A DNA stretch of 64,000 bases, taken from positions 1 to 64,000 of the forward strand of contig CACZMA010000007.1 of NCBI GenBank assembly GCA_902782125.1, written 5' to 3'. Both the position numbers and the translations under genes were made by a program. Of this stretch, positions 1-64,000 are shown in pieces. The stretch comes from Oscillospiraceae bacterium. Lineage in GTDB: Bacteria > Bacillota > Clostridia > Saccharofermentanales > Saccharofermentanaceae. Position 1 is the first letter of the stretch. Each line of letters begins with the position of its first letter. Below the pieces are notes generated by a model. It saw only the letters and a program-made list of their open reading frames with translations, did no database searches and was not told the DNA's origin.

Positions 1-253
1 TTGAATTACATGACTCCCAAAGAGTACAAAGCTGTCTACAGTTCGAATTAAGGGTATATATTCCTTGTTTATGTGTCTACTTTTGCTTGACTAGTGCAAT
101 TGTGAGTTAATTGTGCTTAAATCGGGTCCGCTGACTCACAAATTACGCACAGGCCTTTTGAAGTCACTGGTCTGAACCATATGGAAGGCCATTCTGACAG
201 CAGAATGCACTGCGCTGCTGTCACCGCTGCTGTATTCTCGCCCGGCGGAAGCT
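1..253. other. Intergenic stretch left of the first hybrid kinase
   Basis: No convincing gene is visible. The stretch holds two copies of the word GTCTAC (34-39, 75-80) and an inverted pair GTGAGT (102-107) / ACTCAC (134-139). The same words recur in the gene-free stretches at 12717-13080 and 33480-33590. No T-rich hairpin terminator for the leftward kinase was recognised. The coding-like frames that enter from the right are antisense shadows of the kinase C-terminus. Confidence 0.5.
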
Positions 254-2644
254 TTACTCCTCTGACCCCGGCGCGAACTCCAGGATCTCATCGTCACCGC
301 CCTGAGCGCCGAACTCGAGTATCTCGTCGTCTTCGGTCGAGGGCGATGCGTGCACGGCATCAGCGATGGCCATCACGGCGGTGTTGTATCTGGCGAGCAT
401 GTCGTCGTGCTCGGCGAGGATCGCCGCCGTGTCGCCCGAGTTTGCCGCCTGCTCGAGTCTTGCCGCCATCTCGGACAATGTGGTCGCGCCGATCATGCGC
501 GAGGTGCTCTTCAGGGCGTGGACGTCGATCGCATAGTTGTTCCAGTCGGACGCCTCGTACGATGCCTTGAGCGCAGCCGCTTTCTCGTCTCTTCCGTGCG
601 CGAACTCCGCGAGCATCGTCAGGTAGAAATCCTTATCGTTCTGGCAGTAGGGCAGGCCGATCTCCGGATCGATCCCGGCTTCTCTCAGGCCTTCAAGACC
701 GTCGGTATCGACAGCATCGGAAGAAGCGGAGCTGTCCTTGATGAATTCCACCTTATCCTCAGGCAGATACTTCAGGATCATCTTCTCGAGCGCGTGGCTG
801 TCGACGGGCTTGGTAAGGAAGTCGGTAAAGCCCTCCGCGAGATAGCGCTCTCTGGCACCGACCACTGCGTCCGCGGTCAGGCAGATGACGGGGGAGTCCT
901 TGCTCGCCGCCGTATCCGAACTTCTTATGATGTGGAAAGTCTCCGTGCCGTCCATCTCGGGCATGCGCTGATCCATCAGGATGAGGTCGTAACGGTTCAG
1001 TTCGCAGAGCGCGATCGCACCTGCGCCCGTGTATGTCGTATCTATCTTCATGCGCGTGTTCTTGAGAAGGTTCACGACGACCGCGAGGTTCATCTTGGTA
1101 TCGTCAACGATGAGGATGTGCGCATCGGGCGCGCGGAACGATTCCCTGTAAGCACCAGCCGCGAGGACGCTCTCCTTGAACCTCTCCTGGAAGTCTCCCA
1201 CCGGCGCGTCGGACAGGACCTTCTGCGGTATGGTCACGGTGAAGGTCGAACCCTTGCCGTACTCGCTTTCGACGGATATCGTGCCGTCCATCATCTTCAG
1301 CAGGCGCTGCGTTATGGGGAGCCCCAGGCCGGAGCCGTGCACCGTTGTGTTATGTCCCAGCCTCTCGAAATTCTCGAACAGCCTCTCCTTGTCCTCCGTC
1401 CTGATGCCGATGCCGGTATCCTTGACGTCGGCCGTGAACACGATCTTATCGCCGTCGCGCTCACCCCTCAGCTTGAACCTTATTATGCCGTGATCGGTGT
1501 ATTTGACTGCGTTGTTCAAAAGGTTGGTGAAGATCTGTTTTACTCGCAGCTCATCGCCGAAAACCTCGTCAGGCAGGGTCTCGTCCACGTCGATGACGAA
1601 TTCGAGGCCTTTGTCCCTTGCCTTGAACAAAGTCTGGTTGCTCAGGTCATTGAGCATGGAAGAGAGCCTGTAGGGCGACTCCATGAGTTCCATCCTGCCT
1701 TCTTCTATCTTCGAGAAGTCCAGGATGTCGTTTACTATCGACAGCAGGTTGTGGCCGGCGTTCTCGACGTCGCCTGCGTACATGACGATGTTCTTAAGCG
1801 ATTCCTTACGAGCTTTTGTCTCGCCGTCGCCCAGTTCGGAGGCGGTCCTGCCTTCTCTAAGGATCATCTCGTTCATGCCGATGACGGCGTTGATGGGGGT
1901 CCTTATCTCGTGGCTCATGTTGGTGAGGAATTCGCTCTTGGCGTGGTTCGCGCTCTCGGCCCTGACCTTGTCTTCCATGAGCCTGCCCTGCTGCCTGACA
2001 TAAGGCCTTACGACGAGGAAAGCCAGGAGTGCCGCGACGAGCTGGGAGATGATCAATATGATCAGATGCGAGATCACGATCGAGACCGTCTGCTCGGTTA
2101 TCTGACTCTCGAACCAGTCGGCAGAGAAGTCGACTACCGCGATGCCTGCGACGCTGCCGGATGAATCGAAGACCGGGCTGTAGGCGCTGTAGAATTCGCC
2201 CCACTGATCCGTGTAGGGCTGCTCGTCGACAGCGGCCGTTCCGCTACCTGCTTTGTCCAGGGCTTCCGTGTATTTGACGCTGTCACCGTAGCTTGCCGGT
2301 GTGTCAGGGTCAGTGTCCAGGATGAATATGTAGCTGCCGTCAGTATCTTCCCTTATCGCATAGACGTATTCGAGCTCGACGTTGTCTCTGAATACGGTGA
2401 GAGTGTCGTAGATATTTAAGTACTGGGGTGAACCGACATTGTCCTCGTCTATCGAGGCGAGGGCGTCGCCGCTTATCGAGTTGGCCGCACAGTTGGCTAT
2501 GTCCAGCATTCGCTGCTGAACGGACTCTCTTATGGCGATGGTAGAGATGTTGATGGAGATGATGCAGAAGAGGATGCCGGTGATCAATATGATCGCCTCG
2601 ACCATAAGGATGATCCTGGTGGACAGTTTTGTTCCCGTTGCCAC
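254..2644 (-). CDS. Hybrid sensor histidine kinase with receiver and HPt domains
   Basis: A membrane hybrid kinase of 796 residues, expected to autophosphorylate and pass phosphate His-Asp-His to a separate regulator. An N-terminal membrane segment (about 11-34) and a second one (about 187-212) flank an extracytoplasmic sensor region. The HisKA motif MSHEIRTP puts the phospho-His at about 245. The HATPase_c domain shows an N box ([12 protein letters not shown], about 372-383) and DTGIGI (about 409-414). A receiver domain follows (about 508-628, Asp about 558 in [13 protein letters not shown]), then an HPt domain with His about 709 in DVHALKST. The tail contains DDEILEF twice. The GTG start is preceded by GGAGGG about ten bases upstream. 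It is divergent from a second hybrid kinase of the same plan. The ligand cannot be read from sequence. Confidence 0.93.
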
Positions 2645-2699
2645 GCTTCTAGTACCCTCCGTGCGCGAATAATATAAATATTACATAAAAGGTAAAATA

Positions 2700-2728
2700 T
2701 TGACAATATAATCAGCAATTATAGTAAT
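2700..2728 (+). promoter_or_regulatory. Probable promoter for the rightward hybrid kinase
   Basis: The AT-rich gap between the two divergent kinases holds TTGACA at 2700-2705 and a weak -10 (TAGTAA) at 2722-2727, 16 bases apart. The implied start of transcription lies only a few bases before the ATG at 2738, where no clear Shine-Dalgarno is present, so the mRNA may have a very short leader. The -10 is not a good match. Confidence 0.35.
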
Positions 2729-2737
2729 ATTTGTCGT

Positions 2738-5305
2738 ATGAAGAATAATCTGAAGACTCTCCTGCTCACACTAAGCGCGACATTCGTGCTGATGGCGCTG
2801 CTTATCACATATACTTCCAGACTGATGTATGAGTCTTCGTATTCGCATGTGTACGAGCTCGGCAATGACAGGGCCGCTGCGATCACGGCAGATGTTGAGA
2901 ACTATCTCGAGACGGCAAGGTCCGTTCTCTGGGTCGCAGCTGATACCGTGGATCACATGGTCTCGAGGGGCGCAACTTATGACGAGATAGTCGAATACAT
3001 CACGCGTGAATCTGCAAATACCGCATCACAGTTCGACGAGACATATACGGGCATCTACGGTTACATCAACGGCCAGTACGTTGACGGCGTCGGGTGGACT
3101 CCGCCCGAAGATTACGATCCGACCGCCAGGGACTGGTACATCGATACTTCCGCGGCGCAGGGCAAGACGCTCATCGTATCGCCTTACGTCGATGCCGAGA
3201 CCGGAAATGTCATCATCTCGGTGTGCAAAGCTCTCTCGGACAACAATAACGTTCTCGGTCTGGATCTCACTCTGTCCCATGTCCAGGAGATCGTCGAAGA
3301 CATTCAGATCAACGGCAACGGATACGGTTTCATCCTGAATTACGACGGAACGGTCGTGGCGCATAAGGATGCCGGCGAGAAAGGTAAGAATTACAGCGAG
3401 ATACCCGAGCGCGCTGCTCTGTATGACAAGGTCATGGAGACAGGCAAGGGCTACTTTGAGATGGAGATCGACGGCAGGATGTGCACGGTCTTCGTGGACG
3501 ATATATTGGACCAGTGGCATCTCGTCATCGTGGTGGAGTCCGCAGTGCTCTTCAAGCCGACAAGGGACGTCCTGGTCGTGAGCATATGTGTGGGTGTGAT
3601 CGTTTTCGCGCTGATATCCGCGTTCTACATAATTGGCTACAGGCACGAGCGCAAGGTCAACAAGCGCCTCGAGGAGATGAAGGCGAACGAGCAGAGGAGG
3701 GAGTACGAGGCGAAGATCCTCGCCCTCGAGAAAGCAGCCGCCGACAGCGCGAACAAGGCCAAGAGTGATTTCCTCGCGGACATGAGCCACGAGATAAGGA
3801 CGCCGATCAATGCGGTCCTCGGCATGAACGAGATGATCCTGAGGCAGTCGGACGACGAGCAGATCCTCGAGTATTCTTCGAACATCAAGATCGCGGGCAA
3901 CACGCTGCTGTCGCTCATCAACAACATACTGGATTTCTCCAAGATCGAAGACGGCAAGATGAGCCTCGTTCCGGTCGAGTTCGATACCGCGGAACTCATC
4001 GATGCCCTGGTCAATTCCGTCAGCGAGAGGGCGCGCGCCAAGGGGCTCGAACTTAATATAGACGTAGATCGATCTGTTCCGTCGCGCCTCTACGGTGATG
4101 ACGTCAGGATCGGGCAGGTTATTACGAACCTTCTCACGAACGCGGTCAAATACACCGAGACCGGTTCCGTCACGCTCCGCGTCAGGAACAACGGCACCGA
4201 CGGCGAGAACGTAAAGCTCAGATTCGACGTCATCGATACCGGCATAGGTATCAAGGAAGAGGACCTCGGCAAGCTCTTCGAATCGTTCAAGAGGATAGAG
4301 GAGACCAGGAACCGCCACATCGAAGGCACGGGTCTCGGCATCTCCATCGTCTGCAAGCTGCTCGAGATGATGGACAGCAAGCTGGACGTCGAGAGCAGGT
4401 ATGCCATAGGCTCGACTTTCGGCTTCGACCTGAAGCTCCGCGTGGTGGATGCATCTCCCGTCGGCGAGGCGGGCTCGAAAACAAAAACCTCCGCAGCAAG
4501 GGACAAGGCCGAGCACCTCTATGCGCCTTCCGCGCGTGTGCTCGTTACCGACGATAACGACATGAACCTCAAGGTCGCGACCAACTTCCTGAAGATCTTC
4601 GGCATCAGGCCCGTTACGTGTTCTTCCGGCGCTGCCACCATAGAGCTCATGCGTAAGGAGAAGTTCGATATCGTCTTCCTGGATCACATGATGCCCGAGA
4701 TGGACGGCATCGAGACGCTCCGTAAGCTCAAGGATGAGGGCCTGACGGAAGGTACGGTCATGATCGCGCTCACGGCCAATGCCGTGGTCGGTGCAGAAGA
4801 GCAGTACTTAAGCGCAGGATTCGACGGATACCTGTCCAAGCCCATCACGATCGAAGATATCGAGAAGGCGCTCGCGCAGTATCTGCCGGCTGACATCATC
4901 GGCAGGAATGACGATATCTCAAATAATGACCAAAATGATAAAGAAAATAAGAGTATTACGATTGACACAGCCCGTCAAATAGGGCTTAATGTTGATAGTG
5001 CACTTGTCTATTCATGTGGGGATGAGGACTTCTATCTGGAGTTGCTTACTGATTATGCGGGGCAGGCTTCCGATAGGTGCGCTGAACTGACCTCGTACCT
5101 TGAAGCGGGTAATCTCAAGGACTACGAGATACTTGTACATTCGATCAAGAGTTCTTCGAAGACTATCGGTGCAGATGATCTGTCCGAGCTTGCGAAGTTA
5201 CTCGAATCGGCTGCCGGGGACAGTGATGCAGATTACGTCAGGCAGCACCACGATGCACTCGTATCAGGGTTGGAAGAACTTAGGACAAGGATAATAGGAA
5301 ACTGA
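2738..5305 (+). CDS. Hybrid sensor histidine kinase with dCache-type sensor, receiver and HPt
   Basis: An 855-residue membrane kinase. Membrane segments at about 7-27 and 278-300 enclose an extracytoplasmic Cache-like sensor of about 245 residues; the phrase DPTARDWY (about 127-134) is a hallmark of dCache_1 domains that bind small molecules such as amino acids or amines. A coiled-coil linker leads to HisKA (MSHEIRTP, His about 351), HATPase_c (TNLLTNAVKYT, DTGIGI), a receiver (Asp about 649 in IVFLDHMMPEMDG) and an HPt domain (His about 801 in LVHSIKSSSKT). An Asn/Asp/Lys-rich linker before HPt is more AT-rich than the rest. It shares the full plan with the divergent kinase on its left except for the sensor, so the two are paralogues. 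The acyltransferase begins 13 bases downstream. Confidence 0.94.
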   Translation: MKNNLKTLLLTLSATFVLMALLITYTSRLMYESSYSHVYELGNDRAAAITADVENYLETARSVLWVAADTVDHMVSRGATYDEIVEYITRESANTASQFDETYTGIYGYINGQYVDGVGWTPPEDYDPTARDWYIDTSAAQGKTLIVSPYVDAETGNVIISVCKALSDNNNVLGLDLTLSHVQEIVEDIQINGNGYGFILNYDGTVVAHKDAGEKGKNYSEIPERAALYDKVMETGKGYFEMEIDGRMCTVFVDDILDQWHLVIVVESAVLFKPTRDVLVVSICVGVIVFALISAFYIIGYRHERKVNKRLEEMKANEQRREYEAKILALEKAAADSANKAKSDFLADMSHEIRTPINAVLGMNEMILRQSDDEQILEYSSNIKIAGNTLLSLINNILDFSKIEDGKMSLVPVEFDTAELIDALVNSVSERARAKGLELNIDVDRSVPSRLYGDDVRIGQVITNLLTNAVKYTETGSVTLRVRNNGTDGENVKLRFDVIDTGIGIKEEDLGKLFESFKRIEETRNRHIEGTGLGISIVCKLLEMMDSKLDVESRYAIGSTFGFDLKLRVVDASPVGEAGSKTKTSAARDKAEHLYAPSARVLVTDDNDMNLKVATNFLKIFGIRPVTCSSGAATIELMRKEKFDIVFLDHMMPEMDGIETLRKLKDEGLTEGTVMIALTANAVVGAEEQYLSAGFDGYLSKPITIEDIEKALAQYLPADIIGRNDDISNNDQNDKENKSITIDTARQIGLNVDSALVYSCGDEDFYLELLTDYAGQASDRCAELTSYLEAGNLKDYEILVHSIKSSSKTIGADDLSELAKLLESAAGDSDADYVRQHHDALVSGLEELRTRIIGN

Positions 5306-5318
5306 CAAGAGGTGTTTT

Positions 5319-6716
5319 ATGGCTGGAGTTATGGGCGGCATAGACGGCTGGTTTATCGCGGACAAGATAGTTGCATATCTGTTCATCGTGCTCTTCATCT
5401 GGGGAGCTTCGAACAAGTTCGGCAGAAGAGACGAGTTCAATGAGGATTTTACGAGCCTGGCTGCGATGAAGTCCCTTCAGGGCTTCGCGGCATTAGGCGT
5501 CATACTTCACCACATATCGCAGGAATATTTCTTCCAGGAAGAAGGAGTGCTCTCGCTCTTCGTCAATGCAGGTGCGTACTTCGTTGCTCTGTTCTTCTTC
5601 TGCTCAGGCTACGGCCTTCTGAAGAGCTACGATACAAAGAAGGATTACCTCAAGGGATTCATAGGCAAGAGAGTCGTTAAGGCGCTCGTTATCCCGTTCT
5701 ATGTCAACGTCATCTTGTACGGCATCATGATGTTCCTGGTCAAGTGGCCGGTAGAACCTCTGCAGTGGGTCACCAACTTCCTCGGCATCACGATGATGAA
5801 CAGATTCGCGTGGTTCCCGATCATACTCGTTCTTCTCTACCTCGTATTCTATCTTTGCTTCAGGTTCATCAAGAACCGCCCGGCATGCTTTATCGTCATC
5901 GGACTGTTCATCATAAGTCTCGGCATCATTACGAGTGTCGTGGGACATGTCGCATGGTGGGCAGGACCGGATAACTGGTGGATGGACGATAATTTCTGGG
6001 AGACTGATTTCAAGTGGTGGATGGATGAGCAGATATTCTGGTTCAACGGTGAGTGGTGGTCCAACTCTGCGCCTGCATTCATGACGGGACTCTTGTTCGC
6101 GAACTACGAGAAGCAGATCGTGGCTTTCTTCAAGAAGAAGTATGTCCTTAAGCTGCACATTCTCGCAGTGATCACTCTCGCCCTCGGACTGCTGAACAAT
6201 TACGGCCAGAGCGCCTTTGGTTACTGGACCGAGTGGGAAGGCAAAGGACCTGCGATCGGAGATAAGATCGTCACTTACTTTATGCAGATCCCGCTCCTGT
6301 TCGTGTTCCCGCTGCTTGTTTTCGTGCTGATGATGAAGTATCACGTAAGCAATCCGGTAACGCGTTTCTTCGGAAAGTACTCGCTGCACACGTACCTCAT
6401 GAACCTTGCTGCGATCACGTTCTGCAGGTTCCTCGAGGTGCCCGATGCGCTCGTTATGGTGGGCGACGTGAAGAACAATCTCTTCCTGTTCGCGATAGCA
6501 GTCATTATCCTCTCAGTGCTCCTCGGCATGCTGGAGTATAAGATCACGACTGCCGTTCAGAACCTCATATTCAGGAAGCCCGCGCCTGCAGTTGTTGACA
6601 CCTACGTCAGACCTTCACTTCTCGAAGAGAACGGCGAACACGCAACGAAAACAGGCCTCGCGGCAGAGCTCAAGGCAGAAGAGAAGGCAGCCGAGAAGGC
6701 TGAAGCGAAGGCTTGA
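5319..6716 (+). CDS. Acyltransferase family 3 membrane protein with Trp-rich loop
   Basis: A polytopic membrane protein of 465 residues with about ten hydrophobic segments. The early sequence SLQGFAALGVILHHIS carries the histidine of the Acyltransferase_3 family (OafA/NolL-like enzymes, which O-acylate surface glycans). A loop at about residues 208-248 holds ten tryptophans, several as WW pairs between acidic residues. The C-terminus is a charged Ala/Glu/Lys tail (about 445-465). The start has the ribosome binding site AGAGGTG seven to eight bases upstream. It follows the hybrid kinase by 13 bases and may be co-transcribed with it. It ends directly against the last permease gene on the other strand. 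The acyl acceptor is unknown. Confidence 0.8.
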   Translation: MAGVMGGIDGWFIADKIVAYLFIVLFIWGASNKFGRRDEFNEDFTSLAAMKSLQGFAALGVILHHISQEYFFQEEGVLSLFVNAGAYFVALFFFCSGYGLLKSYDTKKDYLKGFIGKRVVKALVIPFYVNVILYGIMMFLVKWPVEPLQWVTNFLGITMMNRFAWFPIILVLLYLVFYLCFRFIKNRPACFIVIGLFIISLGIITSVVGHVAWWAGPDNWWMDDNFWETDFKWWMDEQIFWFNGEWWSNSAPAFMTGLLFANYEKQIVAFFKKKYVLKLHILAVITLALGLLNNYGQSAFGYWTEWEGKGPAIGDKIVTYFMQIPLLFVFPLLVFVLMMKYHVSNPVTRFFGKYSLHTYLMNLAAITFCRFLEVPDALVMVGDVKNNLFLFAIAVIILSVLLGMLEYKITTAVQNLIFRKPAPAVVDTYVRPSLLEENGEHATKTGLAAELKAEEKAAEKAEAKA

Positions 6717-7508
6717 TCACGTCTTAACGCTTCCCAGTGCGACGCCTTCTACAATGAACCTCGAGCAGATGAGGTAAACGATGATCGGAGGCAGGACCAA
6801 GAGCCATTCGGGAGAGGGCGTGAGTGCGAGAGTTTTCGCCTTATCATCGATGAGGATGATGCTGGGGACAAACGTATTGTACCAGTTGCTTACGAAGGCA
6901 AAGATGATCTGTGTTGCCATGGCGGGCTTGAGCATAGGCAGGACGATCTGGTTGAAGATCCTGAACTCGCTCGCGCCGTCGAGTCTGCCTGATTCGACGA
7001 TCGACATCGAGAACGTTGCCTGCAGGTACATCCTCATGAAGAAGACGGTTAGAGGCGTCGCGACTGCCGGGAGGATGAGCATCATAAGGTTGTTGATCAG
7101 ATGGAACTTCCACGTCAGCTGATAGAAACCGATCAGCGCGATAGTGTTAGGAAGCATCATGAAAGCGGTGATCAGGTTGCTGAAGACCGTCTTAAGTTTC
7201 CACTCATAAGCTGTGATCGCATATGCTGTCAGCGAAGAGAAATACACGTTAAGGAAAGTCGCACCGACCGTTACGAGCATCGAATTCTTGAAGGAATTGA
7301 TAACAGATACATTGTTGTATACGATCTTAGTCAGTCTGCCCGTGCTGTCCATAGTATAAGTCTCGGGGTGCAGTACGTTCTCGGCCATCATAAGAACGAA
7401 CGGAAGCAGTATCAGAAGAACTATCGCGATAGACACGACATAGACTGCGATCTTAAGCTTCAGATCGTTCTTCCTGAGCATTGTGTTTGTCATAGTGCTG
7501 TCGCTCAT
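6717..7508 (-). CDS. Carbohydrate ABC transporter permease, MalG-like (second pair)
   Basis: An inner-membrane permease of 263 residues with six predicted membrane segments. The cytoplasmic loop ESGRLDGASEFRIFNQIVLP is the EAA motif that docks on the transporter ATPase, and the arrangement is that of MalG/UgpE-type subunits of carbohydrate importers. It is last in a four-permease run, one base after the stop of its MalF-like partner. Its closest relative in the window is the permease at 8492-9343, with which it shares the EAA loop and the C-terminal motif IVEGVALGSVK. Substrate is unknown because no binding protein lies beside it. Confidence 0.9.
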   Translation of the reverse strand: MSDSTMTNTMLRKNDLKLKIAVYVVSIAIVLLILLPFVLMMAENVLHPETYTMDSTGRLTKIVYNNVSVINSFKNSMLVTVGATFLNVYFSSLTAYAITAYEWKLKTVFSNLITAFMMLPNTIALIGFYQLTWKFHLINNLMMLILPAVATPLTVFFMRMYLQATFSMSIVESGRLDGASEFRIFNQIVLPMLKPAMATQIIFAFVSNWYNTFVPSIILIDDKAKTLALTPSPEWLLVLPPIIVYLICSRFIVEGVALGSVKT

Positions 7509-7509
7509 C

Positions 7510-8490
7510 TTAGGCCGCCTTCTTCAATGCTTTAAGTTCTTTCTTCCTGAGCTTTCGCGCCTTTGCCTCGTCCTTATCCCAAAGGAAGATAAAGTACAAT
7601 ATTCCCGCGAACACTGCGGTGAGACCGAGCAGGACAACGCTTGCCGCAGAAGCTCTGTCGTAGATGTAAGATCCCATGAAAGCTTGGTTCTGCAGGTATT
7701 GCATGAGGGTAAGAGCTTTGCGCGAGGTGTCGAACAGCCCGAACCAGGAAGGCACCTCGACCATGGCAAGTCCGTCTATGACCGAGATGACGGTGATAAA
7801 GAACATAATGGGCTTCATGCAGGGCACGGTAATGTGGAAGAACGTTTTCCATCTGTCAGCGCCGTCCATCTCCGCCGCCTCGAAAACTTCGACCGGGATG
7901 CCGGTGATGCCTGCCACGGCATAGATAAAAGTAATGCCGAAATGCATGAACATATATACGACGATGACCAGGAACTTGACCGAGAAGAAAAACTCAAAAT
8001 CCTTATCCGTGTAGCCGAATCCGTCGATCATGGCAGCAACATAGATAAACCCGATGACCGAAGATATAGTCGCTAAGATCGTGCCGGCCGCAGTGCTGCT
8101 GGCGATCAGCTGAGGCAAGATGAAGGAGGTCTTGAACAGCCATCTTCCTTTGATCTTAAGCCTTCTGTCGGTAACCATCGCTGCGAGCCAGAATGCCAGT
8201 ATCCATTCGGGGATCGTCGCACCTATCCAGAAAACGAAAGTGTTCCTTAATGCATCTTTGAATGATGTGGAATTAAAGACTTCCGCGAAATTCTTGAACA
8301 GCGGCAGACCTATGGACGGCAGGAACTTCGGGTCAGTATTGCCCGCGTGCTTCAGGTCGCAGAAGGCATAGTAGAATGTGCTCACGAGCGGGTAGAAATT
8401 GAACAGCAGGAATGCGACAACAAACGGGATTATGAATATATAAGCCCATTTGGTGTAATGCCTCGCGATGTGGTTCCTGTTGTCCTTCAT
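7510..8490 (-). CDS. Carbohydrate ABC transporter permease, MalF-like (second pair)
   Basis: A permease of 326 residues resembling MalF/UgpA-type subunits. The N-terminus holds a hydrophobic segment (WAYIFIIPFVVAFLLFNF), and the EAA loop reads EAAEMDGADRWKTFFHITVP. The C-terminal tail is lysine-rich. It lies one base from each neighbour, so the four permeases almost certainly share an mRNA. It is a paralogue of the permease at 9345-10343, with which it shares the N-terminal phrase ISRHYTKWGY/IARHYTKWAY and the EAA loop. It would form the membrane channel with the MalG-like protein at 6717-7508. The ATPase must be supplied from elsewhere, as is common for MsmK-type shared ATPases. Confidence 0.9.
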   Translation of the reverse strand: MKDNRNHIARHYTKWAYIFIIPFVVAFLLFNFYPLVSTFYYAFCDLKHAGNTDPKFLPSIGLPLFKNFAEVFNSTSFKDALRNTFVFWIGATIPEWILAFWLAAMVTDRRLKIKGRWLFKTSFILPQLIASSTAAGTILATISSVIGFIYVAAMIDGFGYTDKDFEFFFSVKFLVIVVYMFMHFGITFIYAVAGITGIPVEVFEAAEMDGADRWKTFFHITVPCMKPIMFFITVISVIDGLAMVEVPSWFGLFDTSRKALTLMQYLQNQAFMGSYIYDRASAASVVLLGLTAVFAGILYFIFLWDKDEAKARKLRKKELKALKKAA

Positions 8491-8491
8491 G

Positions 8492-9343
8492 TTACTGTTT
8501 GACGCTCCCTAACGCTACGCCTTCCACTATGTGCTTTGCGCAGAACAGATAGGCGATGATCGGGGGCGCCACAGTGATTATCATCGGTTTGATAACATAG
8601 ATACTGTATGCGACTCCGTAGGTTCGGAATTCATCCTTGATAAGAAGGATCGCCGGCAGATATGTGTCATACCAGCTCTGCGAGAAACAGAATATGAGCT
8701 GCGTCGCGATCGCAGGTTTGAGCATCGGCAGTATCAGCTTGTTGAAGATCCTGAATTCGCCCGCACCGTCTATCCTTGCAGATTCCACGAGCTCCCTCGA
8801 GAAAGTCGCCTGCAGATACATCTTCATGAAGAATACAGTGATCGGTGATGCGACGGTAGGGAAGATGACCATGGCAAGATTGTTGATAAGACCCAGATCC
8901 TGGACCATCTTGTAGTATCCGATGTAAGACATCGTCGTCGGTATCATCATGACTACAACAATAAATGTGGAGAGCGCCTTCCTGAACTTCCATTCATATG
9001 CGGTAAGACCGTAAGCCGTAAGCGCCGAGATATACATACAGCCGATGCAGGTGGAGCCTGTGACGATGACTGAATTGCGAAGGCTGATGAGCAACGGTGA
9101 TTCGCAGAACGCGACTACCTGGTTCCAGTATCTTAAGATCCTTTTAAGAGGATTCGCGATGAACTTCTGAAGTTCGGATCTCTCAGTCATCTCACCTGTC
9201 GCGGTGTATCCTACGGTGGTCAGCCATATTATGAAAGGGGACAGGACCAGGATCGTAATAAGGATCGTCACGATGTAAGTCGCGATCCTGAGCTTCAGGT
9301 CTCTTTGCTGGAGTATGGTTCTCTCATGACGGATCTCACTCAT
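8492..9343 (-). CDS. Carbohydrate ABC transporter permease, MalG-like (first pair)
   Basis: A 283-residue membrane protein with about six membrane segments and the EAA loop ESARIDGAGEFRIFNKLILP. The C-terminal motif HIVEGVALGSVK is typical of MalG-like permeases. It directly follows the MalF-like gene at 9345-10343 with one base between stop and start, and precedes the second MalF-like gene with the same spacing. A longer periplasmic insertion after the first membrane segment (about residues 48-85) distinguishes it from the paralogue at 6717-7508. Role: half of the membrane channel of a sugar or oligosaccharide importer. Confidence 0.9.
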   Translation of the reverse strand: MSEIRHERTILQQRDLKLRIATYIVTILITILVLSPFIIWLTTVGYTATGEMTERSELQKFIANPLKRILRYWNQVVAFCESPLLISLRNSVIVTGSTCIGCMYISALTAYGLTAYEWKFRKALSTFIVVVMMIPTTMSYIGYYKMVQDLGLINNLAMVIFPTVASPITVFFMKMYLQATFSRELVESARIDGAGEFRIFNKLILPMLKPAIATQLIFCFSQSWYDTYLPAILLIKDEFRTYGVAYSIYVIKPMIITVAPPIIAYLFCAKHIVEGVALGSVKQ

Positions 9344-9344
9344 A

Positions 9345-10343
9345 TCAAGCAGTCTCCTTCAGTCTCTTGGCTTCGCGCTTCTCTTTCCTGATCATCTTCC
9401 GGAGCTTTGCTTCGTCTTTATCTCTTATAAAGACAAAGTATATGACCAATGCTCCGATACCGATCAGGCCGAGAAGGATAAGACTTGCCGCTGATGCACG
9501 GTCGTAGATATAAGAACCCATGTATGCCTGGTTGATGATGTACATATTCATCGTCAGACAGAGCCTCAGGGTATCGAATAGACCGAATGCGGAAGGTACG
9601 TCGCTCGTTCCCAGACCGTCGACCAGAGCAACAACGCTTATGAAGAACATGATCGGCTTCATGCAGGGCAGCGTTATGTGGAAGAAGGTCTGCGGCCTGT
9701 TCGCACCGTCAATCTCCGCGGCCTCGAAAACTTCGACCGGGATACTCGTGATGCCCGCCACGGCATATATAAATGTTATTCCGAAATGTATTATCACGGA
9801 TACCACGATGACAAGGAACCTGTTCGAGAAGAAGAACTTGAAGTCCTGCATCTCGAACCCGAACCCGTTGATCATCGCTGCAACATAGACGAATCCGACG
9901 GTCGAAGCCGTGAACATGACGAGATGCTCGAGCAGCAGTCCGCTCAGAGTCGAACCTGATATGAGCTTCGGGAATATGAATGCCGTCTTATAGAGCGTCT
10001 TGCCCTTGATGCCGAGCCTTCGGTCAGTGATCGCAGCGGCGAGCCAGAATGCCAGCAGCCACTCCGGTATGGTAGTCGCAAAGAAGAACATAAGCGTGTT
10101 CTTAAATGCATCACGGAACGACACGGCTTCGAATACCTGCTGGAAGTTACGGTACCAGGGCTCGCCTATGGTAGGCAGGAACCTGGGTCCCGGATTATCA
10201 AATCTCCTCAGATCGCAGAAAGCATACCAAATGGTGCATATCAACGGATAGAAGTTGAATGCCAGGAAGATCACCACAAAAGGCAATACAAAGATATAAC
10301 CCCACTTGGTGTAGTGTCTCGAGATATTATTCCTATTTGTCAT
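9345..10343 (-). CDS. Carbohydrate ABC transporter permease, MalF-like (first pair)
   Basis: A permease of 332 residues, first gene of the four-permease operon. It has six or more membrane segments and the EAA loop EAAEIDGANRPQTFFHITLP. The C-terminus is strongly basic. The rightward zinc-ribbon gene is divergent, and the 140-base gap between them carries two palindromes that could control either gene. No solute-binding protein gene occurs within the window. Whether the two permease pairs serve different substrates or arose by recent duplication without specialisation is unresolved; both pairs keep intact EAA loops, so neither looks decayed. Confidence 0.9.
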   Translation of the reverse strand: MTNRNNISRHYTKWGYIFVLPFVVIFLAFNFYPLICTIWYAFCDLRRFDNPGPRFLPTIGEPWYRNFQQVFEAVSFRDAFKNTLMFFFATTIPEWLLAFWLAAAITDRRLGIKGKTLYKTAFIFPKLISGSTLSGLLLEHLVMFTASTVGFVYVAAMINGFGFEMQDFKFFFSNRFLVIVVSVIIHFGITFIYAVAGITSIPVEVFEAAEIDGANRPQTFFHITLPCMKPIMFFISVVALVDGLGTSDVPSAFGLFDTLRLCLTMNMYIINQAYMGSYIYDRASAASLILLGLIGIGALVIYFVFIRDKDEAKLRKMIRKEKREAKRLKETA

Positions 10344-10365
10344 AAGTCCTCTTATGTGACTGTTT

Positions 10366-10389
10366 TGTCAGATATCCCCATATTTGACA
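10366..10389. promoter_or_regulatory. Inverted repeat upstream of the permease operon, operator candidate
   Basis: TGTCAGATAT (10366-10375) and ATATTTGACA (10380-10389) form an inverted repeat with one mismatch around a CCCC centre. It lies 23 bases upstream of the first permease start codon, where a repressor would block its transcription. No regulator gene is adjacent. Confidence 0.4.
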
Positions 10390-10402
10390 AGTCAAGATAA
10401 AT

Positions 10403-10432
10403 TTAACATACAAATATTTGTATTGCTATAAT
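10403..10432 (+). promoter_or_regulatory. Promoter of the zinc-ribbon gene with a palindromic spacer
   Basis: TTAACA (10403-10408) and an extended -10, TGCTATAAT (10424-10432), are 18 bases apart. A perfect 16-base palindrome, ATACAAATATTTGTAT (10408-10423), fills the spacer. This placement suits a repressor or activator site, though an AT-rich palindrome can also arise by chance. Confidence 0.5.
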
Positions 10433-10485
10433 AAATCTGATAATTCATCCGATATTTCGGCATTAACCATTAAGGGGGTACGACT

Positions 10486-11544
10486 ATGAAGTGCAGTAGC
10501 TGCGGCGGTACTATGATCTATGACGTTGGCAAGCACGGCCTGGTATGCGACCACTGCGGCGCGGTGCAGGTCCTTCCGGGTCCCGGTGAACAGAGCGGTG
10601 CGGAAGAGAACGACATTGGTTCTGCGATAAAGAGAGCCAATACCGACTGGGGTGCGGCGAAGACGCTGGTGACATGCCAGAGCTGCGGTGCCCAGCTTTT
10701 CTGCGACGATGACAAGATGTCGGGTCTGTGCCCGTTCTGCGGTTCTGCCGTAGTGCTCACGCTGGAGAATGCAAATTTCGGGATAGCGCCTTCTGCGATA
10801 ATCCCCTTCTCGGTCACAAAGGAGCAGGTCGAAGAGAGGTTCTACAAGTGGAACAAGTTCGCGTTCTGGTCCCCGGAGAAGTTCCGTACGGGCAAAGTCT
10901 TAGGCAACCTGACGCCCGTCTATGTGCCGTATTGGACTTTCGATGCCGATGCGGAGACGACGTACAGCGGCAGGTTCGGCGACATACAGGATTACCAGGA
11001 CGGCACCAAGACGATCTGGACGAACGGAAGCGGCACGGTGAAGACGCACATCAACGATTACTGCGTATGTGCCAGCAGGAAGTTCGCGAACGACAAGCTG
11101 CTTAATCAGGTCGTCAAGTTCACAGCCGATGAGATGGTCCCGTACTCTCCCGAATATCTGGCCGGCATGACTGCGGAGAAATACACAATAGGCATAGATG
11201 AAGCATGGAACTCCGTACAGGAAGGCCCGCTCAAGAAGATGGCCCTGGACGCTGCGTGCAGGAACGAGCATGCCGACTGTTCCGAGAACGTGTCCGTCTC
11301 GACGCAGTATTCCAACGTCACATACAAATGCGTTCTCGTTCCGGTCTGGCTTACGGGATGCAAGTTCGGCGGCAAGGTGTACAATGTTGTCGCCGGCGGA
11401 CATAACGAGAGAGGCAACTGCGGAAGGCCTGTATCGATCGCGAAGATCGCGCTGCTCATCGGCCTGATACTGCTGCTGTTCAACATCGGCAACATCTCAT
11501 TCCTCGTGATGATGATCATATCGATGCTGACGCAGGGCGGCTGA
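10486..11544 (+). CDS. TFIIB-type zinc-ribbon protein with C-terminal membrane anchor
   Basis: A 352-residue protein of unknown function. Two zinc ribbons open it: CSSCGG...CDHCGA (residues 3-23) and CQSCGAQLFCD...CPFCGS (about 64-88). A middle region with conserved aromatic and proline residues (IIPFSVTKEQVEERFYKW, VYVPYWTFDA) leads to a hydrophobic C-terminal segment (about 320-345) that probably anchors it in the membrane. A longer paralogue with the same ribbon-plus-body design lies at 55752-57233. Genomes often annotate this family as replication-factor-Y-like, but nothing here resembles a helicase. The ribosome binding site GGGGG lies seven bases before the ATG, and the gene is followed by its own terminator. 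Confidence 0.8.
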   Translation: MKCSSCGGTMIYDVGKHGLVCDHCGAVQVLPGPGEQSGAEENDIGSAIKRANTDWGAAKTLVTCQSCGAQLFCDDDKMSGLCPFCGSAVVLTLENANFGIAPSAIIPFSVTKEQVEERFYKWNKFAFWSPEKFRTGKVLGNLTPVYVPYWTFDADAETTYSGRFGDIQDYQDGTKTIWTNGSGTVKTHINDYCVCASRKFANDKLLNQVVKFTADEMVPYSPEYLAGMTAEKYTIGIDEAWNSVQEGPLKKMALDAACRNEHADCSENVSVSTQYSNVTYKCVLVPVWLTGCKFGGKVYNVVAGGHNERGNCGRPVSIAKIALLIGLILLLFNIGNISFLVMMIISMLTQGG

Positions 11545-11560
11545 CAGATAAGATATCGCG

Positions 11561-11590
11561 TGCCCCTGCAGCAATGCGGGGGCATTTTTG
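11561..11590 (+). terminator. Rho-independent terminator after the zinc-ribbon gene
   Basis: TGCCCCTGC (11561-11569) pairs with GCGGGGGCA (11576-11584), followed by TTTTTG. It lies 17 bases after the stop codon. Confidence 0.85.
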
Positions 11591-11618
11591 TAAGTAAGCG
11601 CCGAAGGGAAAATGACGC

Positions 11619-12716
11619 ATGGAAAAGGGATTTGACATACAGGAATACATGACGCGCGGAGTGGAGAGGGTCGTGGCGGATTCCGTCAGGGCGACTCTCA
11701 AGAATCCGAAGGAGAGTGCCTTCATGCTTGGGTTCGCCGCATCCAGCAGGGAAGCATCCAAGCGTCGCCGTAAGGCAGAGGCAGAAGGCGAGCACATACC
11801 GCCGTTCCTCATCGCAAGCATAACGAGCAAGTGCAACCTCCACTGCGCAGGGTGCTACTCCAGATGCAATCACGCGACGACGGATGCCGTACCCGTAGCT
11901 CAGCTGACTGACGAAGAGTGGGGTGCGTTTTTTACTGAAGCCGAAGACCTCGGGATCAGCTTCATACTTCTTGCCGGAGGCGAACCGATGATCCGTCGCG
12001 GCGTCATAGAAGCTGCGGGGCAGCGAAAGAACATATTGTTTCCGATCTTTACCAATGGCACGTTCATGGATGAGAAGTATTTTGAGCTTTTGGATGAGTG
12101 CCGTAACCTGGTGCCCGTCATGAGCATCGAAGGCGGCAGGGAGATGACCGATTCGAGGCGCGGTGCGGGCGTGTACGACAGGCTCGTTAAGAACATGGAT
12201 GAGATGAGCCGCCGCGGACTTATCTTCGGCGCATCCGTTACCGTGACCACGGAGAATGTGCGCGAGGTCACTTCAGATGCATTCCTGGATGAACTGTCCT
12301 CGAGGGGATGCAAGGCTGTGATCTTCGTTGAGTATGTGCCTGTCACAGATGAGAGTCGTGAGCTCGCTCCGGGAGATTCCGAACGCGAATTCCTTACTTC
12401 CGAGATCTCAAGGCTCAGGCAGATGCGCCCCGACATGGTCTATATCTCATTCCCCGGCGACGAGAAATCTTCGGGCGGCTGCGTTGCCGCGGGCAGGGGA
12501 TTCTTCCACATCAATTCGCACGGCGGCGCCGAACCCTGCCCGTTCTCTCCTTATTCTGATATCAACATACGTAACTCCTCACTCCGCGACGCGTTCCACT
12601 CGCCTCTGTTCCTGGCACTTCAGAGCGAAGGCGTGCTGCTTGACGACCACGAGGGCGGCTGCATCCTCTACGAGAAGCGCGAGATGGTCGAGTCTATCCT
12701 GCGCGGGGAGAGTTGA
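11619..12716 (+). CDS. Radical SAM protein with SPASM-like C-terminal cysteines
   Basis: A 365-residue radical SAM enzyme. The motif CNLHCAGCYSRC (about residues 72-83) supplies the CX3CX2C ligands of the SAM-bound [4Fe-4S] cluster, and LAGGEP (about 118-123) is the SAM-binding GGE motif. The C-terminal part has further cysteines (GGCVAAG, GAEPCPFSP, GGCIL), resembling a short SPASM or twitch region that binds an auxiliary cluster. The terminal extension before the barrel (residues 1-60) is basic. It follows the terminator of the zinc-ribbon gene and appears to be a single-gene unit. There is no precursor-peptide gene next to it, so peptide maturation cannot be assumed and the substrate is unknown. 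Confidence 0.85.
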   Translation: MEKGFDIQEYMTRGVERVVADSVRATLKNPKESAFMLGFAASSREASKRRRKAEAEGEHIPPFLIASITSKCNLHCAGCYSRCNHATTDAVPVAQLTDEEWGAFFTEAEDLGISFILLAGGEPMIRRGVIEAAGQRKNILFPIFTNGTFMDEKYFELLDECRNLVPVMSIEGGREMTDSRRGAGVYDRLVKNMDEMSRRGLIFGASVTVTTENVREVTSDAFLDELSSRGCKAVIFVEYVPVTDESRELAPGDSEREFLTSEISRLRQMRPDMVYISFPGDEKSSGGCVAAGRGFFHINSHGGAEPCPFSPYSDINIRNSSLRDAFHSPLFLALQSEGVLLDDHEGGCILYEKREMVESILRGES

Positions 12717-13079
12717 GCGCGCTGTCTACCTCCGCGGCTACCTTTCTCGCGAATTTGGTGGCGCAGTTGGTAGAATCCGCCCCTAATCTACCGTTTTGTC
12801 TACCGATATCGCGTTTTTGGTGGCGCAGTTGGTAGCCTGTGCGCTGGATCAGCACTTCACTGGGTAAAAGTCTTCCAAAAAGTCTACATTTAAGCGGTTT
12901 TGTAGACTTTTTGAGAGAAGTCTACAAAAAAGTCTTCACTTGAGTGTTTTTGAAGAACAAATCGAAGACTTTTGCCGCCGCATCGCGAAAACAGGCCCCC
13001 GACGTACCCTCGCAACCCCAATAAACACGGACTTCCGCATACCTCGGCAAAAATTATACCACGCACATGGGAATATATC
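12717..13079. repeat. Intergenic block of direct and inverted repeats
   Basis: A 20-base sequence, TTTGGTGGCGCAGTTGGTAG, occurs perfectly at 12754-12773 and 12816-12835. Each copy is preceded by GTCTACC (12724, 12799) and CGCG. The core TGGCGCAGTTGGTAG resembles a tRNA D arm, but no acceptor stem, anticodon arm or T arm follows. Next comes an inverted repeat, AAAAAGTCTAC (12877-12887) / GTAGACTTTTT (12902-12912), further direct copies of AAGTCTAC and AAGTCTTC, and GAAGACTTTT (12964-12973), the inverse of AAAAGTCTTC (12866-12875). No gene is supported. One strong hairpin may terminate the radical SAM transcript. Confidence 0.7.
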
Positions 13080-13111
13080 TTGACACACAATACTATGTGG
13101 CGTATAGTATT
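13080..13111 (+). promoter_or_regulatory. padR-type promoter with overlapping operator
   Basis: TTGACA (13080-13085) and TATAGT (13103-13108) are exactly 17 bases apart. AATACTAT (13089-13096) and ATAGTATT (13104-13111) form a perfect 8-base inverted repeat with a 7-base centre covering the spacer and -10, as expected for autorepression by the PadR protein encoded just downstream. The words TACTAT and ATGTG recur in the promoters at 46911 and 60991. Confidence 0.75.
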
Positions 13112-13132
13112 GCCTGTTAGGAGGTATTCGAT

Positions 13133-13450
13133 ATGGATGCACAGATCAAAAGGGGATTGTTAGATGTCCTGATCCTGGCTGCCATCAAGGGCGAAGAGTC
13201 CTATGGCTACAAGATAATCAAGGATATCAAGCCATATCTGACGATATCCGAATCGACTCTGTACCCGATACTGAGAAGGCTTGAGGAAGGCGGGTATCTT
13301 ACCGTCAACTCGCAGGAGCACAACGGAAGACTTCGCAAGTACTACAGTATCACGGCAGCAGGGCTTAAAAAGATCGATGATTTCGCGCAGGAATGGAAGC
13401 AGATGATGGAGATCTATGATTACGTTGTAAGAGAGGTGGAGGCAGTATGA
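13133..13450 (+). CDS. PadR family transcriptional regulator
   Basis: A 105-residue winged-helix repressor of the short PadR type. The N-terminal part ending in ESTLYPILRRLEEGGYL (about residues 41-57) holds the recognition helix and start of the wing, and the rest forms the dimerising helix (DFAQEWKQMMEIYDYV). GGAGGTATTCGAT precedes the ATG. It heads an operon in which its stop overlaps the next start by four bases (ATGA). PadR genes commonly sit before HAAS-domain/DUF1700 and DUF4097 membrane genes in Firmicutes and respond to cell-envelope stress or drugs. The palindrome in its promoter points to autoregulation. Confidence 0.93.
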   Translation: MDAQIKRGLLDVLILAAIKGEESYGYKIIKDIKPYLTISESTLYPILRRLEEGGYLTVNSQEHNGRLRKYYSITAAGLKKIDDFAQEWKQMMEIYDYVVREVEAV

Positions 13451-14052
13451 CCAAGAAGGTATTTATTGACGAAGTCAGGGCCAAGCTTAAGGGCCTGAGC
13501 GAAGATGAGATCAGTAAAGCTCTTGAATTCTACGAAGAAGCGATAGATGACAGGATGGAAGAAGGTCTCACCGAAGATCAGGCAGTTGCTGCCGTAGGAA
13601 CACCTGAAGAAGTCGCGAACCAGATCCTGATGGATATGCCGCTGTCGAAGGTAGTTAAGGCTAAGAGCAAGCCCGACAGCGGTTACAAGGCATGGGAGAT
13701 CGTACTCATAATCTTAGGTTTCCCGATATGGTTCCCGCTCCTGCTCACGGCAGCGATACTGGCACTCACACTGATGCTGGTAGTGGCTATCCTGGTGATC
13801 ACATTCTTCATCGTGGTCGCAGCGATAGGTATCGCAGGACTTGCAGTTACGTTCGCATGCATTCCGCTCCTGTTCACAGGCGGAAGTTCATCACTGCTGC
13901 TGCAGTTCGGACTCGGCCTCATCTGCGTGGGTCTTGCAGTGGTCATGTTCATACCGGCTAAGGCATTCTGCCTCTGGTCGATAGAGATGTGCGGAAATTT
14001 CGGAAGATGGGTAAAGCAAAAGGTAATAAGCGGTAGAAAGAAGGAGAAATAA
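13447..14052 (+). CDS. HAAS-domain (DUF1700) membrane protein
   Basis: A 201-residue protein. The N-terminal 60 residues are helical and charged (KLKGLSEDEISKALEFYEE, EGLTEDQAVAAVGTPEEVA), the typical HAAS signalling domain fused or adjacent to PadR partners. Three or more hydrophobic segments follow (about residues 85-180), with a basic C-terminus. It overlaps padR by four bases and is followed one base later by the DUF4097 gene, so the three form one operon. Likely role: a membrane component whose state affects PadR. The biochemical activity of the family is not established. Confidence 0.88.
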   Translation: MTKKVFIDEVRAKLKGLSEDEISKALEFYEEAIDDRMEEGLTEDQAVAAVGTPEEVANQILMDMPLSKVVKAKSKPDSGYKAWEIVLIILGFPIWFPLLLTAAILALTLMLVVAILVITFFIVVAAIGIAGLAVTFACIPLLFTGGSSSLLLQFGLGLICVGLAVVMFIPAKAFCLWSIEMCGNFGRWVKQKVISGRKKEK

Positions 14053-14053
14053 T

Positions 14054-15001
14054 ATGAGCAAGGTTACAAAAGTAGTCTTAATTGTAGGCGGAGCGATGGT
14101 CGCATTGGGGATTGTGTTCTCGGTACTCGGCTTCATGGTATTCAGGAACGCTGGATTTAAGAACGGTTCAAGCAAAAAACCGGAACAGAACGTAGTCGTG
14201 ATCTCTGACTCGTTCACCAACATCGAGGTCAACGAGATATCTGACGAAGTCATCATCAAGCCGTCCGAAGACGGTGAGGTCAAGGTCGAATACTACGATT
14301 ACGATGAGATCGTACATGAGGTCGATGTTAAAGGCGATACACTGACGGTAAAGGTAAAGGACATCTACGGCGGCGAGCCCTGGTGGACAAGGATCCAGTT
14401 CGGATTTGATCTGGAGAGGATCATCAACAATTCTGATTACGATACCCAGACAGTTATCTATCTGCCCGAAGACAGCTACGGCTCACTTAAGGTCAACACG
14501 GTATCAGGCGAAGTCGAAGTGCCCGAGAAGTACGCTTTCAACGATGTAGCGATCAATACCACGAGCGGCAGCATCACATGCGACTGCACCGCGACAGGCG
14601 ATATCGAGATCGGCACCGTATCCGGCGAGATCACATTCTCTTCTGTAAACAGCAATAAGTTCAAGGCAAGTTCCACAAGCGGCAGCGTCAAGCTCTCTAA
14701 CGCGAAAGTAAGCGGTGCGGTAACGATCGATACCGTCTCCGGAGAGATAATCCTTAACGACGTGGAGAGCGGCTCGCTGAACACCAACTCAGTAAGCGGA
14801 GAGGTCACCTTCACCAACCTGACATCAGATGACGTCAACATCGATACTACTAGCGGTGAAGTCTCCGGCACCATCACGGGTGACCACGAGTATGACATCG
14901 ATACGGTATCAGGCGATATCAGCCTTCCTTCTGACATCAAGGGCGAGGCTATGGTAAACATAAGCACAGTAAGCGGCGACGTGGAGATCGAAGCTGCTTG
15001 A
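14054..15001 (+). CDS. DUF4097 beta-helix membrane-anchored protein
   Basis: A 315-residue protein with an N-terminal membrane anchor (about residues 5-30), the remainder predicted outside the cell. From about residue 155 it is built of repeats centred on TVSGE, TTSGS or TTSGE about every 20 residues (for example NTVSGEVEV, NTTSGSIT, GTVSGEITF, DTVSGEIIL, NSVSGEVTF, DTTSGEVSG, DTVSGDIS). This is the signature of the DUF4097 / putative adhesin family, expected to coil as a right-handed beta helix. It is the third gene of the padR operon. Proposed role is envelope sensing or adhesion; neither is shown for this protein. Confidence 0.88.
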   Translation: MSKVTKVVLIVGGAMVALGIVFSVLGFMVFRNAGFKNGSSKKPEQNVVVISDSFTNIEVNEISDEVIIKPSEDGEVKVEYYDYDEIVHEVDVKGDTLTVKVKDIYGGEPWWTRIQFGFDLERIINNSDYDTQTVIYLPEDSYGSLKVNTVSGEVEVPEKYAFNDVAINTTSGSITCDCTATGDIEIGTVSGEITFSSVNSNKFKASSTSGSVKLSNAKVSGAVTIDTVSGEIILNDVESGSLNTNSVSGEVTFTNLTSDDVNIDTTSGEVSGTITGDHEYDIDTVSGDISLPSDIKGEAMVNISTVSGDVEIEAA

Positions 15002-15032
15002 CGGAAACATCAAACGGTAGTAATAACGAAGT

Positions 15033-16715
15033 ATGCCTATTGTATTTTATGATCTGATGGTCGTGATATCGCTGGTCCTGGCGCTCGTCTATGCGCTGAT
15101 CTGGCATAAGCACTTCGACGTCAATCTGACAATGATATTCTTCCTGATCCCCGTGGCAAACATAGGGTACAGCTTCATGGCGAGAGCCGAGAATATCAGG
15201 GAGGCCATCATCGGCAGTAAGGTGATATATCTCGGAGGCTGTTTCCTGCCTCTGTTCATAACGCTCGCCATCTTCGGCATATGTAAGATCAACATGCCGA
15301 GGGCAGTCCGTGTGCTGATGTTCTTCATGAGCATCATGTCATACGGTTCAGTGCTGACGATCGGTTACAACAAGTGGTTCTACAAGGCGATCGAACAGGA
15401 CTTCTCCAACGGTTATCTGATGCTGCAGAAGACATACGGCCCGATGCACACCGTCTACTATATATTCATCATCATCTATCTGATCATGGGTATATCGGTA
15501 CTCGTGTACAGCCTCATAAAGCGCAGCGACGTATCGCACAGGATCATCCTGCTGCTGTTCATCCCGGAGACTATCTCGATCTTCTCGTATTTTGCGAACA
15601 AGATATTCCAGATGAACATCGAGCTGGTCCCTGTCACATATGTCCTTGCACAGGTGGTCTTCCTGATCATCGCCTACAGGATGGGCCTGTATGACATAAA
15701 TGATTCCGCGATAGATTCCATCGTTGAGAAGGGCAGCACGGGCTTTGCATCGTTCGACCTGGATCACAGATTCCTCGGTGCGAACTCCACTGCGTGCCGG
15801 ATGCTTCCCTTTCTCGAAGGTCTGCATGTGGACAAAGTGGTAAAAGACGAGAGGATAGACAAGTGGCTCGCGGGCTTTGAGAAGAACAGCAAGGCCGACA
15901 AGATCCATTACAGGCAGGACGACAAGATATACCTTATCGACATCAACCATCTTGTCAGTGCCAGGCGCAAGGTCGGCTACCAGCTCCTCATCACGGACGA
16001 TACGCAGGACCAGAAGTACCTGGAGATGCTCGAACACTTCAACACCAAGCTCGAGCAGGAGGTCAAGGCCAAGACCGAGCACATCGTCGAGATGCACGAT
16101 AACCTCATCCTCAGCATGGCGACCATGGTCGAAAGCCGCGACAACTCGACCGGCGGCCACATCAGAAGGACGAGCGTCTGCGTGCGCTACCTGATCGAGG
16201 CCATGAGAGAAGGCGGCTATGAAGGCCTGACGGACAGTTTCTGCGAGAAGATCATCAAGGCGGCGCCAATGCACGACCTCGGCAAGATCGCAGTCGATGA
16301 TGCAGTGCTCAGATACGAGGGAAGATACACCCCCGAGATGCATAACGAGATGAAGAAGCATGCCGCAGAAGGTGCGCGCATAGTCCACGAGATACTGAAG
16401 GACACCGACGATATGGAGTTCCATCTGCTCGCAGAGAACGTGGCGCACTATCACCACGAGAGATGGGACGGCTCCGGATATCCCGAAGGCCTGAAGGGAA
16501 GGCAGATCCCGCTCGAAGCGAGGATCATGGCGATAGCGGATGTCTACGATGCCCTCGTCAGCAAGAGATGCTACAAGGACAGCATGCCTTTCGACAAGGC
16601 GGATGCCATCATAATGGAAGGCATGGGAACGCAGTTCGACAAGTCGCTCGAGAAGTACTATGTGGCGGCGAGACCGAAGCTCGAAGAGTATTACCGCGGT
16701 CTTCAGAGCGAATAA
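15033..16715 (+). CDS. HD-GYP cyclic-di-GMP phosphodiesterase with 7TM-type sensor
   Basis: A 560-residue signalling protein. About seven membrane segments span residues 1-225, like the N-terminal 7TM region of membrane histidine kinases. A short PAS-like region follows (about 235-325), then a coiled coil and an HD-GYP domain (about 345-555). The catalytic pieces are intact: HDLGKIAVDD, HHERWDGSGYPEGLKG (the GYP motif) and ADVYDALVSKRCYK. HD-GYP proteins hydrolyse cyclic-di-GMP through a di- or tri-iron centre. The start lacks a strong ribosome binding site. The cNMP-binding protein follows, separated by a terminator-like hairpin. Confidence 0.92.
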   Translation: MPIVFYDLMVVISLVLALVYALIWHKHFDVNLTMIFFLIPVANIGYSFMARAENIREAIIGSKVIYLGGCFLPLFITLAIFGICKINMPRAVRVLMFFMSIMSYGSVLTIGYNKWFYKAIEQDFSNGYLMLQKTYGPMHTVYYIFIIIYLIMGISVLVYSLIKRSDVSHRIILLLFIPETISIFSYFANKIFQMNIELVPVTYVLAQVVFLIIAYRMGLYDINDSAIDSIVEKGSTGFASFDLDHRFLGANSTACRMLPFLEGLHVDKVVKDERIDKWLAGFEKNSKADKIHYRQDDKIYLIDINHLVSARRKVGYQLLITDDTQDQKYLEMLEHFNTKLEQEVKAKTEHIVEMHDNLILSMATMVESRDNSTGGHIRRTSVCVRYLIEAMREGGYEGLTDSFCEKIIKAAPMHDLGKIAVDDAVLRYEGRYTPEMHNEMKKHAAEGARIVHEILKDTDDMEFHLLAENVAHYHHERWDGSGYPEGLKGRQIPLEARIMAIADVYDALVSKRCYKDSMPFDKADAIIMEGMGTQFDKSLEKYYVAARPKLEEYYRGLQSE

Positions 16716-16742
16716 TCTACTGAATACTTATTAATTACAAGA

Positions 16743-16751
16743 TGGTATAAT
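16743..16751 (+). promoter_or_regulatory. Extended -10 promoter element for the cNMP-binding gene
   Basis: TGGTATAAT fits the extended -10 consensus TGnTATAAT. There is no clear -35, which extended -10 promoters do not need. If used, the transcript starts inside the hairpin at 16750-16780. Confidence 0.45.
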
Positions 16752-16788
16752 AGACTCATACGTTTATCGCGTGAGTCTATTTTCTTTT
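16750..16788 (+). terminator. Hairpin and T-run between HD-GYP and cNMP-binding genes
   Basis: ATAGACTCA (16750-16758) and TGAGTCTAT (16772-16780) form a perfect nine-base stem followed by TTTTCTTTT. It fits an intrinsic terminator for the HD-GYP gene. The loop is 13 bases, longer than usual. Confidence 0.7.
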
Positions 16789-16809
16789 GCAGCGAGGGAG
16801 GTACGAGTT

Positions 16810-17709
16810 ATGGGTATGGTCGAGAAGTCTTACAGAAGCGGTGAAGTCATCTGCAAAGAGGGCGAGAGCGGCAAGAGCTTCTTTATGCTCCTTGAAGGAA
16901 CAGCCAGTGTCTATGCAGACTACGATAAGAAGGATCCCCTCCGTCTTGCTGTGCTTGAAGCCGGAGAGTTTTTCGGCGAGATGGCGATCATAGAAGACTA
17001 CCCGAGGAACGCTACAGTCGTCGCGAAGACGAATGCGCGTGCGGTCGAGATCCCGAGAGACGAGCTCAAGGGCTTCTTTACGGAGAACCCCGACCTGATC
17101 GTCGAGCTCATGAGGCATATTGCAAACCGTATCGAGGTGATGACCGGAGATCTTAACAATGCGCACGGTCTGCTCGAAGAACTGCGTGCTTCCGACGAGG
17201 GCAAGAAGAAGTCCCTGTTCTCCAAGATCAAGAAGCACATGGATATCTACCAGAACAACAAGAACAAGATCGAGGCGGTAAGCCCCGAGTCGCTTAAGGA
17301 AGCCTTTGCCGATATCCCTGCAGGCGAGAATTCCAAGAACTTCAGGAAGGGCATGATCATCTACAAGGAAGATTCCGAAGGTGACTGCATGTACATCCTC
17401 CACAAGGGAAGAGTCGGATTCTATAACGCTTACAGGAGCAGGGACGAAGTCGAGGCTACGGTCATGGATGCGGTATCCTTCTTCGGCATCATGGGCCTGC
17501 TCGAAGGCGAGACAAGAAGGTTCACCGCAGTATCCGAATCCAACGATACTCTGGTCGAGAGCATCCGTCAGGAAGACCTCGCGACGATATTCGCGGACAC
17601 GCCGGATAAGATCATCCAGATCCTCCGTCACCTGTCCAACCGCCTGAGGATCACCAACATCGAGTTCCTCAACACATGTAAGGAGATCACCGAGACATAT
17701 AACAAGTAA
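16810..17709 (+). CDS. Protein with two cyclic-nucleotide-binding domains
   Basis: A cytoplasmic protein of 299 residues from this ATG, which is preceded by GGGAGG eight bases upstream; an upstream GTG in frame at 16771 lies within the terminator hairpin and is unlikely. The first cNMP-binding domain (about 5-115) has the phosphate-binding cassette FGEMAIIEDYPRNATV, with the Glu and Arg that hold a cyclic nucleotide. The second (about 180-285) reads FFGIMGLLEGETRRFTAVS, where the Glu is replaced by Ile, so it may not bind. A charged helix connects them. No DNA-binding or enzymatic domain is present. It lies between an HD-GYP gene and a GGDEF/EAL gene, so it could be an adaptor for nucleotide signals. 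Confidence 0.87.
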   Translation: MGMVEKSYRSGEVICKEGESGKSFFMLLEGTASVYADYDKKDPLRLAVLEAGEFFGEMAIIEDYPRNATVVAKTNARAVEIPRDELKGFFTENPDLIVELMRHIANRIEVMTGDLNNAHGLLEELRASDEGKKKSLFSKIKKHMDIYQNNKNKIEAVSPESLKEAFADIPAGENSKNFRKGMIIYKEDSEGDCMYILHKGRVGFYNAYRSRDEVEATVMDAVSFFGIMGLLEGETRRFTAVSESNDTLVESIRQEDLATIFADTPDKIIQILRHLSNRLRITNIEFLNTCKEITETYNK

Positions 17710-17868
17710 ACCCGTTACGGCCGGCAGCGGATATCAAGAGGATTTGTCTTTACGGATTGTTAACAGTAATAGTGAGAACTGACATATTAATTCGTATATT
17801 ATTTGAGACATAAGAACAATTTGAGGTCCGCCGGCCGCACCTGCAGTGAGCCGGGCCTGGAGGCAATA
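17710..17868 (+). other. Leader region before the GGDEF/EAL gene
   Basis: This gap holds AT-rich sequence (TATATT near 17795) that may contain the promoter, and a GC-rich potential stem just before the ribosome binding site in which GGTCCGCCGGC can pair with GCCGGGCC. It does not match the cyclic-di-GMP riboswitch consensus. No gene is visible. Confidence 0.3.
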
Positions 17869-20800
17869 ATGACAAGACAGGATGATGTTTTTAAGAAGAT
17901 CGCAGAATCACTGTTGGTGGATTATTCCAGTGTTTACTATGTTAATGCCGTAACGAACGAATATTACTGGTATTCAGTTAACCCCGCTTTCCATTCGCTC
18001 AGTCTTGAGCAGGGCGGGGATGACTTTTTTAAGAACATCATCCGCGACTGCAAGAAGGTCATATACGAAGAAGACCAGCACATCTTCATCAAGGACATCC
18101 AGAAGGACAATCTCCTTGCCGCCATGAAGAAGGGCAGCATGCAGAGCATCGAATACCGCCTGATGATAAACGGCGTTCCGGTCTGGCATTCCCTGAGGAT
18201 GATAAGAGGCCTGGATGATGATGCGGATTACTTCATCCTCGGCGTCATCAACATAGATGAGGAGTATCACAGAAGACAGCTGGCAGCCGAGACATCGCAG
18301 CAGAAGGAACTGTATAACCAGATCCTGAATGCGCTTGCAGGACAGTATGATCTTCTGTTCTATGTGAATATTGAAGATAATTCCTACACGGAGATCGCAT
18401 CCACCGAAGGCTATAAGAGGATGAACATTCCCGGGTCGGGCAAGGACTTCTTCGCTGAGAACAGGAAGAATGCCCGTAACTTTGTACATCCCGAAGATCA
18501 GGACATGGTCGTGTCGGTCCACTACAAGGATACGATGCTCAAGAACCTGAGCAACAGCAAGTCCTTCTCCATCGAGTACCGTTTTATATTCAACGAACGT
18601 GTCATCCATGTCAGACAGACAGAGATCATGGCAGAAGACAAGAAGCACATCATCGTATGTATCAAGAACATCGAAGCTGATGTCAGGGCCAAGCTCGAAC
18701 TGACGGAGAAGATGCAGAAGAGTCTGACGTTCACGCAGATCGCCGAGAGTCTTGCTTCTCACTATGACATGATCTACTACGTCAATGCCCAGACCTCATA
18801 TTACAAGGAGTTCTCCACGCACAAGCTCTACGGCGAGCTTGAGATCAGCGAGGAAGGCGAAGACTTCTTCACTGTGGCGGAGCAGAATGCAGACAGGATA
18901 ATCTATCCGGAAGACAGGGAAAGGCTCAAGCTGTTCATCAACAAGGATAACCTCATCACACAGCTCGAGAACAGTCTGAGGGTTACTCTGGACTACCGAA
19001 TGAAGATAGGCAACGGGGAGCCTCAGTATACGAGGATGACGGTCAGCTGGTCTTCGGACAAGACACACATCATCATCTGTATTGAGAACCGTGAGGCTTA
19101 TGTCAAGAAGGAACAGGAGCATATCAAGGCTCTCAACATGGCCAACGAGACAGCCAGGAGAGACAGTCTTACGGGAACCAGGAACATTACCGCTTTCCGG
19201 GAATTCGAGAGAGATCTCCAGAAGGCGGTCGACGATAAGAGCTGCGAGCCGTTCGGGATCGGAGTATGCGATCTGAACAATCTCAAGGTGATCAACGATA
19301 CACAGGGTCACAAGGCGGGCGACGATTATATCAAGGCTGCCTGCAAGCTCATATGCCAGACATTCGCACACAGCCCCGTATTCAGGATAGGCGGAGATGA
19401 ATTTGCCATTGTCCTCAAGGGCGAGGATTACCATAAGCGCGAAGAACTGATCGGTTCATTCAGAAGACAGATCGAAGATAACCTCAGAGTCGATGCCGGT
19501 CCCGTGGTAGCTCTCGGTATGGCCGAGTTCCATCTTGATAAGGATGGGTCGGTAGAAGAGATCTTCAAGGTGGCAGACGGCCGCATGTATGAAGATAAGG
19601 CGCGCCTGAAGGAGATGAAGCTCCTCCATGAGAGCCACAGCCTCAAAGAAAACGCCGAGAATCTGCAGATAACTGATGAGCGCCGCAAGATGCTCGATTC
19701 TCTTTATAAGTCGTATGAAGTCGTCTCAGAAGGCACCTATGTATTCCTGTGCGACATGAAATATAACCTGTCAAAGTGGTCGAAGACTGCGGTGGATACA
19801 TATCACCTGCCTTCCGAATACATGTATGGGGCAGGTGATATATGGGAGAGCCATATCCATCCGGATGACCGTGAGGCATACCATAAGGGTATCGATGAGA
19901 TCTTCTCGGGCATTTCCGCTGGTCACGATATGCAGTACCGCGTCTGCAAGGAAGAAGGTGGATACGATGTCTGTACATGTCGCGGCATAGTCATCAGAGA
20001 TGTCAACGGTGAACCGGATTACTTTGTCGGCACGATACGCAATCACGGATCCCAGAGTCACGTCGATACGCTTACCGATCTTCGTAACCAGTACGGATTC
20101 TTCGAAGATCTGGACAGCTGGATCAATCGCAGGGCGGCGGCTTATGTCATTATCGTCGGCATCAGTAAGTTCTCTGAGATCAATGAAGTATACGGATATC
20201 ATTTTGGCAACCGCGTACTGCAGATGTTTGCCAGGAAGGTCTTCGAGACCACAGGCAACACCGGTGCCTGCTACAGGATAGACGGAACAAAGTTCGCGAT
20301 CATAAGCAATTCGCTGATCGAGGATGAGGTGCGTGAGAAGTATAATGGTTTCCGCGATTACTTCCGTGAAGCGTTCCAGGTGGACGATAAGAGGATCCTC
20401 CTCGAGGTCAACGGCGGAGCACTGCTGATGGATCATTTTGACTTCGATTCACAGACGGTATATGCCTGCCTGAACTTTGCTTACGGTGAGTCCAAGAAGC
20501 GCCGTCAGGGGGATATGGTCATCTTCGAGAATGACCTCAACGAGAATAACAGGCACAGGCTCGAGAAGCTCCACAAGATCAGAGCCTCGATCACGCACGG
20601 CTACAGGGGATTCTATCTTCTGTTCCAGCCGGTGGTCGATGCCAAGACCGAAGAGCTCATATCGGCAGAGGCGCTTCTCAGATGGAAGAACGATACATAC
20701 GGAGTAGTTCCGCCGGATCAGTTCCTGCCGCTGCTCGAGACAGACCCGCTCTTCCCGGAACTCGGCGAGTGGATCATAAAGGAATCCGTTCTTGTTGCCA

Positions 20801-21318
20801 AGAAGCAGCTCAAGAAGAACCCTGACTTCATCATCAACATCAATCTGTCCTATACCCAGCTCGAGAAGCCAGACTTCGTCGACATGGTATTCAGGATACT
20901 GGAAGATGTGGATTATCCGGCAGATCATCTGTGCTTCGAAGTTACGGAGCGCTGCAAGCTGCTCGATATCAAACTCTTGAGGAATGTCACCGTGAGCCTG
21001 AAGGCAAGAGGAATATTGATAGCGCTCGATGATTTCGGTACGGGATTCTCTTCCGTAGGCATAGTCAAGGAGCTGCCGTTCGACATCATCAAGATTGACC
21101 AGAGCTTCGTTGCCGGTATCGAAGACGATGACCTTGACCGAGAGATTATCAAGAGCATCGCAGATCTTGCAAAGGTGTTCAAAGCAAAGGTCTGCGCGGA
21201 AGGTATCGAGACTGCCGGCATGAGAGACATCTTAAGGGAATATTCCATCGAGAGCTTCCAGGGATACTATTACGCCAAGCCCCTGCCGTCCGGTGAATTT
21301 CTTAAGTGGAAGAAGTGA
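17869..21318 (+). CDS. Large PAS-like/GGDEF/GGDEF/EAL cyclic-di-GMP protein
   Basis: A protein of 1149 residues. The ATG with GGAGG five bases upstream is preferred over an in-frame TTG at 17803. Three similar PAS-like repeats of about 140 residues open it; the phrase YYVNAVTNEYY / FYVNIEDNSYTE / YYVNAQTSYYKE marks each. A GGDEF domain follows with intact FRIGGDEFAIVL. Another PAS-like region leads to a second GGDEF-fold domain whose motif is degenerate (RIDGTKFAII), so it is probably catalytically dead. The C-terminal EAL domain is intact: EALLRW, FEVTERC, DDFGTGFSS, KIDQSF, CAEGIET. It could both make and break cyclic-di-GMP. No membrane segment is visible. The methyltransferase gene starts at its last base. 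Confidence 0.93.
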   Translation: MTRQDDVFKKIAESLLVDYSSVYYVNAVTNEYYWYSVNPAFHSLSLEQGGDDFFKNIIRDCKKVIYEEDQHIFIKDIQKDNLLAAMKKGSMQSIEYRLMINGVPVWHSLRMIRGLDDDADYFILGVINIDEEYHRRQLAAETSQQKELYNQILNALAGQYDLLFYVNIEDNSYTEIASTEGYKRMNIPGSGKDFFAENRKNARNFVHPEDQDMVVSVHYKDTMLKNLSNSKSFSIEYRFIFNERVIHVRQTEIMAEDKKHIIVCIKNIEADVRAKLELTEKMQKSLTFTQIAESLASHYDMIYYVNAQTSYYKEFSTHKLYGELEISEEGEDFFTVAEQNADRIIYPEDRERLKLFINKDNLITQLENSLRVTLDYRMKIGNGEPQYTRMTVSWSSDKTHIIICIENREAYVKKEQEHIKALNMANETARRDSLTGTRNITAFREFERDLQKAVDDKSCEPFGIGVCDLNNLKVINDTQGHKAGDDYIKAACKLICQTFAHSPVFRIGGDEFAIVLKGEDYHKREELIGSFRRQIEDNLRVDAGPVVALGMAEFHLDKDGSVEEIFKVADGRMYEDKARLKEMKLLHESHSLKENAENLQITDERRKMLDSLYKSYEVVSEGTYVFLCDMKYNLSKWSKTAVDTYHLPSEYMYGAGDIWESHIHPDDREAYHKGIDEIFSGISAGHDMQYRVCKEEGGYDVCTCRGIVIRDVNGEPDYFVGTIRNHGSQSHVDTLTDLRNQYGFFEDLDSWINRRAAAYVIIVGISKFSEINEVYGYHFGNRVLQMFARKVFETTGNTGACYRIDGTKFAIISNSLIEDEVREKYNGFRDYFREAFQVDDKRILLEVNGGALLMDHFDFDSQTVYACLNFAYGESKKRRQGDMVIFENDLNENNRHRLEKLHKIRASITHGYRGFYLLFQPVVDAKTEELISAEALLRWKNDTYGVVPPDQFLPLLETDPLFPELGEWIIKESVLVAKKQLKKNPDFIININLSYTQLEKPDFVDMVFRILEDVDYPADHLCFEVTERCKLLDIKLLRNVTVSLKARGILIALDDFGTGFSSVGIVKELPFDIIKIDQSFVAGIEDDDLDREIIKSIADLAKVFKAKVCAEGIETAGMRDILREYSIESFQGYYYAKPLPSGEFLKWKK

Positions 21319-22148
21319 TGGAGCTTATTGAGATCACGGACATCAATGCGTCCGAGCTGGATGTTTTCGCGCGGGCGACTGAACCCCAGTTAAGAGAAGA
21401 AGGATTGTTCCTGGCAGAGACTGCCTATGTGATAATGCGCGCTCTCGAGGCGGGGTGCAAACCTGTCTCGATGCTTGTCGAGACTGACCGCGTGGACGCT
21501 GAGGCAAAGCCTGTCTTGGAGGAGATAGAAGTACGCTGTGGCAAAGATGCATTGGACAGTCTTCCGGTATATACGGCAACGAGAGATGTAGTTACGCAGA
21601 TCACGGGCCACCATCTGGTGAGAGGCCTGTGGATGCTCATGAGAAGGCTTCCCGAACTGACCGTGGACGGATTCCTGGAAGGCAAACGCCGCATCGCCGT
21701 CATGGCGGATGTGGTCAATCCTGCAAACGTCGGCGCGATCTTCCGCTCGGCAGCCGCGCTCGGCATGGACGGTGTGCTCCTGACACACACTGCGGTCGAC
21801 CCGCTTACCAGGCGTGTCGCCAGAGTCAGCATGGGTACGGTCTTCCAGATACCGTGGGCAAGAGCAACGCTCGAAGAGTCACAGGGAATAGCGCTTATAA
21901 GCAGGCTTCAGTCATTCGGATACAAGACTGTCGCGATGGCCCTGACAGAAGATTCCACCAATATCGATAACGAAGAGATCAGAGCGAATGAGAAGCTCGC
22001 GATAGTGCTGGGAACAGAGGGGACGGGACTTCCTTCCGATGTCATATCAGCCTGCGATTACCGCGTGATGATACCGATGCAGCGCGGTGTGGACTCGCTT
22101 AATGTCGCGGCCGCAAGTGCGATAAGCTTCTGGGAACTGATGAAGTAA
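21318..22148 (+). CDS. TrmH/SpoU family RNA 2'-O-methyltransferase
   Basis: A 276-residue enzyme that transfers methyl from SAM to a ribose 2'-OH in rRNA or tRNA. The C-terminal SPOUT domain carries all three motifs: motif 1 NPANVGAIFRSAAALGMDG, motif 2 IVLGTEGTGLP, and motif 3 VMIPMQRGVDSLNVAAAS, which form the trefoil knot and SAM pocket. The N-terminal domain is a short substrate-binding region. The ATG overlaps the upstream TGA by one base (TGATG), implying translational coupling with the GGDEF/EAL gene, though the functions appear unrelated. The exact target nucleotide cannot be read. Confidence 0.92.
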   Translation: MELIEITDINASELDVFARATEPQLREEGLFLAETAYVIMRALEAGCKPVSMLVETDRVDAEAKPVLEEIEVRCGKDALDSLPVYTATRDVVTQITGHHLVRGLWMLMRRLPELTVDGFLEGKRRIAVMADVVNPANVGAIFRSAAALGMDGVLLTHTAVDPLTRRVARVSMGTVFQIPWARATLEESQGIALISRLQSFGYKTVAMALTEDSTNIDNEEIRANEKLAIVLGTEGTGLPSDVISACDYRVMIPMQRGVDSLNVAAASAISFWELMK

Positions 22149-22151
22149 TCC

Positions 22152-23561
22152 TTATCTCTTGAGGTCGGGATGTTCTTCGTAGAAGCCCGCCTTATCGGCA
22201 TACATACGCTCGTCAGCGGTGTGCATCGCCTTGCGGATGTCCTGGCAGTCATTGACATAGCAGTAACCTGCAGCGAAGCATGACTCGCCGAAGCCGAGGT
22301 CGTTCTTCTTGAGTTCGGCGCAGAGCTGCTCGAGTTCCTTCTCGCTCGTATCGGGGATGATGATCATGAACTCATCGCCGCCTGCGCGGTAGATGTCGCA
22401 TCTTCTGAACACTTCCCTTAAGATCTCAGCGGCACGCTTGAGGAGCTGGTCGCCTGAGAAGTGACCCTGATCGTCATTGACGCGCTTGAGACCGTTGATG
22501 TCTGCGAATACGATGCCGAGGTTACGGATGTGGTCTTCGCCTGCAACGATGCGGTCGATCCTCTCGTTCATCTCGTTACGGTTAAGAACGCCTGTCAGCA
22601 TGTCGACTGAGCTTAAGAGCCTGAGCCTGCTGATGAGCTGAACGCTCGCGACGGAAGAAGATACGAAGTAAGTAACGAGTTCCATGGTCGCCTTGATCTG
22701 GTCTGCCTTCTCCGTATCGAAGTTCGTAGCCCAGATATAACCCAGGAGTTCCTGTCCGAACTTCATGGGGAAGAGTATGATACTCTTGACGCTGTGGGTG
22801 GTCATCGAAGTATACCATTCGGGATTCTTATCCTTGAGGTACTCCATATCAGATTCGTTCTTGATGATGAGGCAGTTGCTTCCGCCTATGGTGTCTTCCC
22901 ATTTCGATACGATGTGTTCGTAGAAATCAGGGTCTTCATCGAGGACTGACTGCAGGGTCTTCTCTTTGGAGTCTGCCGCGCTGTCCTCTGCCAGTACCTT
23001 ACATGTCTTGTCGATGGGGTTTACTCCGAGGATACAGCAGATCATGGAGCCGCAGATATCACGGACGTCCTTTACGACCTCACCCAGAGTCTTGGGAAAG
23101 TCAGTCGTATTGGAGAGCTTGATGCAGGTGTTGAGGACTGTCACTGCGACATCCTGCGACAGATCCGTCATCTTCTTGGTCTCTGCCTTCTGCGTAACTA
23201 CCTGCGTATACGTGCAGTAATACATATTGCCTTCATTTACGAGCGGGAGCAGATACAGGTCGAACCAGAAGTCGAACCTGTCCGGATGGACATAGGTGTG
23301 TACCGGCTGCTTCTCAACGGCTGCGCGATAGCACACCGTCTCGAAATTAAGATCCTTCGGAAAGTAGTTCTGATACAGACTGTTCGGAACGAACTTGTTG
23401 CTCATGAGCTGCGGTCCGTCCCATGCTGCTTCGATGGACTGAATATAGGACGGATTGCCTGCTACAAGACGGATATCACCGTAGTTGCCGTCTTCCTTCA
23501 TCTCTACCGAGATAACACAAGTCATGGTGTCGATGTTTTCAACAATCTTCTGGAAATCCAT
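22152..23561 (-). CDS. PAS-like/GAF/GGDEF diguanylate cyclase
   Basis: A soluble 469-residue protein. A PAS-like N-terminal region (about 1-130) precedes a GAF-like domain (about 140-300) and a GGDEF domain (about 310-465). The motif YRAGGDEFMIIIPD is intact, so it should make cyclic-di-GMP from GTP. The second substrate-side motif FADINGLKRVNDDQGH is also intact. Its stop lies three bases from the stop of the convergent methyltransferase. It is transcribed away from the aldo/keto reductase gene, with a 150-base divergent gap. AGGAGACGAGATATG supplies the ribosome binding site. Confidence 0.9.
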   Translation of the reverse strand: MDFQKIVENIDTMTCVISVEMKEDGNYGDIRLVAGNPSYIQSIEAAWDGPQLMSNKFVPNSLYQNYFPKDLNFETVCYRAAVEKQPVHTYVHPDRFDFWFDLYLLPLVNEGNMYYCTYTQVVTQKAETKKMTDLSQDVAVTVLNTCIKLSNTTDFPKTLGEVVKDVRDICGSMICCILGVNPIDKTCKVLAEDSAADSKEKTLQSVLDEDPDFYEHIVSKWEDTIGGSNCLIIKNESDMEYLKDKNPEWYTSMTTHSVKSIILFPMKFGQELLGYIWATNFDTEKADQIKATMELVTYFVSSSVASVQLISRLRLLSSVDMLTGVLNRNEMNERIDRIVAGEDHIRNLGIVFADINGLKRVNDDQGHFSGDQLLKRAAEILREVFRRCDIYRAGGDEFMIIIPDTSEKELEQLCAELKKNDLGFGESCFAAGYCYVNDCQDIRKAMHTADERMYADKAGFYEEHPDLKR

Positions 23562-23711
23562 ATCTCGTCTCCTTTACATAAATGTAGGCGGAACTTTCTA
23601 TAAAGATAATAACAATCGAGTGTTAATAATGATTAAATACTCTTTACATATTTCTTGAATGATATTATAAAAAAGGAAAAACACCCGGGCCACTTTCAAG
23701 GAGTCAGAATT

Positions 23712-24587
23712 ATGAACGAATACTTTGTGCTCAATGACGGAACAAAGCTGCCGAAGATAGGATTCGGTACCTATAACGAAGAGTTCGAGGACAACAGAGA
23801 CTCTATCCTGAAGGCTATTGAGAACGGCTACAGGTTCTTCGATACGGCCTCGCTCTATGAGACTGAGAGGTCTCTCGGCGCCGCGGTAAAAGACAGCGGC
23901 ATCGCCAGGTCTGATGTCATCATCGAGACCAAGCTCTGGATAGACGAGATGGGCGCTGACGGCGCCAGGATCGCTCTGGCCAAGTCGCTTGACCGCCTTC
24001 AGACAGATTACATCGATATCTACATGATGCACTGGCCGAGGCAGACCGGCGCGGACGGAGAAAAGTGGAGAGAGCTCGATATCGAGACATATCACGCGAT
24101 GGAAGACATGGTAAGGCAGGGTCTGGTAAAGCGCCTCGGCCTGAGCAACTTCCTCCCGCATCATCTGAAGAACATCCTGGACAACTGCGAGATCCGTCCC
24201 GTGGTCGATCAGATGGAGCTTCATCCGGGATACTCACAGGAGGCGGCAGTAGCTTACTGCAAGTCAGAGAACGTCCTGCCGATGGCGTGGAGCCCGCTCG
24301 GAAGAGGCAGGGAGAATGCCACGATAGGCAATTCAATACTCGTGCGCCTTGCAGACAGGTACGGCAAGAGCATTCAGCAGATCAATCTGAGGTTCCTGCT
24401 GCAGAAGGGGATACTGCCGATCCCCAAGGCATCCTCGGAGGCACATATGAGAGCTAACCTGGAGGTGTTTGATTTCGAGCTGACGGAAGAAGACATGTCC
24501 ATGCTGACGTGCATGCCGCAGACAGCGTGGCTCGGAGAGCATCCGGACTTCGTAATACCCGACAGGAAGAGCAACCCCGATAATTAA
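23712..24587 (+). CDS. Aldo/keto reductase
   Basis: A 291-residue NAD(P)H-dependent oxidoreductase of the AKR (beta/alpha)8 fold. The catalytic tetrad is present: Asp in FFDTASLYE, Tyr in the same segment, Lys in ETKLWIDE and His in IYMMHWP. The C-terminal cofactor loop reads IPKASSEAHMRANLEVFDF. AAGGAG lies ten bases before this ATG; a longer frame from 23655 lacks a site. It resembles the AKR5-type aldehyde or 2,5-diketo-D-gluconate reductases, but substrate cannot be called. It is a single-gene unit ending at a convergent terminator. Confidence 0.92.
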   Translation: MNEYFVLNDGTKLPKIGFGTYNEEFEDNRDSILKAIENGYRFFDTASLYETERSLGAAVKDSGIARSDVIIETKLWIDEMGADGARIALAKSLDRLQTDYIDIYMMHWPRQTGADGEKWRELDIETYHAMEDMVRQGLVKRLGLSNFLPHHLKNILDNCEIRPVVDQMELHPGYSQEAAVAYCKSENVLPMAWSPLGRGRENATIGNSILVRLADRYGKSIQQINLRFLLQKGILPIPKASSEAHMRANLEVFDFELTEEDMSMLTCMPQTAWLGEHPDFVIPDRKSNPDN

Positions 24588-24600
24588 GGCTTTGAGGCTC

Positions 24601-24617
24601 GTGTAACATTGTTACAC
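24601..24617. repeat. 17-base perfect palindrome after the aldo/keto reductase
   Basis: GTGTAACATTGTTACAC has perfect seven-base arms around ATT. It lies 13 bases after the stop codon and 19 bases before the terminator. It looks more like a protein-binding site than a terminator because no T-run follows. Confidence 0.5.
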
Positions 24618-24635
24618 TGCATTAATGAGCAACAA

Positions 24636-24662
24636 AAAGCGGCCGGATCGACCGACCGCTTT
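24636..24662 (-). terminator. Convergent terminator between reductase and STAS genes
   Basis: AAAGCGGCCGG (24636-24646) and CCGACCGCTTT (24652-24662) form a stem with one mismatch. On the minus strand it is followed by TTTTTG, so it ends the leftward SpoIIE operon well, and it may also end the rightward reductase transcript. Confidence 0.75.
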
Positions 24663-24684
24663 GTCATTGTCCTGGTATTACTGC

Positions 24685-24984
24685 TTACTCGATGGTGAGG
24701 ATATCGGAGAAGCCGGTAACATCGAAGATCTCCTTGACCTCAGCAGAAGCATTGGAGATGACCATCGTGCCCTGCTTGTTCATGATCTTCTGGGATGCGA
24801 GCAGTACTCTTAAGCCGGCACTGGAGATGTATTCGAGCTTCTCGAGGTCGAACTTCAGATCGGTCACACTTCCGAGTGCATCCTGAAGCTGAGCTTCAAG
24901 CTGGGGTGCTGTAGTGGTATCGAGTCTGCCTTCGAGAATGATCTTGAGTGTGTTACCATTAGCATTCTTTGTGATGTTCAACAT
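24685..24984 (-). CDS. STAS-domain anti-sigma-factor antagonist
   Basis: A 99-residue single STAS domain of the SpoIIAA/RsbV type. The conserved segment YISSAGLRVLL (about residues 51-61) contains the serine that the partner kinase phosphorylates; dephosphorylation by a PP2C enzyme frees it to bind the anti-sigma factor. It is third in an operon after a SpoIIE-type phosphatase and an RsbW-type ATPase, which together make a complete partner-switching cassette. No sigma factor gene is adjacent, so the final target may be another protein. AGGAGGATCCGATTATG provides the ribosome binding site. Confidence 0.92.
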   Translation of the reverse strand: MLNITKNANGNTLKIILEGRLDTTTAPQLEAQLQDALGSVTDLKFDLEKLEYISSAGLRVLLASQKIMNKQGTMVISNASAEVKEIFDVTGFSDILTIE

Positions 24985-25019
24985 AATCGGATCCTCCTGA
25001 AATGTATGTTAATTATATA

Positions 25020-25427
25020 TCAAAAACTCTTTTTGATGGTCAAGCGGTTCTTGCCGTCCTTATATTCATAAGAGACTTCGTCCATGCTCTTCTTAACCAT
25101 GAATATCCCGAGTCCGCCGATGGGGCGGTCGTCTGCCGAGAGCGTGATATCGGGGTCTTCGTTCTTAAGCGGGTCGTACGGTATCCCTTCGTCTTCGAAG
25201 GTGATGGTAACGGATGAAGAGCCATCGCCCGGTTCAACATATATGACCGCTTCGCCTTCCGCTTCGGGATATGCGTAATGCGCGATGTTGACGAAGATCT
25301 CTTCTATCGCGATGTCTATCTGCATCTGCGCCTTAACGGAGCATCCGAGCTCCTCGAGTATCGTGTCCGCGAAGGAAAGGACATTATCAAGTTCGGCGGT
25401 GTCTGCTTTTACTTTGATCTGCTTCAT
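25020..25427 (-). CDS. RsbW/SpoIIAB-like ATP-binding anti-sigma factor
   Basis: A 135-residue GHKL-fold ATPase. The N box is IDIAIEEIFVNIAHYAYP, the G1-like motif is FEDEGIPYDP and the G2-like region is IGGLGIFMVKKSMD. Proteins of this family phosphorylate the STAS partner and sequester a sigma factor or other target. Its ATG overlaps the stop of the phosphatase gene by four bases, and the STAS gene follows 35 bases later. The full trio sits in one transcript. Confidence 0.92.
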   Translation of the reverse strand: MKQIKVKADTAELDNVLSFADTILEELGCSVKAQMQIDIAIEEIFVNIAHYAYPEAEGEAVIYVEPGDGSSSVTITFEDEGIPYDPLKNEDPDITLSADDRPIGGLGIFMVKKSMDEVSYEYKDGKNRLTIKKSF

Positions 25428-26989
25428 GTTGCATCACCTGTTCCTTCCGCAGCCTGCGGGCCGTTGTACTTCATGCTGAGCATCGTGATGTCGTCGAACT
25501 GCGGGTTGCCGTCGATGAAAGCATCGATGCTGTCCTTGACGTTGGACTCGAGCACAAGAAGGTCGCCGTCGATCGGGAGGTTAAGGGCATCAAGCATGCG
25601 CGCCTCTCCGAAGAGCTCGTTCTTGCTGTTGTTCGCCTCGGTCACACCGTCAGTATACACATAGATAATATCACCGGGCTCGAGTATTGTCTTATATTCC
25701 CTGTAAGGGATGCCTTCCATGCAGCCGAGCGGCGGGGAATGGCGTTCCTTGATGAGTTCGAACTTTCCGCCCGCCCTCTTGATCGCAGGGTATTCATGAC
25801 CTGCATTTGCATATCTGAACTCGCCCGTGGAGATCGTAAGAACGCCGATCCAGACTGTAACGAACATCGCTATGTCGTTGCTCTCGCAGAGCTGGTCGTT
25901 GACGGTTGATAATATCTTCGAGACATCCTCATAATCCGTGAGACCTCTGTTCTTGATAAGAGTCTTGGTGACCATCATGTAGAGCGCTGCGGGGATACCC
26001 TTGCCGGAGACGTCTGCTATCGTTACCACGAGGTGATCCTTATCCGGCATGTAGAAATCGTAGAAGTCTCCGCCGACTTCCTTTGCCGCCGTCATTGACG
26101 CGTAGAGGTCGAACTCACTGCGCTCCGGGTAAGGAGGGAAGATGTGCGGGAGCATACCTTCCTGTATCGCATTCGCCATCTGAAGCTCGCTGTCGGAGAT
26201 GGACCGCTCTCTGCTCTGGATGACGTTTAAGACGCAGTACATGAGCAGCAGCACGAGCATGATGACAGGGCTTGTAAGGGACAGCCCGAAAGTAAACACC
26301 GACACGACACCCATGGCAAGCGGGAAGAATGCATATAGGAACAGTGTCACGACCTGATATCTCTTGAACTTCTTCCTTGCACGGAATACCAGTGCCAGGG
26401 TAAGGAGTATGGTGAAATATGAATAGAGGTTGGACAGAAGGTACAGATTGCCTCTCTGATAGTGGCCGTCAGCAGTTATCGTGAAGTAGTGGCCGAACAG
26501 CGGGTTGAAGAGCCTCATCAGTATGGCGAGCACGAGACCTGCGGCAAGGAAGTTGTTGTATTTCTTGATCTTTTCAGGTGCTACTTCAAGATAGGATACG
26601 ACATAACGCCAGAACAGGAATGCCATTACCGGGGCACCCATGAAGTAGAGCGTGTTGGCTGCCATGTTGAGTTCGAGCATCTCCGGCTTGCCGTCGACTA
26701 TCCAGCAGACCTCGTCCAGGAATGCTGCATTGAAACAGCTGAAGAGAAGGAGCAGATAGATATTGAGGTTTGCTTCGTTCTTTTGCTTGTCGACGACGCT
26801 GCAGATGAACAGGACATATCCCAGTGCCATACAGCTTAAGTCAGCCGAGATATTGATGATGCTGCTTATGGGAAGAGTTCCCTTCGGAAGTACATGAGCG
26901 AACTGGAAGATACCCAGAGCGATAATCGCTATGAAGAGCAATGATCCCAGTAATGCACTCAGTTCGAACTGCTTCTTACCTATGGACAT
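25424..26989 (-). CDS. Membrane SpoIIE-type PP2C phosphatase
   Basis: A 521-residue protein. About seven or eight membrane segments occupy residues 10-260, and a PP2C SpoIIE domain fills 280-515. Catalytic metal motifs are intact: EVGGDFYDF, IADVSGKGIPAALYM, NAGHEYP and YTDGVTEAN. It should dephosphorylate the STAS protein encoded two genes downstream and so link a membrane signal to the partner switch. It is first in the operon; TATAAT on the minus strand at 27020-27025 is the probable -10. AGAGAGGTGCATC precedes the ATG. Confidence 0.93.
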   Translation of the reverse strand: MSIGKKQFELSALLGSLLFIAIIALGIFQFAHVLPKGTLPISSIINISADLSCMALGYVLFICSVVDKQKNEANLNIYLLLLFSCFNAAFLDEVCWIVDGKPEMLELNMAANTLYFMGAPVMAFLFWRYVVSYLEVAPEKIKKYNNFLAAGLVLAILMRLFNPLFGHYFTITADGHYQRGNLYLLSNLYSYFTILLTLALVFRARKKFKRYQVVTLFLYAFFPLAMGVVSVFTFGLSLTSPVIMLVLLLMYCVLNVIQSRERSISDSELQMANAIQEGMLPHIFPPYPERSEFDLYASMTAAKEVGGDFYDFYMPDKDHLVVTIADVSGKGIPAALYMMVTKTLIKNRGLTDYEDVSKILSTVNDQLCESNDIAMFVTVWIGVLTISTGEFRYANAGHEYPAIKRAGGKFELIKERHSPPLGCMEGIPYREYKTILEPGDIIYVYTDGVTEANNSKNELFGEARMLDALNLPIDGDLLVLESNVKDSIDAFIDGNPQFDDITMLSMKYNGPQAAEGTGDAT

Positions 26990-27194
26990 GATGCACCTCT
27001 CTTCGTTCTTGATAATGTGATTATAACCTTTGACATATGTACGGTGATTTCAAAAAAGTAAACTTTCGTTGAAGAAGAATCGTGGAAATGCCCTCTTATC
27101 AAGGGGGTTCGTAATAGCTTGTTTACGCACGGGTAAAACTCTGTGTGTTATGATTTTTCTATAAGACATCATCGGGACAGGCGGTATGTGAAGC

Positions 27195-27749
27195 ATGATA
27201 CTATTCATCAACGCGTGTGTTAGAAGTGATTCCCGGACAAGGAGACTGGCCGGTGCCGTCCTTGAGAAACTGGGAGGAGAATATGAGGAACTGATACTTG
27301 AAGATGTCAGTTTCCCCGTTACTGATGAAGGGTTCCTCAGAAGAAGAGATGCCGTCATCGCAGAAGAGAGGTTCGATGATCCCGTCTCCGATCTTGCAAG
27401 GCAGTTTGCCGCTGCGGACAAGATAGTCATCGCGGCGCCTTACTGGGACCTGTCTTTCCCTGCATCACTCAAGCAGTATATCGAACATATCAACGTTCTC
27501 GGCGTGACGTTCATCTATACGCCGGAAGGAACTCCGAAGGGGCTGTGCAAAGCATCAGACCTCTACTATGTAACGACGGCGGGAGGAGACTTCTGTCCCG
27601 AAGAGTTCGGATTCGGATATATAAAGACTCTGGCCGAGAATTTCTACGGCATTAAGAAAAACAAACTGATATCGGCAAAGGGTCTGGATATCTACGGAGC
27701 AGACCCGGAGAAGATATTGGAAGAGGCGACCGGTGATATAAGCATCTAG
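27195..27749 (+). CDS. Flavodoxin-fold NAD(P)H oxidoreductase
   Basis: A 184-residue protein of the Flavodoxin_2 family (azoreductase and NADPH-quinone reductase type). The N-terminal beta strand and phosphate loop read ILFINACVRSDSRTRRLA, the FMN ring contact is APYWDLSFPASLKQYIEHI, and YVTTAGGDF follows. It should bind FMN and reduce a quinone, azo compound or metal. The PreA-like gene starts 12 bases later, so the two redox genes are likely one operon. The ribosome binding site is modest (AGGCGG, about 10 bases from the ATG). Confidence 0.87.
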   Translation: MILFINACVRSDSRTRRLAGAVLEKLGGEYEELILEDVSFPVTDEGFLRRRDAVIAEERFDDPVSDLARQFAAADKIVIAAPYWDLSFPASLKQYIEHINVLGVTFIYTPEGTPKGLCKASDLYYVTTAGGDFCPEEFGFGYIKTLAENFYGIKKNKLISAKGLDIYGADPEKILEEATGDISI

Positions 27750-27761
27750 AGAGGCGGACTT

Positions 27762-29255
27762 ATGATCATAAAAGATAAGATAAGAAGATCCGACATGATC
27801 AAGTGTCTCCTGTGCGAAGATGCGCCGTGCAGTGCCGCATGTCCTGATATGGATCCGGCAGGACTACTGCGTTCCGTGTGGTTCGACAACGCGGACGTGG
27901 CAGCGCTTCGCATTCCTGCAACAAGTCCGTGCGAAGGATGCAGTGCTCCCTGTGAAGCTTCATGCATAGCAAAGGAGAAAGTCGCCGTAAGAGATCTCAT
28001 GCTCACACTGGACCGTAAGGTCAGGCCCGAAGCGGAAATCGAGCTTCCTGCTGATTATTCGAGGCTTGAATGCGACATGTGCGGCATCCGCCTCGAGAAT
28101 CCGTTCCTGCTGTCATCTTCGGTCGTGGCCTCCAATTACGATATGTGCGCGAGAGCGTTCGAAGCGGGGTGGGCAGGAGTCTGCTTCAAGACCATCTGCT
28201 CTCTTGACATTCACGAGGCATCGCCGAGGTTCTCAGCGATCAAGGGAGACAACGGGAGCATCGCAGGATTCAAGAACATAGAACAATTGTCAGACCACAG
28301 CGTAGCCGAGAATATGGAGATCTTCAGAAGACTTAAGGATAAGTATCCTGACAAGTTCATCCTGGCTTCGATAATGGGACAGAATGAAGATGAGTGGGCA
28401 GAACTCGCATCGCTTTGCGAGAAGAACGGCGCTGATGCGGTGGAACTGAATTTCTCCTGCCCGAACATGCAGGAGGGAGGTCTGGGATCTGACATAGGAC
28501 AGGTCCCCGAATTCGTAGAGAAGCTCACACGTTCTGCCAAGAGCGGATGCAGCATCCCGGTACTTGCCAAGCTGACGCCGAATGTTGCCTCCATGTCTCC
28601 TGCGGCGGAGGCTGCGATCAGGGGCGGTGCCGACGGCATCGCAGCCATCAATACCATCAAGAGCATAACCGGAGTCGATCCGCTTACCTATGTATCAGCT
28701 CCGGCAGTAAGGGGAAGGTCCGCGTTCGGAGGCTACAGCGGCAACGCGGTCAAGCCCATCGCGCTGAGATTCATTGCTGAGCTCGGACAAAACGACATGG
28801 TCAGGGGTTCGCACATAAGCGGCATGGGCGGCATCGAGACCTGGAGAGATGCTCTGGAGTTCATTCTCCTGGGAGCAGGTTCGGTGCAGATCACAACGGC
28901 GGTAATGCAGTACGGCTACAGGATCATCGATGACCTTAAGGCCGGACTTAATTACTATCTTGCCCAGACCGGAGTAGATTCGGTCAGGAATATCGTGGGA
29001 GCAGGTCTTGATTCTGTGAGTGATACGACAGATGTGCTCGAGAGAGATACGGTTCTGTTTCCTGTTTTCGACAAGGATAAGTGCATAGGGTGCGGGAGAT
29101 GCTACATCTCGTGCAGAGACGGCGGACATCAGGCGATAACGTTTGAAGGACGTGTGCCGAAGCTTAACGGAAGATACTGCGTCGGCTGCCACCTGTGCAA
29201 GATCGTGTGCCCCTCAGGAGCGATATCTGCCGCGGCACGCAGGATCAAAAGATAG
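27762..29255 (+). CDS. preA: PreA-like dihydropyrimidine dehydrogenase fused to an N-terminal Cys-cluster domain
   Basis: A 497-residue flavo/iron-sulfur enzyme. Residues 1-80 hold eight cysteines (CLLCEDAPCSAACP, CEGCSAPCEASC), the pattern of the [4Fe-4S] domain found at the start of PreT, GltD and human DPYD. The next 330 residues are the DHOD-type FMN barrel, with active-site cysteine in ELNFSCPNM. The C-terminus carries two [4Fe-4S] motifs, CIGCGRCYISC and CVGCHLCKIVCP. PreA proteins reduce uracil and thymine with PreT as NADH subunit. Here the FAD/NADH portion of PreT is absent, so electrons must come from another donor, perhaps the flavoprotein encoded just upstream. GAGGCGG precedes the ATG. 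Confidence 0.87.
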   Translation: MIIKDKIRRSDMIKCLLCEDAPCSAACPDMDPAGLLRSVWFDNADVAALRIPATSPCEGCSAPCEASCIAKEKVAVRDLMLTLDRKVRPEAEIELPADYSRLECDMCGIRLENPFLLSSSVVASNYDMCARAFEAGWAGVCFKTICSLDIHEASPRFSAIKGDNGSIAGFKNIEQLSDHSVAENMEIFRRLKDKYPDKFILASIMGQNEDEWAELASLCEKNGADAVELNFSCPNMQEGGLGSDIGQVPEFVEKLTRSAKSGCSIPVLAKLTPNVASMSPAAEAAIRGGADGIAAINTIKSITGVDPLTYVSAPAVRGRSAFGGYSGNAVKPIALRFIAELGQNDMVRGSHISGMGGIETWRDALEFILLGAGSVQITTAVMQYGYRIIDDLKAGLNYYLAQTGVDSVRNIVGAGLDSVSDTTDVLERDTVLFPVFDKDKCIGCGRCYISCRDGGHQAITFEGRVPKLNGRYCVGCHLCKIVCPSGAISAAARRIKR

Positions 29256-29284
29256 ACGTCTGTCTATGAGACGGAGGTGACATC

Positions 29285-29707
29285 ATGAAGGTCAATTACA
29301 AATACGTCCGTATCCAGGGTCAGGAACTCGCGGAGAATACCATGTATGCGAAGGGCATATTCAGCATGTGCTGGCAGCTCATACAGAACGATGTCATGGA
29401 AGAAGAGGACGTGGGACTGTTCAAGGAGATAGACAGCTGGTTTGCAGAGAACCTTCCCTGGCCGGATCAGTGCAAGAACAGGGAGCTCGTCGTGTGTTTT
29501 TTCAAGACCGAGAATACCGAAGAGATGATGAAGATGATACGCCCTGCGCTGTGGCTGCTCGAGAAGTATAACCACCCGTACTTCCTTGTATACACAAATA
29601 CTCCCGGCGAGATCGTCTATGAGGATCAGTACCAGGTGGCAGTCAAGGTCACGGGCAATCTTCAGATCGAGCCTGTGCAGTCGAGCTGGTCTCCGGATGC
29701 GACATAA
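29285..29707 (+). CDS. Uncharacterised small protein downstream of the PreA-like gene
   Basis: A 140-residue soluble protein that I do not recognise. It has mixed alpha/beta character, with the core LVVCFFKTENTEEMMKMI and LLEKYNHPYFLVYTNTPGEIVYED looking like beta-alpha-beta segments. There is no signal peptide, membrane segment or cysteine pair. GGAGG lies about seven bases before the ATG, so it is translated. It starts 29 bases after the PreA-like stop and may complete that operon. It meets the CstA gene tail to tail. Confidence 0.7.
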   Translation: MKVNYKYVRIQGQELAENTMYAKGIFSMCWQLIQNDVMEEEDVGLFKEIDSWFAENLPWPDQCKNRELVVCFFKTENTEEMMKMIRPALWLLEKYNHPYFLVYTNTPGEIVYEDQYQVAVKVTGNLQIEPVQSSWSPDAT

Positions 29708-29741
29708 ACATGATCAACATGAACGTTCTTACGATCCGCAT

Positions 29742-31172
29742 CTAAGCGGACTTCGTACCTGTCCTGACCTTACGCACGGTCACGATGACATATGCCGTGA
29801 ACGCTGCTGCGGCTGCCGCGATGCCTATCGGATAACCTATTCCATAAGACAGTTTGAATCCTTCCTGCGCGACAAGGATATATGTGACGGATACTGCCGT
29901 CATGAAAGTCGCGGGCAGGGCTGTGAGAAGCGTCGTTATCCACTTGTCCTTGGTCTTGAGAAGGAACGCCGTTGCTACCCAGAGTGCGATCATCGCCAGG
30001 GTCTGGTTGCTCCATGAGAAATATCTCCAGAGAACGTTGAAGTCCAGCTGCGTGAGGACCGCGCTGATGCCGAGGAGGGGGATCGTGATTAGGAGCCTGT
30101 TACGGATCTTCTTCTGATCGAGCCTTGTCCATTCGGCGAGGATCAGTCTCGCGCTCCTGAATGCAGTATCGCCTGATGTGATGGGGCAGACCACGACGCC
30201 GATGATGGCGAGGATGCCGCCTATGCTGCCGAGCATCGTCTGGCTTATCTCGTAGACGACTCCGGACTGGCCCGATGCCGTGAGTGCTTCAGACAGCATC
30301 TGCGTGCTGCCGTAGAAAGCGACTCCTGCCGCTGCCCAGATAAGTGCGATGACGGATTCGATGATCATCGCGCCGTAGAATACCTTGCGGCCTTCGCGCT
30401 CGGATGTGATGCACTTTGCCATCATGGGAGACTGTGTCGCGTGGAAACCCGAGATGGCGCCGCATGCGACCGTGATGAACATGAACGGCCACACGGGAAG
30501 TCCTTCGGGATGAAGATTCGTAAGGGCGATCTCGGGGATATTGTACTGCGGCAGGAAGATGATGCCGCCTGCGATCGAGACTGCCATTATGATGAGTATC
30601 ACGCCGAATACCGGATAGAGTTTTCCGATGATCTTATCGATGGGAAGAAGCGTCGCGAGGACATAGTAGATGAGTATTACTACTATCCAGAAGGTGTTGC
30701 CGAGAACCTCGGGCGTAAGGCTCGAGATGAGCGATGCGGGGCTGGTGACAAAGACCGTTCCGGTGAGAAGGAGCAGGAGGATCGAGAAGACACGCATGAC
30801 ATACAGCGCGCCCTTGCCCATGTAGATGCCGGAGAGCTCCGCGATGGAAGCACCGTTGTGACGCTCGGATATCATGCCGCACATGAAGTCGTGTACGGCG
30901 CCGCCCAGAATGGATCCCAGGACTATCCAGAGGAATACAACCGGACCGAAACACGCACCCATGAGAGCGCCGAAAATGGGACCGGTCCCCGCGATGTTCA
31001 GGAGCTGTATCAGGAGGGCTTTCCATGTCTTGATCGGCACGCAGTCCACACCGTCGTTGATCGCGACGGCAGGCGTTGTCCTGTCATCCGGCCCGAAAAC
31101 CTTCTCCGTCAGTTTGCCGTAAGTAAGATAACCGACCACCAATACTGCCAGTGCAACAAAGAACGATATCAT
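29742..31172 (-). CDS. cstA: CstA-family membrane transporter
   Basis: A 476-residue polytopic membrane protein with about 13 hydrophobic segments. The N-terminal region with AINDGVDCVPIKTWKALLIQ, AGTGPIFGALMGACFGPVVF and ILGGAVHDFMCG matches the conserved core of the carbon-starvation protein CstA and pyruvate transporter BtsT. Family members carry peptides or pyruvate with protons or sodium. It is shorter than the enterobacterial proteins of about 700 residues and lacks their long C-terminal part, as many Firmicutes versions do. AAGGAGATG precedes the ATG. It stands alone between a convergent small gene and the dipeptidase. Confidence 0.9.
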   Translation of the reverse strand: MISFFVALAVLVVGYLTYGKLTEKVFGPDDRTTPAVAINDGVDCVPIKTWKALLIQLLNIAGTGPIFGALMGACFGPVVFLWIVLGSILGGAVHDFMCGMISERHNGASIAELSGIYMGKGALYVMRVFSILLLLLTGTVFVTSPASLISSLTPEVLGNTFWIVVILIYYVLATLLPIDKIIGKLYPVFGVILIIMAVSIAGGIIFLPQYNIPEIALTNLHPEGLPVWPFMFITVACGAISGFHATQSPMMAKCITSEREGRKVFYGAMIIESVIALIWAAAGVAFYGSTQMLSEALTASGQSGVVYEISQTMLGSIGGILAIIGVVVCPITSGDTAFRSARLILAEWTRLDQKKIRNRLLITIPLLGISAVLTQLDFNVLWRYFSWSNQTLAMIALWVATAFLLKTKDKWITTLLTALPATFMTAVSVTYILVAQEGFKLSYGIGYPIGIAAAAAAFTAYVIVTVRKVRTGTKSA

Positions 31173-31253
31173 AGGTCAAGCATCTCCTTTTGCATCATGT
31201 CTCAATTATGCTCTCTGCTCGGACTTAACGTGCTGTCCATTACGATGTGATCC

Positions 31254-31910
31254 TTATCTTCTCAGATATCTTGAAGACACAGGGAACTCGAAATAGGTCT
31301 CCGGATAGGGCTCGTTCTCGAGCGTAAAGTGCCACCACTCGCAGTCTATCGGCTTGAAGCCGTTACGGACCATGACATTCTGCAGGATCATCCTGTTCTC
31401 ATACTGCTCGTCCGTGATGGCTCTGTTATCCGGGTGCGACTTCTCATCGAAAAGGTCGAACGGGCTGCCCATGTCGACCTCCCTGCCGGTCTTCATGTCG
31501 AGCAGCGTCAGATCTATCGTGCTCCCTCTGCTGTGCGACGACAGCTTGGCAATGTATCCCTTGGCAAAGAGCTCCTGCTTCTCGAGGTCAGGGTAGAAGT
31601 AGGGCTTCATCCTGATGTCCTGATCCTCGATCCCCCACAGTACGAAGTGCCTTACGGCGCACGCGGGACGGTAGGCGTCGAAGACTTTCGCGCGGTAGCC
31701 CTGCACGAAGAGCTCGTTGCTCACGGCCTTCATTGCCCTGGCGGCTTCGACGGTCAGTATGGCGCACGGTTCCTCGTATCCGTCTATGCGCTCGCCGATG
31801 AAGTTGTATGTGGAGTAATACCTGATCTCCTGGATCACGTGCGGTACAAAGTCGGACAGCAGTACGAATCCGGAGGGGTTCATTGCAGGGTTGTTCTTGA
31901 TATCAGTCAT
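31254..31910 (-). CDS. VanX-type D-alanyl-D-alanine dipeptidase
   Basis: A 218-residue zinc peptidase of family M15D. The motif SSHSRGSTIDLTLLD supplies the zinc-binding His and Asp, and EWWHFTLE the catalytic Glu and third zinc-binding His. It should hydrolyse D-Ala-D-Ala or related D,X-dipeptides in the cytoplasm. There is no signal peptide. No vanA, vanH or vanRS gene lies nearby, so recycling of peptidoglycan dipeptides is more likely than glycopeptide resistance. AAGGAATACT precedes the ATG. Ten bases separate it from the end of the HAD gene upstream, so it may be the third gene of the ParB-HAD transcript. Confidence 0.88.
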   Translation of the reverse strand: MTDIKNNPAMNPSGFVLLSDFVPHVIQEIRYYSTYNFIGERIDGYEEPCAILTVEAARAMKAVSNELFVQGYRAKVFDAYRPACAVRHFVLWGIEDQDIRMKPYFYPDLEKQELFAKGYIAKLSSHSRGSTIDLTLLDMKTGREVDMGSPFDLFDEKSHPDNRAITDEQYENRMILQNVMVRNGFKPIDCEWWHFTLENEPYPETYFEFPVSSRYLRR

Positions 31911-31920
31911 AGTATTCCTT

Positions 31921-32415
31921 TCAGTTCATATGGGCCTTTCTTCTGCGCTCCCACTTGCGCTTGACTTCCTCGGCCTTGGCGATGACCTTCTCTTTCCATT
32001 CGTCATCCTGCGCGTCGAGCTGGTACGCATCGAAGCCGTATTCTCTTCCGTATGAGCAGATCACCGCCTCGTCGTCTATGTGAAGCGATATCCTGTATTT
32101 GTTCGGGACCTTCTGGGGAAGGATCTGAGAGTGTCCCTGCTGTACTTCCTTCAGGTGCCTGGTGCCGTTGACTATGCCGTCGAACTTAATGCCGTAGTGG
32201 CGGAAGAGACCCTTGATGTATCTCTCCGAGCGGAACGATGAGGTATATACCCAGACCTCATATCCCATCTCCTGGAGCTTGTTGATGAGCTCAGGCGTTC
32301 CGAGTCTTAATCTCTCCTTGTAGATGTTGCGGAGAGGGAAGGGCAGCTCAGGCTCGATCTTGTGAGTCTTCGGATTCACGAACAGTACTTCGTCCAGATC
32401 GAACGAGACGCGCAT
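31921..32415 (-). CDS. Stand-alone HAD-fold protein, paralogue of the adjacent ParB-HAD protein
   Basis: A 164-residue protein. The ATG at 32415 has AGGAG just upstream; an in-frame GTG at 32442 overlaps the previous gene and is less likely. HAD motif I appears as VSFDLDEVLF, motif II as VWVYTSS, and the late acidic motif as LHIDDEAV. The segment EVWVYTSSFRSERYIKGLFR and KFDGIVNG align closely with the C-terminal half of the protein encoded upstream, so the genes arose by duplication. Motif I has Val where phosphatases usually have Thr or Val after DxD(E/x), so activity is plausible. The substrate is unknown. Confidence 0.72.
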   Translation of the reverse strand: MRVSFDLDEVLFVNPKTHKIEPELPFPLRNIYKERLRLGTPELINKLQEMGYEVWVYTSSFRSERYIKGLFRHYGIKFDGIVNGTRHLKEVQQGHSQILPQKVPNKYRISLHIDDEAVICSYGREYGFDAYQLDAQDDEWKEKVIAKAEEVKRKWERRRKAHMN

Positions 32416-32425
32416 CTTCTCCTGT

Positions 32426-33316
32426 TCATCTCTTACCGGCACGGTTCTCGATCTCCTCTACGATGGCAATGGCTGTCTTGGACCAATCCTCTTCGCTGCT
32501 TGTTATGGCATGCTCTTCGAATTTCTTTGTGTCAGAGCGGGTCTCCAATATGGAATCGTTATCTATATGAAGAGTCAGCTGATACTTGTTGTTGATGAGT
32601 TCTCTCATCTTCTTCTCGCTGTCTGAGTGATACTGCTCGAGCTTGCCGACGCCCGTGATGATGCCGTCGACGTGCACGGAGTATGTCTTGAAGAACTTCT
32701 GGATATCGTCTATCGAATAGAAGTCTGCGGCATATACCCAGATGTCATAACCGTGCTTGGCCAGATAGTAGAACAGCGCCGGGATGCCGAGCCTTATCCG
32801 CTGCTTGAACCTGAGGCTCATCGGGAAGGTGAAGGCCTTCTTCTCGAGATACTTGTAATCGGGATCCCTGAAAATGACTTCGTCCAGGTCTATCGCGACG
32901 CGCTTGTCATGCTGTGACTTCTCGAGGATGGTCTTGATGTCCGATTCCGTTGCACAGTTGATTATCTTGATCGGGACTCGCTTGATCTGACAGCGCATGG
33001 CTGCAGCCCATCTGTGATGGCCGTTCAGGAGCAGGTATCCGTGGGGCCGGAGCTTCTCCACCATGAGCGGTTCGTCGAAGGGGTCGCGTTCCATCCTGAG
33101 CGCTTCGCGGAATTTGGTCTCATACTCGCTTATGATGCGGTAGCTGGGTCCTACTGACTCTATCGAGAATTCGTCTTCGGCGTTGGCATGCAGATTGGAG
33201 CAGGCCGTCTTCTTGATGAGAAGTCTCTCCAGCAGGCTCGCGTGAACGGGTATCGAGACACCCTTCTGCGTTTCAATGTCATTTGCGATGAATTCAGCAA
33301 GTTGAGTTCTGGCCAT
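32426..33316 (-). CDS. ParB-like domain fused to a HAD-fold domain
   Basis: A protein of 296 residues from the second Met. The first Met (33328) abuts the GAAAGG site, while the second lies about 12 bases from it. Residues 1-130 resemble the ParB/sulfiredoxin fold; the motif LLNGHHRWAAAM corresponds to the GxHR signature by which ParB-type domains bind nucleotide triphosphate. Residues 135-295 are a HAD domain with motif I VAIDLDEVIF, motif II IWVYAAD and the acidic motif LHIDNDSI. The same fold and linker spacing recur in the next gene, ten bases downstream. The function is not known. A -10 TATAAT (33349-33354) sits upstream. Confidence 0.7.
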   Translation of the reverse strand: MARTQLAEFIANDIETQKGVSIPVHASLLERLLIKKTACSNLHANAEDEFSIESVGPSYRIISEYETKFREALRMERDPFDEPLMVEKLRPHGYLLLNGHHRWAAAMRCQIKRVPIKIINCATESDIKTILEKSQHDKRVAIDLDEVIFRDPDYKYLEKKAFTFPMSLRFKQRIRLGIPALFYYLAKHGYDIWVYAADFYSIDDIQKFFKTYSVHVDGIITGVGKLEQYHSDSEKKMRELINNKYQLTLHIDNDSILETRSDTKKFEEHAITSSEEDWSKTAIAIVEEIENRAGKR

Positions 33317-33675
33317 GATATGAAACATCCTTTCGCCGGTATAACTGCATTATACAGCATAAGATTTTTGTGATTACGGCTATGTATTATCTGTTTGCAA
33401 CTAATGTGTAAATGAACGGCAAAGATATGCCTGAAGGGCTTGTTTTATTGAGGCTTGTTCCGACGGTTCGGCGGGCCTGTGACAGGAATGTGAGTTCAGA
33501 GGGCTGTTTTAATCACAAAAAACTCACAATGGCCAAAAAATGCAGAATTTGTGACTGAACGGCGCCCTGACAGTCACATTTTACTCACACGCCGGGAAGA
33601 GGGGTTATCAAAGCAAGAATAAAGGCTGTCTCAGGAAGATGAGGCAGCCTTTGCAATAGCGTTTTTGTCCGTGGA
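33317..33675. other. Intergenic stretch with short inverted words
   Basis: No gene is supported. On the minus strand TATAAT at 33349-33354 is the likely -10 for the ParB-HAD gene. From 33479 to 33590 the short words GTGAGT (33490) and ACTCAC (33522, 33583), and GTGAC (33551) and GTCAC (33573), occur in both orientations. A terminator for the rightmost leftward operon lies at 33621-33652. Confidence 0.5.
33621..33652 (-). terminator. Terminator of the leftward ATPase-like/zinc-ribbon operon
   Basis: AAAGGCTGTCTC (33621-33632) and GAGGCAGCCTTT (33641-33652) form a 12-pair stem with one G-T pair and an eight-base loop. On the minus strand it is followed by TTTATTCTT. It lies 24 bases after the stop of the gene at 33676. 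Confidence 0.75.
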
Positions 33676-34299
33676 TCAGCCGAAAGCCTTATATATTACG
33701 ACCTCGACATCGGAATTAACGATGTTGACCTTGACTTCGTCAGCGAGGTTGGCAACGATGGAGCGCTCGAGCTCGTCCTGAGCCTCCTGCTTTACGTCGA
33801 GATCGACGATGCTCGTGTTGATGCCGGTCACATAGCCGGACATCGACCAGGAATAAGCTTCGGATCCGCCGTAGTGTGAGCCGACCTGGCTTCCGAGAGC
33901 GATGAGGCCCAACGCCTGATCAGCCATGACCCTTGTCTCGGGATCGTCGGGGAGAGTTGCCACTGCGATCATCTCGCGGATCTTGCCGATGATGCCCTTG
34001 GCTGCGGCATTCTTGCCGGAAGAGGAGACTGCGAGAAGTTCGCTCCTGGTCTTAAGATCCATGGGAACCTCGGCCTTGAGGTGTATCTCGACGTTCTTGT
34101 CTTCTGCTTCCATCCAGAAATCTCCCTGAAGGTCGCCTTCGAAGGGGCGGATGAGTTCTATTAGCTCTTCCGAGAGCAGACGGAGGCGGAGTGCGGACTT
34201 ACCGTCGAGACCGCAGAAAGCGCCGGTCTTCTCCGTGAGTTCCAAAGCCTTGTCTCTTCCTTCTCCGGTAGAAAATATCTTTACTGTCTCTGTCTTCAT
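33676..34299 (-). CDS. Uncharacterised protein with a degenerate GHKL-ATPase-like N-terminus
   Basis: A 207-residue soluble protein. The segment ALRLRLLSEELIELIRPFEG resembles the N-box helix of RsbW-type GHKL ATPases, where the EE pair would coordinate magnesium, but the expected Asn and the G1 and G2 loops are missing. The C-terminal 60 residues (QEAQDELERSIVANLADEVK) are a charged helix followed by a strand. It follows the zinc-ribbon gene by 12 bases. It may be an adaptor from the anti-sigma lineage; the assignment is weak. AGAGGTATC provides the ribosome binding site. Confidence 0.65.
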   Translation of the reverse strand: MKTETVKIFSTGEGRDKALELTEKTGAFCGLDGKSALRLRLLSEELIELIRPFEGDLQGDFWMEAEDKNVEIHLKAEVPMDLKTRSELLAVSSSGKNAAAKGIIGKIREMIAVATLPDDPETRVMADQALGLIALGSQVGSHYGGSEAYSWSMSGYVTGINTSIVDLDVKQEAQDELERSIVANLADEVKVNIVNSDVEVVIYKAFG

Positions 34300-34311
34300 A
34301 CAGATACCTCT

Positions 34312-34770
34312 TTATACCTTATTGATGGGGAGCTTCTTATAAGCTCTGCCCTTCTTGATCTTCTTTACTTCGTCCTTAGTAAGGTTCTTTGCAACGCAGA
34401 AGTCTTCGCCTGAGTTCAGATCCTTGACATGGAATTCGTAGCTGTTGTCTGTCGTAAGGATCCCCTTGGGCTTGTCTGCAAGGTTGTGGTTTACATAGGG
34501 CTCGAAAGCCTGATCCGTTACCTCGGCCTTCTCCTTGAGCTCCGCCTTGCCCTCCTTGCCCTTCATCTCGACGCCGTAGCCGCATACGGGGCAGAACTTA
34601 CGGTACATCGACTTATAGGGAATAAGAGGTATGAACTCAATGTGGAACCAGAAGTTGCTCTTAACATAAGCGGGTGCATATACTCTTCCGCATTCAGGAC
34701 ATTCGGTCTTCTCGCCGTGATAGCCTTTGTTTGAATTAAAGACGTGTGTACCCCACCAGATGACTGCCAT
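34312..34770 (-). CDS. Small zinc-ribbon protein
   Basis: A 152-residue protein. Two CxxC pairs (CPECGRVY at about residue 24 and CPVCGYGV at about 60) make a zinc ribbon interrupted by an aromatic stretch (NFWFHIEFIPLIPYKSMY) that may touch the membrane. The C-terminal half is lysine- and glutamate-rich. It is first in a two-gene operon. The promoter on the minus strand is TTGTTA-17-TATATT (34832-34804). GGAGG precedes the ATG by seven bases. This zinc_ribbon_15-like family has no proven role. Confidence 0.8.
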   Translation of the reverse strand: MAVIWWGTHVFNSNKGYHGEKTECPECGRVYAPAYVKSNFWFHIEFIPLIPYKSMYRKFCPVCGYGVEMKGKEGKAELKEKAEVTDQAFEPYVNHNLADKPKGILTTDNSYEFHVKDLNSGEDFCVAKNLTKDEVKKIKKGRAYKKLPINKV

Positions 34771-34803
34771 AATCTATCCTCCAACTGATAAGTGATAAAC
34801 ACA

Positions 34804-34832
34804 AATATAACATCACTGCAGGATGTTAACAA
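34804..34832 (-). promoter_or_regulatory. Promoter of the zinc-ribbon/ATPase-like operon
   Basis: Read leftward, TTGTTA (34832-34827) and TATATT (34809-34804) are 17 bases apart, 34 bases before the start codon at 34770. The spacer holds ACATC/GATGT, a short inverted repeat. Confidence 0.6.
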
Positions 34833-34935
34833 GAAAGTTTACAATTAGTATACAAATACTACTAACATTTCCGGAGCAATAGTGCTATATTGTTCACGGA
34901 GCCCGGGTGATGGCTTCGGAATAGGAGACAAAAAT

Positions 34936-35718
34936 ATGAAAAAGATCGTATCAGTTTTACTTGCAACAGCAATCATGACAGCATTTGCAGCATCTTCGAC
35001 AGGCTGCATGCTCAGCAAGCCCGATGTGGACGGCGAGTATGTGGCAGAGCTGGACCTCACGCCCATCATGAAGTCGGCATTTGAGACTTCACTTGGCGAT
35101 CAGGGCATCGATATCGATGTGGATGACTTCAAGGGCGAAGTGACAGTCCTGTATGAATTAGTGCTCGATGACGGCGAGTACACACTTACCATCGACTACG
35201 ATTCATATGTTGATTCATACACGGATTATGTCATGGATAACCTCGTGCCCGTACTGAAGGAAGAGATCTTAGACCAGATCGAGATGTACGGATATACGGA
35301 AGATGAGTTCCTCAGCGAGATGGGTTATTCCTCGATGGATGAGTACTGTGAGGAGAGCGTTCTTGCTTCGATCGATACTTTCGCAGAAGACCTCGAGAAT
35401 GAGACCGTTGAAGGTGACTACAGGGTAACAGCAGGCTTCGGCGCGGCAAAGACATCCGTAAAGCTCGACAACGATACCATCCTTTACTTCGAGAATGGCA
35501 ATCTCGTAGGTTATATCGACGAAGATCTTGTTGATGATATCAGGGATGCAGAGGACCTCGATGATCTTAAGGACGCTTTCGAAGACGCAGATGCAGACAG
35601 CTCGCTCATTGATGTTCTCGACATGTGCGACAGCTACGGCATCTCGGCAGAAGACTTCGTTGACTGGCTCGACGACTGCGGACTTCTTGATGACGGCCTC
35701 GTTTACGAAGCACAGTAA
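34936..35718 (+). CDS. Acidic surface lipoprotein
   Basis: A 260-residue lipoprotein. The signal peptide (about residues 1-24) ends in the lipobox SSTGC, so Cys about 24 is lipidated. The mature protein is strongly acidic, with DVDDFKGE, DDIRDAEDLDDLKDAFED and VDWLDDCGLLDD. The middle (TLTIDYDSYVDSYTDYVMDN) resembles small lipoproteins of clostridia of unknown function. GGAGACAAAAAT gives the ribosome binding site for this ATG; a longer frame from 34882 lacks one. It is followed 27 bases later by a terminator that is repeated at 40454. Confidence 0.8.
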   Translation: MKKIVSVLLATAIMTAFAASSTGCMLSKPDVDGEYVAELDLTPIMKSAFETSLGDQGIDIDVDDFKGEVTVLYELVLDDGEYTLTIDYDSYVDSYTDYVMDNLVPVLKEEILDQIEMYGYTEDEFLSEMGYSSMDEYCEESVLASIDTFAEDLENETVEGDYRVTAGFGAAKTSVKLDNDTILYFENGNLVGYIDEDLVDDIRDAEDLDDLKDAFEDADADSSLIDVLDMCDSYGISAEDFVDWLDDCGLLDDGLVYEAQ

Positions 35719-35744
35719 TAAAATACAAAAACCCAGACAACAGG

Positions 35745-35776
35745 GGCGCCGGATGTAAGTCCGGCGCTTCTTTTTT
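35745..35776 (+). terminator. Terminator, first of two identical copies
   Basis: GCGCCGGA (35746-35753), loop TGTAAG, TCCGGCGC (35760-35767), then TTCTTTTTT. The stem, loop and first eight tail bases recur exactly at 40454-40483. Confidence 0.9.
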
Positions 35777-35840
35777 GCCGTTTTAAGGTTGATTTAAGGT
35801 AGGCTTGTTAATCTTTGCTCAAGGTAAGGAGGCAAAGACA

Positions 35841-36569
35841 ATGACATACCTTAATACATTCGAAAGATATGAGATCAAATACATCCTGACTGATGACCAG
35901 AGGAGCAGGCTTGAACACCTGATGTCCGGCCGTATGAAGATCGACCGTTATGGACATTCAACGATCCGCAATATCTACTACGATACCGATGATTACAGGC
36001 TTATCAGGCATTCTCTTGACAGACCGGTCTATAAGGAGAAGCTCCGTGTAAGGAGTTACGGCAGGATCTCGGAAGAAGATGATGTTTTCGTTGAGCTGAA
36101 GAAGAAGTACGATTCTGTTGTCTACAAGAGAAGGATCGCACTGCCGGAGCATACGGCGACCGAATGGCTCTCGGGAGACGGACAGCTGCGGGTGAGGTCT
36201 CAGATCGGAGACGAGATCGAATATGTAAGAAGATTCTATCCCGGTATAAAACCTAAGGTATATATCTCTTATGAGAGAGAAGCCTACTATCCCGTAAACG
36301 GTGAAGACCTGAGGATTACACTCGATTCCAACATTATCGCAAGAGACTATGATCTGTCGCTTCTTTGCGGGGTTTACGGCACTCCCGTGACAGACAGGGA
36401 TCTCACCATACTTGAGGTCAAAGTTCCCGGTGCGGTCCCGATGTGGCTTATAAGATTCCTTGATAAGAACGGTATCAGGAAGACTTCGATATCCAAGTAC
36501 GGAAGCTATTACAGGAACATGCGTCAGGCAGGTTCCGCTGATAATGAGAGAGGTGAGTTATATGCTTGA
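35841..36569 (+). CDS. VTC-domain polyphosphate polymerase-like protein
   Basis: A 242-residue protein of the VTC family (CYTH/triphosphate-tunnel fold). The opening TFERYEIKYILTDDQ, the strand RNIYYDTDDYRLIRHSL, the basic KEKLRVRSYG and the C-terminal LTILEVKVPGAVPMWLI are the tunnel signature; the Arg/Lys and Glu residues would bind polyphosphate and metal. AAGGAGG lies ten bases before the ATG. The DUF4956 gene overlaps its end by eight bases. VTC and DUF4956 proteins are often encoded together with CotH-like or polysaccharide-binding surface proteins in Firmicutes. Confidence 0.9.
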   Translation: MTYLNTFERYEIKYILTDDQRSRLEHLMSGRMKIDRYGHSTIRNIYYDTDDYRLIRHSLDRPVYKEKLRVRSYGRISEEDDVFVELKKKYDSVVYKRRIALPEHTATEWLSGDGQLRVRSQIGDEIEYVRRFYPGIKPKVYISYEREAYYPVNGEDLRITLDSNIIARDYDLSLLCGVYGTPVTDRDLTILEVKVPGAVPMWLIRFLDKNGIRKTSISKYGSYYRNMRQAGSADNERGELYA

Positions 36570-37239
36570 GACATTAATGGGGAATACTACGATATCCATG
36601 ACGGGTTTTCTTATGCCGATAGCCGCATCGCTTGTTCTGGGACTTGTTATCTCGCTGGTGCATATGTATAAGAACCGCTCTACAGGGAGCTTCCTGGGAG
36701 CGATAGCACTGCTTCCGGCGATAGTCTGCGTGGTGATCATGGCTGTGAATGGCAACATTGGTGCCGGAGTAGCAGTCGCGGGAGCATTCAGTCTGGTAAG
36801 GTTCAGGTCGGCACCGGGAACGGCAAGAGAGATCACGGCCATCTTTACTGCGATGGCAACAGGGCTGATGGCAGGCATGGGCTACATAGCATATGCAGGG
36901 ATATTTGTTCTGGTGATCGGTGCTGCAACACTTGTATGTCGGTCTGTCGAGATTAGGTCTGACCGTGCGGCGGATCTTCGGAAGAACCTTCGTATCACGA
37001 TACCCGAGGACCTCGACTATACCGGTGTCTTTGACGATATCCTTGACGAATACACTAAGGAACACAAGCTCATATCTTCCAAGACTACCAATATGGGTTC
37101 GATGTTCAAACTGACCTATGAAGTCACGCTTGATAAGAATAAGAGTGAGAAAGAATTTATGGACAAGCTCAGATGTCGTAACGGAAATCTCGAGATTGCC
37201 ATATCATCAGTCAAGGCAAATGAAGATCAGTTACTGTAA
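36562..37239 (+). CDS. DUF4956 membrane protein
   Basis: A 225-residue protein. Four hydrophobic segments fall in residues 15-135. The conserved stretch AGAFSLVRFRSAPGTAREIT (about residues 73-92) identifies DUF4956. The soluble C-terminal half (about 140-225) ends in a charged region. The start overlaps the VTC gene by eight bases and has GAGGTGAG eight bases upstream. It probably forms a membrane unit with the VTC protein. Its function is not established. Confidence 0.9.
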   Translation: MLETLMGNTTISMTGFLMPIAASLVLGLVISLVHMYKNRSTGSFLGAIALLPAIVCVVIMAVNGNIGAGVAVAGAFSLVRFRSAPGTAREITAIFTAMATGLMAGMGYIAYAGIFVLVIGAATLVCRSVEIRSDRAADLRKNLRITIPEDLDYTGVFDDILDEYTKEHKLISSKTTNMGSMFKLTYEVTLDKNKSEKEFMDKLRCRNGNLEIAISSVKANEDQLL

Positions 37240-37254
37240 AAAGGAGAAATAACC

Positions 37255-38415
37255 ATGAAGAACATAAAGATCAATAAGCTCATACCGATCGTAATGGCGG
37301 GCTCTCTGCTCCTGACTCTGGCGGCGGGGTGTGCGGCATCTGAGACAAACGGTTCTGAGAGTGCTGCCGAAGCTGTTCTGTCTGCGGCGGATGACAATGA
37401 TCCGGATATTACATACGACCGGGAAGATTCACAGGTTATAGATATATCTGAAGAGACTGATGTCACTATAAGTGAAGGCGGGACATTTATCATTTCAGGT
37501 GAGACTTCGGACGGAAGCATAACGGTGGATGCAGGTGATGAAGAAGTGCAGTTGGTATTAAGAGATGTATCACTGACCTGCAGTGATTCTTCTGCGATAA
37601 CAGTGCTCTCTTCGGGCGGAGTGTCGGTAATCCTTGAAGGAAACAATTATCTTGCGAACGGCGGGCAGTTTGTTAATGACTCGGAAGAGGCGATCGATGC
37701 AGTGGTCTATTCCAAGGATGATCTTACGGTCAGCGGCGAAGGAAGTCTCGAGATCTCTTCTCCCGCAGGTCACGGAATAGTCTGCAAGGACGAGATGGTG
37801 ATCACCGGCGGAACATATGTTATCGAAGCATTAGAAGACGGTATCAACACAAATGATGCTCTTCTTATAACAGACGGCATCTTTGAGATAAATGCAGGCG
37901 ATGATGCTATCCATACAGACGGCATTATCAGTATTACCGGAGGTACATTCGACATTACGGCTGCAGAAGGACTTGAAGGAACTGAGATCGTGATAGACGG
38001 AGGAGAGATAACGATAGCTGCAACAGATGACGGCATCAATGCTGCACAGAAAACGGATAACGTGGCAGTTTATGTTGAGATCAATGGCGGTAATATCACG
38101 ATAACCATGGGCCAGGGCGATACTGACGGGATCGATTCCAACGGAGACATTACGATCACCGGAGGAACTATCGACATAACCGGTATGTCTACGATCGACT
38201 ATGACGGAACAGCGACCTTTACGGGAGGCACGCTGATCGTAAACGGATCGCAGACGGATACCATTCCGAACCAGGAGACGGGCGACGGCATGGCACCCGG
38301 CGGAGGAACTCTCGGCGAAGGAGAGAAACCCGGTGAACCGCCGGCGGGTGAAGTTCCTGTGGCTCAGGGCCAGCCTCCGGCAGGAGATCCTCCTCAGGGA
38401 GGATTCCCGGGCTGA
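37255..38415 (+). CDS. Cthe_2159-like polysaccharide-binding lipoprotein (DUF4353)
   Basis: A 386-residue lipoprotein. The signal peptide ends in LAAGC (lipobox, Cys about 24). Residues 60-340 form beta-helix repeats with phrases such as GISITGGTFDI, VITGGTYVI, ITGGTIDITG and DGINTNDALLITDGIFEI, the pattern of the carbohydrate-binding Cthe_2159 family, which bind acidic polysaccharides with calcium. The C-terminal 45 residues are rich in Pro, Gly and Glu (GEPPAGEVPVAQGQPPAGDP), a spacer that could span the wall. AAGGAG precedes the ATG. It is third in the VTC operon. Confidence 0.85.
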   Translation: MKNIKINKLIPIVMAGSLLLTLAAGCAASETNGSESAAEAVLSAADDNDPDITYDREDSQVIDISEETDVTISEGGTFIISGETSDGSITVDAGDEEVQLVLRDVSLTCSDSSAITVLSSGGVSVILEGNNYLANGGQFVNDSEEAIDAVVYSKDDLTVSGEGSLEISSPAGHGIVCKDEMVITGGTYVIEALEDGINTNDALLITDGIFEINAGDDAIHTDGIISITGGTFDITAAEGLEGTEIVIDGGEITIAATDDGINAAQKTDNVAVYVEINGGNITITMGQGDTDGIDSNGDITITGGTIDITGMSTIDYDGTATFTGGTLIVNGSQTDTIPNQETGDGMAPGGGTLGEGEKPGEPPAGEVPVAQGQPPAGDPPQGGFPG

Positions 38416-38491
38416 GAATGCATGCTCCGGAAGGTACATTTTCGCGATAAGTCGTGAGATAATCAAAGCAGTAAAGATAAGGAGATATCCG

Positions 38492-39163
38492 ATGCGCATA
38501 CTGATCGCCGAAGACGAGAGATCGATGGCTAACGCTCTCAAAGCGATAATGACAAAGAATAACTATTCGGTCGACGCTGTTTATGACGGTGAAGATGCCG
38601 TGTCTTATATCGAGACAGGTGATTACGACTGTGCGATATTGGATGTCATGATGCCGAAGAAGGACGGATTCCAAGTTCTTCGTGAGATAAGGGCAAAGGG
38701 AATCAACATTCCCGTGATGATGCTTACTGCGAAGTCACAGGTAGATGACAAAGTTGAAGGACTGGATCTCGGAGCAAATGACTACCTGACCAAGCCTTTT
38801 GAGAGCAGGGAACTGCTTGCAAGGATCAAGGCTATGACAAGGACGGCTGAAGCTCCCGATAACAACTTGCGATACGGTAATGTGACGCTTAACCGCAGTA
38901 ATTATGAGCTGTCTGCTCCCGGCGGGTCGGTGAGGCTGGCGTCCAAGGAATTCCAGATAATGGAATATCTCATGTCTAATCCCGGAATGCTCATCTCATC
39001 AGAGAGGCTCATGGATAAGATCTGGGGCCTGGATTTTGAAGGAGATATCAACATAGTCTGGACGAACCTGTCTTATCTTCGAAGGAAGCTTCAGCAGATC
39101 GGAGCTGACATTAAGATCAAGGCCACGCGCAATGCAGGTTATTCACTGGAGATCGAAGGATGA
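38492..39163 (+). CDS. OmpR-family response regulator
   Basis: A 223-residue regulator. The receiver (about 1-115) has acidic residues EDE (8-10), the phospho-Asp in AILDVMMPKKDG (about 51) and the Lys in LTKPFESRELLARI. The C-terminal winged helix (about 125-220) includes LASKEFQIMEYLMSNPGMLI and RRKLQQIGADIKIKATRNAGY. AAGGAG lies eight bases before the ATG; the longer frame from 38333 lies within the preceding gene and intergenic region. It overlaps the kinase gene by four bases. It likely regulates its own operon and the VTC genes. Confidence 0.95.
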   Translation: MRILIAEDERSMANALKAIMTKNNYSVDAVYDGEDAVSYIETGDYDCAILDVMMPKKDGFQVLREIRAKGINIPVMMLTAKSQVDDKVEGLDLGANDYLTKPFESRELLARIKAMTRTAEAPDNNLRYGNVTLNRSNYELSAPGGSVRLASKEFQIMEYLMSNPGMLISSERLMDKIWGLDFEGDINIVWTNLSYLRRKLQQIGADIKIKATRNAGYSLEIEG

Positions 39164-40422
39164 AGAACTCGCTCAGGATCAGGTTCACGGTGACGGCTAT
39201 TGTATCAGTGCTGCTGGTGCTGGTCGTTATGGTCTCGGTGATCAACCTGATGAACTACAACAAGGTAGTATCAGACAGCGACAGAGTTCTCGGTATGCTG
39301 CTCGAGAACGGAGGTTCTTTCCCGGAACACATGAAACCTGAGCAGGGCATTCAGCCGGAACCGCCCAAGGAAATGCACGGCGGTGACAGAACGGAATCTC
39401 CTGAGCTTGCTTTCGAGACGAGATATTTCAGTGTTGTCATTGATTCAAACGGCAATGTGTTGTCGACTGATACGGGCAATATAGCAGCGGTAAATGACGA
39501 TGCTGCGGCCGCTTATGCAACAGATATTTACGGCAGTCATAAGAACGAAGGCTTTGTAGGTGATTACAGATACAGCTGCACATCGACTTCGGATGGCGAT
39601 ACTCTCATCGTGTTCTGTGATTGCGGTCCCGGCCTGTCGAACTTCAGGAGTTTCCTTGGAATAAGCATCCTGATATCAGCCTGCTCGCTTATATTGATAA
39701 GCATCGTTGTATTTCTTCTGTCAGGCAGAGCAGTAAGCCCTATAGTGGAAAGCCATGAGAGACAAAAACGCTTCATTACGGATGCCGGTCACGAGATTAA
39801 GACTCCTCTTGCGATCATCAATGCTGATGCCGATGTGCTTCTTGCCGAGACATCGGAAGACAACGAGTGGGTAACGGATATCAAGAAACAGGCAAGAAGG
39901 CTTGCTGATCTTACGGATGAACTGATCCTGCTGAGCAAGACGGAGGAAGGATCCTATGTTCCGGTTCGCGAGGAACTGGATCTTACTGCAATTACTGAAC
40001 AGCAGATCGAACTGTTCAGAGTTGCGGCAGCAGGGAATGGAAGGATCATAGAGAGCAGCGTCGAGCCTGATGTGCGGATAACAGGTGACAGCAAGGCCAT
40101 AGAACGGCTGGTATCGATCCTGCTCGATAATGCGGTCAAGTACTGTCCCGAAGGAAAGACTGTCAAGGTATGCCTGCAACGCAGCGGAAAGAACGCGATC
40201 ATCGAGGTGAGCAATCCCACAGACAGCCCGATCGATGAGAAGAGCCTGGATTATCTCTTCGACAGGTTCTACAGGGCGGATGCTTCCAGGAATTCTGAGA
40301 CAGGCGGACACGGGATCGGACTGTCGGTGGCAAAGGCCATCACGGAAGCGCATTCGGGGAAGATAGCAGCATATAAGGACGGAAATGACATTATAAGGTT
40401 CAGGGCTGTTTTGCGTTTGTAA
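39160..40422 (+). CDS. Sensor histidine kinase, partner of the OmpR-type regulator
   Basis: A 420-residue membrane kinase. Membrane segments at about 10-28 and 165-188 enclose an extracellular sensor of about 130 residues that includes a Pro-rich stretch (PEQGIQPEPPKEMHGG). HisKA has RFITDAGHEIKTPL (His about 212), HATPase_c has SILLDNAVKYCPEG (N box) and GGHGIGLSVAKAI (G2). It starts inside the last codons of the regulator gene, so the pair is translationally coupled. An identical copy of the terminator at 35745 closes the operon 31 bases after its stop. Confidence 0.94.
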   Translation: MKNSLRIRFTVTAIVSVLLVLVVMVSVINLMNYNKVVSDSDRVLGMLLENGGSFPEHMKPEQGIQPEPPKEMHGGDRTESPELAFETRYFSVVIDSNGNVLSTDTGNIAAVNDDAAAAYATDIYGSHKNEGFVGDYRYSCTSTSDGDTLIVFCDCGPGLSNFRSFLGISILISACSLILISIVVFLLSGRAVSPIVESHERQKRFITDAGHEIKTPLAIINADADVLLAETSEDNEWVTDIKKQARRLADLTDELILLSKTEEGSYVPVREELDLTAITEQQIELFRVAAAGNGRIIESSVEPDVRITGDSKAIERLVSILLDNAVKYCPEGKTVKVCLQRSGKNAIIEVSNPTDSPIDEKSLDYLFDRFYRADASRNSETGGHGIGLSVAKAITEAHSGKIAAYKDGNDIIRFRAVLRL

Positions 40423-40452
40423 CAGCTGAGACAGAATGAGGAGTAAGGCAGT

Positions 40453-40483
40453 GGCGCCGGATGTAAGTCCGGCGCTTCTTTTT
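40453..40483 (+). terminator. Terminator, second identical copy
   Basis: GCGCCGGA (40454-40461), TGTAAG, TCCGGCGC (40468-40475), TTCTTTTT. Stem and loop match the terminator at 35746-35767 base for base. Confidence 0.9.
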
Positions 40484-40552
40484 GGCTTTTATTATTTTTA
40501 ATGTTAGAATTACAAGGATTTATTCTGAATAGGAGTAATAGGACTTCTTACG

Positions 40553-41581
40553 ATGAAGATACTTTCTGTAGCAATACCTTGCTATAACTCGGCTGAATAT
40601 ATGAGCAAGTGCATCGAGTCACTCCTGCCCGCAGGAGACGATATCGAGATACTTATCGTGGACGACGGATCTGCGAAGGACAATACACTGGAGATCGCGA
40701 GAGACTACGAGGCAAAGAACCCCGGCATAGTCCGTGCGATCCACCAGGAGAACGCAGGCCACGGCGGTGCGGTCAATAAGGGCATCAGTGAGGCGACCGG
40801 CATCTACTTCAAGAATATCGATTCAGATGACTGGGCAGATACCGGAGTGCTCCTCAAGATAATCGGCCTCCTTAAGGGCTTCGTGGAGAAGGATACCAGG
40901 GTGGACCTGGTCCTCGCGGATTTTGTTTTCGACAAGGTCGGGGTGAAGGAGCAGAACAAGAAGGTCATGCGCCTTACGAAGTCCCTGCCCGTCGGCAAGG
41001 TCTTCGGCTGGGATGACGTTAAGAAGGTCACATCCCAGTACATCATGATGCATAACATCATCTACAGAAGGGACGTATTGCTCGAGTCGGGCCTGAAGCT
41101 TCCCGAGCACACATTCTACTGTGACAACATCTATGCCTATCAGCCGCTGCCGAATGTTAAGACCATGTATTACATAGACGAAGCTCTATACAGGTATTAC
41201 ATCGGCCGCGAGGGGCAGTCCGTCAGTGAAGAGGCGCAGCTAAGGAACATTGACCAGCAGATTAGGGTCGATAAGATAATGACTGATGTATATGCATCGC
41301 AGGATGCGTCTGCATTAGGGCCCAAGCTAGGCAAGTACATGCTCTCATATCTGACGCTGATGTACTGCGCTACGACGTCGATCCTTCTCATCGGAGGGAC
41401 GGACGAGCACCTTAAGAAGCTGGATGACCTCTGGAAGTATCTTGAGCTCAGAGATCCCAGGGCATACAAGAAGATCAAGGGAAGCTTCATGGGCGGATGG
41501 ATGACGCTGCCTGGCAAGTTAGGCAGGAAGATGTCCGTCGGAGGCTACAGGATCGTACAGAAGCTCTATAAGTTCAATTGA
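40553..41581 (+). CDS. Glycosyltransferase family 2
   Basis: A 342-residue enzyme with the GT-A fold. The N-terminus SVAIPCYNSAEYMSKCIESL and ILIVDDGSAKDNTLEIA is the nucleotide-sugar site, GHGGAVNKGI is typical for GT2, and FKNIDSDDWAD provides the DxD metal-binding motif. No membrane segment is visible except a weakly hydrophobic C-terminal part, so it is a cytoplasmic or peripheral transferase for a surface glycan or glycolipid. The next gene encodes a flippase-like membrane protein and starts near its stop, so they form an operon for envelope glycan or lipid synthesis. Confidence 0.92.
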   Translation: MKILSVAIPCYNSAEYMSKCIESLLPAGDDIEILIVDDGSAKDNTLEIARDYEAKNPGIVRAIHQENAGHGGAVNKGISEATGIYFKNIDSDDWADTGVLLKIIGLLKGFVEKDTRVDLVLADFVFDKVGVKEQNKKVMRLTKSLPVGKVFGWDDVKKVTSQYIMMHNIIYRRDVLLESGLKLPEHTFYCDNIYAYQPLPNVKTMYYIDEALYRYYIGREGQSVSEEAQLRNIDQQIRVDKIMTDVYASQDASALGPKLGKYMLSYLTLMYCATTSILLIGGTDEHLKKLDDLWKYLELRDPRAYKKIKGSFMGGWMTLPGKLGRKMSVGGYRIVQKLYKFN

Positions 41582-41589
41582 CGGTATAT

Positions 41590-42723
41590 ATGGAAAGACT
41601 TAAGACTGCAGGCAAATACATACTGAATTTCCTGATAATCCTCGCGATCGGGGCGCTCTCGCTGTTCCTGTCGGTAGGATCAGAAGGGGAGGCCTTCCTC
41701 GATGCGCTGGTAACATCAGACAAGAGGTTCATCCTGATAATGGTCGGGCTGATGCTCTGCTATTACATGATCGATTCGCTGATACTGTTCATCATCTGCA
41801 AGGATCTCAAGTACCGCATCAGCTATAAGCAGTCGTTCGTTACAAACATGACGGGAGTGCTCTTCTCGGACCTTACGCCTTCTTCGACGGGCGGACAGTT
41901 CGCGCAGGTCTACGTCTTCCACAACCAGGGCGTACCCGCAGGCATCGGATCCGGCATTCTGGCAATGTGCTTTGTCACTTACCAGATAGTAATCATCATC
42001 TATGCGACTGTCGCGATGCTCTGCAACCACAACGTTATCTTTGCCAATCAGCAGACGACAGTAATAGCCGTTGTCGGATTCATCGTAAACGTCGTCATCA
42101 CGGGCGGATTTTTCCTTGCTACCAAGCTTAAGAAAGTGCACACGTTCCTTACGGTAAGCTGCCTTAAGTTCCTGGAGAAGATTCACCTCGTCAAGGACTA
42201 CGACAAGACTTCCAAGTCTGTCACCAAGGCCTTCGAGGAGTTCAGGAACGTATCTTCCATCCTGTTCTCGAGGAAGTCTCTGTTCGCCAAGGTCTGCCTC
42301 TGCCACGCGCTGAAGCTCACGCTCCTTTATTCGGTGCCGTTCTTCGCAGCGCTGTCTCTGAAGGTGCCGATCACGGCGTCCAATTACCCGAACTTCCTGT
42401 CACTGGCTGCTGCCATAAGCCTGTTCAATACCTTCATGCCGATCCCCGGCGCGTCTGGCGGAAGCGAGGCAAGCTTCATGCTGCTGTTCGGGTTCCTCGG
42501 GCAGGCAACGGCGTCTTCTGCGATGCTCATCTGGAGGATGCTGACGTTCTACTTCGGCCTGCTCCTGTCTATCCTTGTGGTTGCTTTCGCGAAGGATACG
42601 AAGGGCGGCATCATGAAGGGCATTAAGGAGATGGAAAAGGCCCAGGACGAGGAATTGTCGTCCCAGGCCGGGCCTTCTGTTATTAAGCCTGAAGATATTC
42701 CCTCAGGCGGCGATCTGAAGTAA
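41590..42723 (+). CDS. Lysylphosphatidylglycerol synthetase TM-like (flippase-like) membrane protein
   Basis: A 377-residue polytopic protein of the UPF0104/LPG_synthase_TM family. Six to eight hydrophobic segments are visible, with the family phrases FSDLTPSSTGGQFAQVYVF and PIPGASGGSEASFMLLFG, which mark AglD and MprF flippase domains. It lacks the C-terminal lysyltransferase. The ATG is chosen over TTG at 41578, which overlaps the GT2 stop; neither has a strong site. Its last 21 bases overlap the end of mgtE on the other strand. Paired with GT2, it may flip or handle a glycolipid. Confidence 0.87.
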   Translation: MERLKTAGKYILNFLIILAIGALSLFLSVGSEGEAFLDALVTSDKRFILIMVGLMLCYYMIDSLILFIICKDLKYRISYKQSFVTNMTGVLFSDLTPSSTGGQFAQVYVFHNQGVPAGIGSGILAMCFVTYQIVIIIYATVAMLCNHNVIFANQQTTVIAVVGFIVNVVITGGFFLATKLKKVHTFLTVSCLKFLEKIHLVKDYDKTSKSVTKAFEEFRNVSSILFSRKSLFAKVCLCHALKLTLLYSVPFFAALSLKVPITASNYPNFLSLAAAISLFNTFMPIPGASGGSEASFMLLFGFLGQATASSAMLIWRMLTFYFGLLLSILVVAFAKDTKGGIMKGIKEMEKAQDEELSSQAGPSVIKPEDIPSGGDLK

Positions 42724-44067
42724 GTTCGTTATCAGCGAGAAATAGATTAGCAGCGATACGGCATCAACAATTGTAGTGATTAGAGGGCTCGCCATTACGG
42801 CAGGGTCCAGCTTGATCGTTGCGGCGATGAGCGGCAGGGTGGAGCCGATCGATTTGGCGAAGATGACTACCAGTACGAGCGTGATGCAGATTATGAGAGC
42901 GACGTTTATCGGTAGCTTGTCGATCAGCATGAGCTTGATAAAATTCGCTGACGAGAGCGTGACGCCGCAGATAACTGCCACACGAATCTCTTTCCAGAGG
43001 ACCTTGAAGAAATCTCTGAACCCGACCTCCTGAAGGGACAGGGAACGGATGACGGATACGCTTGCCTGGGAACCCGCATTACCGCCGGTATCCATCAGCA
43101 TCGGGATGTATGCGGTAAGGAGGACGTAGCTCGCGAGGGCGCTCTCGAAATGCGTGATGATCGCACCCGTGAATGTCGCGGAGATCATGAGGAACAGAAG
43201 CCACGGCATCCTCTTCTTAAAAGTCTCGAAGACGCCTGTACGGAGATACGACTTATCGGTATCGGAAGGGATGATAGCAGCCATCTTCTCGATATCCTCC
43301 GTGGCCTCTTCTTCCATGATATCGATAACGTCGTCGACCGTGATGATACCGACCATGCGGTTCTCGTTATCGACGACAGGCATCGCGGTAAAGTCGTATT
43401 TCTGGAAGGCTCTGGCAGCTTCCTCCTGGTCGTCCATCGTCTTGATGGAGATGACGTTCTCGTTCATGATGTCGCCGATGACTTCGGTCGGCTGCTTGAT
43501 GAGGAGATACCTCAGGGCAACGGTGCCTACGAGTAGTCTCTTGGGATCGAGCACGTAACATACGTTGGTGGTCTCGGAATCCAGGCCGATCTCCCTGATC
43601 CTCAGGATCGCATCCGCTACGGTCATGTCTCGCTTGAGGTCAACATACTCGACCGTCATGACGGAACCTGCGGAATCTTCGGGGTATCTTAAGAGGTGGT
43701 TGATGTCGGCACGCTGCTCTGCGCTCGCATTGGCAAGGATCTGCTTTACGACGTTGGCAGGCATCTCTTCCAGGAAGTCTGTAGCATCATCCGCCATCAG
43801 GTTGTTGATGACGTTCGCGGACTCTGTCTTGGACAGGGACATGATGATGTACTTCTGATCATCGACTTCGAGCTCGGCGAAAACGTCCGCTGCCATTGTC
43901 TTAGGCAGGATACGGAACAGCTTGAGGCTGTCTTCGTCCTCCATCGAGTCCATTATCGATGCGATATCGGCTTCCATCATCTCAGAAAGCCGGTTGCGGA
44001 GGGTTACATACTGCTTCTGCTTAAGAAGCTCTAAGATCTCCGCCTTTACGGATGCTAATTCTTCCAT
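42703..44067 (-). CDS. mgtE: Magnesium transporter MgtE
   Basis: A 454-residue magnesium channel. The N-terminal superhelical MgtE_N domain (about 1-130, with VFAELEVDDQKYIIMSLS) is followed by two CBS domains (about 135-260; MNENVISIKTMDDQEEAARA, VGIITVDDVIDIMEEEATED) and five membrane segments (about 285-450) with PMLMDTGGNAGSQASVSVIR, the conserved pore region. All parts are full length. A promoter and a 39-codon upstream ORF precede it. AAGGAGAGACGCT gives its ribosome binding site. The C-terminus overlaps the flippase-like gene tail to tail by 21 bases. Confidence 0.96.
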   Translation of the reverse strand: MEELASVKAEILELLKQKQYVTLRNRLSEMMEADIASIMDSMEDEDSLKLFRILPKTMAADVFAELEVDDQKYIIMSLSKTESANVINNLMADDATDFLEEMPANVVKQILANASAEQRADINHLLRYPEDSAGSVMTVEYVDLKRDMTVADAILRIREIGLDSETTNVCYVLDPKRLLVGTVALRYLLIKQPTEVIGDIMNENVISIKTMDDQEEAARAFQKYDFTAMPVVDNENRMVGIITVDDVIDIMEEEATEDIEKMAAIIPSDTDKSYLRTGVFETFKKRMPWLLFLMISATFTGAIITHFESALASYVLLTAYIPMLMDTGGNAGSQASVSVIRSLSLQEVGFRDFFKVLWKEIRVAVICGVTLSSANFIKLMLIDKLPINVALIICITLVLVVIFAKSIGSTLPLIAATIKLDPAVMASPLITTIVDAVSLLIYFSLITNLLQIAA

Positions 44068-44140
44068 AGCGTCTCTCCTTAAGGTGTGTTTCTAATGCGC
44101 GTTGTCGCGATCGGGGATTGTCTGAATCGCTTCGTAACAT
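44021..44140 (-). CDS. Upstream ORF overlapping mgtE, possible regulatory leader peptide
   Basis: A 39-codon frame starting at ATG 44140 with an excellent ribosome binding site (AAAGGAGG, nine bases away) that is stronger than that of mgtE. The peptide begins MLRSDSDNPRSRQRALE and continues with basic residues. It runs 47 bases into mgtE in another frame before stopping at 44023-44021. An acidic and proline-containing N-terminus followed by arginines recalls the enterobacterial MgtL leader, whose translation is destabilised when magnesium is low. Homology is not claimed. It sits in the mgtE leader, downstream of a good promoter. Confidence 0.5.
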   Translation of the reverse strand: MLRSDSDNPRSRQRALETHLKERRYGRISIRKGGDLRAS

Positions 44141-44159
44141 TAAAAATCACCTCCTTTGA

Positions 44160-44176
44160 GACGCCGTGGCAGCGTC
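44160..44176 (-). promoter_or_regulatory. Hairpin just before the mgtE upstream ORF
   Basis: On the minus strand GACGCTG-CCA-CGGCGTC can form a seven-pair hairpin with one G-T pair. It ends four bases before the AAAGGAGG site of the upstream ORF and may modulate its translation. Confidence 0.4.
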
Positions 44177-44194
44177 GATTAGAATTTTCTATCG

Positions 44195-44223
44195 GGATTA
44201 TACTCCGTGTGCTATACTTTTGT
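44195..44223 (-). promoter_or_regulatory. mgtE promoter
   Basis: Read leftward, TTACAA and TATAAT are 17 bases apart in the gap upstream of mgtE. The transcript would carry a leader of about 120 bases including the hairpin and the upstream ORF. No M-box riboswitch halves were recognised. Confidence 0.6.
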
Positions 44224-44257
44224 AAGGTATTTTTATTAAGGAATCTGACAAATTTAC

Positions 44258-46879
44258 ATGGATCTCGCCACAATACTGTATACGCTCATAATAAAACCTC
44301 TGGTTCTTATATTTGAGGTCATATTCGTATTCGCGAACCGCGGTCTGAATAACCCGGGACTGTGCATCATTGTCCTGAGCCTGGCAATGAACCTTCTGGT
44401 CCTTCCGATCTACCACAAGGCTGATGTCATACAGAAGGAAGAACGTAAACTGGAAGAGAAGATGAGCGGCACCGTTGCCCACATCAGGAAGGTGTTCAAG
44501 GGCGATGAGAGATTCATGATCCTTCAGACTTACTACCGTCAGAATAACTACAGCCCTCTCTATACGCTGAAGAGCCTTCTGCCCGTAATACTTCAGATCC
44601 CGTTCTTCCTGGCGGCTTATTCGTTCCTGTCCAATCTTGATGTATTGAAGGGATTTACCTTCGGTCCTCTGAAGGACCTCGGCGCGCCGGACGGCCTTAT
44701 CGCTGCAGGCGCGGTCACGATCAATGTGCTGCCCATCCTGATGACTCTCATCAATGTCATATCGGGACTCATCTATACAAAGGGGATGCCGGTTAAGACG
44801 AAGGTACAGACCTTCCTTATCGCGGCAGTGTTCCTTGTACTGCTCTACAATTCTCCTTCAGGCCTTGTCTTCTACTGGACTCTCAACAATGTATTCTCGC
44901 TTGTTAAGAATATCGTTACGGAACAGGCTGAACGCACGGAAAAGAATGCTGTAGAAGAAAAAACTGTGCATAAGGCAGAACACAATGCTGCTTTCTTTGT
45001 ATCTGCAGTATTCCTTGCTGTTCTGACCGGTCTTTATATCCCTTCGGGAGTTCTTCAGGTATCGACTGAAGAGTTCATCAACACAAGCCTCATATTCTCG
45101 CCTAACGACCTTGTATTCCAAAGCGCGATCCTTGCTGTCGGTGTTTTCGTTCTGTGGGGCGGTGTGTTCTATCTGCTTTCAGGCAAGAGAGTCAGGACTT
45201 ACTTTGCATATGTGATCCTCAGTCTGGCCTTTGGTGCTGCGGTCAACTTTTTTGTTTTTGATGCTAAGCTCGGTATCATGTCAAGCATGCTGCAATATGA
45301 CAAGAATCCTGAGTATGACCCTGCAATGCTTCTGGTGAATCTTATCGTGTCGGCAGTACTGCCTGCCGGTGTCATCTTTGCTTACAAGAAGTTTCCGAAG
45401 ATCGTGCAGAGTGTAGTGCTTGCCGGCGTTCTGGCAGTGTCTGTTCTGTCAGTCAGGAACTGTATCAGTATAAATGATGAATACAAGATATATCTTCTTT
45501 ATAACCAAATGCATACGCTGGTAAATGAAGACGGATACACAGACATTGTTCCCTGGACATTGTCTGCAAACGGAAAGAATGTTTATGTCCTGGTACTCGA
45601 TAAAGAGGTAGGTGCCATGGTACCTTATATCTTCAATGAACATCCGGAGCTTGCTGAACAGTATGACGGTTTTACCTATTACAGCAATACTCTGACATAC
45701 GGACCTTATACGAATTTCGGAATGCCTGCCGTATACGGGGGGTACGAATACACTCCGGCTATGTTCAATGAACGTTCTGATATGACGATTCCCGAGAAGC
45801 ATAACGAAGCATTGAAAGTAATGCCGGTGCTGTTTGCCGAGAACGGATACAACGTTACCGTAGTAAATCCCACATATGCTAATTACCAGTGGATCCCGGA
45901 TACCACTATCTTTGACGATATGGATGGTATCACGGCTTATAACACGGGTAATTTCTTTAATCCTTATAAAGAAACATATAACGAGATGTACTTTACCATG
46001 ATGACCAGGAACCTGTTCTGCTACGGTCTGTTCAAATCATCTCCGTGGTTGTTCCAGCCGCTTCTCTATGATTTTGGAAGATATAATTCCGTACTAGATA
46101 TGACCAATATAACTCAGCTGATAGGAGGGACATCCTTCTCTGACGGCTATCTGTATCCGTTCATGAGCGAGTACTATGCTCTCGGTGCGATGCCGGAACT
46201 TACAGAGATAACGGACGATGACAGCTTAAACTTCGTTATGTTCACCAACAAGACTCCGCATGACCCGATGCTCCTGCTGGAGCCATCGATGGAACCTTCC
46301 AAACATGTTGATAATTCAGCATATGATGCGGATAACGACTGGAGATTCATATATAACGGAGTTCAATTCATTGCTGAGGATTGCGAACAGTATGCAGGGT
46401 ATCAGTCTAATGCAGCAGCTCTCATACAGATCGGAAAATGGCTTGTGTACCTGCAAGAGAACGGTGTATACGACAATACAAGGATAATAATCGTATCTGA
46501 TCACGGTAACAATCTAGGTAATTTTGAAGCATGGGTAACCGGTGAAGATCTGAATTATATCGATATTGAACAGTTCTCGCCGATATTAATGTATAAAGAC
46601 TTTGGTTCGACAGGCGGGTTCGTTACTTCAGAAGAATTCATGACTAACGCAGATACACCTTATCTGGCGACCAAAGACATATTTGATAATCCCTGTAACC
46701 CGTTTACAGGTAATGTCTTCAGTACTGATTACAAGAACGGGGATCAGCTGGTCATAAGTTCAGACGAATGGGATATATTGAAGAATGATGGCAATGTGTA
46801 TCTTCCGGGCGACTGGTACAGTGTCTCTAACGGAGACATGACAGATGTCTCCAACTGGACATATCAGGGCGAGTGGTAA
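44258..46879 (+). CDS. YidC/Oxa1-type insertase fused to an alkaline-phosphatase-superfamily domain
   Basis: An 873-residue fusion. Residues 1-230 match YidC2/Oxa1, with the hydrophilic loop YHKADVIQKEERKLEEKM, SLLPVILQIPFFLAAYSFL, and NSPSGLVFYWTLNNVFSLVKN. Four or five membrane segments follow (about 245-410). Residues 425-800 are a sulfatase/alkaline-phosphatase superfamily domain: VYVLVLDKEVG begins it, Thr about 485 in GPYTNFGMPA is the probable nucleophile, and IIIVSDHGNN (about 745-754) carries metal ligands. It resembles LTA-synthase-like or phosphoethanolamine-type transferases outside the membrane. The 3' half has lower GC than the YidC part. Similar fusions are known in clostridia. 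The role may be insertion plus polymer or lipid modification. Confidence 0.85.
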   Translation: MDLATILYTLIIKPLVLIFEVIFVFANRGLNNPGLCIIVLSLAMNLLVLPIYHKADVIQKEERKLEEKMSGTVAHIRKVFKGDERFMILQTYYRQNNYSPLYTLKSLLPVILQIPFFLAAYSFLSNLDVLKGFTFGPLKDLGAPDGLIAAGAVTINVLPILMTLINVISGLIYTKGMPVKTKVQTFLIAAVFLVLLYNSPSGLVFYWTLNNVFSLVKNIVTEQAERTEKNAVEEKTVHKAEHNAAFFVSAVFLAVLTGLYIPSGVLQVSTEEFINTSLIFSPNDLVFQSAILAVGVFVLWGGVFYLLSGKRVRTYFAYVILSLAFGAAVNFFVFDAKLGIMSSMLQYDKNPEYDPAMLLVNLIVSAVLPAGVIFAYKKFPKIVQSVVLAGVLAVSVLSVRNCISINDEYKIYLLYNQMHTLVNEDGYTDIVPWTLSANGKNVYVLVLDKEVGAMVPYIFNEHPELAEQYDGFTYYSNTLTYGPYTNFGMPAVYGGYEYTPAMFNERSDMTIPEKHNEALKVMPVLFAENGYNVTVVNPTYANYQWIPDTTIFDDMDGITAYNTGNFFNPYKETYNEMYFTMMTRNLFCYGLFKSSPWLFQPLLYDFGRYNSVLDMTNITQLIGGTSFSDGYLYPFMSEYYALGAMPELTEITDDDSLNFVMFTNKTPHDPMLLLEPSMEPSKHVDNSAYDADNDWRFIYNGVQFIAEDCEQYAGYQSNAAALIQIGKWLVYLQENGVYDNTRIIIVSDHGNNLGNFEAWVTGEDLNYIDIEQFSPILMYKDFGSTGGFVTSEEFMTNADTPYLATKDIFDNPCNPFTGNVFSTDYKNGDQLVISSDEWDILKNDGNVYLPGDWYSVSNGDMTDVSNWTYQGEW

Positions 46880-46910
46880 GAAGTTTTTCAGCGGAATTCC
46901 AAAATTACTG

Positions 46911-46972
46911 TTGACATAGTAGCGAGATAATACTATTATGTGCTTATTGAAAGTATCGACACAGTACTAACT
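46911..46972 (+). promoter_or_regulatory. Promoter element shared with 60991-61052
   Basis: TTGACA (46911-46916) and TATTAT (46934-46939) are 17 bases apart. The element TTGACATAGTAGC, then ATACTAT at the same distance, then ATGTG, and TACTAACT 25 bases after the -10 (46965-46972), is repeated at 60991-61052 with identical spacing. ATAGTA (46916-46921) and TACTAT (46931-46936) form an inverted repeat around the promoter. Confidence 0.7.
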
Positions 46973-46996
46973 GTGTTTTACAAAAGGAGTTTTGAC

Positions 46997-47821
46997 ATGA
47001 AAAAGAAGAGTGTACTTGCGATAATGATGGTCCTGGTGCTCTGTTTTGCATCAGCAGGATGCTCGATCCTCGGAATAGGCGGTAAGAAGAAAAAGGATAA
47101 GGACAAGGATATCGATCCGCCTTCTGACAGATCTATCATCAAGGCGGTTGAAGCCGAGTATGACGGAGACGGCGACTGGGAGATCACCGACGATGACGAA
47201 GATGACGGCGACTATACCTGGGAACTCGAGTGTGAGGACGGCGCTACTGCAGTCGTAACCTGGAGCGAAGGCGATGATGAAGATGATCTCGATATCGATA
47301 TCGACGATTCAGGCGTTATAGTAGAGACAGAACCCGAACCGACAGATGATGTCGTCGTTCCGGATCCTACGACAAGCAATGAGCCTGATCCTGTCCAGAC
47401 TACTGCATCTGCTGATCTTCCTGATGCTCTGAACGGCTTTGATCAGTATTTTATCGTAGACTATTCACTTGGCATCAACAGCATCAACTGGAGCGGTGCG
47501 GAGATCTCTTCAGGTCTGGCAATCTACGATATCGGCGATGAGCTCACACTTGAATTCAACTGCCAGGATCAGAACGCTGATCTGTATGCTCATATCTATA
47601 AGTATCCTCTGGCTAACGATGAAGATCCTGATGCAAATCAGAACCCCATCGACTCTGAATTCTATGCGGAAGTTATCCCGGTCACAATGGATTCGGAAGG
47701 CAACTGCACGGTATCATGTGAGAGCATGGATGAAGCCGGAATGTATATTTTCGTTATTAGCACTGCGACAGAGTCTGAACCGGATTACTCGTATTTCTAT
47801 ACTGCATGCTTTGCTGATTAA
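46997..47821 (+). CDS. Acidic surface lipoprotein
   Basis: A 274-residue lipoprotein. The signal peptide ends in the lipobox ASAGC (Cys about 21). After a Lys/Asp linker (KKKKDKDKDIDPP), a short PepSY-like stretch follows (SIIKAVEAEYDGDGDWEITDD), then acidic clusters with DDEDDLDIDIDDSG and a Thr/Pro spacer, and a C-terminal globular region (about 150-274) rich in beta strands. AAAAGGAG precedes the ATG by nine bases. The promoter shares an element with the small membrane protein at 61070. The CPBP protease gene follows. Function is unknown; a PepSY-like sensor or calcium-binding protein is possible. Confidence 0.8.
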   Translation: MKKKSVLAIMMVLVLCFASAGCSILGIGGKKKKDKDKDIDPPSDRSIIKAVEAEYDGDGDWEITDDDEDDGDYTWELECEDGATAVVTWSEGDDEDDLDIDIDDSGVIVETEPEPTDDVVVPDPTTSNEPDPVQTTASADLPDALNGFDQYFIVDYSLGINSINWSGAEISSGLAIYDIGDELTLEFNCQDQNADLYAHIYKYPLANDEDPDANQNPIDSEFYAEVIPVTMDSEGNCTVSCESMDEAGMYIFVISTATESEPDYSYFYTACFAD

Positions 47822-47848
47822 GTTGATATTCGGATAGATTAAGATAGT

Positions 47849-47892
47849 TTGACAATATGTCCCCTCTGTTGTATTTTCCATACACAGGGGGG
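47849..47892 (+). promoter_or_regulatory. Promoter and SD-covering inverted repeat of the CPBP gene
   Basis: TTGACA (47849-47854) and TATTTT (47872-47877) are 17 bases apart. CCCCTCTGT (47861-47869) and ACAGGGGGG (47884-47892) can pair over nine bases, and the right arm contains most of the ribosome binding site of the next gene. RNA reading through from the lipoprotein gene would have the site hidden; RNA from this promoter starts about 47884 and would not. Confidence 0.5.
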
Positions 47893-47899
47893 ATATATC

Positions 47900-48871
47900 A
47901 TGGAAAAGTTATCAACTCAAGCAAAATGGCAGCCGTGGAAAGGAGTGATCTTCCAGGTCATTGCAGTGGGAATGCTGCTATTCCCGGGAAGCCTCATACA
48001 GTATTATCTGGGGTTGTGGGGAGTAGTGATCACGGAATTGATGTTCCTGGCACTTGCCGTGATCTGGACTCTTGCCAAGAAGACACCGCTTAAGGAAGTA
48101 TTCCCGGTCAAAGTCCCGACGGTAAGGGATGTAATAGGAACCGTCATGCTCTGGCTCGGAGTCATGCCGCTCAGCATGCTGTCCGTCATGATAATGATGC
48201 TCCTTCTTCCCGATAACTTCGTCAATACGGCTACAGGACTCAATGAAGTAATGACCAGCGAGACTGCGATACTGACATTCATCACGGTCGCGATCCTGCC
48301 GCCCGTCTGCGAAGAGGCGCTTCAGAGAGGTGTGGCTCTGTCATACTTCAGGTCTTTGAAGCATGACTGGGTCATAGTCCTGATAATAGGCATATTCTTC
48401 GGAATACTGCATCTTGATCCCGTAAGGTTCGGCACGACGGCGATCCTTGGCGCTGCTCTTGCTTATGTTGTCGTCAAGCGCAATAACATGGTCCTGGCGA
48501 TGATCATACACTTTATAAACAATGCGTTCTCAACAAGCATGGCCCTGTTCTCGAGCGTGACAGAGCAGGTGGAATCCTCAGAGACTGCAGAAGCCGTTCA
48601 GACTATGGCTGACTCAGGTCTTCTGGTGATCGGCGCTTTCCTTATTGTAGGTTGCTTAAGCCCAATACTTATCGCCGGTGCGATCCATCTGCTGAACCCC
48701 GGCAAGAAACTGCATAACTTTACAAGATATATTGTTGCGGGAGTGCTTTGCGGGATCATGTTCTTCTCCGGCATGATAATGTTCGTTGCATCTCTGATCA
48801 ACTCTCCTGAATATCAGGAAATCTACGAGAGCATTGAAGCTGAGCAGATGGAATTGCTTGAGCATAAATAG
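47900..48871 (+). CDS. CPBP family intramembrane endopeptidase
   Basis: A 323-residue membrane protein of the CPBP/Abi (CAAX protease-like) family. Eight or so hydrophobic segments are visible. The catalytic motifs are intact: EEALQRGVALSYFR (EExxxR), FFGILHLDP (histidine) and MIIHFINNAFS (histidine and Asn). The ATG follows GGGGGGAT; an in-frame start at 47849 lies in the promoter and is rejected. Family members process peptides in the membrane, including self-immunity to bacteriocins; nothing here shows which. A terminator-like hairpin lies 32 bases after its stop. Confidence 0.9.
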   Translation: MEKLSTQAKWQPWKGVIFQVIAVGMLLFPGSLIQYYLGLWGVVITELMFLALAVIWTLAKKTPLKEVFPVKVPTVRDVIGTVMLWLGVMPLSMLSVMIMMLLLPDNFVNTATGLNEVMTSETAILTFITVAILPPVCEEALQRGVALSYFRSLKHDWVIVLIIGIFFGILHLDPVRFGTTAILGAALAYVVVKRNNMVLAMIIHFINNAFSTSMALFSSVTEQVESSETAEAVQTMADSGLLVIGAFLIVGCLSPILIAGAIHLLNPGKKLHNFTRYIVAGVLCGIMFFSGMIMFVASLINSPEYQEIYESIEAEQMELLEHK

Positions 48872-48902
48872 GGAAGATCACCAAGCTGTTAGCGGAAGAT
48901 AA

Positions 48903-48936
48903 AAATGCTCACGGAACATACGAACCGTGAGCATTT
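48903..48936. terminator. Bidirectional terminator
   Basis: AAATGCTCACGG (48903-48914) and CCGTGAGCATTT (48925-48936) form a perfect 12-base stem with a ten-base loop. It lies between the CPBP gene and the convergent pilin gene and can end both. Confidence 0.85.
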
Positions 48937-48971
48937 CTGCTTCCATAAGAGGTAATAATATATTTTTCTTA

Positions 48972-49199
48972 TCAACCGTTATCTTCTGCTTCGTTATCAA
49001 AAGATGCGCCAAGTACTTCAGTAGCAACAGAAGAAGCATAATCGTTATGCTCGCTGAGGCTGTCTGCAGCAACATTAGCAGAGTCGAGATAAGTTCCGAT
49101 GCCAAGCATAATGATGCTTGCGAGGATTATTATTATTGCCATAGTAAGAACCATCTCTACAAGTGTAAAACCCTTGCGTGACTTATTGAGCTTAGTCAT
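48972..49199 (-). CDS. Orphan type IV-pilin-like protein
   Basis: A 75-residue protein with the prepilin signal RKGFTLVEMVLTMAIIII (residues 8-25), including the Glu at position +5 after the cleavage site and a hydrophobic helix. The mature part is only about 65 residues, acidic and without a cysteine pair. GGAGG lies nine bases before the ATG. No prepilin peptidase, ATPase or other pilin gene is adjacent. It could be a minor pilin or a small secreted pseudopilin of the Tad or competence type. The short length argues against a major pilin. Confidence 0.82.
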   Translation of the reverse strand: MTKLNKSRKGFTLVEMVLTMAIIIILASIIMLGIGTYLDSANVAADSLSEHNDYASSVATEVLGASFDNEAEDNG

Positions 49200-49527
49200 G
49201 TTCCGTCCCTCCTGATGAAGAATTTGTTAACTGATAATGGAATAATAACATATAGTTCACATTTGTTCAATATTTTTCGGTAAAATTTCACAATTGTGAA
49301 GAAAACCCCAAGACCTTGATATTTGGGCGTTTGCGGACTTGATACCTCAAAAATCTGAAATTAATCCAAAAAATATTTTTAACAAAATGTAAACAAATAA
49401 TACAAAAAAGAAAAAATGTTAACGAAAAGTAACGACGAATTTGAAGGTCATAAAACGATAAATCCGAGACCATTAATGCGAGTTATAATTATCGGGTAAT
49501 AAAACTACTTAATATACAGGTGCAATT
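49200..49527 (+). other. AT-rich intergenic stretch before the LarA-like gene
   Basis: No gene is supported. The stretch is AT-rich with many A-tracts between 49340 and 49440, which would make curved or easily melted DNA. TATAAT at 49484-49489 is the probable -10 for the rightward gene, without a good -35. No riboswitch signature was found. Confidence 0.45.
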
Positions 49528-50784
49528 ATGATCGTTGAATTTGGTTACGGAAAAGGCACGCAGAATGTGGATATACCTGATGAGAACCTTCAGGAGATCC
49601 TCATGAGCAATCCGCTCGAACACGAGAGAACAGGCCCGGATGCGGTCGAGTATGCTCTCGATAACCCGATAGGATCCGATAAGCTCGAGAATATCGTTAA
49701 GCCCGGTCAGAAGATCGTGATCATCACCAGTGACATCTCCAGGCCAATCCCGAGCTTCGATGTAATCCCTTCCATCCTGAAGAGACTGTTCACGGCCGGA
49801 TGCCGCGCGGAGGACATAAAGGTCGTTTTCGCGCTGGGTTCCCACAGACATCACACCGAAGACGAGAAGAAGCACCTCGTGGGAGAGTGGGTCTATGAGC
49901 AGGTCGAGTGCGTCGACAGCGATCCCGAGGACTGCATCCACATGGGCGATACGAGCAGGGGAACTCCCGTGGACATCACAAGGTCCGTCGCAGAAGCTGA
50001 CTTCAGGATCGGCGTCGGCAATATAGAGTTCCATTATTTCGCAGGATATTCGGGCGGTGCCAAGGCACTCATGCCGGGCGTGTCCACCCCTGATGCCATC
50101 CAGTCCAACCACCGCATGATGGTCGATGAGAACGCGTGTGCGGGTAAGCTTGCCGGCAATCCGGTAAGAGCCGATATCGAAGAATCAGAGACATTCTGCC
50201 ACCTGAGCTTCATCGTCAATGTAGTCCTCGATGAACACAAGCACATCGTATACGGAGTAGCGGGCGACGTTACCGAAGCTCACCGCGTGGGATGCGCATA
50301 TCTCGATAAGATGTACAGGAAGCCCATCAAGAACAGGGCAGACATCGTTATCGTGTCGCAGGGAGGAGCTCCTAAGGATGCCAACCTCTACCAGACACAG
50401 AAGGCTCTCGATAATTCCAAGCATGCCGTAAAGGACGGCGGTACGATCATACTGATAGGTGCCTGCAACGAAGGCCTCGGAAGCAAGGTCTTCGAGGAGT
50501 GGCTGACATCTGCACCTACGGCAGAGTCGCTCATTACAAGAGTAAACGAACATTTCCAGCTGGGCGGACATAAGGCTGCGGCGATCGCGATGGTACTGCA
50601 GCATGCGAAGATCTGTCTGGTATCCGAGATGGAGGATGACTTTGTCAGGAGCATCTTCTTAGAGCCCGTGCACAGTGCGCAGGAAGCCTTTGATGAAGCC
50701 ATGTCCCGTTACGGAAAAGAAGCATCGGTCATCTGCATGCCTTTCGGCGGTGCGACATTACCGATGCCTCCCGAGAATGCTTAA
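49528..50784 (+). CDS. larA: LarA-family nickel-pincer nucleotide racemase
   Basis: A 418-residue enzyme of the lactate racemase family. The characteristic motifs are ITSDISRPIP (N-terminal), ALGSHRHHT and IEFHYFAGYSGGAKALMPG, which contain the catalytic histidines and the lysine that binds the nickel-pincer cofactor. The family racemises or epimerises 2-hydroxyacids, and homologues differ in substrate. The cofactor genes larB, larC and larE are not in the window, nor is a lactate permease. AGGTG precedes the ATG by five bases. It is transcribed alone and ends against the zinc-ribbon gene. The specific substrate is not called. Confidence 0.85.
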   Translation: MIVEFGYGKGTQNVDIPDENLQEILMSNPLEHERTGPDAVEYALDNPIGSDKLENIVKPGQKIVIITSDISRPIPSFDVIPSILKRLFTAGCRAEDIKVVFALGSHRHHTEDEKKHLVGEWVYEQVECVDSDPEDCIHMGDTSRGTPVDITRSVAEADFRIGVGNIEFHYFAGYSGGAKALMPGVSTPDAIQSNHRMMVDENACAGKLAGNPVRADIEESETFCHLSFIVNVVLDEHKHIVYGVAGDVTEAHRVGCAYLDKMYRKPIKNRADIVIVSQGGAPKDANLYQTQKALDNSKHAVKDGGTIILIGACNEGLGSKVFEEWLTSAPTAESLITRVNEHFQLGGHKAAAIAMVLQHAKICLVSEMEDDFVRSIFLEPVHSAQEAFDEAMSRYGKEASVICMPFGGATLPMPPENA

Positions 50785-50798
50785 GGACAGATCAGATC

Positions 50799-51866
50799 CT
50801 ACCAGTCTGAATCCCAGCCGCCTCCGCCGCTTATGACGCCGCCCCAGCCTCCGTCATAGTCTGAGTCGTAGTCTGAGTCGTAATCGTAATCGTAATCATA
50901 GTCCGAATCGTCTCCGGCATCGTAGTAGTAATAATCCCAGTCGTCATCGTCCCAGCTGTCGTCGCCCCATGAGTCGTCGTACTCATAGTCATAGCCGTAA
51001 TCGTAGCTGTCGTAGTCGGGAATGTACTCGTCAAAGTAGACGTAGTCATCCAGGTTGTCGTATTCTTCTGCTTCGAAGTAATCGTCGTAATTGTCACCGA
51101 GGTCATTGGGAACTTCGGTCTCTGCCCAGTAACCTTCCTCGTCCAGGCCGTACCACTGATCATCATCGTAGTAGTAATAATCGTCACCGTAAGAATAGTA
51201 ACCGCTGTCCGGATCCTGCTGCTCGACATAGTATGAGTCGAGCGAATCGAGGAATCCCGAGGGTATCGTCAGATCGCAAGACGTGAGACTTGTCGCGAGA
51301 GCGACTGCGAGGAACAGGAGCGCTGCTATAGCCGCCACCATCGCATTGCCGTTACGGCCGCCAAGGATGTTGTTGCCCTTGGAATACTTGAACTTCTCCT
51401 GGGGCGGACGGGGAGCGGGTTTACGGTAATCCGTGAAGGGCTCGAAAGGGCGTCCCTTGCCGTAATCTCCGCCGTCAAAGAAGCTGCGGCGGTCCATGAT
51501 CTGCCTGTGCTCAAGGAACTCTGCCTTCATCTTCTGATAGATCTCGTTGACGGCATAAGCCTCGTCTGCACCTTCGTAACGGATGACGCGCGTGCCGTCA
51601 CTCTTGTTCTTATAGACGACGCAGTTCTGGTTGTCGGGCCTCTTGAAGATACCGAATGCCTTGGGCTGCTGATAATCGATCCCGATGAAGAACCTCATCT
51701 TGTCCACCGGGATCTTGTGCTCGGCGATGAACGCCTGGAGCTCTTCGATCGTCTTCGGTACCTGGTTGCCGGAACGCAGCATGTGCTTGTTGACGGCACC
51801 GCATTCAGGGCACGAAGCCAGTGTCTCATCAATGGGCTTGCCGCAGAAATCGCAAAAAACCTTCAT
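50799..51866 (-). CDS. Zinc-ribbon membrane protein with Asp/Tyr-rich tail
   Basis: A 355-residue protein. A zinc ribbon opens it (CDFCGKPI...CPECGAVN, residues 5-25). A soluble region of about 120 residues follows (FFIGIDYQQPKAFGIFKR), then a basic stretch and a hydrophobic segment (about 176-198). The last 150 residues are dominated by Asp, Tyr, Glu and Gly (DDYYYYDDDQWYG, YDSYDYGYDYEYDD, DYDYDYDYDSDYDSDYD) and would be outside the cell if the segment is a single anchor. The tail is low complexity and contains DY repeats. Function is unknown; metal binding or wall contact is plausible. It meets the LarA-like gene tail to tail. Confidence 0.75.
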   Translation of the reverse strand: MKVFCDFCGKPIDETLASCPECGAVNKHMLRSGNQVPKTIEELQAFIAEHKIPVDKMRFFIGIDYQQPKAFGIFKRPDNQNCVVYKNKSDGTRVIRYEGADEAYAVNEIYQKMKAEFLEHRQIMDRRSFFDGGDYGKGRPFEPFTDYRKPAPRPPQEKFKYSKGNNILGGRNGNAMVAAIAALLFLAVALATSLTSCDLTIPSGFLDSLDSYYVEQQDPDSGYYSYGDDYYYYDDDQWYGLDEEGYWAETEVPNDLGDNYDDYFEAEEYDNLDDYVYFDEYIPDYDSYDYGYDYEYDDSWGDDSWDDDDWDYYYYDAGDDSDYDYDYDYDSDYDSDYDGGWGGVISGGGGWDSDW

Positions 51867-51993
51867 AATACTATCTCCCTGTAATCTATCCCTTATGTCT
51901 TTCCCTTAACCATTTTTGATTATAGCATACGGAAAGAATAAGCATCAATTCAACAGAGGTTGTTTAGCGTGCACTATTTCGAGTTATTTTGTG

Positions 51994-52022
51994 TTGAAAA
52001 ATACCCCCTTAACACTTAAAAT
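51994..52022 (+). promoter_or_regulatory. Promoter of the NifU-like/GGGtGRT operon
   Basis: TTGAAA (51994-51999) and TAAAAT (52017-52022) are 17 bases apart. The leader contains a short perfect hairpin, CGACC-CTTCA-GGTCG (52038-52052). AAAGGAG precedes the first gene. Confidence 0.65.
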
Positions 52023-52080
52023 ATCTACGGTGAAATTCGACCCTTCAGGTCGCATTCCTTATTAAGAAAGGAGAAACATA

Positions 52081-52773
52081 ATGATTTATTCAACAGAAGT
52101 CAAGAATATGTGCAAAGTGAATCAGGCCGGCAATCACGGCGCTGCACCGATTCCTGAAGAAGCAAAGTGGGTAAGCGCTAAGCAGATCAGCGATATTTCC
52201 GGTTATACACACGGTATCGGCTGGTGCGCTCCTCAGCAGGGCTGCTGCAAGCTGTCCCTCAACGTTAAGGACGGTATCATCCAGGAGGCTCTCGTAGAGA
52301 CAATCGGATGCTCCGGAATGACACATTCCGCTGCTATGGCAGCTGAGATCCTTCCCGGCCGTACTATCCTCGAAGCACTGAACACAGACCTTGTATGCGA
52401 TGCTATCAACACAGCTATGAGAGAGCTGTTCCTCCAGATCGTTTACGGAAGAACACAGAGCGCTTTCTCCGAGGACGGACTCCAGATCGGCGCAGGTCTT
52501 GAGGACCTCGGTAAGGGTGCTCGTTCAATGGTAGGTACAACGTACGGTACACTCGACAAGGGTCCCCGTTACCTCGAGCTCACAGACGGTTACATCACAG
52601 ATCTTGCTCTTGACGACAACGATGAGATCATCGGATATAAGTTCGTTAACTTCGGTAAGATGATGGACTTCATCAAGAAGGGCGACGATGCCGCTACTGC
52701 TCTTGAGAAGGCTTCAGGTAAGTACGGTCGTGTAGATGATGCTGTTAAGTTCATCGATCCCCGCAAGCAGTAA
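52081..52773 (+). CDS. NifU-like iron-sulfur scaffold protein paired with GGGtGRT protein
   Basis: A 230-residue protein. The segment CKLSLNVKDGIIQEALVETI with GCSGMTHSAAMAAE resembles the IscU/NifU N-terminal scaffold fold, whose cysteines hold a nascent [Fe-S] cluster; Cys are seen at GWCAPQQGCCK, IGCSG and LVCDA. The C-terminal region (SMVGTTYGTLDKGPRYLEL, then a charged helix) is specific to this subfamily. Codon use (GCT, GGT) differs from neighbours and indicates high expression. The next gene, 19 bases on, encodes the GGGtGRT protein. The pair is widespread in clostridia and its role is not defined. Confidence 0.82.
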   Translation: MIYSTEVKNMCKVNQAGNHGAAPIPEEAKWVSAKQISDISGYTHGIGWCAPQQGCCKLSLNVKDGIIQEALVETIGCSGMTHSAAMAAEILPGRTILEALNTDLVCDAINTAMRELFLQIVYGRTQSAFSEDGLQIGAGLEDLGKGARSMVGTTYGTLDKGPRYLELTDGYITDLALDDNDEIIGYKFVNFGKMMDFIKKGDDAATALEKASGKYGRVDDAVKFIDPRKQ

Positions 52774-52792
52774 TTATAGGAGGTAAATCAAA

Positions 52793-53815
52793 ATGGCAGA
52801 GCTGTTTGAATCATATGAAAGAAGAATCCCCCAGATTAATGCAAAGCTTGCTGAATATGGGATTTCTTCTATTGAAGAAGCTGAGAAGATCACAAAGGAC
52901 GCTGGACTCGATGTTTATCACCTCGTTGAGAACATCCAGCCCATCTGCTTCGAGAACGCTAAGTGGGCTTACACAGTAGGTGCCGCTATCGCTATCAAGA
53001 AGGGCTGCCGCAAGGCTTCCGATGCTGCTGCAGCAATCGGTGAAGGCCTCCAGGCATTCTGCATTCCCGGTTCCGTTGCTGACAGACGTAAGGTAGGTCT
53101 CGGTCACGGTAATCTCGGTAAGATGCTCCTCGAAGAAGATACAGAGTGCTTCGCATTCCTCGCAGGTCACGAGTCTTTCGCAGCTGCAGAAGGTGCTATC
53201 GGTATCGCAGAGAAGGCAAACAGAGTTAGACAGAAGCCCCTCAGAGTTATCCTTGACGGTCTCGGCAAGGACGCTGCAAAGATCATCTCCAGGATCAACG
53301 GCTTTACATATGTTGAGACTGAGTATGACTACAAGACAGGCGAGCTCAAGGAACTGTCCAGAACATGCTACTCCAAGAACGCTGATTCTCCGAGAGCAAA
53401 GGTCAACTGCTATGGTGCAGATGACGTTCAGGAAGGTGTTGCAATCCTCTGGAAGGAGAACGTTGATGTCTCCATCACAGGTAACTCCACCAACCCGACA
53501 AGATTCCAGCACCCTGTTGCAGGTACATACAAGAAGGAGCGCCTCGAGGCAGGCAAGAAGTACTTCTCCGTTGCATCAGGCGGTGGTACAGGCCGTACAC
53601 TTCACCCTGATAACATGGCTGCAGGTCCCGCTTCTTACGGTATGACAGATACAATGGGCCGTATGCACTCTGACGCTCAGTTCGCAGGTTCTTCTTCTGT
53701 TCCTGCTCACGTTGAGATGATGGGTCTCATCGGTGCCGGCAACAACCCGATGGTTGGTATGACTGTTTCTACTGCAGTATCCGTTGAGGAAGCTGCTAAG
53801 GCAGGCAAGTTCTGA
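52793..53815 (+). CDS. GGGtGRT protein
   Basis: A 340-residue protein named for its motif; here SGGGTGRTLHPDNMAAG at about residues 262-278. An early region (CFENAKWAYTVGAAIAI) and GLGHGNLGKMLLEEDTECFAFLAGHESF suggest a cofactor-binding alpha/beta enzyme. It has conserved cysteines and histidines but no CxxC pair. AGGAGG precedes the ATG by eight to nine bases. Codon use matches that of the NifU-like gene and suggests abundant protein. A strong terminator closes the pair 29 bases after its stop. The catalytic role is not known; involvement with Fe-S clusters is inferred from the partner. Confidence 0.85.
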   Translation: MAELFESYERRIPQINAKLAEYGISSIEEAEKITKDAGLDVYHLVENIQPICFENAKWAYTVGAAIAIKKGCRKASDAAAAIGEGLQAFCIPGSVADRRKVGLGHGNLGKMLLEEDTECFAFLAGHESFAAAEGAIGIAEKANRVRQKPLRVILDGLGKDAAKIISRINGFTYVETEYDYKTGELKELSRTCYSKNADSPRAKVNCYGADDVQEGVAILWKENVDVSITGNSTNPTRFQHPVAGTYKKERLEAGKKYFSVASGGGTGRTLHPDNMAAGPASYGMTDTMGRMHSDAQFAGSSSVPAHVEMMGLIGAGNNPMVGMTVSTAVSVEEAAKAGKF

Positions 53816-53844
53816 TAACAAACTTACTTAGAACATAAACAGAG

Positions 53845-53875
53845 GCGGTGTGGGTTTCCACACCGCTTTTGTTTT
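53845..53875 (+). terminator. Strong terminator after the GGGtGRT gene
   Basis: GCGGTGTGG (53845-53853) and CCACACCGC (53858-53866) with a GTTT loop and a TTTTGTTTT tail. Confidence 0.93.
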
Positions 53876-53998
53876 GCCTCCCGGTCAGATTACATATGTG
53901 AGTTTTTGCAAAATTTCTTTACTTGTTCAAAGAATAAGTGTTATTCTGAACTATGATGGGAAATAGTTGATCAGGCGATAATGCCGGGAGAATGAGAT

Positions 53999-54556
53999 AT
54001 GGCGGAACTGTTTGCAGAATTTCCGTTTTTGTCTAACGACAAAGTAGTGATCAGGAAGATGGAAGAGGCCGATATACCGGCCCTTGCAGAGATAAGCCGT
54101 AATGACAATGTCTATAAATACATGCCGCCCTTCCTGTACCAGAAGACCGACTCGGCACTCGGAGGTGCGATCAAGAACCTCGGAGGCAGGGATTTTGAGT
54201 CCAGGAAGTGGGTCATCGCAGGAGTATACCCCGTAAGTGACAATACCAAGCTCATCGGCCTTGCCGAGATGTTCGACTATGACGAAGCCGAGAGCAGGAT
54301 CACTTTGAACTATATGTTCAATGAGGAATACTGGAATCAGGGATACGGCACGAGTACGGTAGAACTGATGAAGATGTATCTTACCGAGGAGATAGGCATC
54401 AGGAAGCTTATCGCATATGTAGTTACAGATAATATCTATGCTGCAAGGGTCCTTACGAACAACGAATTCGTCAAAGACGAACAGTCTGTCCAGGAGAAGA
54501 ACTGGTCGGGAAGAGGCAACCTGACTCTCGACGTCTATTCTTACGTTAAGGTCTGA
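53999..54556 (+). CDS. GNAT-family N-acetyltransferase
   Basis: A 185-residue enzyme of the RimJ/RimL-type GNAT group. The strand LIGLAEMFDYDEAESRITLNY and the acetyl-CoA loop EYWNQGYGTSTVELM (Q-G-Y-G, corresponding to the QxxGxG motif) are seen, followed by KLIAYVVTDNIYAARVLTNN, the typical C-terminal helix. Substrates of this group include ribosomal protein termini, antibiotics and amino acids. It stands alone, ending against the diguanylate cyclase gene. The gap upstream (53876-53998) carries an AT-rich promoter region without a clear box. Confidence 0.88.
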   Translation: MAELFAEFPFLSNDKVVIRKMEEADIPALAEISRNDNVYKYMPPFLYQKTDSALGGAIKNLGGRDFESRKWVIAGVYPVSDNTKLIGLAEMFDYDEAESRITLNYMFNEEYWNQGYGTSTVELMKMYLTEEIGIRKLIAYVVTDNIYAARVLTNNEFVKDEQSVQEKNWSGRGNLTLDVYSYVKV

Positions 54557-55666
54557 TCAGACAACGACCTTATTACGTCCGTCGGATTTACCCATATAGA
54601 GTTTCTTGTCGGCAGCACCGACGGCTTCGTTGATGCGGTCGTCTATGTCTGCTTCGGTGACACTGCCGCTTAAGAACGTGTTGACGTCCGCGACGCCAAT
54701 GGTCATGGTAACCTTGATCTCGATGTCATTCCACTTGACTGTAAGATTCCTGATCTTCGACAGCAGGGCATTGGCCGCCACTCCCGCTTCGTCCAGGTTC
54801 TCATTATTGAACACGAAAAGGAACTCCTCGCCGCCCCAGCGTGCCGCGATGCCGTGGTCCTTCATGAACTCCTGGCAGAGGACCGCGAGCTGCTTCAGGA
54901 CTTCGTCGCCTGCTTCATGTCCGTAAGTATCGTTGACGTTCTTAAAGAAATCTATATCGCCGATGGCTATGCAGACACCGTTCTCGCAGACACCTCGCAT
55001 GATGTTGGAGATCGTACCTGAGATTACGCTCCTTCTGTTGGGCAGCTTGGTGAGAGGGTCTATCTCGGAGATCCGCTTGAGCTTCTTGTTGTACTCTGAC
55101 AGCTTGGCTTCAGTCGCCATCTTGTCCCTGGTGAAGATCGTGAGGATAACGACCATCGAGAAGAAGATGGACAGGATGTTGATGATCTGGAACAGGAGAG
55201 AGATGCTGTAAGGGAGTACTTCGAAGGGTTCGAAGTTCACATGCCATGAATACAGCACAAGTCTCACGCAGAAGACGGCAATGCTCAGGATGATCTTGAT
55301 CTTGTCGGAGGCATAGGTTCCTACGAAGACGAGCAGGAGCAGCACGAAAACGAAGTGCTGGATACTGCACTCCCAACCCCACTGAATGACGAACCTCATC
55401 ATCCAGAATATGCTGACGGTCGAATAGATGGCCAGAGCAAGCGCATTGTGATCTTTGTATGTAAGATATACAGCCAGACCGTAAGTCGCCAGACAGAGAG
55501 CGCAGGTGCCGACAGTGGGGAACTTCCCGTAAACGCTGAAGACGACCATCAGGATAATAAAATACAGACACATCAACATAGCATTGATGCGGACGATGTA
55601 AGATACACGGTTCGATTCGTTCTCGCCGGTAACGTCTTTCCAGATTAACTGCGCCAGCTTATTCAT
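54557..55666 (-). CDS. Membrane diguanylate cyclase
   Basis: A 369-residue protein. About six membrane segments span residues 25-195, an MHYT-free, 6TM-type sensor. A coiled coil leads to the GGDEF domain (about 205-365) with the intact variant RWGGEEFLFVF and the magnesium/substrate motif IGDIDFFKNVNDTYGHEAGD. It should make cyclic-di-GMP. It stops against the GNAT gene on the other strand, with a one-base gap. The start lies close to the divergent zinc-ribbon gene. The predicted ligand is unknown. Confidence 0.92.
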   Translation of the reverse strand: MNKLAQLIWKDVTGENESNRVSYIVRINAMLMCLYFIILMVVFSVYGKFPTVGTCALCLATYGLAVYLTYKDHNALALAIYSTVSIFWMMRFVIQWGWECSIQHFVFVLLLLVFVGTYASDKIKIILSIAVFCVRLVLYSWHVNFEPFEVLPYSISLLFQIINILSIFFSMVVILTIFTRDKMATEAKLSEYNKKLKRISEIDPLTKLPNRRSVISGTISNIMRGVCENGVCIAIGDIDFFKNVNDTYGHEAGDEVLKQLAVLCQEFMKDHGIAARWGGEEFLFVFNNENLDEAGVAANALLSKIRNLTVKWNDIEIKVTMTIGVADVNTFLSGSVTEADIDDRINEAVGAADKKLYMGKSDGRNKVVV

Positions 55667-55751
55667 ATTTACCTGAATTCTATCACAAATGCTTTATTAT
55701 AGACGCGTTTTGTTAGTATAATTAAAGGGATTAGAGCAAAGGAGATGTCAC

Positions 55752-57233
55752 ATGGCTTTGTGGAACGAGAGACCTTTTGATGAGAAGGGACCTGATCCGT
55801 TCGGAAGAAGGGAGGTCAAGAGCGAGTTTGAGCAGCTCTCGGCCGACTCTGCAAAGTGTCCGAGCTGCGGTGCGAACATCTTCTATGAACCCGAACTCAG
55901 CGCCATGATGTGCCGCGACTGCGGTAATGTATATTCCCCGGACACGATGGAACTCAGAGGTTCTCTCGGTATCAGCAAAGAGCATGACTATGTCGGTGAC
56001 ACTGACATGTCCGAAGCGGATAAGATGCGTCATGAGATCGTCTGCAATGCCTGCGGCGCCGCACTCGTTGCAGATGAGAATACGATGTCTACCATGTGTC
56101 CTTTCTGCGGGTCTCCTGCGCTCATTACAAGAAGGCTGTCCCGTGAGTTCAAGCCGGATTACATAGTTCCGTTCAAGATCGACAGGGATCAGGCAGAGAG
56201 CATCATGAACAAGTGGATCTCAAGCAGGAAGCATACACCTCTGGGATTCAAGACCAAGAGCAGGCTTACCAAGATGACGGCCCTGTACGTTCCGTTCTGG
56301 CTTGTCGACTGCGGAGTCAATACCGATGTGTCGGGAACTGGAAAGAAGATAGACGGTATTACATCCACCATCTTTGAAGTTGATTCAACGATAACCTACT
56401 ATGTCAAAGGCGTTCCGTTCGATGCATCGATAAAGGTTGCCAACAAGCTCATGGAAGCCATCGAGCCTTTTGATTACAGTGAGATGGTCAGGTTCGAGAG
56501 TAAATACCTTCAGGGTTTCTACGCGGATAAGTACGATCAGCTTCCTTCTGAGATAACAGACCGGATAACCAGAAGGCTCAACAAGTTCTCTGATTCCGAG
56601 CTCGAACTGATCGCCAAGCGGTACGATGAATACGAGAACAGGACGATAAAGAACTTTACATGGCTGAGCGAGATCAACGTCAAGTACTGTCTGCTCCCTG
56701 TGTGGTTCATGACGGTTGAATTCGGAGGTACGAAGTATCAGTTTGCCGTAAACGGTCAGACAGGTGAGGCCGCCGGCCGCGTTCCGACTTCGAGGGCAGC
56801 CGATATCGTGGACTGGATAACCTTCCGCATGCGCGGGTTCTGGATGATCGTTCCTTTTCTTGCGATGATCCTTTGTATGTTGATCTTCGGAGCGATCGTA
56901 GCCGTAAAAAATGCTGACAGGTTCTCGCCCGTGATGGCTTTGCTGTGGGGCGTCGCGAACGTGCTTCAGTACAGCTGGTTATTTGTCGCTATGTTCGCCG
57001 TGCTCTGGCTTGTTTTCTCGATACTGGTAAGGTCCGGCGCATTACAGAAGATGTTTGCCAGGAAAGAGACTGCATATGAGGCAAACGATTACGATGCCGA
57101 TCCCGGTCTCGACGCATATTTTGATCACTCCAGACATTCGGATCTCAAGGTGAAAGAGAACTTCTTAAGACACATCGTAAAGGTCGTCGACGAGAATGGA
57201 CGAGTGGTCGACGAACGATCCATAGAAGCATGA
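55752..57233 (+). CDS. TFIIB-type zinc-ribbon protein with two membrane segments
   Basis: A 493-residue paralogue of the protein at 10486-11544. Two zinc ribbons are seen, CPSCGANIFY...CRDCGNVY (about residues 36-60) and CNACGAALVA...CPFCGSPA (about 99-124). The body continues with VPFKIDRDQAESIMNKWI and LYVPFWLVDCGV, matching the shorter paralogue. Two hydrophobic segments (about 365-390, 405-435) are followed by a cytoplasmic tail of about 60 residues. AAGGAGATG precedes the ATG. The extra second membrane segment and tail distinguish it. The family role is unknown. Confidence 0.82.
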   Translation: MALWNERPFDEKGPDPFGRREVKSEFEQLSADSAKCPSCGANIFYEPELSAMMCRDCGNVYSPDTMELRGSLGISKEHDYVGDTDMSEADKMRHEIVCNACGAALVADENTMSTMCPFCGSPALITRRLSREFKPDYIVPFKIDRDQAESIMNKWISSRKHTPLGFKTKSRLTKMTALYVPFWLVDCGVNTDVSGTGKKIDGITSTIFEVDSTITYYVKGVPFDASIKVANKLMEAIEPFDYSEMVRFESKYLQGFYADKYDQLPSEITDRITRRLNKFSDSELELIAKRYDEYENRTIKNFTWLSEINVKYCLLPVWFMTVEFGGTKYQFAVNGQTGEAAGRVPTSRAADIVDWITFRMRGFWMIVPFLAMILCMLIFGAIVAVKNADRFSPVMALLWGVANVLQYSWLFVAMFAVLWLVFSILVRSGALQKMFARKETAYEANDYDADPGLDAYFDHSRHSDLKVKENFLRHIVKVVDENGRVVDERSIEA

Positions 57234-57254
57234 TATATAGACGCTGATGAATAT

Positions 57255-57806
57255 TTACATCAGTGTCATCAGCTTACACTGCGCAAGTCCCCAGCTCCAG
57301 AAATCTTCTCTCGGCAGGTTCTTAACGTTGCTTATCAGACTGCAGTTCATCGCGCCGTGTCCGACGATAAGGACATCCTTGCCCTCTGCGATCTTGGGAT
57401 AGACCAGCTCGTCCAGGAAAGACTTCGTTCTGGCGTTGAGTTCTTCTATGGTCTCGGCACCGCCCACGGATTCCTTGTATGATGCAGGATCCTGGAAGAT
57501 AACGTTAATCGGGCAGTCAGGTATCTTGAAGCTGTGCTCGATGCCTTCGTAATCACCGAAACACATCTCGAGCAGCCTGTCATCCTTTACTATTGGCACG
57601 TTCCTTCCTTCGAGCAGGATCTCGGCAGTCTCAACAGCCCTTATAAGCGGCGAACAGTAACATATATCGAAATGGGTATCAAGATACTCATCGTGAGCAT
57701 CTCTTGCCATCTGTCTTCCTTCTTCGTTAAGCGGGATATCAGTGCGTCCCTGCAGCTTGTGGCGGACGTTCCAGTCCGTTCTTCCGTGTCTCATCAAATA
57801 AAGCAT
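57255..57806 (-). CDS. Histidine phosphatase family protein
   Basis: A 183-residue enzyme from the Met in MLYLMRHGRTDWN, where the RHG motif supplies the phospho-accepting histidine. Other catalytic pieces are CYCSPLIRAVETAEIL, LLEMCFGDYEGIE and VLIVGHGAMNC. This matches cofactor-dependent-phosphoglycerate-mutase-like phosphatases such as CobC/GpmB. A longer frame from 57944 crosses into the divergent LUD gene and is unlikely. TATAAT on the minus strand (57818-57813) is only six bases before this ATG, so the mRNA may be leaderless. The substrate is unknown. Confidence 0.88.
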   Translation of the reverse strand: MLYLMRHGRTDWNVRHKLQGRTDIPLNEEGRQMARDAHDEYLDTHFDICYCSPLIRAVETAEILLEGRNVPIVKDDRLLEMCFGDYEGIEHSFKIPDCPINVIFQDPASYKESVGGAETIEELNARTKSFLDELVYPKIAEGKDVLIVGHGAMNCSLISNVKNLPREDFWSWGLAQCKLMTLM

Positions 57807-57870
57807 GAAGATATTATACATTATGATGTTATAATCCGAGAATAAACTAACCATCCCGGAGGATACCCGT

Positions 57871-58500
57871 ATGAACGACAATATCTTCAAGCGTAACGAG
57901 CTTCTTGCACAGAAGGTGATCAAGGGTCTTGCTTCGCGTAACATGACCGGCTACTATGCCGCATCTGCCGAAGAAGCGAAGAAGATCGCGCTGGATCTCA
58001 TACCCGAAGGATCTTCGATCAGCATGGGCGGAGGAATGAGTGTTCATGAGATCGGTCTGGTAGAAGCGCTCAAGGAAGGCAACTATAACTTCATCGACAG
58101 GGATAAGGCAGAGGACAAGCGCGCTGCCATGCTCGCGGCATATGATGCAGACTTTTTCCTGTCGGGCTGCAACGCAATGACTGAAGACGGAGTCCTCGTA
58201 AATATCGACGGCAATGCCAACAGGGTATCCGCCATCGCACAGGGACCGAAGAAGGTCATCTTCATCGTCGGCATGAACAAAGTCTGCGACGATGTCGACG
58301 GCGCCATGAAGAGAGCCAGGAATGTCGCAGCTCCGATCAATGCTCAGAGATTCGGCCTTGATACGCCGTGTGCAAAGACAGGATCCTGCATGAACTGCAA
58401 GTCTCCGGACACTATCTGCTGCCAGTTCCTGATCACCAGATTTTCCAGACATGAGGGCAGGATACATGTTATCCTCGTCAACGATTCACTGGGATTCTGA
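57871..58500 (+). CDS. LUD-domain protein
   Basis: A 209-residue protein of the lactate-utilisation (LutC/YkgG, DUF162) family. The segments ISMGGGMSVHEIGLVEAL, FLSGCNAMTEDGVLVNIDGN and IFIVGMNKVCDDVDGA are the conserved LUD core. A C-terminal cysteine cluster (CAKTGSCMNCKSPDTICC) may bind a metal or cluster. LutA and LutB partners are absent. CCGGAGGATAC precedes the ATG. It is read divergently from the histidine phosphatase. It ends just before the proposed type I toxin-antitoxin locus. Confidence 0.88.
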   Translation: MNDNIFKRNELLAQKVIKGLASRNMTGYYAASAEEAKKIALDLIPEGSSISMGGGMSVHEIGLVEALKEGNYNFIDRDKAEDKRAAMLAAYDADFFLSGCNAMTEDGVLVNIDGNANRVSAIAQGPKKVIFIVGMNKVCDDVDGAMKRARNVAAPINAQRFGLDTPCAKTGSCMNCKSPDTICCQFLITRFSRHEGRIHVILVNDSLGF

Positions 58501-58504
58501 TTCC

Positions 58505-58532
58505 TTGCAAACGATATGTGCGGTGGTATAAT
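58505..58532 (+). promoter_or_regulatory. Promoter of the putative antitoxin RNA
   Basis: TTGCAA (58505-58510) and TATAAT (58527-58532) are 16 bases apart, with TGG before the -10 (extended -10). The implied start is about 58539. There is no ORF between here and the terminator at 58580-58618, so the product is a short RNA. Confidence 0.65.
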
Positions 58533-58538
58533 CTGATT

Positions 58539-58618
58539 AGCGAAGGAATGATAATAATCGCTATTCCATACAGCAAACGAGAACCCCGGAGTTGCAGCTC
58601 CGGGGTTCTCTATTCCTT
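58539..58618 (+). ncRNA. Putative antisense antitoxin RNA (RNA II-like)
   Basis: A transcript of about 80 bases from the promoter at 58505 to the hairpin at 58580-58609. Its 5' part contains AGCGA/TCGCT and GGAAT/ATTCC stems. It carries GATAATAATC (58550-58559) and CCATACAG (58566-58573), which recur at 58726-58735 and 58739-58746 on the same strand across the start codon of the small hydrophobic ORF. The RNA would therefore pair with the toxin mRNA at its start codon and terminate in the same hairpin. This is the arrangement of par/Fst type I systems. Confidence 0.65.
58580..58618. terminator. Bidirectional terminator of the toxin-antitoxin locus
   Basis: AGAACCCCGGAG (58580-58591) and CTCCGGGGTTCT (58598-58609) form a perfect 12-base stem with a six-base loop. 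The plus strand continues to CTATTCCTTTTTT. It lies 47 bases beyond the stop codon of the small ORF. Confidence 0.9.
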
Positions 58619-58655
58619 TTTTGCGAGGCGGCTTAGACCTCAGGCTGACTGCCTT

Positions 58656-58742
58656 TTACTTTCTTCGATCCAGCCATTTGCTTAAAGTATTAGCAATAAC
58701 TCCAGCCACGATGGAAGAAAGGAACGATAATAATCTGTCCAT
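58656..58742 (-). CDS. Small hydrophobic toxin-like peptide (Fst/type I family candidate)
   Basis: A 28-residue ORF. It begins MDRLLSFLSSIVAGV, continues with a hydrophobic stretch through IANTLS and ends KWLDRRK. One membrane helix followed by W-L-D and basic residues is the profile of Fst/Ldr-type small toxins. It has a near-perfect ribosome binding site, AAAGGAGG (58757-58750), seven bases before the ATG, and a CCTCT/AGAGG stem immediately upstream (58758-58775). A -10 TATAAT lies at 58796-58791. A convergent short RNA with repeats of the start region is encoded downstream. The 29-codon length is below automatic gene-caller limits. Confidence 0.72.
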   Translation of the reverse strand: MDRLLSFLSSIVAGVIANTLSKWLDRRK

Positions 58743-58920
58743 ACAGTTACCTCCTTTCCTCTGCGCGTGTAGAGGATTAGCAGTATGAAAATTATAAGTT
58801 CCGAAGCCTCCTCAAAAACCCGACAAAAACCGACAAACCACTCGCATATCTTACGAAATAATAATAGAATGAGATTGATCGAATACCGACCGGCAATCGC
58901 AACATTCTTGGGGATAAAAA

Positions 58921-59811
58921 ATGTACAGAAAAATCGTAACTGCAATACTGATCTTCTCGCTTGTCCTGAGCATCTGTTCGTGCGCTCAGAGTAAGCCGCG
59001 TCCGCAGAGCAAGATCACCGATGTGGTCCTGACAAAAGACAACACATATGAGTGCCAGTTCGAAGACATGACATTCAAATTCATGCTGTTCCTTCCCGAG
59101 AAGACTGACTCTAATACTCCTCTTATACTGATGCTTCCGGGCCTGGGCAACAACAGTTCAGCTTTCAAATTGCAGACGCACATGGACGAGGACGCGTGCC
59201 CGAGAGGATATGCTGTCTGTTATGTCCAGCCGGGGCAGGGAATGGGCGCCAAGGGCTGGGACTGCGGACTTATGGATCCACAGGATGTCGACAGCCTGGA
59301 GTACCTCATCAATCTGGTTATCTACCTTCAGGATGAATACGGTCTGTCCAAGACGAAGGCTTTCGCCGCGGGCTTTTCTAACGGCGGGTTCATGATACAC
59401 AGGATCGCGATGGAAGCTCCCGATACGTTCCTGGCGGTCGCATCTGTAGCGGGCATGATGACCAACAAGGTATGGGATGAGCGTTCTGACAAGACGAGCA
59501 TCGGCTTCCTCGAGATCTACGGTACCAAAGACAACGTCGTACCGCAGAACGGGACCGGTACTGCAGCGGCATCGCCTTATCCTGCCATCGAGGTTGTCAT
59601 GGACTACTGGGCTTCCGCCAACGGTCTGGGTTCATCAAGTGTGGAAACTCTCTCAGACAAGGCGGAGCTTACCAAATACACGGCTCTCTTTAACAAGACG
59701 CAGGTCTGGTCCGTCAAGATTGAAGGCGGAGCGCACGAGTGGCCTGAAGAAGATATCGCGGGTTTCGATACCAACACTCTGATACTGGATTTCTTTGATC
59801 AGTGTTCGTGA
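58921..59811 (+). CDS. Secreted PHB-depolymerase-like esterase lipoprotein
   Basis: A 296-residue extracellular protein of the alpha/beta-hydrolase fold. The signal peptide (residues 1-20) ends in the lipobox SICSC, so it is a lipoprotein. PLILMLPGLGNNSSAF supplies the oxyanion region, AAGFSNGGFMIHRIA the nucleophile Ser (G-x-S-x-G), and EGGAHEWPEED the catalytic His. The central part resembles LpqC/feruloyl esterase or poly-3-hydroxybutyrate depolymerase. GGGGAT precedes the ATG. It probably removes esters from plant cell-wall polysaccharides, but this is inferred only from the family. It ends against the anion transporter gene. Confidence 0.88.
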   Translation: MYRKIVTAILIFSLVLSICSCAQSKPRPQSKITDVVLTKDNTYECQFEDMTFKFMLFLPEKTDSNTPLILMLPGLGNNSSAFKLQTHMDEDACPRGYAVCYVQPGQGMGAKGWDCGLMDPQDVDSLEYLINLVIYLQDEYGLSKTKAFAAGFSNGGFMIHRIAMEAPDTFLAVASVAGMMTNKVWDERSDKTSIGFLEIYGTKDNVVPQNGTGTAAASPYPAIEVVMDYWASANGLGSSSVETLSDKAELTKYTALFNKTQVWSVKIEGGAHEWPEEDIAGFDTNTLILDFFDQCS

Positions 59812-60930
59812 TCAGATAAAGCGCATCAGGATAAAGCGGACGCCGAGCAGGATCACCAGGAAGATTATATTTATGACGGTGAATGCACCGATGTAACTGA
59901 CGGATTTCTCTTTCGTCTTAGGCAGCGCAGCGTGGAACTTGTATGTGATGAGGCTCGCCATGCTGGCGATCAGAGTTCCGAGGCCGCCGAGATTCGTTCC
60001 GATGACGAGCGCTTCCCCGTTATCCGTAAAGGCAGACAGCAAGAGCGCCGCGGGTACATTGCTGATGACCTGTGATGCTGCAACTGCGGTGATAACAGGA
60101 GACTTGCCGACAATCTCTGATATGGCCCTGTAGACGAGATCTATCCTGCCCATGTTGCCTACGAAAACAAAGAAGAATACGAACGTTATCAGGAGAGTGT
60201 AATCCACACCTTTGAATGCCTTCCTGTCCATTATGAGCATTACGGCGATGAGTACTCCCAGGGCTATCAGGAAGTGCAGAACCCTTAGCACCACCAGAAG
60301 ACTTAAGATGAATAATACGATGCAGACTGATACCTTTACGGGGGAGATCTTCTTTCTCTCCTTCGGCGGCTCATGCGTGATCTTCATGTCCCTGCACAGC
60401 AAGAGAACAGCCGCCGTGACCAGTGCAAGCGAGCACAGCGAGTAGGGGAGCATCAGCAGCGTAAAACGTCCGATCTCCATTCCGTAGTGCGTGAACAGAT
60501 ATATGTTCTGCGGATTGCCGATGGGCGTCTGCATACTTCCCAAGTTGGTAGCCACGGTCATCAGGATCAGGGTGAAGGTGAGAGTCTTCCTGTCCTCAAA
60601 TGACTTCATGAGAGCTATTGCGAACGGTACCAGCGTTACCAGGGTAACATCGTTGGTCAGGATCATTCCGAGGAAGAACGAGAGCCAGACGAGTATGAGC
60701 GATACCAGACGGGAGGAGTGTACCTTCGACAGGAGCATGTGGGTGAGACTGTCAAAGACACCGAGCAGTACCAGCTCGGATACCACGAGCATCATGCAGA
60801 ACAGGATCGCGAGTACCCTGAAGTCCACATAGCCGATGTATTCCGCATCCAGGTGCACGATAAAACAGGATACTATTGCAAGTATCCCTGAGATGAATAA
60901 TACCGGATCTTTTTTGAATCGTTCCAACAT
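59812..60930 (-). CDS. SLC13/ArsB-like anion transporter
   Basis: A 372-residue membrane protein from ATG 60930 (an in-frame TTG at 60936 is possible). About ten membrane segments are seen. The motifs LTNDVTLVTLVPFAIALM and ATNLGSMQTPIGNPQNIYLF are hallmarks of the ArsB/NhaD/CitMHS ion-transporter superfamily, where they line the substrate site. It could carry a dicarboxylate, citrate or arsenite. No arsenic or citrate gene is close. No Shine-Dalgarno is evident. It is convergent with the esterase gene and read divergently from the small membrane protein at 61070. Confidence 0.85.
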   Translation of the reverse strand: MLERFKKDPVLFISGILAIVSCFIVHLDAEYIGYVDFRVLAILFCMMLVVSELVLLGVFDSLTHMLLSKVHSSRLVSLILVWLSFFLGMILTNDVTLVTLVPFAIALMKSFEDRKTLTFTLILMTVATNLGSMQTPIGNPQNIYLFTHYGMEIGRFTLLMLPYSLCSLALVTAAVLLLCRDMKITHEPPKERKKISPVKVSVCIVLFILSLLVVLRVLHFLIALGVLIAVMLIMDRKAFKGVDYTLLITFVFFFVFVGNMGRIDLVYRAISEIVGKSPVITAVAASQVISNVPAALLLSAFTDNGEALVIGTNLGGLGTLIASMASLITYKFHAALPKTKEKSVSYIGAFTVINIIFLVILLGVRFILMRFI

Positions 60931-60990
60931 AGCCAACAGATTTTATTACTCATTCTGCAGATTCGCAACTGAGAATTATGACGATAAGTG

Positions 60991-61052
60991 TTGACATAGT
61001 AGCAAATTCATACTATCATGTGGTCATAATAAGTAATAAAACGATACTAACT
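60991..61052 (+). promoter_or_regulatory. Promoter element shared with 46911-46972
   Basis: TTGACA (60991-60996) and TATCAT (61014-61019) are 17 bases apart. TTGACATAGTAGC, the following ATACTAT, ATGTG, and TACTAACT (61045-61052) 25 bases after the -10 match the element at 46911 in sequence and spacing, while the intervening bases differ. This indicates a shared regulator. Confidence 0.7.
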
Positions 61053-61069
61053 CGCGGAAGGAAACACTA

Positions 61070-61324
61070 ATGGACGTATATACAGATTATTTCATGATGT
61101 TATTGGAGCAGGCCGCTGTCGGTGTAGTCTCGATCCTGGTCATAGGTTCGATAGTGCTCTTTGTAATAGACGGCATCAACGCCAAGAAGGAGAACCGCAA
61201 GCGTAAGCTCTGGATTACGATAGCATTCGTGATCTCGCTGATCATAACCATACTGTTCTTTATCGGAGTTGCGATTATGGTGCTCGCATTGATCATGTAT
61301 CCGCTCTTATATGCTTTCGCTTAA
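61070..61324 (+). CDS. Small membrane protein under the shared promoter
   Basis: An 84-residue protein with two hydrophobic segments (about 12-34 and 46-80) separated by a basic loop (DGINAKKENRKRKLW). Both segments should cross the membrane. It has GGAAGG upstream of the ATG, about ten bases away. No family is recognised. Its promoter shares a 62-base element with the lipoprotein gene at 46997, so it likely belongs to the same envelope-linked response. It ends nine bases from the convergent LacI/GGDEF gene. Confidence 0.75.
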   Translation: MDVYTDYFMMLLEQAAVGVVSILVIGSIVLFVIDGINAKKENRKRKLWITIAFVISLIITILFFIGVAIMVLALIMYPLLYAFA

Positions 61325-61333
61325 TGTTCGCTC

Positions 61334-63229
61334 TTAAGAGCGGTTTGCCTTATAGTCGCGCTTGAACTGATACATCCTGTCATCAGCTTCCTTCATGGAA
61401 GATACGATATTATTCGTCTCCCAGCCGAGAAGTTCTGAGATGCCGATGCTCGCATGGATAGGGTAGGGTTTGCCTGAACTGTTCGATACCTCATCCATCT
61501 TACCCAGGAATTCCTCTGTGAATTCTTCGGCGCGTCCCAGGTTATCAGATACGAGTACGGCAGAGAATTCGTCGCCGCCGAATCTCGCGCAGAACTCATC
61601 TCCCTTAAGGCAGCTCTTAAGAGTATCTGCCAGATGGGTAAGTGCAAAGTCGCCTTCAGCATGTCCGTGGACATCGTTGATCGTCTTGAGGTTATCCATA
61701 TCGATGCTGACGATGTTTATGATCCTCGCACCGTTCTCTCCGGAGAGAAGCTCCTGCAGCGCATGTTCGAATCCTCGGCGGTTGTAAAGCCCGGTGAGCT
61801 CGTCAGACCTCGCGATCTTCCTGATCTCGGCAAACTCGCTGAAATGCTTTGAATAGTAGCAGTTCTCGATTGCGGATGAGAGTGTGGTGATATAGTTATA
61901 TGCCAGTTCGTTCGGCCACTGGTCTTGTTCGGGTTTGAGCACAAGGTATCCGTAGATCTTATTCTTGAAGAACAGCGGCAATACGATGTACGCTCCGGGT
62001 TCTTCAGTATCGAATACTGATGCAGGCAGTATATCCGTCCTGTCGAAATACTCTCCCGCGAACTCCGCCTTCTGCCGCTGTCCCGCGCGCATTATCTGCA
62101 GCAGCACCATCTTATCCGTGAACGGGTACTCCTGCTCGACAGAGGAGAACTTGGGGTCGGATTCATCGCAATAACAGAGATATCCCGTATCGCAGCCGAG
62201 TGTCCTGAAATAGTAATTGCTGACGGAGAGCACACTGTCAAAATCAGGTGCGCTCTGATAATCGGACGAGATCCTTCCCGCCTCGCGCAGAAGGTTCTCT
62301 TTGGCGGTAAGTCTTCTGTATATATCGCCGATGTTCCCGCTCAGGACCTGGCAGCCGCAGCCGCAACTCGCACGGAAGATGAATTCGTTCGGGACAGTGT
62401 GCTTAAGGGAAGGCCATTTGCCGGCTTCGATATCGTCCAGTATCTCGAAAGCGGCTTCCGCGAATCTCTCAGGCCTGAAAGACACGGTCGTAAGAGAAGG
62501 TCTTGCGTATTCGCCTTCTCTGATACCGTCAAATCCGCATACGCAGACATCCTGCGGAACGCGCATGCCGCGCTTCCTGAGTTCTTCCGTTATCGAGATG
62601 CCCATATAGTCGTTGGCGCAGATTATCGCCTGGGGATAGTTGATGCGACCCTTCATGAAATGATCCACGGCGGCAGCACCTCTGTTCATCCAGTAGTTGC
62701 CTTCGTATATTGAATTGCTGTCAACGGTGAGGCCTGCTTCGTTCATCGCTGCCATGAATCCTTCAAGACGCGCCGGGGAATCCTTGTGATCGAGCGGACC
62801 CGACATATAGCAGATATCCGTGAAGTTATGTTCCTCGATGAAGTGCCTGGTCATCAGATACATAGCTTCCTTGTTCTCGATAGAGATCGTATAGAAGTCC
62901 GGCTGTCCTGACTGAAGACAGATCACCGGGCACGTGGCATTGGCTCTGATGAGATCGTAGAACTCGGACTCCATGCCCTGGATATCGAATGAGTTGGGCA
63001 TCGCGATTATGGCATCAAGCTTCGTATAATCGGGGAGATAGATCATGTTCTTCATGGCGATCTCGGACAGGAGACTTCTCCCGTACGGAGATGAATAAGA
63101 GCCGTAGGAAGAGAATATGATCACATCGGAGTCCCGCAGGGAGGCGAGGTCAATGATGGCCTTTCCGCACGAAGTCTGGAAGAACTGCGTGATCTCGCTC
63201 ATGAACAGACCTATCTTCTTACGTGCCAC
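61334..63229 (-). CDS. LacI-type sugar-sensor domain fused to GGDEF
   Basis: A 631-residue soluble protein. Residues 1-290 have the periplasmic-binding-protein/LacI sensor fold (FMSEITQFFQTSCGKAII, RHFIEEHNFTDICYMSGPLD, AIICANDYMGISITEELRKR, VCGFDGI) but no helix-turn-helix, so it does not bind DNA. No signal peptide is present, so sensing is cytoplasmic. A GAF-like region (about 330-450) and a coiled coil follow, and a GGDEF domain ends the protein with intact RFGGDEFSAVL and IDMDNLKTINDVHGHAEGD. It would tie a cytoplasmic sugar-like ligand to cyclic-di-GMP synthesis. A cysteine pair CGCGC sits at the junction. Confidence 0.9.
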   Translation of the reverse strand: MARKKIGLFMSEITQFFQTSCGKAIIDLASLRDSDVIIFSSYGSYSSPYGRSLLSEIAMKNMIYLPDYTKLDAIIAMPNSFDIQGMESEFYDLIRANATCPVICLQSGQPDFYTISIENKEAMYLMTRHFIEEHNFTDICYMSGPLDHKDSPARLEGFMAAMNEAGLTVDSNSIYEGNYWMNRGAAAVDHFMKGRINYPQAIICANDYMGISITEELRKRGMRVPQDVCVCGFDGIREGEYARPSLTTVSFRPERFAEAAFEILDDIEAGKWPSLKHTVPNEFIFRASCGCGCQVLSGNIGDIYRRLTAKENLLREAGRISSDYQSAPDFDSVLSVSNYYFRTLGCDTGYLCYCDESDPKFSSVEQEYPFTDKMVLLQIMRAGQRQKAEFAGEYFDRTDILPASVFDTEEPGAYIVLPLFFKNKIYGYLVLKPEQDQWPNELAYNYITTLSSAIENCYYSKHFSEFAEIRKIARSDELTGLYNRRGFEHALQELLSGENGARIINIVSIDMDNLKTINDVHGHAEGDFALTHLADTLKSCLKGDEFCARFGGDEFSAVLVSDNLGRAEEFTEEFLGKMDEVSNSSGKPYPIHASIGISELLGWETNNIVSSMKEADDRMYQFKRDYKANRS

Positions 63230-63391
63230 CTGCTGCCTCCGCGTGAGATTACTACTTATAAGCCGATTATAACATCAAACCGGAGCAAGGTCTTCCCACC
63301 GAAAACAGTTACAGACCGGAGCGAATATGTTAAAATTTTTAACGGGATTTCCGTGTCAAAACGGAGTTGGATAGATAGGAGAGAATAAATT
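63230..63391. other. Divergent promoter region between the LacI-GGDEF and DUF975 genes
   Basis: GTTAAAATTTTTAAC (63327-63341) is a near-perfect palindrome upstream of the DUF975 gene. The gap is AT-rich there and likely holds the promoters for both directions, but no box pair is convincing. AGGAGAG lies nine bases before the DUF975 start. Confidence 0.4.
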
Positions 63392-64000
63392 ATGATCACA
63401 AGAGAAAAACTCAAGACTGATGCCAAGAATGTGCTCTCGAGCACCTACTGGCTGTCATTGGCATCGCACTTCATCGTCTCGACCGCAATATCAGCGATAA
63501 CCTCAGTGGTAGTTGTCGTGATCTACATACTCGCGATCGTCCTTCAAATGGCCATTGCAGTTCCTGTAGCGCTTATATCGCAGGACGAGACTGCAGCGGT
63601 ACTTGCTGCGCTTCTTTCGCCGGGCGGACTGATCATCTTCGGGGCTGTTATGGCTCTTACCGTCTGCGTGTCGTTCCCGGCACAGGTTGGACTTCATTAT
63701 TTCTATATCAAGAGCCGCAACACGTTGAAGCCTGACATCGGTGATATCTTTGTGCCGGTCAGGACAAACTACAAGAATACCATTCTCGTCATGTTCATGG
63801 CGACCCTCAGGATATGGCTGTGGTCGCTGTTGTTCACGATTCCCGGGATCATCAAGTCGTATGAGTATTGGATGGTGCCTTATATCGTTGCCGAGAATCC
63901 CAACATTAATTACAAGAGAGCGCTCGAGATCAGCTCCAAGACAATGAACGGCGAGAAGGCTTTCGCCTTTGTCCTTGTTCTGTCCTTTATCGGCTGGATA
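63392..64000 (+). CDS. DUF975 membrane protein, cut by the window end
   Basis: The first 203 residues of an open frame that continues past the window. It begins with a basic N-terminus (TREKLKTDAKNVLSSTYW) typical of DUF975, then four hydrophobic segments, and the family phrase FTIPGIIKSYEYWMVPYIVAENP with LEISSKTMNGEKAFAF, which are diagnostic. AGGAGAG precedes the ATG. Full DUF975 proteins are about 210-280 residues, so only the end is missing. Function is unknown. Confidence 0.85.
   Translation, partial: MITREKLKTDAKNVLSSTYWLSLASHFIVSTAISAITSVVVVVIYILAIVLQMAIAVPVALISQDETAAVLAALLSPGGLIIFGAVMALTVCVSFPAQVGLHYFYIKSRNTLKPDIGDIFVPVRTNYKNTILVMFMATLRIWLWSLLFTIPGIIKSYEYWMVPYIVAENPNINYKRALEISSKTMNGEKAFAFVLVLSFIGWI

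Follow-up and report, generated by a model that had tools for sequence, protein, structure and literature searches.

The M-box is the usual explanation of how Firmicutes control their Mg2+ uptake, and the use of ribosome destabilisation as a sensor has been documented for enterobacterial leaders. Work on enterobacteria shows that ribosomes are destabilised by acidic residues, adjacent or one apart and aided by proline, in the first part of the nascent chain (PMC11282234, PMC8092293). In the MgtL leader of E. coli and Salmonella, ribosome drop-off at EPDP under low Mg2+ raises mgtA expression (PMC11282234), and in MgtQ the residues Asp2 and Glu5 release the ribosome binding site (RBS) of mgtB (PMC8092293). 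An upstream ORF (uORF) of a similar kind before mgtE was not found in the open literature that we searched; PMC11109978 has an mgtE motif, which is a riboswitch candidate from Thioalkalivibrio.

The window analysed here is a stretch of 64,000 nucleotides from an Oscillospiraceae bacterium and contains mgtE (42703-44067, minus strand), a gene coding for a Mg2+ transporter with MgtE_N, CBS and MgtE domains. On one side, mgtE shares its last 21 bases (42703-42723) with the end of the convergent LPG_synthase_TM gene (41578-42723). On the other side lies a divergent gene (44258-46879, plus strand) whose first quarter codes for a YidC/60KD_IMP membrane domain and whose long C-terminal part has only a weak DUF229 match below the cut-off, an unusual-looking insertase fusion. 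A sigma-A-type promoter (TTACAA-17-TATAAT; 44197-44225, minus strand) has its predicted transcript start at about 44190 and gives a predicted mgtE leader of about 122 nt, in which the uORF begins after about 50 nt. As the original prediction had claimed, this leader holds a 39-codon ORF (MLRSDSDNPRSRQRALETHLKERRYGRISIRKGGDLRAS; 44021-44140, minus strand) that starts at -73 relative to the mgtE ATG (44067), covers the mgtE start out of frame and ends 47 nt inside mgtE. The peptide begins MLRSDSDNPRSRQR, in the expected order of acidic residues and a proline followed by arginines. The ribosome site of the uORF was also correctly described as stronger than that of mgtE: its Shine-Dalgarno (SD) region at 44151-44159 (minus strand) gives, together with GTGAT, an 11-base match to the anti-SD complement (AAAGGAGGTGAT), compared to AAGGAG (44075-44080, minus strand) for mgtE itself. 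Codons 3-12, RSDSDNPRSR (44105-44134, minus strand), form a conserved motif that is the candidate ribosome-destabilising stretch; in SDSDNP, both the DxD spacing and the proline match known destabilising stretches, and Arg codons 3, 10 and 12 are all the rare CGA.

We consider it likely that the uORF acts in cis as a Mg2+-sensing leader peptide, whose full translation would occlude mgtE and from which drop-off under low Mg2+ would free it. When Mg2+ is ample, the strong SD would load ribosomes that translate the entire uORF, open the 3' arm of a predicted hairpin (P1), cross the mgtE SD and AUG and enter the first 47 bases of mgtE, leaving mgtE poorly initiated (off). Under low Mg2+, the nascent D-x-D-N-P near the N-terminus, at slow CGA codons, would destabilise the ribosome, which would drop off short of the mgtE ribosome site. 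In the RNA thus freed, P1 would close over the uORF SD and AUG, preventing reloading, and with P1 closed the mgtE SD would be single-stranded and MgtE made (on). From MgtL and MgtQ we infer both the Mg2+ dependence of the drop-off and the direction of control, and drop-off alone might fail to raise mgtE if other factors are limiting.

To place this leader, we used the leaders of nine same-genus relatives with a close mgtE (81-97% identical), which together with this genome make up the ten leaders of the window clade, and a collection of 221 distinct mgtE leaders, 188 of them non-redundant, with group labels assigned by peptide type. Across the window clade the uORF stops 22-47 nt inside mgtE; in three relatives the overlap has moved from -73 to -74 and the frame of the tail has changed, and mgtE is still overlapped. 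The overlap type, seen in the window clade and in Lachnospiraceae, has 38 uORFs, and all of them read across the mgtE start in a frame other than that of mgtE, compared to 27 expected with random tails, an excess that is inflated by relatedness. The ten clade leaders have no intrinsic terminator between uORF and mgtE and no excess structure in the segment from -65 to -3 (mean z 0.07). A second same-genus mgtE (28% identical) has such a terminator in 10 of 12 leaders, and in the Clostridium type the 3' arm of P1 is predicted to pair alternatively with a stretch upstream of the mgtE SD (mean z -3.4). Three further leaders (L070, L074, L093) carry a strong hairpin and U-run (CCTCCTGCG...CGCAGGAGGTTTTTT) about 6 nt before the mgtE ATG that encloses the mgtE SD, resembling a combined terminator and RBS sequestor. 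The overlap of uORF and mgtE, and the fact that many Clostridium-type uORFs end 11-40 nt before the mgtE ATG, would also fit an activating translational coupling, in which ribosomes ending the uORF re-initiate at the mgtE start, or open it, so that uORF translation aids mgtE. However, the stops of the window clade lie far inside mgtE for backward re-initiation, mgtE has an SD of its own that is predicted to be unpaired, and an activator would not be expected to carry a destabilising motif, which makes coupling unlikely.

The control by a Mg2+-sensing leader peptide proposed above would involve P1, which is predicted to join the uORF start to the segment before the mgtE SD. The predicted 5' arm (44132-44153, minus strand) contains the uORF SD and AUG, the predicted 3' arm (44081-44101, minus strand) ends immediately ahead of the mgtE SD (dG -16.6, z -2.8 compared to shuffles), and the motif codons form the loop. 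Within these codons, a small inner stem GCGAUU/GAUCGC (44107-44130, minus strand) is invariant in the ten leaders and shows no covariation evidence. When P1 is formed, the predicted probability that the mgtE SD is unpaired is 0.83 (0.51-1.00 across the clade). Pairing of the P1 type was found in most groups, with mean z values of -3.7 in the Clostridium and oscillospiral types, about -2.3 in the window clade, -2.1 in Lachnospiraceae and -1.0 in the same-family group g5. The Clostridium-type P1 has 12 pairs, 7 of them with double changes; 278 of its 287 cells are standard (shuffle maximum 264) and 28 are double-change cells (shuffle maximum 17), and sliding sharply lowers the pairing. Covariation in the window clade is slight and a cross-group swap gave a z of only -0.7, so that P1 is there proposed partly by analogy. 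RNAalifold returned only 6 pairs in the Lachnospiraceae group and none in the oscillospiral group, because loop lengths vary, and duplex energies were used in its place. These predictions support P1 as a part of the mechanism and make it a better candidate than the 7-bp hairpin seen by eye ahead of the uORF (GACGCTG/CGGCGTC), for which a second regulatory layer had been suggested. That suggestion was rejected on finding that seven of the ten clade leaders, with about 27 nt from the predicted transcript start to the uORF ATG, lack such a sequence. A pairing between the GGCGTCTC of this hairpin and the region around the mgtE start, also noted by eye, was limited to two leaders (L002 and L003) and was likewise discarded.

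The breadth of P1-type pairing, its strong covariation in the Clostridium type and the base-level conservation within the window clade are what would be expected of a switch made of RNA only, with P1, perhaps sensing Mg2+ or another ligand, as the conserved element and the reading frame as incidental. Such a switch is nonetheless quite improbable: across families the loop conserves amino acids over bases, start codons and strong SDs are maintained, the acidic-proline order recurs independently of the arm sequence, and no Rfam family matched in the window or in near relatives.

A leader peptide with a destabilising N-terminus is consistent with what is shared across Clostridia, gut and rumen ones among them, where uORFs of mgtE leaders repeatedly show the acidic-proline order, often followed by arginine. 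An acidic-then-proline uORF with an SD match of at least 6 bases was present in 53 of the 188 non-redundant leaders, compared to 2.8 (maximum 5) in dinucleotide shuffles. In Lachnospiraceae, whose MgtE is 63-76% identical, the peptides include MKKSTKKCSSDNPLPRSRRIKIT (L075), MQQSRSSSDNPVPGR (L057), MKSDSHRCGSDPAPGRST (L081) and MSKSSDSPLPR (L110); those of the Clostridium type include MDSGPLPG, MDPVPLPA, MDYDPLPI and MDSDPLPG, and those of the oscillospiral and same-family groups MDAGSSSGTIPDRRR, MDSCDGSYRRR and MDAGDSCDKRGKR. The exact pattern of the Clostridium-type motif had 9 matches in 293 genomes of the class, all in mgtE leaders and about 85-140 nt upstream of the mgtE match, and the reversed control had none. 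The acidic-proline type was also found in some genomes outside the class. Four leaders (L096, L112, L115, L117) have the motif apparently doubled within one uORF (DSRSTDSVPRST), with CGA for both arginines, possibly an internal repeat of the sensing unit.

Within the window clade, M[LT][RH]SDSD[NI]PRSR is constant and the rest of the peptide varies; pN/pS is 1.08 over 20 codons, with a drifting tail and a motif nearly unchanged at any position. Because the motif is as conserved at the base level as at the codon level, the window clade alone cannot separate codon from base selection, and the case for codon selection comes from the wider relatives. There, pN/pS was below 1 in eight of nine groups (0.13-0.83, the value of 0.13 coming from only 4 columns). 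In 45 uORFs aligned on their last proline, which is present in 45/45 by construction of the anchor, the anchored proline uses four codons (CCC 31, CCT 12, CCG 1, CCA 1), and D, S, G and V of the aligned blocks each use several synonymous codons. Arginine codons behave differently: CGA makes up 70 of the 81 in the uORFs, compared to 5-7% in mgtE genes and 3.1% in this genome, and it is the codon of arginine directly after the proline in 15 of 15 distinct blocks, with a weaker bias in other groups (0.35-1.0). Like P1, this bias had not been part of the original prediction. The genome has a tRNA-Arg(ACG), which decodes CGA via inosine wobble. A slow CGA codon after the destabilising stretch could plausibly act as a timer, and part of the CGA conservation in the window clade could instead reflect the small inner stem. 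Proline and arginine codons with a strong CGA bias also bring to mind an amino-acid attenuator that senses arginine or proline supply through slow codons. This is very improbable, since the downstream gene is a Mg2+ transporter and many members of the class lack the motif arginine (MDSGPLPG, MDPVPLPAN) and retain the acidic residue and proline.

The Mg2+-sensing leader peptide remains the preferred reading when the same-genus relatives are considered. All nine that carry a close mgtE have the uORF and its strong ribosome site despite differing upstream sequence, and TATAAT is retained in all ten clade members, with 26-50 nt from the predicted transcript start to the uORF start. The motif and frame are kept across related mgtE leaders, the comparison on which the original prediction had staked itself. 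Among 355 genes (463 kb of the genome), mgtE is the only one with an upstream ORF whose SD match reaches at least 9 bases; the other cases with at least 8 bases are two overlapping ORFs before one gene, and these lack the motif. A conserved N-terminus would also be expected of a small functional protein that works in trans, with MgtE as one conceivable target; the C-terminal two thirds of the product are variable, including in their frame, and we regard such a role as highly improbable. Although short ORFs are common, a chance ORF can be dismissed given the conservation in relatives, the unique strength of the ribosome site, the synonymous codon changes and the excess over shuffled leaders, and on this comparative evidence the uORF is real.

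The same genus has three distant mgtE subfamilies (81-100%, about 54% and about 28% identity; L002-L031), one in each genome with a match in the search, and the window type resembles the mgtE of Lachnospiraceae (up to 76% identity) more than it does the other two. This suggests that mgtE has been horizontally exchanged, perhaps together with its leader.

Taken together, the Clostridia may well possess a widespread and undescribed family of Mg2+-sensing leader peptides, using the destabilising principle of MgtL and MgtQ with a separate origin on mgtE, a self-sealing hairpin, a CGA timer and an output that depends on the lineage (occlusion by overlap, a stem close to the RBS or an intrinsic terminator). 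If this is true, sensing of Mg2+ by the ribosome itself would be in wide use and would have evolved on different transporters, and mgtE control in many gut and rumen Clostridia free of an M-box would be accounted for. Furthermore, the natural variants in output (overlap, stem, terminator) and in motif (DxD-N-P, DPxPLP, DSCDKR) could define the sequence that causes ribosome drop-off.

Compared to the described systems, the M-box (RF00380, ykoK leader) is alike in that Mg2+ controls mgtE-type transporters of Firmicutes in cis, and differs in having an aptamer. Its covariance model had no match in the window or in any of 113 genomes of the family, no other Rfam element was found in the window, and among 80 relatives' loci scanned only L217 and L272 have an M-box. 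With frame and motif conserved and the M-box absent in the family, the idea of an MgtL-like Mg2+-sensing leader peptide in place of the M-box is supported. In L217 (293-458, minus strand), a full M-box, a terminator-like hairpin and an MDPGPLPS uORF stand apparently in tandem before one mgtE, as two possible Mg2+ sensors in series. Mbox-uORF2 of M. tuberculosis is likewise a Mg2+-linked leader with a conserved small uORF, but there the M-box aptamer senses and the uORF peptide is specific to mycobacteria (PMC12810186).

The mgtE uORF would, by analogy, work like MgtL and MgtQ, descent from which is not traced by sequence. As in MgtL, the leader of a gene for a Mg2+ transporter contains a short ORF that has N-terminal acidic residues and prolines followed by arginines and is predicted to allow induction by low Mg2+, and the peptides of many Clostridia are nearer to MgtL still (DPxPLP, DSGPLP, SSDNPLPRSRR). 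However, sequence homology to MgtL is not traceable, the controlled gene is mgtE instead of mgtA, which codes for a P-type ATPase, the uORF overlaps the transporter start out of frame, the predicted hairpin would seal the uORF's own SD, and the motif arginines of the Clostridia uORFs are mostly CGA. A Rho-dependent leader terminator that responds to uORF translation is a feature of MgtL, and the clade leaders here are without an intrinsic terminator. MgtQ, a peptide of 8 amino acids located between two genes of the Salmonella mgtCBR operon, before mgtB, differs in that no stem covers the mgtE RBS in the window type, where the ribosome on the overlapping uORF would itself occlude mgtE. In MgtQ, translation is aborted by acidic residues, an alternative stem forms and the RBS of the transporter becomes free, and the Clostridium-type relatives come close to this arrangement with a similar pair of predicted stems, of which only one can form at a time.
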